From a virus, in the IMG/VR virus record IMGVR_UViG_3300047174_000306, positions 1-23,881 of that record: a stretch of 23,881 nt of DNA; one strand, written 5' to 3'. Position numbers and translations under genes: made by a program. How positions within the stretch are numbered: the first letter of the stretch is position 1; the number at the start of each line of letters is the position of its first letter. Below are positions 1 to 23,881 of the stretch, piece by piece. The notes beneath the pieces were generated by a model. The model made no database searches and was not told the origin of the DNA. It saw only the letters and a program-made list of their open reading frames with translations.

Positions 1-291
1 ATGACCATTGGCATGAGATGGACCCCGGCACTGGACCACCGGTTAGTGACGTTGCGGCAGGCGGGAATGACCTGGCCGGCTTTGGCGGAGGCCATGGGGC
101 TGGGACGCAATACGGTGATCGAACGCGGCCGCCGGATCGGCGCGCGGAATCTGCCGCGGCGGCGGCCGGTGGTTGAGGCCGAGGCGCTCGACCGGCCGCC
201 GCGGCCGCCGGGGCACCCCGACAGCTGGGGCCTGATTACCGCCGGCACGGTGCTGGAGGGCAGCCCCTACCCTTTTCCGGTTTTCATGTGA
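1..291 (+). CDS. GcrA-like small helix-turn-helix protein
   Basis: A 96-residue basic protein whose N-terminal half (about residues 6-50) reads as a helix-turn-helix of the GcrA/Myb-like kind: a Trp-Thr opening (WTPALD), a first helix, 'AGMTWPALAEAMGL' and a recognition helix 'RNTVIERGRRIGAR'. GcrA proteins are DNA-binding transcription regulators of alphaproteobacteria and phages of this group often carry short relatives. The C-terminal half is Pro/Arg-rich and probably disordered. The first base of the window is the A of the ATG, so an upstream in-frame start cannot be excluded. The stop lies 11 bases before the next start, so the two are probably co-transcribed. The HTH is seen in the sequence; the regulatory role is inferred. 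Confidence 0.6.
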   Translation: MTIGMRWTPALDHRLVTLRQAGMTWPALAEAMGLGRNTVIERGRRIGARNLPRRRPVVEAEALDRPPRPPGHPDSWGLITAGTVLEGSPYPFPVFM

Positions 292-302
292 AGGAACAAA
301 TC

Positions 303-803
303 ATGAATACAACGATGCGGCGCGAAGCCGAGGCGAGCCATGGCGAGGCGGTGCGGATTGACGCGGCGTTCGTGACGTACCGGCTGGAGGAGGCGGGGGC
401 CACGCTGCTGGCGCTGCCGAGCACCGGGTTTTCAACGCGACTGCGCACCAGCAAGCTGGATGTGATGGCCTCCGCAGCGGAGAGCTTCGGACAAGCCGTA
501 TCGAATCGCATCCGGCCGCCGGTACCTTCCGCCTCGCGCATTACGCGCATGGACGAGGCGCTGGGGTGGATTACGCTGATACCGCAGGAGCGCTATGTGA
601 TCCGCAGGATCGTCGGGGCGCGGAGCCTGGTGAGCCCCATTACGGAGCGCCATCTGTTTTCGTGGCGGCGGCTGGGGCAGACGGTGGGGGCGGACCACAA
701 GGCGGTGCAGCGATGGCATGCGCAGGGCATTGACATGCTGGTGGCCGCGATCGGCGCGATGAAACGGATGGAGCGGCGGACCGCCTGGCCGGCCAGTGCG
801 TGA
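303..803 (+). CDS. DUF6362-like phage protein with C-terminal HTH
   Basis: A 166-residue protein. I chose the ATG at 303 over the GTG at 288 because AAGGA at 291-295 sits seven bases upstream of 303. The N-terminal part (about residues 20-45, 'YRLEEAGATLLALPSTGFST') and the middle 'RPPVPSASRITRMDEALGWI' (71-90) match what I remember of DUF6362 proteins of alphaproteobacterial phages. Residues 119-147 ('FSWRRLGQTVGADHKAVQRW') form a helix-turn-helix. Such proteins commonly lie near terminase genes; a regulator or small-terminase-like DNA-recognition role is possible but not shown. It is convergent with the lipoprotein gene, 12 bases away, with no visible terminator between them. Confidence 0.6.
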   Translation: MNTTMRREAEASHGEAVRIDAAFVTYRLEEAGATLLALPSTGFSTRLRTSKLDVMASAAESFGQAVSNRIRPPVPSASRITRMDEALGWITLIPQERYVIRRIVGARSLVSPITERHLFSWRRLGQTVGADHKAVQRWHAQGIDMLVAAIGAMKRMERRTAWPASA

Positions 804-815
804 CGGAGGTTCGGG

Positions 816-1193
816 CTATTGCGAGAGGCTGAGGGACACGGTGTAGCGGCAGCTTGGCGTTATATAGGTACCGTTGATCGTGCTGGACGTCAGCCGTGCG
901 TCGAAGGTGAGGTGATAGGGTTTACGGTCGGCGCCAGGGGTATCCAGGCTGGCCGTGACCTTGCCATCAGGGGCGACCTGGCCGTCCAGGATCAGAACAC
1001 CCTGGCGTGGCGTGAACTGGATGTAGCGGCCGTGGCGGATCAGGGCCGCGCGGCCTGGCGGATCGCAGGTGCCGGAGCTGGGGGTGAGATCGCCGGCGTA
1101 GGTGATCCGCTCCTCACCCGCGCAGGCGGACACAATCAGCAGCGTGATCAAGAGGATAGGGGCGTTTTGGGAAAATAAGTTTGATCTATGCAT
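816..1193 (-). CDS. Small lipoprotein, likely prophage cargo gene
   Basis: The only convincing gene on the minus strand: 125 residues. The ATG at 1193 is preceded on the minus strand by AAGGA (GGCAAGGAAAAAA then ATG), which makes it better than the much longer upstream-open frame. It begins with a short n-region (MHRSNLFSQN), a hydrophobic stretch (APILLITLLIV) and a lipobox VSAC, so Cys24 should be lipidated. Ala25 at +2 is compatible with outer-membrane sorting. The mature part has two further cysteines (in GTCDPP and TPSCRY) that could form a disulfide, and beta-rich segments such as 'QGVLILDGQVAPDGKV'. It resembles small periplasmic proteins I associate with Acetobacteraceae chromosomes, but the function is unknown. 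Its opposite orientation inside a late phage operon and its export signal suggest a moron expressed from the prophage. Confidence 0.75.
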   Translation of the reverse strand: MHRSNLFSQNAPILLITLLIVSACAGEERITYAGDLTPSSGTCDPPGRAALIRHGRYIQFTPRQGVLILDGQVAPDGKVTASLDTPGADRKPYHLTFDARLTSSTINGTYITPSCRYTVSLSLSQ

Positions 1194-1200
1194 TTTTTCC

Positions 1201-1230
1201 TTGCCCGTCCGCCCCAACTTTCGGTATATA
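1201..1230 (+). promoter_or_regulatory. Possible sigma70-type promoter before packaging genes
   Basis: TTGCCC at 1201-1206 and TATATA at 1225-1230 are 18 bases apart in an AT-richer stretch between the divergent lipoprotein and packaging genes. This would give a leader of roughly 65 bases before the TTG start at 1306. TATATA is self-complementary, so it could also serve as a -10 element for the minus-strand lipoprotein gene, although no good minus-strand -35 is visible at 17-18 bases. The call rests on the two hexamers and the divergent layout only. Confidence 0.3.
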
Positions 1231-1305
1231 ACACGCAATGATGGCGGTTTGCGCGCCGCGGCTGAGGCCGCGAGTGCTGGGCGACGACTGCTGGGGAGGC
1301 AGATT

Positions 1306-1542
1306 TTGGCCGATCCGACGTTACCGCTCGATATTCTGATGACGATCATGCGGAGCCGGTTCCGGGAGGGTGACTTCGACGGTGCCGCGGCCATTGCCAA
1401 GGCGGTGGCGCCGTTCGTGCACCCGAAGCCGAGGGAACGGGCGGTGACCGGCAGGATCGACATGTTGAGGGATCATCAGCTTGTCGAACTCTGCCGGGGT
1501 GGCGTGGCGCGAGCGGGCGCTGAGACGGACGATCCGACGTAG
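1306..1542 (+). CDS. Small protein overlapping terminase; small terminase candidate
   Basis: A 78-residue protein starting at TTG 1306; GGGGAGG at 1293-1299 ends six bases upstream, an unusually strong ribosome binding site that fixes the start. The core 'LPLDILMTIMRSRFREGD' followed by 'GAAAIAKAVAPFVHPKP' is the signature of a short family found next to phage terminases: pattern PL-x-x-(M/L)-x-x-x-MR...A-x-x-A-A-P-(F/Y)-x-HP. Its last 62 bases overlap the terminase large-subunit gene in another frame, so translation of the two is coupled. A role as small terminase or terminase-associated DNA-binding protein is inferred from position. It is too short for a full terminase small subunit with oligomerisation domain, so it may be an accessory factor. 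Confidence 0.6.
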   Translation: MADPTLPLDILMTIMRSRFREGDFDGAAAIAKAVAPFVHPKPRERAVTGRIDMLRDHQLVELCRGGVARAGAETDDPT

Positions 1543-2875
1543 CCTGGCGGCCTGGTCACGGCTTATTCTCGAAGAGGTGGACCAGGCGCCAGCAGCGCAT
1601 CATCTGGCCATCATTTCGGCCTTGGAGGCGGTCGCGGAGGGCCGGACCCGCCGGCTGCTGCTGCTGCTGCCGCCTGGCTCGGCGAAGAGCACCTATGCCA
1701 GCGTGCTGTTTCCGGCCTGGTGGATGGCGCGCCATCGCCGCGGGGCGGTGATCGCGGCCAGCCATACGGCAAGCCTGGCGGAGCATTTCGGCCGGCGCGT
1801 GCGCGGATTGCTGACGGACCACAGCGCCAGGCTGGACGTGACATTGCGGGCCGATACGCATGCCGCCGGGCGTTTCGCGACGGCGGCGGGGGGCGAGTAT
1901 TTCGCGATTGGCGTGCGCGGGGCGGTGACCGGCCGGCGCGCGGACCTGGCGTTGATCGACGACCCGATCGCGTCCTTTGCCGATGCGGCAAGCCGGGCCG
2001 CGCGCGACCGTTTATGGGATTGGTTTCGGACCGAACTGGTGACGCGATTGAAGCCGAACGCGGCCATTGTTGTGGCGATGACGCGCTGGCACTGCGATGA
2101 CCTGGCCGGGCGGTTGCTTGAACAGCCGGGTTGGACGGTGCTGCGGCTGCCCGCGCTGGCGGAGGATGACGATCCGCTCGGCCGCGACCCGGGCGATGCG
2201 CTTTGGCCGGGGTGGGAAGACCGGGCGGCGTTGCTGGCCAAACGGGAGACGCTGGGCGAGTCGAGCTTTGCGGCGATGTATCAGCAGGCGCCGCTGCCCG
2301 AGACCGGCACGCTGTTCGATGTGAGCCAGCTGGCGGTGGTGGATACCGCGCCGGCTGGGCCGGCGGTGCGGGGCTGGGACCTGGCGTGCAGCACCAGGGT
2401 GGAAAACGACCCGGACTGGACTGTTGGGGTATTGCTGGCGCGCGATGGGCCGAACCGGTTTGTGATCGATGACGTGAGGCGCGCGCGGGTGGGTCCGGAG
2501 GCGCTGGACGGATTTATTCTGGACGTGGCGCGGCAGGACGGCGCGGAGGTGAGGATCAGCCTGCCCCGTGATCCGGGCCAGGCATCAGGCTATCAGATCA
2601 TGAACCTGGTTGGCGCACTCGCCGGGTATACGGTGCATGCGAGTGCCGAGACCGGATCAAAGCCGGCACGGGCGGGCGGGATCGCATCGCAGGTCGCAGC
2701 GGGGCGGGTGAGATTGCGGCGCGGCCCGTGGAATCGCGATTTTCTGGAGGAGCTCGCCCGGTTTCCGCATGGTCGCAAGGACGACCAGGTGGATGCTCTG
2801 GCGAGGGCTTTCGCGTTGTTGGCGCCGGTGGACAAGCCTGCCCGTTTCGTCCCGCTGCCCATCATGGGCCGGTAA
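1481..2875 (+). CDS. terL: Phage terminase large subunit
   Basis: A 464-residue packaging motor with both expected domains. The ATPase half has Walker A 'LLPPGSAKST' (about 62-71), Walker B 'DLALIDDPI' (about 155-163) and the coupling motif 'VVAMTRWH' (197-204). The nuclease half has 'VRGWDLACS' with Asp300, 'LPRDPGQASG' with Asp364, and 'GRKDDQVDALARAF' with Asp434/Asp435, the three acidic clusters of the RNase H-like nuclease. The start is TTG at 1481 with GAGGGA at 1467-1472, eight bases upstream; a GTG at 1499 is the alternative. It cuts concatemeric DNA and pumps it through the portal encoded next. Walker A has Ala where many relatives have Gly or His (PPGSAKS), still within family variation. 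Confidence 0.95.
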   Translation: MSNSAGVAWRERALRRTIRRSLAAWSRLILEEVDQAPAAHHLAIISALEAVAEGRTRRLLLLLPPGSAKSTYASVLFPAWWMARHRRGAVIAASHTASLAEHFGRRVRGLLTDHSARLDVTLRADTHAAGRFATAAGGEYFAIGVRGAVTGRRADLALIDDPIASFADAASRAARDRLWDWFRTELVTRLKPNAAIVVAMTRWHCDDLAGRLLEQPGWTVLRLPALAEDDDPLGRDPGDALWPGWEDRAALLAKRETLGESSFAAMYQQAPLPETGTLFDVSQLAVVDTAPAGPAVRGWDLACSTRVENDPDWTVGVLLARDGPNRFVIDDVRRARVGPEALDGFILDVARQDGAEVRISLPRDPGQASGYQIMNLVGALAGYTVHASAETGSKPARAGGIASQVAAGRVRLRRGPWNRDFLEELARFPHGRKDDQVDALARAFALLAPVDKPARFVPLPIMGR

Positions 2876-2939
2876 TGCAGGCCGCAAACGTATTTTTGGT
2901 TTTTTTCACAAACGACATGCTTTTTTTCGTGGGGAATAG
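2876..2939 (+). other. AT-rich, T-tract leader before the portal gene
   Basis: A 64-base gap with runs of five, seven and seven T (TATTTTTGGTTTTTTTC and GCTTTTTTTCG) in an otherwise very GC-rich region. It holds only a weak GGCC...GGCC hairpin at its left edge. It could hold a promoter or a U-rich leader that helps ribosomal protein S1 bind, since the portal ribosome site (GGGGAA) is mediocre. No clear -10/-35 pair could be assigned. Confidence 0.3.
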
Positions 2940-4322
2940 ATGTACGCCACGATATGCGAACTCGTGCCCTGGGACCGGGATTTCCCCGACCGCACGCGAC
3001 GGCTGCTGCTGCTGCAGCTCGTACTTCGCGGCGAGTTATACGATTTTCTGCCTTATGCATTCCACGATGAAAAGACCTCCGGCGGAGAGTATATTCCGCT
3101 ACGCAAGCGCCGGCCATCGGTGCGTTACGGCATGCCGCGGGTGGTGGTGGAAGACAGCGTGGCGCTGCTGTTCAGCGAGGGCCATTTTCCGGCGATCGAA
3201 TCATCTGATGGGCGGGTTCGCGACGCAGTGGCGGCGCTGGCCCGCGACACAAGGCTGAATGCCGTGATGATCGATGCGGCGCTGCGGGGCAGCGTTGGCT
3301 CGGTGGCGATCTTGATGCGGGTGTTGCGGGGTCGGGTGTTCCTGGATGTGCTCGATACGGCCTATTTGACGCCGGAATGGGATCCGACGGCGCCGGATAC
3401 GCTGTTGCGGGTGACCGAGCGCACGAAGGTGACGGGTGCTGCGCTGCTGGCGCAGGGTTACGATATCGACGAGGCGGATGGTCAGTTCTGGTTCGTGCGC
3501 GAGTGGGACGCGGAGCAGGAGAACTGGTTCGTGCCTACGAAATTGGGTGAGGCGCAGCCGCGCCTGATCGATGAGGCCAGAAGCATACGCCACGGCCTTG
3601 GGTTTGTGCCAGTGGTTTGGATCAAGAACCTGCCGGGTGGCGACACGGTGGACGGCGCCTGTACGTTCCGGCCGGCGATTGAGACCTCGATCGAGATTGA
3701 TTACCAGTTGAGCCAGGCTGGACGGGGCCTGAAATATAGCAGCGATCCTACCTTGCTGATTCGCGAACCGGCTGGTGTGGAAGGTCCGATGATACGCGGG
3801 GCTGCGAATGCTCTGGTGGTGAGCGAGAAAGGCGATGCGAGGCTGCTGGAAATCGGCGGCACGGCGGCGCAGGCGGTGGTGGATTACGTTCGGGTGTTGC
3901 GCGAATTGGCGCTGGAGAGCGTGCATGGCAACCGCGCCGATGCCAGCCGGCTGACGGTGCCGGCGAGCGGCCGGGCCTTGGAGCTGATGAACCAGGGTTT
4001 GCTCTGGCTGGCCGATAATTTGCGCATCAGCTACGGCGAAGGCGGGCTGCTGCCGCTGGTTCGGATGATGCTGCGTGCCAGCGAGGTGTTTCCGCTGGTG
4101 GTGGGCGGTGCCCCGCTGCCGAGCCTGGATGCACGGGCGCCGCTGAATTTGCGCTGGCCGGATTGGTATCCGCCGGATGCCGCGGACCGGCAAAGCGACG
4201 CGGCCACCATCGTGTCTCTGGTGCAGGCCGGAATGCTGTCGCGCGAGACGGGGCTGCGGGTATTGGCGCCGGATTACGACATTGCTGATGCCGGCGACGA
4301 GCTCGGGCGCATTTCAAGCTGA
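2940..4322 (+). CDS. Phage portal protein
   Basis: A 460-residue protein directly after the terminase and before the scaffold and capsid genes, the normal portal position. Features consistent with an SPP1 gp6-like portal include the N-terminal region 'YIPLRKRRPSVRYGMPRVVV', a polar 'GSVGSVAILMRVLRGRVFLD' segment near residues 117-136, the 'TYRPAIETSIEIDYQLSQ'-like helix ('TFRPAIETSIEIDYQLSQ', about 242-259) and a C-terminal crown-like stretch rich in Ala/Asp. The portal forms the dodecameric ring at one capsid vertex through which DNA is packaged and to which the neck attaches. The start ATG has GGGGAA four bases upstream. The stop is ten bases before the scaffold-like gene. Family assignment is from memory of portal patterns and context. 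Confidence 0.85.
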   Translation: MYATICELVPWDRDFPDRTRRLLLLQLVLRGELYDFLPYAFHDEKTSGGEYIPLRKRRPSVRYGMPRVVVEDSVALLFSEGHFPAIESSDGRVRDAVAALARDTRLNAVMIDAALRGSVGSVAILMRVLRGRVFLDVLDTAYLTPEWDPTAPDTLLRVTERTKVTGAALLAQGYDIDEADGQFWFVREWDAEQENWFVPTKLGEAQPRLIDEARSIRHGLGFVPVVWIKNLPGGDTVDGACTFRPAIETSIEIDYQLSQAGRGLKYSSDPTLLIREPAGVEGPMIRGAANALVVSEKGDARLLEIGGTAAQAVVDYVRVLRELALESVHGNRADASRLTVPASGRALELMNQGLLWLADNLRISYGEGGLLPLVRMMLRASEVFPLVVGGAPLPSLDARAPLNLRWPDWYPPDAADRQSDAATIVSLVQAGMLSRETGLRVLAPDYDIADAGDELGRISS

Positions 4323-4331
4323 GGGGGCAGC

Positions 4332-4736
4332 ATGGCCGAGGACGATACGGGTGACGACGCGGGGCATGAACTGGACGCGTTGCGGGCGCAGAATCAGGCG
4401 CTGGAGACCAGCCTTCGGGAGCTACGCGAGGGCAGCGACAGGCGGATCATCCAGGCTGAGCTTCGTCATGAGGCAACGCGGCGCGGCATGATCGACCTGG
4501 ACGGGCTGAAACTGATCGATAGCGATGCGATCCGCATCGATCCGGATGGAACGGTGCACGGCGTGGCGCCGGCCATGACGAAGCTGCGGCGGGACAAGCC
4601 GTGGCTGTTTGGCGCCGCCAATTCCAGCAGCGTCGCCGGCGTGCCTGAGACCGCACCTTCGCGCACGAAGCTGGCGACGGAAATGACGCTGGCGGAATGG
4701 CGGGCGGCGCGTGCGGCGCTGCTGCGCAGGAGCTGA
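4332..4736 (+). CDS. Scaffold-like protein (gp20-type)
   Basis: A 134-residue acidic protein with GAGGGGG (4321-4327) just before its ATG. Residues about 10-50 are a charged coiled coil ('ELDALRAQNQALETSLRELR'). Then comes 'GMIDLDGLKLIDSDAIRIDP' and 'GTVHGV...LRRDKPWLFG', the recognisable core of phage gp20-type scaffolding/minor structural proteins (LDLDGLKLID...D-x-DGTV...KKDKPYLF). Such proteins guide capsid assembly and leave or are cleaved before packaging. Position between portal and capsid agrees. The C-terminus 'MTLAEWRAARAALLRRS' is basic and may contact the capsid protein. No protease domain is present in it or beside it. Confidence 0.75.
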   Translation: MAEDDTGDDAGHELDALRAQNQALETSLRELREGSDRRIIQAELRHEATRRGMIDLDGLKLIDSDAIRIDPDGTVHGVAPAMTKLRRDKPWLFGAANSSSVAGVPETAPSRTKLATEMTLAEWRAARAALLRRS

Positions 4737-4863
4737 TCGAGCCGCATGGCGCGGCTGGGAGGGGTGCCGAGACGGCGCGCCTTCCTTGATTGGCTTTCGA
4801 CATTTTTGACCACTTCGCGGCTGTGGCGCGGGCCCTGCCGGCTACTTCTTCATGGGGGCGTTC
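4737..4863 (+). other. Leader region of the capsid gene
   Basis: A 127-base stretch between scaffold and capsid genes. It contains a 6-bp hairpin, AGCCGC (4740-4745) / GCGGCT (4751-4756) with a five-base loop, and the palindrome GGCGCGCC near 4775. A 42-codon frame (4746-4874) exists but lacks a ribosome site. No convincing promoter was found. The hairpin could protect the capsid transcript from decay, which is an inference. Confidence 0.3.
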
Positions 4864-6192
4864 ATGGGTATTGACAGTTTTCCGCTCGCGCTGCAGCCGA
4901 TCATCCAGCAGGGGTTTCTGGAGCGCGAGTTCCAGCAGGCGCTGCGCTCCCGGCTGGGCTACCGGGCCTGTGCGGATCGGGAGGAGTTCGCGGTTGGCAT
5001 TGGCGAGACGCTGACGAAAACCCGGGCCGGATTACGTCCGGCCGTGACGACACCGCTCGCCGGGGCGCAAAATACCAATCTGGATAACGGGCTGACGGCC
5101 GGGACCTGGGGTGTCGAGCAATACACCATTACGCTGAACAACTACGCTTCCACCATGGATCTGAACATGGTGACGAGCCGGGTCGGGATTGCGAGCCAGT
5201 TCCTGCAGAACGCCTATGCCAATGGCGAGCAGGCGGCGCGCAGCCTGGACGACCTGGCGCGGAATGCGTTATTCGGGCCATATTTCGGCGGCAATACGCG
5301 GGTGCGGGTAACGCTTGGGTCCGCCGGGCCCGCGGTGAGCGTGGATGATATCCGCGGATTCCAGAATGCCTTCGTCTATGGCGTGCAGCAGCCGGTTTCG
5401 ACAACCAACCCGCTGACGGTGACGATCGGTTCCAATGTGTATACCCTGATCGGGACCTCCGCCGATAGCACCAATGTTTCGACCACGCCGGGCGGCATTT
5501 CGGGGATTTTGACGCTGTCCGGGAACGTGACGGTGAGCGATGGTACGGCGAATAACACGGTGCAGGCGGCCACCGCATCTTTGATCCTGCGGCCGAATGG
5601 GCGCACGAATACCAGCCAGATCATCAGCACTGACACCTTGGCCATGAGCAATATTCTGGATGCCGTGGCGAATCTGCGGCTGAATGCGGTGCCCGATATC
5701 GAGGGGTCGTATAATTGCTACCTTGATCCGATCAGCGCGCGGCAGTTATTCGCTGATCAGGATTTCCAGCGCCTGTTCATCGGTTTGACGTCGGCCAACG
5801 AGGTGTTCAAGCCGGGCCAGGGTGTGGTGAATGAGTTCCTGGGCCTGCGGTTCGTGCTGACCAACGAGGCGTTTGTGCAAGCCTCCACCTCCGTGCCTGG
5901 GGCGATGATCCGGCGGCCGATCGTGGTTGGGCAAGGCGCGCTGATCGAAGGCGACTTCGCGGGCATGGCGGCGGAGGACGTGGCGCCGGCGGATTCGATC
6001 ATCTCCATGGTGGATAATGTCTGCATGGTGACGCGGGAGCCGATCGACCGGCTGCAGCAGATCATCGCGCAATCCTGGTATTGGATCGGCGGGTTCTGCG
6101 CGCCTTCCGATACCACCACGACGAACCTGACGGTGGCGACGGCAACCAACGCCAGTTTCAAGCGCGCCGTGATGATCGAGCATATCGGGTAA
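4864..6192 (+). CDS. Major capsid protein
   Basis: A 442-residue protein in the capsid position after the scaffold. The N-terminus 'MGIDSFPLALQPIIQQGFLE' and the segments 'LRPAVTTPLAGAQNTNLDNG', 'EQYTITLNNYASTMDLNMV' and 'ANGEQAARSLDDLARNALF' look like the N-arm and spine helix of an HK97-fold coat. The late part 'NCYLDPISARQLFADQDFQR' and 'GQGVVNEFLGLRFVLTNEAF' fits the A-domain of P22/T7-like capsid proteins. Residues about 175-252 are a Thr/Ser/Val-rich beta insert that may be an Ig-like or I-domain decoration. I chose ATG 4864; ATG 4852 (four more residues) is possible, and neither has a strong Shine-Dalgarno. It forms the icosahedral shell. Confidence 0.8.
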   Translation: MGIDSFPLALQPIIQQGFLEREFQQALRSRLGYRACADREEFAVGIGETLTKTRAGLRPAVTTPLAGAQNTNLDNGLTAGTWGVEQYTITLNNYASTMDLNMVTSRVGIASQFLQNAYANGEQAARSLDDLARNALFGPYFGGNTRVRVTLGSAGPAVSVDDIRGFQNAFVYGVQQPVSTTNPLTVTIGSNVYTLIGTSADSTNVSTTPGGISGILTLSGNVTVSDGTANNTVQAATASLILRPNGRTNTSQIISTDTLAMSNILDAVANLRLNAVPDIEGSYNCYLDPISARQLFADQDFQRLFIGLTSANEVFKPGQGVVNEFLGLRFVLTNEAFVQASTSVPGAMIRRPIVVGQGALIEGDFAGMAAEDVAPADSIISMVDNVCMVTREPIDRLQQIIAQSWYWIGGFCAPSDTTTTNLTVATATNASFKRAVMIEHIG

Positions 6193-6238
6193 TGCCCGGG
6201 CCGGCGAGGCCTGCTTTAGCCCCTGGCGCGGAGTTGCG

Positions 6239-6613
6239 ATGTTCACCGATCAGCAGAAGACCGATATCCGGCGGTTTTGCGGCTATCCTGCTTATGGCGC
6301 GGGCGCCGCGGGCAATATGGGCTGGCGGTTCTTTACCGCCTATGGCGCGCTGGAATACCGGATGAACAATCTGTCGCCCAACGAAATGGCGGTGGTTGCG
6401 ACATATCTGGCGACGCTGAACCAGCTGGAGCAGGCGGTGCCGGGTGCGAGCGAGAACCTCGATAGCGATGCCGCCGCGTCGTGGCGGCATAACAGCAACG
6501 AGGTTGCCGACCGGCTGCGGCTGTTAGATAGCTGGCGGCGTCGCCTGTGCGCGTTCATGGGCGTGCCGCCTGGAGAGGGGCTGGGCCAGGGCGGCCTGAG
6601 CCTGGTGGTATAA
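6239..6613 (+). CDS. Head-tail adaptor candidate
   Basis: A 124-residue mostly helical protein starting at ATG 6239 with GCGGAG five bases upstream. Recognisable pieces are the opening 'MFTDQQKTDIRRFCGYPAYG', 'TAYGALEYRMNNLSPNEMAV' and a long amphipathic helix ending 'LRLLDSWRRRLCAFMGV'. I do not recognise a named family with certainty. Its place directly after the capsid gene and its all-helical nature fit the adaptor (connector) ring that docks under the portal in tailed phages. Its last base overlaps the first base of the next start (TAATG), so translation is coupled with the next neck protein. Confidence 0.5.
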   Translation: MFTDQQKTDIRRFCGYPAYGAGAAGNMGWRFFTAYGALEYRMNNLSPNEMAVVATYLATLNQLEQAVPGASENLDSDAAASWRHNSNEVADRLRLLDSWRRRLCAFMGVPPGEGLGQGGLSLVV

Positions 6614-7251
6614 TGGACGGGCCGGCGCTTCAGAACCTGATCAGCAAGGGCTGGGGGGTTGCAGCACGGCGCCTGGGAACGCCATTCGTGGTGCTGCGGC
6701 CGCAAGGGATTTCCAATCCGCTGGCGACGTTGAACCGGATCATCAAGCTCAATGCGGTGTTCAACGCCGAGGATGAGAGCTTTCGCCGCGTGGCCGGCTA
6801 CGGGGACGCGGTTTGGTGGGGGGTGTTCGATTCGCTCTACACCCGGCCCGGCGATTACATGTCGGGCTTTGATCAATGCGCCAACGCGGTGGTGTATTTC
6901 ATTTCGGCGCAGCGGCCGCTGCTGCCCGCGCAATGCGTGAAGACCAATCGCGTGGTGAATGTGCTGCGGCCCCCTGCCCCGGCTTCGGGCGGGTATGGCG
7001 GCATGGTGCTCGAGACCGCCGTGCCCGTGATCGATGGATGGCCGGCGAGTATTCTGACGCAGGTCGCACGGGTTTCGGGCGTGCTGCCGGAATCGCGGTT
7101 CGGCAACTGGACGCTGCTGCTGCCGCAATTGCCCGCCGCGATACTGGTCGGTGATATCGTGACGGACGATACGGGACGCACATTTCTGGTCGCCTCGGCC
7201 GAGCAGAGCGATTTGGGCTGGCGCATGACGATCAAGCAGGTCGCCGGATAG
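6613..7251 (+). CDS. Neck (head-closure) protein candidate
   Basis: A 212-residue protein starting at the ATG that overlaps the previous stop (TAATG). The longer in-frame GTG start inside the previous gene is less likely. It has mixed alpha/beta character: 'ATLNRIIKLNAVFNAEDESF', then 'RPGDYMSGFDQCANAVVYF' and 'QRPLLPAQCVKTNRVVNVLR', and ends in a beta-rich part 'GDIVTDDTGRTFLVASAEQS'. The pattern GDY...YFI-x-AQxPLLP-x-x-CV-x-x-NR-x-V resembles proteins I associate with head-closure or neck positions of alphaproteobacterial prophages. The assignment rests mainly on gene order between adaptor and tail terminator. Confidence 0.5.
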   Translation: MDGPALQNLISKGWGVAARRLGTPFVVLRPQGISNPLATLNRIIKLNAVFNAEDESFRRVAGYGDAVWWGVFDSLYTRPGDYMSGFDQCANAVVYFISAQRPLLPAQCVKTNRVVNVLRPPAPASGGYGGMVLETAVPVIDGWPASILTQVARVSGVLPESRFGNWTLLLPQLPAAILVGDIVTDDTGRTFLVASAEQSDLGWRMTIKQVAG

Positions 7252-7278
7252 CGGACGTCCTGGGCATGGGAGGCGATG

Positions 7279-8088
7279 ATGGCGGATCTCTCCGATGTCG
7301 AGGCAGCACTGGTTGTCGCTATCCTGGCGTTGGCGCAGCGCAATGCTGAGGGTTACGCGGTTTTGGGTGGCAGTATCGTGCGGGTCTACCGGGGCGGACC
7401 GCCAGTGACCGCGCTGGTTGATGATCGCGCGGCAGGGGTTGTGGAGATCAGCGTCTTTCCGGTGCCGAACGCCACGCGCAATACCACGCGCTGGGGCGTG
7501 CAATCGACGACGGTGCGCATTGCCTCCGGCCTCAGCGCCACGGCAAGCGGACAGACGGCGACATTTTCGGGCACGGCACTCGGCGGCGAACTCGCGGGGT
7601 TGTTGGTGAATGACCAGCCCTTCGTATACCAGGCCCAGACTGGCGACAGTGCCGCGCTGGTCGCGGCCGCGCTGGCCGACCAGATTCGCGCGACGCAAAT
7701 TTGCTGGCTGGATTTTGGGACATTGACGATACCGGGTGCCGTGACTTTGGTTGCGCGCACGACGGGGCTTGCGGCGGTGTTGCAGGAATGGGCGCGCCAG
7801 GAGCAGGAATTCCGGATATCGGTGTGGGCGCCGACGCCGGCCGCCCGGGACCAGGTTTGCAGCGCCATCGGCGCAGGGCTTGCGCAGATTGCCTTTCTGA
7901 CGCTGGCGGATGGCTCGGGTGGCCGGCTTACCTACCGCAAGACAGCAAGTTTCGATGATGACCAGGTTGCGTCAGTGTATCGGCGGGAATTGGTCTATGA
8001 TGTGGAATACGGCACGACCGTGACAGTCCAGACGCCCACGATGCTGTTCGGTGACCTGGTCTACAACACGACGCCGACCTATGTTTGA
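7279..8088 (+). CDS. Tail terminator-like protein
   Basis: A 269-residue protein. ATG 7279 is preferred over the ATG three bases earlier because GGGAGG at 7268-7273 is five bases upstream of 7279. The C-terminal third is diagnostic: 'RQEQEFRISVWAPTPAARDQ', then 'LADGSGGRLTYRKTASFDDD' and 'VYRRELVYDVEYGTTVTVQT', a pattern shared by tail terminator or tail completion proteins that cap the tail tube where it meets the neck. The N-terminal two thirds contain a peptidoglycan-independent, beta-rich region with 'VRIASGLSATASGQTATFSG'. Position before the sheath gene agrees. It probably sets the end of tail growth. Confidence 0.6.
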   Translation: MADLSDVEAALVVAILALAQRNAEGYAVLGGSIVRVYRGGPPVTALVDDRAAGVVEISVFPVPNATRNTTRWGVQSTTVRIASGLSATASGQTATFSGTALGGELAGLLVNDQPFVYQAQTGDSAALVAAALADQIRATQICWLDFGTLTIPGAVTLVARTTGLAAVLQEWARQEQEFRISVWAPTPAARDQVCSAIGAGLAQIAFLTLADGSGGRLTYRKTASFDDDQVASVYRRELVYDVEYGTTVTVQTPTMLFGDLVYNTTPTYV

Positions 8089-8103
8089 GGGAGTGTTTCG
8101 TCC

Positions 8104-8268
8104 ATGAGTGGTGCGCTGGTGGTGGTCCGCCCTTTTGGACCGCATAAGGTTGGGGATCTGATTACATCGACCGCTCTCATGCGGGCTGCACTGAGCGGTG
8201 AGCATGCCCGCGATGTCGTGACGATTCATTTTCCGGTTCCGGCATCACCGCGGGCCAAGGAGAGCTGA
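8104..8268 (+). CDS. 54-residue phage tail-region protein
   Basis: A small gene: ATG 8104, TGA 8266-8268, GAGGGAG at 8087-8093 upstream. It ends two bases before the sheath start, whose ribosome site (AAGGAG, 8257-8262) lies inside this gene. The sequence 'VVVRPFGPHKVGDLITSTA' followed by 'LSGEHARDVVTIHFP' matches a pattern I have seen in small proteins of phage structural cassettes (pFG-x-x-x-VGD-x-I...L-x-G-x-H-x-x-x-V). The phage role is unknown; the tight packing and pattern argue that it is real. Confidence 0.65.
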   Translation: MSGALVVVRPFGPHKVGDLITSTALMRAALSGEHARDVVTIHFPVPASPRAKES

Positions 8269-8270
8269 GC

Positions 8271-9839
8271 ATGACCATCTATCAGCAAGGCACGATCAAT
8301 ACCGGAGCGCTGGTGGTGCCGGACCTGTATGTGCAGATCGTGGCGCCGCAAAATCTGGTGCTGAACGGGGTGCCAACGAACCTGATCGGCGTTGTCGGCA
8401 CGGCGAGCTGGGGGCCGGTCAATCAGCCGGTGGTCGCGGGATCGATGGCCGATTACGGGGCGGCGTTCGGGCCGGTGATCGCGCGGCAATACGACATGGG
8501 CACGCAGGTTGCGACCGCCGTGCAGCAGGGAGCTTCGGGCTTTCGGTGCGTGCGGGTGACCGACGGCACCGATACCGCCGCGAGCTATGCCATTGGCTTC
8601 AACAACGGCACCTATGCCGCGCTGCTGACGGCGCGGTATACCGGGTCGCTCGGCAACAAAATCACCTTCTCGATTACCGGCGGATCGCAGGCCGCGACCC
8701 TGAAGCTGACGGTGGCCATGCCGTCGATGTTGCCGGAGGTCTATGACAACCTGCCGCAAACCACGCCAGCAACGTTCTGGGCGGCGCTGGTGAGCGCGGT
8801 CAACAATGGCACCGGACCGCTACGGGGGAATTCCCGGCTGATCGTGGCGACGCCTGGATCGGCCAACACGACGACGCCGACTCCCACGACCCAACCGGTG
8901 ACGCTGCTTGGTGGGACCGACGGGGCGGTCGCGATTACCGCGGCGACACTGGTTGGCCAGAATGCGATGCCGAGGACGGGGATGTATGCGCTGCGCGGGC
9001 AGGGCTGCAGCATAGGGTTGCTGGCCGATACGGTCGATCCGACGCAATGGGTGACGCAGGCGTTGTTTGGCGAGTCGGAAGGGGTCTATATGATATTGAC
9101 CGGGCCGCCCGGGGACACGATCGACAATGCCCCTATGGTCAAGCAGCAGAGCAGTCTGGATTCGACATCCGCGAAACTGATGTTCGGCGATTGGATCTAT
9201 TGGTCCGATCAGACCAATGGCATGATCCGGATTGTGTCGCCGCAGGGGTTTGTTGCCGGGCGGCTTGGCAATTTGTCGCCGGAGCAGTCCAGCCTGAACA
9301 AGCCGCTGTATAGCATCATCGGCACACAGAAATCGGGTGTGCCCGGTAGCGGCCAGGTGGCGACGTACAGCGATGCGGAACTGCAGCAGCTGTTCGAGGC
9401 GGGCATCGACGTTATCTCCAATCCGCAGCCGGGGGGCGCTTATTGGGGGGTGAGATGCGGACATAACACGTCCAGCAACCCCGCAGTGGACGGCGACAAT
9501 TACAGCCGGATGACGAATTTCATCGCCGCAACGCTGGCGGCCGGCATGGGACCGTTTGTCGGGCAGGTGATCAATGGCCAGTTGTTCCAGCAGATCCGGG
9601 CAACGCAGCTGAGCTTCCTGCAGAATTTGTTGGCGCAGGGCATATTGGGGCTGAATGGCACCGGGCAGTTGCCGTTCTCGGTGATTTGCGACGGCACCAA
9701 TAACCCGCCGAGCCAGACCAGCTTGGGCTATGTGCAGAGCGACGCGCAAGTGCAGTATCAGGGCATTAACGAGAAATTCATCGTAAATGTCGAGGGCGGC
9801 CAGACCGTGGTCGTGCAGCAGCAGATACTGCCGAGTTAG
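8271..9839 (+). CDS. Contractile tail sheath protein
   Basis: A 522-residue protein with AAGGAG eight bases before its ATG. The N-terminus 'NLVLNGVPTNLIGVVGTASW' with the following 'GPVNQPVVAGSMADYGAAFG' is the classic sheath opening (GV-x-T...G-x-x-GTA-x-WGP-N-P...). The central part has 'LLGGTDGAVAITAATLVGQN' and 'PSQTSLGYVQSDAQVQYQGI', and the C-terminus 'KFIVNVEGGQTVVVQQQILP' forms the handshake domain that joins the tube. This shows the phage is a myovirus. The sheath wraps the tube encoded at 10001 and contracts on infection. It corresponds in position to phage P2 gpFI. Confidence 0.92.
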   Translation: MTIYQQGTINTGALVVPDLYVQIVAPQNLVLNGVPTNLIGVVGTASWGPVNQPVVAGSMADYGAAFGPVIARQYDMGTQVATAVQQGASGFRCVRVTDGTDTAASYAIGFNNGTYAALLTARYTGSLGNKITFSITGGSQAATLKLTVAMPSMLPEVYDNLPQTTPATFWAALVSAVNNGTGPLRGNSRLIVATPGSANTTTPTPTTQPVTLLGGTDGAVAITAATLVGQNAMPRTGMYALRGQGCSIGLLADTVDPTQWVTQALFGESEGVYMILTGPPGDTIDNAPMVKQQSSLDSTSAKLMFGDWIYWSDQTNGMIRIVSPQGFVAGRLGNLSPEQSSLNKPLYSIIGTQKSGVPGSGQVATYSDAELQQLFEAGIDVISNPQPGGAYWGVRCGHNTSSNPAVDGDNYSRMTNFIAATLAAGMGPFVGQVINGQLFQQIRATQLSFLQNLLAQGILGLNGTGQLPFSVICDGTNNPPSQTSLGYVQSDAQVQYQGINEKFIVNVEGGQTVVVQQQILPS

Positions 9840-9852
9840 GACGAAGGAAGCG

Positions 9853-9974
9853 TTGGGGGGACCGTGACGGTCCCCCCAAATCCCCCGCCGCGACTTGGCA
9901 GCGAGGCTGTTGCCGCCGCCTCGTTCTCAATTCGCGACGGGGGGTTTGGGGGGAATGGCACATTCCCCCCAATC
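9853..9974. repeat. Nested GC-rich palindromic element between sheath and tube
   Basis: Two strong hairpins sit at the ends: TTGGGGGGACC (9853-9863) / GGTCCCCCCAA (9869-9879), and TTGGGGGGAATG (9946-9957) / CATTCCCCCCAA (9961-9972). The inner arms 9872-9893 and 9932-9953 are also inverted repeats of each other (20 of 22 positions match), so the whole unit is a palindrome of palindromes. Neither hairpin is followed by a clean T-run, so simple termination is unlikely. It may be a REP- or MITE-like element, or an mRNA processing and stability site between sheath and tube genes. Confidence 0.7.
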
Positions 9975-10000
9975 TTCTTGCAACCAGGAAAGAGCCGATT

Positions 10001-10429
10001 ATGCCAATAAATTCCTTCAATATCGGCCGCGACTGCCAACTTGTCGTCATGGGCCCGCAGGGCCGGGTCGATTTGACCTATGTGACCGGTTTCGAGAGCC
10101 GGCAGGTGACGCAATCGGTGCGGCTCGACCGCCTGGACGGCGTGCCGATGGGTGCGGAACTGCCGAAAGGCTGGGAGGGCAGCTTCGACGTCGAGCGGGG
10201 AACGAGCAGCATCGACGACTTCATGGCGGCAGCGGAACAGGCATTCTTCACGCAAGGATATCTGCCGGCTGGGACGGTGTACCAGTATGTCCAGGAAGTC
10301 GATGGCTCGACCTCCACGTATCAGTATAGCGGCGTGGTGTTCAAGGTGAGCGATTCCGGGACGTGGCGGGGCGATGCTGCCGTGAAGCAGAGATTGGAAT
10401 TCTTTGCGACGCAGCGGCAGCGGATCTGA
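10001..10429 (+). CDS. Tail tube protein
   Basis: A 142-residue protein starting at ATG 10001, with AGGAAAG at 9986-9992 upstream. It is beta-rich: 'NSFNIGRDCQLVVMGPQGRV', 'VTGFESRQVTQSVRLDRLDG', 'KGWEGSFDVERGTSSIDDFM' and 'GVVFKVSDSGTWRGDAAVKQ'. This is the length and pattern of the short contractile-tail tube family that stacks as hexameric rings inside the sheath. It corresponds to phage P2 gpFII by position. It ends two bases before the tail assembly chaperone start. Confidence 0.85.
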   Translation: MPINSFNIGRDCQLVVMGPQGRVDLTYVTGFESRQVTQSVRLDRLDGVPMGAELPKGWEGSFDVERGTSSIDDFMAAAEQAFFTQGYLPAGTVYQYVQEVDGSTSTYQYSGVVFKVSDSGTWRGDAAVKQRLEFFATQRQRI

Positions 10430-10431
10430 CC

Positions 10432-10773
10432 ATGACGCCATCGGGACGATTACTCGCCGAGGCGGGCCGCAGCCATACCGCGATCGATGCCGCCGGCCGG
10501 ACGCTGACGTTTCGACGGCTCGATGCGCTCGACCGGCTTCGGCTGTTCAAGGCGCTGGGGGCGGAACTTTCGCTGAATGCACCGTATCTGGGCATGGCGC
10601 TGCTGGTGTGTTCGGTAACCGCCATCGACGATGTGCCGGTGCCGCCGCCGGTGACCGAGGAGCAACTGGAGTCGCTCGCGCGCCGGCTGGGCGATGAGGG
10701 AATTGCGGCGATTGCCGACGCGCTGGATGCGGCGGAACGGACGGAGGCTGGCACGGCCGCGTTGGGAAACTGA
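10432..10773 (+). CDS. Tail assembly chaperone, short form
   Basis: A 113-residue protein ending ...ALGN then TGA. Residues 1-30 hold 'AIDAAGRTLTFRRLDALDRL', the usual opening of P2 gpE/lambda gpG-type tail assembly chaperones ('...G...L-x-x-R-x-LDALDR-x-RLFKA-G'). The middle is a hydrophobic helix 'LGMALLVCSVTAIDDVPVP', followed by an acidic helical tail 'EEQLESLARRLGDEGIAAI'. It lies between tube and tape-measure genes, as expected. The last three codons before the stop are TTG GGA AAC, creating the slippery heptamer that yields a longer product. Such proteins coat the tape-measure protein during tail growth and are absent from the virion. Confidence 0.8.
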   Translation: MTPSGRLLAEAGRSHTAIDAAGRTLTFRRLDALDRLRLFKALGAELSLNAPYLGMALLVCSVTAIDDVPVPPPVTEEQLESLARRLGDEGIAAIADALDAAERTEAGTAALGN

Positions 10774-10940
10774 GCGGGCACGCCGATCTGGTCGATAGTT
10801 TGTACCTGGTCCGGAACGGCGTGCCGTTTGATGTGGCGTTTGCCTTGCCGGCCTCCGACCGCCTGGCCTGGGTCGTCGCATTGGGACAACTCGACGGGTG
10901 CGTTTTCGACTGGCCGTCGATGTCTTGGCGCAGTGATTGA
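10432..10940 (+). CDS. Tail assembly chaperone, -1 frameshifted long form
   Basis: A predicted 169-residue fusion made by -1 slippage at 10764-10770. After the slip, reading resumes with CTG at 10770 and continues 56 codons to TGA 10938-10940. The extension contains 'DSLYLVRNGVPFDVAFALP' and 'LAWVVALGQLDGCVFDW', a conserved-looking stretch typical of the C-terminal half of P2 gpE' and of lambda gpT-like extensions. No start codon with a ribosome site opens this frame by itself, so frameshifting is the likely route. By analogy with lambda gpGT and P2 E+E', the long form should bind the tube subunit while the common N-terminus binds the tape measure. The slip is predicted, not measured. Confidence 0.8.
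10764..10825 (+). promoter_or_regulatory. Programmed -1 frameshift signal (slippery site plus stem-loop)
   Basis: The heptamer G GGA AAC (10764-10770) lies exactly in the required phase, immediately before TGA 10771-10773. Six bases further on begins GGCACGCCG (10777-10785), which pairs perfectly with CGGCGTGCC (10817-10825) across a 31-base loop. Slippery heptamer, stop, short spacer and stimulatory stem-loop all fit known -1 signals such as that of lambda G-T. Confidence 0.85.
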
Positions 10941-10978
10941 AGCGGCTTTGGATCAGCGGCTCGAAAGAGGAGAACGGC

Positions 10979-12121
10979 GTGGAGGAGGCGGGCGAAGCTG
11001 GTCGGGCGGTCGCAACGCGATTGCGGTTGCAAGCGAGCCTGGAGGGCGCGGAGCGGGCGGTTTTGGCTGCCGCGAAGGGACTGGCGTTCCATCGGGTGGG
11101 TAGGCAGGGCGATGATCAGGCGGCCCGGCGTGGCGGCCCGGCGTTGCAGGTGCAGGTCGCTGGGGTGCGCCGTGCGGCGCCGGCGCGGGAAGCGGTGACG
11201 GCAACGATGCGGGGGGCGGCGCTGCCGGCGGGAGAGGCTGGGCCCACAAGCCTGCCCAGCGCTGCCGGGGCGTCCGCCGCGTGGCGGGCCTTCCCGGCGC
11301 CTGGCGGGAATGACATCGACAGGCGCGGCGCTTCGACGGTGCCTGCCGTGGGGCGGCAGCGGCCGCCGGCTGCGTCCGGCGCTGCCACGCCATCGGCCGG
11401 CGGTGCCATGAACCGTTTGAAACTCACCTGGCATGACGGCATGCCGGCGAAGGCGGACGGACAGACGCCCAACGCTATGCCGGCTAGGCCAGGCGCCGGG
11501 GCAGCAGCCCCGGGGGCGAAAGCGCGGGAACGTGGCGGCGCGGCGGCGGAGACTGGTCGCGGCGACACGGCGTCCGGTTGGCACAATGGCAGTACTGCCA
11601 TGGGCGCGGCTGCCGCGGCGCCGATTGCGGGTGGCGTTGGCGACGGCGCGATGCGGGCCTTGCGCGCCGCCATGGCACAGGCCGGCATGGCTCAGGCGGC
11701 CATTGCGCAGACCGCCAGAGGGCAAGCTGCCCCGGGCCTGCGCGCCGCCAAGGCGGATGCGCGCCCGTCGCCGGCGCGGCAGGCCCTGGCGAAAGCTGTG
11801 GCTCCGGCCCGTCTTACCGGCAGTAGCGCGACGTCTGGGCCCGCTGCTTCCGGCTCACCGCCGCCGGAGCTTTCGGGCCGCTACGGGGTGAGCCGTGCGA
11901 GCCAGGCCGCCGGGCCGCAGAGAGACCGTGCCGATACCCCCGATGGTGGCGCCGGGGACCGGCAGGGACCGGCGCAAGGTGATGTCTACCTGGATGGCAC
12001 GCTGGTGGGGCGATGGATGGCGCGGGCGCTGACCGCGCAAGCCGGCCGGCCCGCCAATGGCAGCGCCGGATTTGATCCGCGGCGCAATGTATTTCCGACG
12101 GGTGCGATGATCGGAGGCTGA
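10979..12121 (+). CDS. Tape-measure candidate, short and Ala-rich
   Basis: A 380-residue protein in the gpT (tape-measure) slot between the chaperone and the gpU-like gene. GTG 10979 is chosen because AGAGGAG (10966-10972) lies six bases upstream; the TTG at 10937 overlaps the chaperone stop but has no ribosome site. Most of the chain is Ala/Gly/Arg/Pro low complexity. The first 40 residues and a segment near 240-275 ('MRALRAAMAQAGMAQAAIAQ') can be helical. The last 45 residues are more conserved-looking: 'GDVYLDGTLVGRWMARALTA' and 'GFDPRRNVFPTGAMI', a pattern I associate with C-termini of phage tail proteins. At about 1.5 angstrom per helical residue it would specify a tail near 57 nm, which is short. 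Function is from position only. Confidence 0.5.
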   Translation: MEEAGEAGRAVATRLRLQASLEGAERAVLAAAKGLAFHRVGRQGDDQAARRGGPALQVQVAGVRRAAPAREAVTATMRGAALPAGEAGPTSLPSAAGASAAWRAFPAPGGNDIDRRGASTVPAVGRQRPPAASGAATPSAGGAMNRLKLTWHDGMPAKADGQTPNAMPARPGAGAAAPGAKARERGGAAAETGRGDTASGWHNGSTAMGAAAAAPIAGGVGDGAMRALRAAMAQAGMAQAAIAQTARGQAAPGLRAAKADARPSPARQALAKAVAPARLTGSSATSGPAASGSPPPELSGRYGVSRASQAAGPQRDRADTPDGGAGDRQGPAQGDVYLDGTLVGRWMARALTAQAGRPANGSAGFDPRRNVFPTGAMIGG

Positions 12122-12123
12122 CC

Positions 12124-12804
12124 GTGGGATTATTCCTGGGCAGTGTATTCCTGGACGGGTTCGAAATCGCGGCGCGCATTGCGTTCGGCGGCGAACAGGC
12201 TTTGGCGGTACATAAGTTGCCAGGTGGTGCACGCGTGATTGACGCTATGGGCGCCGATGACGCGGTGATTGCGTGGCATGGCATTCTCTCCGGCAGTGAT
12301 GCGACGGACCGTGCCCGAGCGCTGGATGCCATTCGAGTGAGTGGGCTTGCGACGCCGCTGTCATGGGATGTGTTTTCCGCGACCGTGATCGTTTCGGAAT
12401 TGAGGCTGGAATTCCGCAACAGCTGGTGGATCCCCTATCAGATCGCCTGCACGGTGCTGGTTGGTACAGCGATTGCCCCAGTTTCGGCACCGCCCGTCAC
12501 TATTCTGGCTGATGTGGTCGCGGATTTGAGCCTTGCGGCTTCGGCGCCGGGCGTGGCCTTGGCGCTCGCCTCGGTGAATGCCGCGGGTGCCACGATCGCC
12601 GGGAGCCAAGCCTATGCCGCGGCCTCGGCTGCTTTGACGGGCGCGGGCGCCAGTATCACCGCAGCGATTGCCGGAAGCGAGCCAGGCATGACGACGACGG
12701 ATCTGCCGAGTTTGGTGGCGACCGCGGGCACACTGGCATCGCTGGCCTCGGCGTCCGGCTATGTCGGCCGAGCGACAACCAATTTTCTGGACGCGGGATC
12801 CTGA
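12124..12804 (+). CDS. Tail/baseplate protein resembling P2 gpU
   Basis: A 226-residue protein starting at GTG 12124 with GGAGG (12113-12117) six bases upstream, two bases after the previous stop. The first 115 residues carry 'FGGEQALAVHKLPGGARVID', then 'DAVIAWHGILSGSDATDRAR' and 'PLSWDVFSATVIVSELRLEF', ending in 'SWWIPYQIACTVL'. This is the core of P2 gpU-type proteins (G-x-Q-x-L-x-VH-x-LPGG-x-RV-x-DAMG...G...A-x-RA-x-ALD...W), which sit at the tail end in P2. Residues 120-226 are an Ala/Thr/Ser-rich extension likely to be helical or fibrous, not part of the usual P2 gpU. Stop and next start overlap by the ATGA-like sequence TGATG. Confidence 0.75.
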   Translation: MGLFLGSVFLDGFEIAARIAFGGEQALAVHKLPGGARVIDAMGADDAVIAWHGILSGSDATDRARALDAIRVSGLATPLSWDVFSATVIVSELRLEFRNSWWIPYQIACTVLVGTAIAPVSAPPVTILADVVADLSLAASAPGVALALASVNAAGATIAGSQAYAAASAALTGAGASITAAIAGSEPGMTTTDLPSLVATAGTLASLASASGYVGRATTNFLDAGS

Positions 12805-12983
12805 TGCAAACGCTGACCGTCTGTGGCGGCACGCTGTTCGATATAGCCTGCCGCTATCTTGGCGATGCCTCACAATGGGACACGCTGGCGAGCCTGAATG
12901 ACATCGATGATCCCTGGCTTACCGGCATTGTGACATTGGTGATACCGGCCAGCAGCACTGGGGGCACGAGTGTCGGGCAGTGA
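12804..12983 (+). CDS. LysM-like tail protein X
   Basis: A 59-residue protein starting at ATG 12804, overlapping the gpU-like stop. It is a single LysM-like module: 'GGTLFDIACRYLGDASQWDT', then 'LASLNDIDDPWLTGIVTLVI'. The pattern G-x-T-L-x-x-IA-x-R-x-LG-D-x-x-x-W-x-x-LA-x-LN-x-I-x-DP...G...L-x-IP is that of phage tail X proteins. These are small baseplate components that hold the hub. The last 14 bases overlap the gpD-like gene. Gly8-Gly9 replaces the usual Gly-Asp of LysM starts, a small deviation. Confidence 0.8.
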   Translation: MQTLTVCGGTLFDIACRYLGDASQWDTLASLNDIDDPWLTGIVTLVIPASSTGGTSVGQ

Positions 12984-13980
12984 CACACGGCAGCCGCTGC
13001 CGGCGGTGTACTTGAATGGTTTGCTCGTTTCTGGGGTGATCGAGGCGGAGATCGAAAGCAGCAGTTTTTTTTCGGCTGATCGGTTCCAAGTGCGAGCGGC
13101 TTTGAATGCCGCGGGGGCAGCCGTGTGGTCCAGCGTTCCGCTGCTGACCGAGGTGCAGATCGGGCTTGACGGACAATGGTTGAGCTTGATCACGGGCAAT
13201 GCTGATACGGTTTCGATCGACCCCATTCGCGGCGAGGTGCGTGCTGCCGGACGCGACCTCGCGGCGCTGTTTGTCGATACGCAGATTGACGAGAGTTTTG
13301 AGAATCAGACCTCCAGCGAGATTGCGACTTTGCTGGCGAACCGGCAGGGGCTTGCGGCGGCAGTGACGCCGACGCAGACGCTGGTTGGGCGATATTACCA
13401 GAGCGGCCGGACCCGCACGGCTTTGACCCAGCATGCCCGCGCCACCACGCAGTGGGATCTGCTGTGCTGGCTGGCACAGCTGGAAGGCTTTGACGTCTGG
13501 ATGACCGGCCAGACGCTGAATTTCGCGCCTGTGCAACAGGGGGTAGCCTCACTGACGATCACGCCAGCGGACTGCATCAGCCTGCAGATGCACCATGCGC
13601 TGGATATTGCCGCTGGTGTGACCGTGGTGGTGCGAAGCTGGGACGCGATATCGCAATCTGCCATCATGCAGAGCAGCTCCAGCAATGCCGACAGCAGCCT
13701 GAGCACGACCAGGACGGTGGTGCGGCCGAATTTGTCATCTGACGATGCGCAATTGCTGGCGAATCAATTGCTGAGCCAGATTTCCGGACATGAACGATGC
13801 ATCGAAATCGAGATGCCGGGCGATCTGGTTATCTTTCCCCGCATGACCGTGCAGCTGGCTGGTACGGATACCGACTTTGACGGCGCGTATACGATTAGCT
13901 CGGTTGATCGGCGGATCAGCTTTCAGCGAGGCTTTACGCAAACCGTTGAGGCGCGGAGCATTCCTTGGACAGCTTCCTGA
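12970..13980 (+). CDS. Baseplate hub, P2 gpD-like
   Basis: A 336-residue protein starting at GTG 12970, with a G-run about six bases upstream and a 14-base overlap with the X gene. It begins 'LPAVYLNGLLVSGVIEAEIE', continues with 'LDGQWLSLITGNADTVSIDP', 'VRAAGRDLAALFVDTQIDES' and 'QWDLLCWLAQLEGFDVWMT', and ends in beta-strands 'GAYTISSVDRRISFQRGFTQ'. This is the typical layout of gpD/gp27-like hubs (two tube-like barrels joined by a helical part). The hub connects tube and spike. It is probably translationally coupled to gpX and gpV. Confidence 0.85.
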   Translation: MSGSDTRQPLPAVYLNGLLVSGVIEAEIESSSFFSADRFQVRAALNAAGAAVWSSVPLLTEVQIGLDGQWLSLITGNADTVSIDPIRGEVRAAGRDLAALFVDTQIDESFENQTSSEIATLLANRQGLAAAVTPTQTLVGRYYQSGRTRTALTQHARATTQWDLLCWLAQLEGFDVWMTGQTLNFAPVQQGVASLTITPADCISLQMHHALDIAAGVTVVVRSWDAISQSAIMQSSSSNADSSLSTTRTVVRPNLSSDDAQLLANQLLSQISGHERCIEIEMPGDLVIFPRMTVQLAGTDTDFDGAYTISSVDRRISFQRGFTQTVEARSIPWTAS

Positions 13981-14489
13981 ACCTGCTGCGAGGGCACGCA
14001 ACACAGCTCGACCAAGCCTGGGCGCATCCGCGGATTGCCGTGGTGACGTCGGTGGACCCGGCGACATTCACGGCCCGGGTGACGGTTCAGCCGGAAGGGG
14101 TATTGTCCGGCTGGCTGCCCATTGCGAGCCCCTGGGTGGGCGCCGGGTGGGGACTGGTTTGCCCGCCGATGCCCGGGGACCAGGTGGTTGTGATCTGGCA
14201 GGACGGCGATGCTGAACAAGGCGTGGTGGTCGGCCGGCTGTGGTCCAACGCGGCACTGCCGCCAAATGCGCCGGCAGGGGAGTTATGGCTGCTTCATAGC
14301 ACGGGAAGTTTTCTGAAACTGCATAATGACGGCTCGATCGAGAGCAACGCGGCGACATGGACCCATACTGGTGATTTTCATGTCAACGGCAATGTATTCG
14401 ATCAACATGGCTCCCTGGCGCAATTCCGTGGCGTCTATAATGAGCATGTGCATCCGCCCAACACGACGCCGCCGACACCAACCGACTAA
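13965..14489 (+). CDS. Baseplate spike protein, gpV-like
   Basis: A 174-residue protein starting at TTG 13965, with GGAG (13955-13958) six bases upstream and 16 bases of overlap with the hub gene. Residues about 20-110 form an OB-fold: 'RIAVVTSVDPATFTARVTVQ', 'LPIASPWVGAGWGLVCPPM' and 'PGDQVVVIWQDGDAEQGVVV'. The C-terminal part ('HNDGSIESNAATWTHTGDFH', 'VNGNVFDQHGS') looks like a triple-stranded spike needle. It ends 'YNEHVHPPNTT'; His161 and His163 form an HxH pair like the iron-binding site at the tip of P2-type spikes. The spike pierces the outer membrane on contraction. No lysozyme domain is fused. Confidence 0.9.
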   Translation: MDSFLNLLRGHATQLDQAWAHPRIAVVTSVDPATFTARVTVQPEGVLSGWLPIASPWVGAGWGLVCPPMPGDQVVVIWQDGDAEQGVVVGRLWSNAALPPNAPAGELWLLHSTGSFLKLHNDGSIESNAATWTHTGDFHVNGNVFDQHGSLAQFRGVYNEHVHPPNTTPPTPTD

Positions 14490-14503
14490 ACGGAGCCCCC
14501 GTC

Positions 14504-14872
14504 ATGGCGGACGCTAATCTGACTTGGAGCGGCGATCTGGCGGTTACGCCGGCAGGTGATTTGAGCCTGGTTGACAATGCGGCCTTGGGCCAGCAGCGCG
14601 TGCTGCGGCGATTGCTCACGAACCCGTATGATTACACGTGGCAGCCGACATATGGCGGCGGCTTGGGACAATATATCGGCGGCATCGTCAATGCGCGCGC
14701 CATCGAGGGTTCAATTCGAGGACAACTCAATCTGGAGGCAGCCGTTGCGCATCAACCGGAGCCGAGCGTGAACACATCCCTGCAGCCCGATGGGAGTGTT
14801 TTCGTCGATCTCGCTTATGCGGATGCGCGATCCGGGCAGACCGCGACGCTGACCTTCTCCGTGGGTGTGTGA
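14504..14872 (+). CDS. Baseplate wedge protein, gpW/gp25-like
   Basis: A 122-residue protein with GGAG eight bases before ATG 14504. It contains 'GDLAVTPAGDLSLVDNAALG', 'QQRVLRRLLTNPYDYTWQPT' and 'YGGGLGQYIGGIVNARAIEG', the core of gpW/gp25-type wedge proteins (D...G...QR-x-LRRLLT-x-P-x-Y...YG-x-GL...). The conserved NPYDYTWQP replaces the usual PGE(Y/W)x-WxP. It joins the sheath base to the baseplate wedge together with the gpJ-like protein. Confidence 0.85.
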   Translation: MADANLTWSGDLAVTPAGDLSLVDNAALGQQRVLRRLLTNPYDYTWQPTYGGGLGQYIGGIVNARAIEGSIRGQLNLEAAVAHQPEPSVNTSLQPDGSVFVDLAYADARSGQTATLTFSVGV

Positions 14873-14873
14873 A

Positions 14874-15992
14874 ATGCTCCCCGTCTTCACGTTTTCCAGC
14901 CTGATGTCGCAGATGGCGGCTTCACTTCAGGGTGCTTCAACGCAGCTGATCGACCTGACGGTCGGCAGTGTGTTGCGCGCCATTTTGGAATCCTGCGCGT
15001 CGGTCGTGCTGTGGCTGCAATGGCTGATCCTGCAGGTTCTGGCGACGACCAGAGCCGCCACAAGCGTTGGGCCCGCGCTTGACAGCTGGATGGCGGATTT
15101 CTCGTTTTACCGCCTGCCCGGCGTTGCCGCGAGCGGCGGTGTGACGTTCGCGCGCTACACCACGGGCATGTCGACAGTGGTGCCGGTTGGCTGTGTGGTT
15201 CTGACCAGCGACGGAACGCAAAGCTTTAAGGTGATACAGGACATCACGAATCCGGCCTGGAATGGGTCCAACGGGTATGCGTTGCCGGCCGCGCAGGCGA
15301 GTGTAACGGTGCCGGTTCAGTGCGCGGCGGTGGGACCCGCGGGCAATATTCAGGCCGGGACGATCGGCTTGCTGGCATCGCCGATCGCCGGAGTCGACAC
15401 GATTGCCAACGCCATGGCCTTCGTTGGCGGATCGAGCGCCGAGTCCGACACGGCATTTCGGGCGCGGTTTCAGCTTTACATCAATAGCCTGTCGTTGGCG
15501 ACGGTGACCGCTATCATGACCGCCGTGGCGGCGGTGCAGCTCGGTTTGCGGACCACGGTGATTGAGAATGTCGACGCCAACCTTGATCCGCTGCCGGGAA
15601 GTTTCCTGGTTGTGGTCGATAACGGCACAGGCTCACCTGGCACGGCGCTGCTGGCGGCGGCACAAACGGCGGTGGATGCGGTGCGGCCGATCGGCAGCGT
15701 TTTTGCGGTGCAAGGACCTGCCATCACACCGGTGACCGTTGTGGTTGTGCTCGAAACCGCCGATGCCCTGACGCATGGCGCGGTGGCGGCGGCGGCACAG
15801 ATCGCCATATTGGCCTGGATCGGGGGCCTGCCGATTGCCGCAACACTCGCCGTGTCAAAAATCGATGCGATCTGCCACGCGACCGATCCCAGCGTGATGA
15901 GCGTGACCAGCACGTTGATCAACGGCGCGGCCCAGGATGTGACCGCGCCGGTTAATGGGGTTATTCTACCCGTTAGCGTTACGGTTTCCTAG
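14874..15992 (+). CDS. Baseplate J-like wedge protein
   Basis: A 372-residue protein; the ATG at 14874 follows the previous stop by one base, and an alternative GTG at 14865 would overlap it. The N-terminus 'LIDLTVGSVLRAILESCASV' and 'LDSWMADFSFYRLPGVAASG' are the helical start of gpJ/gp47-like wedges. 'ATGxVTFxR' is visible as 'ASGGVTFARYTTGMSTVV', then 'PAGNIQAGTIGLLASPIAGV', and 'GSSAESDTAFRARFQLYINS' is the typical G...ESD-x-x-x-R-x-R-x-x-x-Y-x-x-S motif. The C-terminus includes alternating beta segments. It forms the wedge core of the baseplate. Confidence 0.9.
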   Translation: MLPVFTFSSLMSQMAASLQGASTQLIDLTVGSVLRAILESCASVVLWLQWLILQVLATTRAATSVGPALDSWMADFSFYRLPGVAASGGVTFARYTTGMSTVVPVGCVVLTSDGTQSFKVIQDITNPAWNGSNGYALPAAQASVTVPVQCAAVGPAGNIQAGTIGLLASPIAGVDTIANAMAFVGGSSAESDTAFRARFQLYINSLSLATVTAIMTAVAAVQLGLRTTVIENVDANLDPLPGSFLVVVDNGTGSPGTALLAAAQTAVDAVRPIGSVFAVQGPAITPVTVVVVLETADALTHGAVAAAAQIAILAWIGGLPIAATLAVSKIDAICHATDPSVMSVTSTLINGAAQDVTAPVNGVILPVSVTVS

Positions 15993-15993
15993 C

Positions 15994-16662
15994 ATGATAG
16001 GTGATATAGCCGATATGGCGGGACGCTTGCTGGCCTTACTGCCGGCGGGCTGGTTTGGCGACACGACGCCGGTTCTGACGGCTTTGCTGCAAGGCCTGGG
16101 AGCGGCGTTTTCACGTTTCTGGAGCTTGTTGCAGGCGGTGATTTTGCAGACGCGGATCAAGACCGCGACCGGCATGTTCCTGGACTTGATCAGCGCGGAT
16201 TTTTTCGGTGTGCGCCTGCTGCGCTTTGTTGACGAGAGCGACGCTGCCTTCCAGACCAGGGTCCTGCAAGCGCTGCTGCGTCCGCGCGCGACACGTTCGG
16301 CATTGACGACGGCGCTGTTGCAACTGACCGGCTCGGCACCGGTCATTTTCGAGCCGGCGCGGACGACCGATACAGGCGGCTATACGATAGGCGGCATTGG
16401 ATATGGCTCTGGCACCGGTGCCACCGGGTTTGAGTCGGGCGGTGGCTGGGGCAGTCTGGCCTTGCCATACCAGTTCTTCATCACCGTCTTCCGGCCCGCC
16501 GGCGGCGGCATCGCGGAGCTCGCGGGCTATGGCACTGGCGGCATCCCTGTCTATGCGAGTTTGAGCATGGAGGTGACCGGGATTGCGGATAGTTTCATCC
16601 AGGCCGCCGTGCCGCCCCTGCTGCCGGCAGGCACAACGGCGTGGATGCGGCTTTCGGGCTAG
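15994..16662 (+). CDS. Tail protein I-like
   Basis: A 222-residue protein in the gpI position after the gpJ-like gene. ATG 15994 follows the stop by one base; upstream ATG 15955 overlaps the previous gene more deeply, and neither has a good ribosome site, so coupling is likely. Diagnostic parts are 'FLDLISADFFGVRLLRFVDE', 'SDAAFQTRVLQALLRPRATR' and 'SALTTALLQLTGSAPVIFEP', a layout seen in gpI-type proteins that link the wedge to tail fibres. A Gly/Ser/Thr-rich loop follows ('GSGTGATGFESGGGWGSL'). It likely provides the attachment platform for the fibres encoded next. Confidence 0.75.
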   Translation: MIGDIADMAGRLLALLPAGWFGDTTPVLTALLQGLGAAFSRFWSLLQAVILQTRIKTATGMFLDLISADFFGVRLLRFVDESDAAFQTRVLQALLRPRATRSALTTALLQLTGSAPVIFEPARTTDTGGYTIGGIGYGSGTGATGFESGGGWGSLALPYQFFITVFRPAGGGIAELAGYGTGGIPVYASLSMEVTGIADSFIQAAVPPLLPAGTTAWMRLSG

Positions 16663-16663
16663 A

Positions 16664-16735
16664 GAAGGCGCCTTCGGGGAAAGGTGTTCTTCCCCCCAGA
16701 TCCCCGTCTGACGTTAAGGCACGCCGCTGTGGAGG
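16664..16735. repeat. Palindromic element after gpI-like gene
   Basis: It begins with a perfect 12-bp palindrome GAAGGCGCCTTC (16664-16675), followed by GGGGAA (16676-16681) / TTCCCC (16690-16695). The continuation CCCCCCAGATCCCCGTC resembles CCCCCCAAATCCCCCGCC of the element at 9853-9974, suggesting a diverged relative. It lies in the 133-base gap before the fibre gene, and could act as terminator or mRNA stabiliser; no T-run follows. Confidence 0.5.
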
Positions 16736-16795
16736 CGGGTAGCGAACGCCGCGCTACACGCCGTCTTGTAACCCTATTTTTTGAAAGGCCGTAGC

Positions 16796-18055
16796 GTGGA
16801 CAGGCAAATTGTCTATCCGGGCGGGATACCGCTGGATACGGATATCCTCAACATCGAGCGCAACGTTATGGTCGCACTCGGCTACCTGGCGCAGGCTGTG
16901 CTCGGGACGAATACCGTCGTTGATGGCCTGGCGTGCCAACCGACTCTGCCGGCAACAATGAGCGTAACGGTGGGGCCTGGCAGCATCACGCAATATGGCG
17001 CGGTGGACACCCTGCCGTTCGGATCTTTGGCGGCCGAACCGGGGGAGCCGCTGCTGCGGATTGGCGTCAATCTGCAGGCAACCGACTTTACGCTTGCGGC
17101 GCCCGCGACGTCGGGTGATGCGATCAATTATCTGATCGAGGCGACGCTGCTCGAGGTTGATGCCACGCCAGTGGTATTGCCGTATTACAATGCCGCGAAC
17201 CCTGGCCAGCCCTATAGCGGGCCGGGCGGCTCGGGGACACCACAGAATACCCAGCGGCTGCAGCAGGTTCAGCTGCAACTGAAGGCGGGCGCACCAGGCA
17301 GCGCCGGCACGCAGCAGACGCCGGCGGTGGATGCGGGCTGGGTTGGACTCTATGTCATTACTGTGGCAGCCGGCGCATCAAGCGTGGTCGCGGGCAATAT
17401 CGTGACGATACCGGAAGCCCCTTTCATTACGACAAAATTGCCTGCCCAGACGCCCGGCACGCATAATCTGGCGGTGTTCACGCCGGCCTCGCAAAGGAGT
17501 TGGACGGTCCCGGCGGGGATTACCAGTGTGAAATTGCGCATCTGGGGTGGCGGCGGCGCCGGCGGCGCCGGGGGTGCTGGGGGTGCCGGCAGTGGTGGCG
17601 CGGGCGGCGGCGGCGGCGGCGGCGGCTATTCCGAGGGATTTTATGGGGTGACGCCGGGACAGAGCTATTTGGTGACCGTCGGCAATGGTGGTGTTGGTGG
17701 CTCCGCAGGTGGACAATCGCTCTTTGCCGGCCTGGCGTCTGCAAGCGGTGGCGGTGCTGGCAGCCCAGGCGCTGCCGGTTCCGGCGGTGCCGGCGGCGCC
17801 GGCGGGACGGGTGCTGGCACTGGATTATTGATTTCAGGCCAACCGGGCGGCAGCGCTTTTGAAGCTGGCACGAATTGGATCAGCGGCGGCGGCGGCGGCG
17901 CATTCGGTTCCGCGGGATCGACACAAATCGTTGCTGCCGGCGGCAGCACGACGAGCAGCCCTGCCAATCCGCTGCCAGGCGGCGGCGGTGCCGGCGGTGT
18001 TGGCAACGGGTTTGGTGGTCAAGGTGGGCCTGGACTGGTGCTGGTGGAGTGGTGA
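16796..18055 (+). CDS. Tail fibre with glycine-rich C-terminus
   Basis: A 419-residue protein. GTG 16796 is preferred because GAAAGG (16783-16788) lies seven bases upstream; TTG 16781 has nothing. The N-terminal part 'IVYPGGIPLDTDILNIERNV', 'VGPGSITQYGAVDTLPFG' and 'INYLIEATLLEVDATPVVLP' looks like a fibre attachment region seen in related phages. From about residue 235, 'WTVPAGITSVKLRIWGGGG' opens a long Gly/Ala/Ser-rich C-terminal domain that runs to the end ('GGPGLVLVEW'). This is the layout of fibres and adhesins with glycine-rich C-terminal domains (as in gp38-type adhesins), in which polyglycine helices pack into a receptor-binding tip. The Gly-rich part uses many GGC/GGT codons, making the DNA repetitive. 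Confidence 0.75.
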   Translation: MDRQIVYPGGIPLDTDILNIERNVMVALGYLAQAVLGTNTVVDGLACQPTLPATMSVTVGPGSITQYGAVDTLPFGSLAAEPGEPLLRIGVNLQATDFTLAAPATSGDAINYLIEATLLEVDATPVVLPYYNAANPGQPYSGPGGSGTPQNTQRLQQVQLQLKAGAPGSAGTQQTPAVDAGWVGLYVITVAAGASSVVAGNIVTIPEAPFITTKLPAQTPGTHNLAVFTPASQRSWTVPAGITSVKLRIWGGGGAGGAGGAGGAGSGGAGGGGGGGGYSEGFYGVTPGQSYLVTVGNGGVGGSAGGQSLFAGLASASGGGAGSPGAAGSGGAGGAGGTGAGTGLLISGQPGGSAFEAGTNWISGGGGGAFGSAGSTQIVAAGGSTTSSPANPLPGGGGAGGVGNGFGGQGGPGLVLVEW

Positions 18056-18161
18056 TCCGCCGGTGAGGTGCTGCGTGCCACGACGGCTTTGATGGACAGT
18101 CTTGACGGCAACGGGTGGTGAGGCTGCCGCGCCGCGGCATGGCTGAGGACAGGAAAGCATC

Positions 18162-18650
18162 ATGGCGACGCAAGCCGTTTATTCATGGATACCATCGACT
18201 GCGCGGGTGGTGGTGATCGAAGGCTTTGGCATGGTGCCGCGCGGGACACCCCCCTGCCCGCAGCCACCGCCGCTCTATTGGCCACCGAAAGACCCGAGCG
18301 ACACGCTCGACTACATTGTGGATATTTCCGAGGCCATCGCCGGCAATGAGGGCGATGCGATCATGACCCTGGACGTGGTGATCAGCCCCGACAATCCCGG
18401 CGATCTGACGCTGCAATCCTCCAGCGCGGATGGCGACATTGCCATACTTTGGCTGACCGCAGGCGTTGCTGGGACGATCTACGAGGTTACGGTGACGATC
18501 GGCACCAATAGTGGGCGGGTGATCGGGCGCACCATCAATTTGCCGGTGGTGGCGCTGGCGACGCCGCCGGTGCCGCCTTCGGCCCTGACGGACCAGACAG
18601 GTGCACCGATTACGGATCAAACGGGTGCGCCGATCCTGACCACGACCTGA
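18162..18650 (+). CDS. Fibre-associated Ig-like protein
   Basis: A 162-residue protein with AGGAAAG upstream of its ATG. The middle 'YWPPKDPSDTLDYIVDISEA' and 'LTLQSSSADGDIAILWLTAG', ending with 'SGRVIGRTINLPVVAL', matches a small phage family with a PKDP-x-(D/E)-x-LDY opening and a beta-sandwich, often encoded near tail fibres. The C-terminus carries two copies of TDQTGAPI in tandem. A possible role is a fibre accessory or decoration protein; this is inferred from position. No signal peptide or membrane segment is present. Confidence 0.6.
   Translation: MATQAVYSWIPSTARVVVIEGFGMVPRGTPPCPQPPPLYWPPKDPSDTLDYIVDISEAIAGNEGDAIMTLDVVISPDNPGDLTLQSSSADGDIAILWLTAGVAGTIYEVTVTIGTNSGRVIGRTINLPVVALATPPVPPSALTDQTGAPITDQTGAPILTTT
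18588..18635 (+). repeat. Tandem 24-base repeat encoding TDQTGAPI
   Basis: Two adjacent 24-base units (18588-18611 and 18612-18635) both encode TDQTGAPI but differ at several positions, mostly synonymous (GACCAGACAGGTGCACCG versus GATCAAACGGGTGCGCCG). The preserved protein with changed codons suggests selection on the peptide rather than a recent slip. Confidence 0.8.
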
Positions 18651-18663
18651 GAGGCGATTGCCT

Positions 18664-21141
18664 ATGCCCACGATCGACGAACTGCCGCCTGCCGTCTCGG
18701 TCAGCGACACTGACGAGTTGGTAGTTTCGCAATCCGATATCGCACGGAGCGCGACCCGGGCACAATTATTGTCGGGCGTGCAGCCGGCTTTGGCGTTGCC
18801 TTCTGGGAGTTTGCTGGGGCGATTGAGCGCTGGGGTTGGCGCGCCAGAGACGATCACGATCGGCGCCAACTTGATCGTGGGTAATGGGACCCTGAGTTCG
18901 CCGGCACCGTTCCTGATCGATGGTTTGCCCACGGGCGGCAATCCCATGCCGAATGACCAGGTGCCAATCGGCCAAGGCGGACAGAATGCCGCTTTGTCCT
19001 ATGCGAGTTTCATGGCGGGCATTGGTTCACTGCCGGGCATCAATGGGTCCGCCATCAATGTGACTGCATCGGGCGGGACGATCGCGCGCACGCTGGCCGG
19101 TCTGTTCGCGGATGCGTTAAGCATTGAAAGTTTTGGCGCGGTTGGGGACGGGGCGACCGATGACACCGCGGCGTTTGTCGCGGCTGCCGCGAGCGGACGG
19201 CCGCTGCGGCTCGATGCACGCATCTACATTGTGAACGGGCCGCTGACCTTCGCCGCGGCCACCGCCATTGTTGGCGTGCCCGGATCGACGATCATCCGCC
19301 GCGCGAGCCTGGTGGAGGCGCCGCGTTGGATCGAGGTGTCGGGCGGAACCTTCGTGGCCGACGGCATCATCTTTGATGCGGGCGGGTTGGCTGGCGTGGA
19401 TATCCCAGCGGTGGCGATCGATTCCAGCTGCACCGGAGCGTGCATTTTCCGATCCGGCTTCATCAATGCCATCGGCCCGGTCTCGGGCTGCGGGCTTGCC
19501 ATTAGCAGTGGCACAGGTGTGGCCTACGAGCTGCGAGGCTGTCATTTCAGCGCAAATGCGTTGCATGGCCTGAGCGTGACGGGCAGTGGGACGGTTCTGC
19601 TTGAGGCCTGCAGCGCCGGCGGCAATGCAGGATGTGGGATTTACGTGCAGTCCGGCGTGTCAGCCATCCTGCGGGGGAATAGCGGCACGGCCAACAGCAT
19701 TGGTGCGAGTATTGGAAGCTGGAGCGTGGGTGCGGCACCGAGTTCCACTGGACCGACCTGCATGGTGACCGATAACGTATTTACCGAAAACACGACATGG
19801 GGGCTTGCGGTCGCGGCGGTCGGCGCAATCATCGATGCGAACTCGCTGCAGAATAACGGCACTGCAGTGATCGGCGGCGGCCTGCTCGGCCGGCTCGGCG
19901 CCAGCCGTGTGAGCAACACCGTCATTGTTGGCGGCGCCTGCGGCATTGATGCGCGCGGAAGTTGGGGGAGTGTCGTTTCCGGCTGCCATGTGTCGGGCAC
20001 CTCCACGGCGGTTCTGTGCGGCGGTAGCCAGAACGTGACCGTCGATGGCAATGTGCTGTTGATGAACGGCTGGGGCGTCGTGGTTTCCGCGATCGAGCCA
20101 ACGCTGTCCGCGATCCCGACGGGCCCGCTGACGATCAGCAGCAATTGGATAGGGTTTACGACCGCTCAGGGTGGTGGCATCCGGGTGCAAGACGCGGCGC
20201 AGGGAATTGCCGTTGTCGGGAATGACCTGCACGGCTGGGGCAGCGCGATTGTCAACCAGGCGATCTGGCTGCACACAGATGCGGCGGTCTTGCAGGGGAA
20301 TCGCTGGAATAACCAGGCGCAGTTCAGCGTGCAGGCAAACCCGGTGGCAAACTTGGAAGCCTTGGTGGTCCCGGACGTGGCCGACGAGGTGCTGGTGACG
20401 GCCGCGCCGGCGCCAATCGCCTCGGTATTGACCAGCCATCAGGCCGATACGCTTGGGCAGATCGCGTTCATCAAGGTCACTGCTGGCGGCAGCGGCTTCA
20501 CGCAGGCCCAGGTCGCGATTGCGGGCTCTGGCACCGGGGCGGCCGCTACGGTGGTGGTCAATGATGGTGCAGTCGCCTGGATTATTGTGACAAATCCGGG
20601 CTCGGGCTATGGGGCGATTGGGAGCGCTGCGCCGGTGACGGTGACCGGCGATGGCAGCGGTGCTACGGCGGCGGCGTCTGTCGGCCTTCCTGTCCTGGCA
20701 GGTCGGCGACTCCGGCTGAACTGCAATTGCCAACTGCAGCTTGCCTTATCCGGCGCCTCGCCGCCACAGCAGAGCTGGACAGGATATCAGTCCACCGTGC
20801 CTGCTTTCGCGGTGATGGAGCTTGAGGGCGTCTTCGGCACTTGGCGGGCGGTTGCATTTCCGCCGGTGGATTATCTGGCACCAGACGGGGTTGGCGGTGC
20901 GGTGCTGCAGAGCGTTGGGACAGGAAATCTCGTGCTGAAGCCGGCCAGCGGCGGGGCACTGTATTTCACGAATGCCGCCGAACCCGTTGGCTGCACGTCC
21001 ACGGTCGGGCGGGGTTCGCCGCTTGGCGTGATCGCTGCGCCGCCTGGATCAGAATTCCGCAACCTCAATGGCGGCGTTGGAACCACCTTCTGGGTAAAGC
21101 AGGCGAATAACGATGCCACCGGTTGGGCAGCAATCGGGTAA
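18664..21141 (+). CDS. Pectate-lyase-fold tailspike 1
   Basis: An 825-residue receptor-binding protein; ATG 18664 with GAGAGG upstream is chosen over TTG 18658. Residues 1-75 form an adaptor ('MPTIDELPPAVSVSDTDELV', 'SLLGRLSAGVGAPETI') shared with the next gene. At about 154-185 comes 'SIESFGAVGDGATDDTAAFV', the entry motif of pectate-lyase superfamily beta-helices (F-G-A-x-GDG-x-x-DD-T-x-A). A long parallel beta-helix follows to about residue 560, with stacked Asn/Gly/Ser turns such as 'CSAGGNAGCGIYVQSGVSAI'. Around 597-672 lies a different module with 'TAGGSGFTQAQVAIAGSG' and 'NPGSGYGAIGS'. It probably binds or cleaves a surface polysaccharide. Catalytic acids cannot be assigned by eye. Confidence 0.85.
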   Translation: MPTIDELPPAVSVSDTDELVVSQSDIARSATRAQLLSGVQPALALPSGSLLGRLSAGVGAPETITIGANLIVGNGTLSSPAPFLIDGLPTGGNPMPNDQVPIGQGGQNAALSYASFMAGIGSLPGINGSAINVTASGGTIARTLAGLFADALSIESFGAVGDGATDDTAAFVAAAASGRPLRLDARIYIVNGPLTFAAATAIVGVPGSTIIRRASLVEAPRWIEVSGGTFVADGIIFDAGGLAGVDIPAVAIDSSCTGACIFRSGFINAIGPVSGCGLAISSGTGVAYELRGCHFSANALHGLSVTGSGTVLLEACSAGGNAGCGIYVQSGVSAILRGNSGTANSIGASIGSWSVGAAPSSTGPTCMVTDNVFTENTTWGLAVAAVGAIIDANSLQNNGTAVIGGGLLGRLGASRVSNTVIVGGACGIDARGSWGSVVSGCHVSGTSTAVLCGGSQNVTVDGNVLLMNGWGVVVSAIEPTLSAIPTGPLTISSNWIGFTTAQGGGIRVQDAAQGIAVVGNDLHGWGSAIVNQAIWLHTDAAVLQGNRWNNQAQFSVQANPVANLEALVVPDVADEVLVTAAPAPIASVLTSHQADTLGQIAFIKVTAGGSGFTQAQVAIAGSGTGAAATVVVNDGAVAWIIVTNPGSGYGAIGSAAPVTVTGDGSGATAAASVGLPVLAGRRLRLNCNCQLQLALSGASPPQQSWTGYQSTVPAFAVMELEGVFGTWRAVAFPPVDYLAPDGVGGAVLQSVGTGNLVLKPASGGALYFTNAAEPVGCTSTVGRGSPLGVIAAPPGSEFRNLNGGVGTTFWVKQANNDATGWAAIG

Positions 21142-21170
21142 GCCGACCCTAACGGAGAAAAGGCAGCCTC

Positions 21171-23441
21171 ATGCCCACAATTCCCCAGCTTCCACCCGCG
21201 ACATCGTCAGGCGCGACCGACGAATTTCCGGTGAGCCAGAGCGGCATTACCCGTTCCGTGACGGTGGCAGAAGTTCTGGCCGGCACGCAGCCGGCGATCG
21301 AGATTCCGAGTGCCACGTTGCTTGGCCGGGTTTCACTCGGACCTGGCGGTCCGGAGCCGGTGGCTGTCAATACCGGCCTGGTGATCGCCAACGGGGCCAT
21401 TGCAGCCAATGGTGGCGACCACGCGGGTTTCGTTTTAGAAAGCGCGCTGAATATCAATGATCAGGCGATTGTCAATTCCGCTGGCACGCCATCGCGCCTG
21501 CCCTTGCCCTTGTTGCGAGGATTGTTCACGGCCGGTCAGAATGTAACGATTGATAATTCGGGAGACACATCGGCCAGCACCGACCCGTCTGTTACATCGG
21601 AACTTGCGTCGCTGACCAGCGGGCTCAGCACGACCGAGGCAAATCTGGCAGCTTTGGCGGCGTTGGTGCCGACCGGCGGGTATGTCTCGCTCAACAGCCA
21701 GGGCGAAATCACGGCGCCGACCGCTGGCCCAGTCACGCTTGGCACGGTCCAGGTGGCGGCGAGCGCGCCCGCACGAACATTACAGTCGATAGTCCTGGAT
21801 ACCGTCAATGTTGTAGATTTCGGCGCGACAACGACGGGGGCCGACTGTACCGCCGCGTTCAATGCGGCCTTCGCGGCTCTGCCCAGCACCGGCGGTGAGA
21901 TCTTCATACCTGCGGGCGATTATCAGCTATTTAGCAGTTTGATCTGGTCGGGTAAGCCGTTTACCGTTCGCGGCGCCGGCAAGGCCATCACGCGGTTGCA
22001 TCTGCAGCATACCGGGATCGGCTTCGACATCTCGCAGACCGTGGCTACGAACCGGGTCGTCTTGAGAGATTTTTCCGCATACGCTGAGAACCTGACTGGG
22101 CAGACGGAAGCGGTTGCGCGGCTGGTCTACCCGGCCGCCACGTCATTCGGCTATGTCACGGCCTTCATCACCGATATCGAGTGCTTCGGCTATCCTGGTG
22201 CGGCCAGTGGAACGTCGCCATTCCCTCAGACGTTCTATCGCGGGTTCATCCTGAATAATTGCTGGAGCGTGCAGATAAATAACATCAGCTGGTTCGGTCC
22301 GAACGCGACGGCGGGGACCTCCAGCTCGGCAGTTATCGAACTCAACGAAGCCTTCGATACCAGGATCGCCGGCCTGCAGGCCTATTACGGCCATGCCGCG
22401 GTGATCCAGACCGGCTACTGCGAGGGAATCTACTTCACCAATCCGTTGATTGTGGGCCTGGATTACCTTTTCACCCAAACTGACATTACGCAGTGGCCCG
22501 GCTATACGCCGACCCGCCAGATGCTGCTCGGCCTGTGGGCTGCCAATGGTGAGGTCAACACGAATCTCGGGACGGTTCACGCATCGGCCGTCGGCATTGG
22601 GTTCTTTGTCGGCCTGGACATCACGCGCGACGGAGGACCGAATACCGCTCAGTCCCTGTTCAGCCTGACCAATGTCTCCTCCTTCTTCATTATTGGATGC
22701 AACTTCATCGGTGGGCCTTCGAACGGCAATAACCAGGACATAGTTTTCAACTTCACGAGCACATTCAATTCGTCCGGGAACGTGATTGGCGGATGCACGT
22801 TCCAGAACATGGCGACGATCATCAATATCGGCGCGTCGAACAGCACGGTGGGTTTGACGACCTTCGGCCTCAACCCGAGCAATGTTCCACTTGGCACGGC
22901 GTTCATCGATAACTCCGCCGCCAGCAACGGCAACATGATTGTTTTTCAGTCGCCGGCGACAAGCACAGCGCCGTCAGGGATCGCCAACACCAAGGACCAT
23001 CTGTTTACCGCCGCGGATGGTTCTCCGCTGCTTCGGATCAATTCCGTTCCTGGCGCACGGAATTTTATCCGTACCCAAGCGGCGGCTTCGGCCATCGCTC
23101 CGACAATCATCTTCGATGGAACGGACACTGCCGTGAGCGGGGTGATCCAGACGAAAGGCGGCTCGTTCTTCATCAACGCTGCCGGCGGAGGCGGCGGAAG
23201 CGGGAACTTGATCAGCTTCTTCAATACCTCGGGCGCGAGTAACTGGATTGAATTCCAGAATGCTACGGCAGGGAACCTCAGCCAGATCACGACGAATGCA
23301 GGCGGGATCAGCGTGCAGCCGCGAGGTGCGCTGTATCTGTCGCCTACCAGCGGTCTTTTCATTCCCAGCTTGCCGACGACCAAGCCCGTGAGCGGATCTG
23401 GGCAGATCTGGAATAATGGTGGCGTCTTGAGCGTAGCATGA
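21171..23441 (+). CDS. Pectate-lyase-fold tailspike 2
   Basis: A 756-residue protein starting at ATG 21171 with AAAGG eight bases upstream, 29 bases after tailspike 1. The N-terminus 'MPTIPQLPPATSSGATDEFP', 'VSQSGITRSVTVAEVLAGTQ' and 'SATLLGRVSLGPGGPEPVAV' is clearly homologous to the first 75 residues of tailspike 1. A linker with a coiled-coil-like 'TSELASLTSGLSTTEANLAA' follows. At about 210-253 comes 'NVVDFGATTTGADCTAAFNA' and 'GGEIFIPAGDYQL', the pectate-lyase-fold entry. The beta-helix body differs from tailspike 1 and is richer in Phe/Asn/Trp/Tyr. The C-terminus 'LPTTKPVSGSGQIWNNGGVL' resembles ends of other tail fibres. It probably recognises another surface glycan. Confidence 0.85.
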   Translation: MPTIPQLPPATSSGATDEFPVSQSGITRSVTVAEVLAGTQPAIEIPSATLLGRVSLGPGGPEPVAVNTGLVIANGAIAANGGDHAGFVLESALNINDQAIVNSAGTPSRLPLPLLRGLFTAGQNVTIDNSGDTSASTDPSVTSELASLTSGLSTTEANLAALAALVPTGGYVSLNSQGEITAPTAGPVTLGTVQVAASAPARTLQSIVLDTVNVVDFGATTTGADCTAAFNAAFAALPSTGGEIFIPAGDYQLFSSLIWSGKPFTVRGAGKAITRLHLQHTGIGFDISQTVATNRVVLRDFSAYAENLTGQTEAVARLVYPAATSFGYVTAFITDIECFGYPGAASGTSPFPQTFYRGFILNNCWSVQINNISWFGPNATAGTSSSAVIELNEAFDTRIAGLQAYYGHAAVIQTGYCEGIYFTNPLIVGLDYLFTQTDITQWPGYTPTRQMLLGLWAANGEVNTNLGTVHASAVGIGFFVGLDITRDGGPNTAQSLFSLTNVSSFFIIGCNFIGGPSNGNNQDIVFNFTSTFNSSGNVIGGCTFQNMATIINIGASNSTVGLTTFGLNPSNVPLGTAFIDNSAASNGNMIVFQSPATSTAPSGIANTKDHLFTAADGSPLLRINSVPGARNFIRTQAAASAIAPTIIFDGTDTAVSGVIQTKGGSFFINAAGGGGGSGNLISFFNTSGASNWIEFQNATAGNLSQITTNAGGISVQPRGALYLSPTSGLFIPSLPTTKPVSGSGQIWNNGGVLSVA

Positions 23442-23881
23442 CCGACAGGTGCAATGTGGCCAATCTCGATCTGAACCCGCTGTACCAGCAGATGGGTGAG
23501 GTGTTACAGAGTCTCCGCGCGCTTGGAGAAACGATCGAGATCCGGCATTCGCAAACCGAACGCCTGCATGATCTTATCCGAACCGACATGTCAACGTTAA
23601 GGCAAGACCAGCGTGATATCGAGGAGAAACTCGACTGTGCCATCTGTGTGATGCAGCACGATCTCGAACGCTTGCGAAGCGGGGCAATGGCAAACGAGCG
23701 ATCTGTCGATGAGTTGCTTCGCGTCGTGCAGGAGTTGCGTGGGCCGGTCGCCGATATCATTGCCCTTCGCTCGCGCGTGGCCGGTCTGGTCCTTGGGCTC
23801 GGCGTTCTCGGCAGTGTTGCGATGTGGCTTGCTGAACCGCTCTATCGCTGGATTGTCGAGCAGCATTACCTGAAACAGTGA
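23438..23881 (+). CDS. Coiled-coil membrane protein, XhlA-like
   Basis: A 147-residue protein whose ATG overlaps the tailspike 2 stop (ATGA). Residues about 10-108 are charged heptad-like helix ('LHDLIRTDMSTLRQDQRDIE', 'VDELLRVVQELRGPVADIIA'), followed by one hydrophobic segment near 113-133 ('VAGLVLGLGVLGSVAMWLA') and a short tail. This layout matches small phage proteins of the XhlA or DUF1515 sort, which lie next to lysis genes and sit in the inner membrane. No holin-like multi-span pattern is present. A lysis accessory role is possible but not shown. The stop is the last codon of the window. Confidence 0.65.
   Translation: MTDRCNVANLDLNPLYQQMGEVLQSLRALGETIEIRHSQTERLHDLIRTDMSTLRQDQRDIEEKLDCAICVMQHDLERLRSGAMANERSVDELLRVVQELRGPVADIIALRSRVAGLVLGLGVLGSVAMWLAEPLYRWIVEQHYLKQ

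Follow-up and report, generated by a model that had tools for sequence, protein, structure and literature searches.

The region 10432–10940 of the window, by which we mean the whole stretch of DNA that was analysed (23,881 nucleotides), almost certainly comprises, judging from its sequence and that of its relatives, a tail assembly chaperone gene with one start and two protein products made via programmed −1 ribosomal frameshifting. At the sequence level, comparison with relatives demonstrates the gene layout, the slippery heptamer, the conserved extension in the −1 frame, and selection acting on the heptamer and on a stem downstream of it. Frameshifting in chaperone genes is textbook knowledge for tailed phages.

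Tail operon and frameshift signal

The window is a 23.9-kb virus record with a contractile-tail operon of the P2/Mu type, recognized by gene order and profile matches, and the tailed phage is one of Acetobacteraceae-type bacteria. The genes are ordered as terminase, portal, major head protein, sheath, probable tube, chaperone gene, candidate tape measure, tail and baseplate genes (matching phrog_52, Phage_base_V, and Baseplate_J in profile searches of the window), and a beta-helix tail protein. The chaperone gene sits between the probable tube gene, assigned by position and conservation, and the candidate tape measure gene, assigned by position only, the sheath being identified by profile (Table 1); this sheath–tube–chaperone layout matches annotated phage and prophage loci. 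The candidate tape measure protein is short and rich in Ala, Gly, and Arg, with zero matches in family profile searches; its shortness may reflect a very short tail, or it may be another protein altogether. Two consecutive large genes further on (18658–21141 and 21171–23441) have similar N-termini (MPTI..LPPA....DE..VSQS...RS) and different bodies, the former matching beta-helix families, and probably encode two tail fibres or spikes that share an attachment domain.

Table 1. Coordinates of the frameshift signal and of the neighbouring tail genes in the window.
Feature	Position	Strand	Evidence
Tail sheath protein	8271..9839	+	phrog_23, E 1e-47
Probable tail tube protein, directly 5′ of the chaperone	10001..10429	+	phrog_12993 (function unknown); position after sheath; adjacency to the chaperone conserved
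Zero-frame product (“G”) of the tail assembly chaperone gene, 113 aa, ATG..TGA	10432..10773	+	ORF; phrog_20383; fold model
Slippery heptamer G_GGA_AAC, in phase	10764..10770	+	Sequence; X_XXA_AAN kept in 161/163 junctions of relatives
Zero-frame stop TGA, directly after the heptamer	10771..10773	+	Sequence
Putative stimulatory stem, 5′ arm, 6 nt past the heptamer	10777..10785	+	Complementarity, folding, covariation
Putative stimulatory stem, 3′ arm	10817..10825	+	Complementarity, folding, covariation
Extension in the −1 frame (“T” domain): 58 codons counted from GGG, of which 56 follow the heptamer; long product of 169 aa predicted	10764..10940	+	Open frame, conservation
Candidate short tape measure protein, 380 aa	10979..12121	+	GTG start after AGGAG; position alone

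The short form matches phrog_20383, a family of unknown function (E 4e-20); in Pfam, neither the chaperone nor the extension has a match above the cut-off, and the chaperone has none to the P2 gpE/E′ family. The best match of its AlphaFold model (pLDDT 88) in PDB is the tail assembly chaperone of the siphophage HK97 (2ob9, 10–19% identity), with weak scores both in Foldseek (E 0.026, prob 0.93) and, by that tool's own scale, in VIA-align (Z 4.8, 95 residues, 4.4 Å), followed by YqbN (3klu, VIA-align Z 4.5, also weak). These scores are no more than support for the reading from gene position. The identification as a tail assembly chaperone, made already in the earlier note, agrees with the position and, tentatively, with the modelled fold; it rests on architecture and mechanism and does not place the protein in the family of lambda or P2.

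The zero frame ends with the codons TTG (10762–10764), GGA (10765–10767), AAC (10768–10770), and TGA (10771–10773), so that GGGAAAC lies in the phase G GGA AAC with the stop adjoining it, while the −1 frame stays open up to the TGA at 10938–10940. The two stem arms, GGCACGCCG and CGGCGTGCC, are fully complementary over 9 bp. The phase of the heptamer, the perfect stem and its spacing, and the 56 open codons are all as the earlier note had described them. The predicted RNA fold of positions 10771–10835 has an energy of −30.3 kcal/mol vs. a mean of −20.0 kcal/mol for shuffled sequences (z −3.4), and a search of Rfam yielded zero matches within the window. No other in-phase X_XXA_AAZ heptamer occurs among about 6,860 sites in the remaining coding sequence of the window, and, given also its retention in nearly all sampled relatives, the heptamer is more than a chance occurrence.

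In the proposed mechanism, the TGA at 10771 would halt most ribosomes, yielding the 113-aa form, and a minority of them, with tRNA-Gly on GGA and tRNA-Asn on AAC and delayed by the stem 6 nt downstream, would re-pair on GGG AAA and read the −1 frame to the TGA at 10938, yielding the 169-aa form. The predicted junction is Leu-Gly-Asn-Leu-Ser, with Lys replacing Asn should the P-site tRNA alone slip, ahead of decoding. We infer the slippage, its rate, and the roles of both proteins, the latter by analogy with lambda, whose gpG covers the tape measure protein while the T part brings in subunits of the tail tube, at a ratio of about 30:1 (PMC5009743). By that analogy, the short part would do the coating here, and the T extension the recruitment of tube subunits. 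A weak site combined with a selected stem would suit the low ratio that lambda needs.

Heptamer and extension in relatives

Relatives, many of them derived from metagenome bins, were collected by searching viral contigs with the chaperone and with the tube, and again with a distant extension; the extension was also used to search species genomes as well as records of plasmids and phages. The 163 junctions were sampled by similarity; most were picked via the extension's own motif, and the extension itself served to retrieve the genome and distant sets. Since the bulk of the sample was chosen in this way, the extension is judged fairly only on the set retrieved via the chaperone or the tube, and there the heptamer and an open −1 extension are found in 67 out of 67 distinct regions (in three of them, only to the contig end). 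The alignment of relatives suggested in the earlier note has thus been made: the heptamer is kept in 161 junctions, the stem is retained, and, as far as the contigs run, none of the 67 regions lacks both the heptamer and the extension.

The heptamer is GGGAAAC in 113 junctions, AAAAAAC in 46, AAAAAAT and AAAAAAA in one each, and is missing in two; the exchange of GGG for AAA preserves both re-pairings. The distance from the heptamer to the NGVPF motif of the extension is fixed across relatives, and the protein consensus of the extension is RHPDLxDCLYLVRNGVPFDVAFSL, which bears out the earlier impression of a conserved sequence. The zero-frame stop directly follows the heptamer in 133 of the 163 junctions and is displaced downstream by 18 nt in 24 and by 3 or 36 nt in six; across these sequences, an adjoining stop is common and not essential. 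Comparison also supports −1 as the direction of the shift.

The A-runs of six or seven nucleotides in AAAAAAC and AAAAAAA relatives could also allow slippage of the polymerase rather than the ribosome. However, GGGAAAC, present in the window and 112 other junctions, contains no stretch of more than three identical bases within the heptamer, and polymerase slippage would not be expected to come with a conserved stem placed downstream at the ribosomal spacing, so that a transcriptional origin of the long form is extremely improbable.

Two junctions lack the heptamer. In L172 (positions 4961–5080; alphaproteobacterial, close group), the site reads CAT TTT CCG and the stem is shortened; the U_UUU tetramer is another known bacterial slip motif, and L172 may have switched slip sites. 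In L187 (positions 4961–5080; Rhizobium lusitanum), GGGGGAA followed by TAG takes the place of the heptamer. A second Rhodovastum plasmid prophage (L205:1663–2198) has a chaperone-like gene and the extension frame, with neither heptamer nor good stem at the junction. A further peculiarity is an 81-kb metagenome contig (CAIYCW010000145.1) that carries two tail-module stretches of 10,171 bases (L108 and L109), identical over their full length, in opposite orientation, and about 24 kb apart, representing either a real inverted duplication or an assembly artefact.

In species genomes searched with the extension, the module is almost confined to Acetobacteraceae and other Rhodospirillales (Acidisphaera, Rhodopila, Acidiphilium, Acidisoma). 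More distant relatives in Beta- and Gammaproteobacteria, Pantoea included, have AAC-type heptamers. A search of isolated-phage proteins with the short form gave zero matches; with the extension, it retrieved phiKX1 and phiKX2, two phages of Komagataeibacter. When viral contigs were scanned with the extension from Rhodovastum, only a single locus was gained, identical to a known one.

As the earlier note had anticipated, automated annotation misses the long form. In five annotated relatives, the short form is labelled “hypothetical protein”; the extension is unannotated in the Aquitalea, Rhodovastum, and Paraburkholderia plasmid records, which belong to a collection with incomplete gene tables, and phage phiKX1 (CDS 31738–31917) and the Pantoea plasmid list it as a hypothetical protein of its own. 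The latter two records would fit a separate small protein translated from an internal start, by coupled reinitiation past the zero-frame stop and with no frameshift, and a GTG (Val 19) is available for this purpose in 136 of the 163 loci. That GTG, however, lies 3′ of KLSRHPDL..YLVRNG, the extension's best conserved part, and this part would be left untranslated despite being conserved as protein with free silent sites. Moreover, in 133 of the 163 loci the extension frame has no ATG, GTG, or TTG from the upstream stop to codon 4, that is, no start codon ahead of this best conserved part, and hence access to the extension should come from the zero frame. An internal start also leaves the fixed heptamer and the GGG/AAA exchange unexplained, and we regard it as very improbable compared with frameshifting.

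RNA-level selection on the heptamer and the stem

The codons read at the heptamer in the extension frame are invariant, with Gly encoded by GGG in 114 out of 114 cases and Lys by AAA in 134 out of 134 (the window prefers GGC, 50%, and AAG, 65%, respectively), and the third codon positions of the heptamer are also nearly invariant. Codon entropy is 0.11–0.55 bits in five codons of the stem arms vs. 0.66–2.14 bits in the loop, and reaches 1.77 bits in a Pro codon that ends one base outside the stem, all four codons being used there (65/36/20/15).

The position of the stem is constant over Alpha-, Beta-, and Gammaproteobacteria while its sequence changes (GGCACCCCG/CGGGGTGCC, GAACCCCG/CGGGGTTC, GGGACTTCG/CGGAGTCCC). 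At the pair formed by alignment columns 16 and 60, CG is observed 23 times, AU 18, GC four, and GU once, with zero broken pairs. The covariation score is 0.238 vs. 0.097 after shuffling (reached in 0 out of 500 shuffles) and at most 0.099 for slid versions. The silent base of Val 19 is Watson–Crick complementary to the first base of codon 5, 14 codons upstream, in 157 of 160 regions (0 out of 10,000 shuffles): CAC or CAT occurs with GTG in 132 regions, AAC with GTT in 21, and GAC with GTC in four, leaving two wobble pairs and one mismatch (GAC/GTG), the latter in L172, which likewise lacks the heptamer. As the sequences share history, the shuffle counts are not probabilities, and the argument for selection on the stem is carried by the slid control and by the silent nature of the change.

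The residues encoded by the two arms (R-H-P-D and N-G-V-P) are conserved, and most stem pairs vary little within Alphaproteobacteria, as would be the case if the stem simply reflected conservation of the protein and a low level of slippage came from the heptamer on its own. Yet silent positions in the arms are frozen while neighbouring ones are free, and the silent base of Val 19 tracks codon 5 in 157 of 160 regions; we find the by-product explanation very unlikely. Rather, across many related phages, the comparative data indicate that both the heptamer and the stem are under selection at the RNA level. An upstream Shine–Dalgarno-like stimulator was considered and dropped: SD-like 4-mers are present in only 78 of the 163 loci, and their columns are not conserved.

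Comparison with known systems and the weak slip site

As in lambda gpG/gpGT, a predicted −1 shift at G_GGA_AAN near the end of the chaperone gene adds a C-terminal T domain, and the gene precedes that of the tape measure, a candidate here. The lambda heptamer ends in AAG (tRNA-Lys), whereas the one described here ends in AAC (tRNA-Asn); besides, lambda is a siphophage without a sheath, while here the operon is that of a contractile tail, and no sequence similarity was detected in Pfam. P2 likewise has a contractile-tail operon with the chaperone preceding the tape measure, and a −1 frameshift is annotated for its gpE/gpE+E′ in AF063097; its site, however, reads T_TTT_TTG rather than GGGAAAC or AAAAAAC. 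The earlier description of a lambda-like heptamer in a P2-like tail operon therefore holds for the P2/Mu-type contractile operon and the G_GGA_AAN pattern, but not for the last base, C, which assigns the site to the AAC class, weak in E. coli. The combination is present and not new, as GGGAAAC directly before the chaperone TGA has been predicted for gp18/gp19 of Burkholderia phage KL1 (PMC3483164).

The same heptamers have been predicted at the tail chaperones of Caulobacter phages Colossus (GGGAAAC) and phiCbK (AAAAAAC) (PMC3556154) and of Acinetobacter phage Loki (AAAAAAC) (PMC5313236). The accessible parts of these reports describe KL1, Colossus, phiCbK, and Loki as siphophages and contain no stem analysis; the likeness considered here is one of heptamer and gene type. 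Such heptamers also serve chaperone frameshifts in the haloarchaeal viruses HCTV-1 (G_GGA_AAC) and HCTV-2 (A_AAA_AAC), whose hosts are archaea (PMC5009743). Thus, this type of frameshift is already known, and our comparison contributes evolutionary support for the stem that spans Alpha-, Beta-, and Gammaproteobacteria.

GGGAAAC and AAAAAAC have low efficiency in E. coli; heptamers of the AAC type nevertheless serve insertion sequences, where a low amount of the fusion may be wanted (PMC4066793). Two host-based reasons for the use of AAC were considered. A lack of queuosine in the host tRNA-Asn is unsupported, the tRNA-guanine transglycosylase family being present in 11 out of 11 genomes. Reading of AAG by a separate tRNA-Lys(CUU), whose gene was found in most of the tested Acetobacteraceae hosts, fails as the whole reason, since beta- and gammaproteobacterial relatives use AAC as well, including that of Pantoea, taken here as E. 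coli-type. E. coli-type enterobacteria generally have a single lysine tRNA. This is documented for E. coli itself (PMC5009743).

One possibility, which we put forward with considerable doubt, is a distinct subclass of chaperone frameshifts that would combine a deliberately weak slip site (AAC and never AAG, in any host) with an obligatory covarying stem, the chaperone ratio being set by the RNA structure and not by the heptamer. The loci, where a silent base tracks its pairing partner, form an unusually clean natural data set for tests of the influence of a stem on the frameshift rate at weak slip sites. They also show the long form being dropped or split by gene callers, and on their basis phrog_20383 and its extension, for the most part unannotated, can be given the name of a tail assembly chaperone pair in many Acetobacteraceae and in prophages of Beta- and Gammaproteobacteria.
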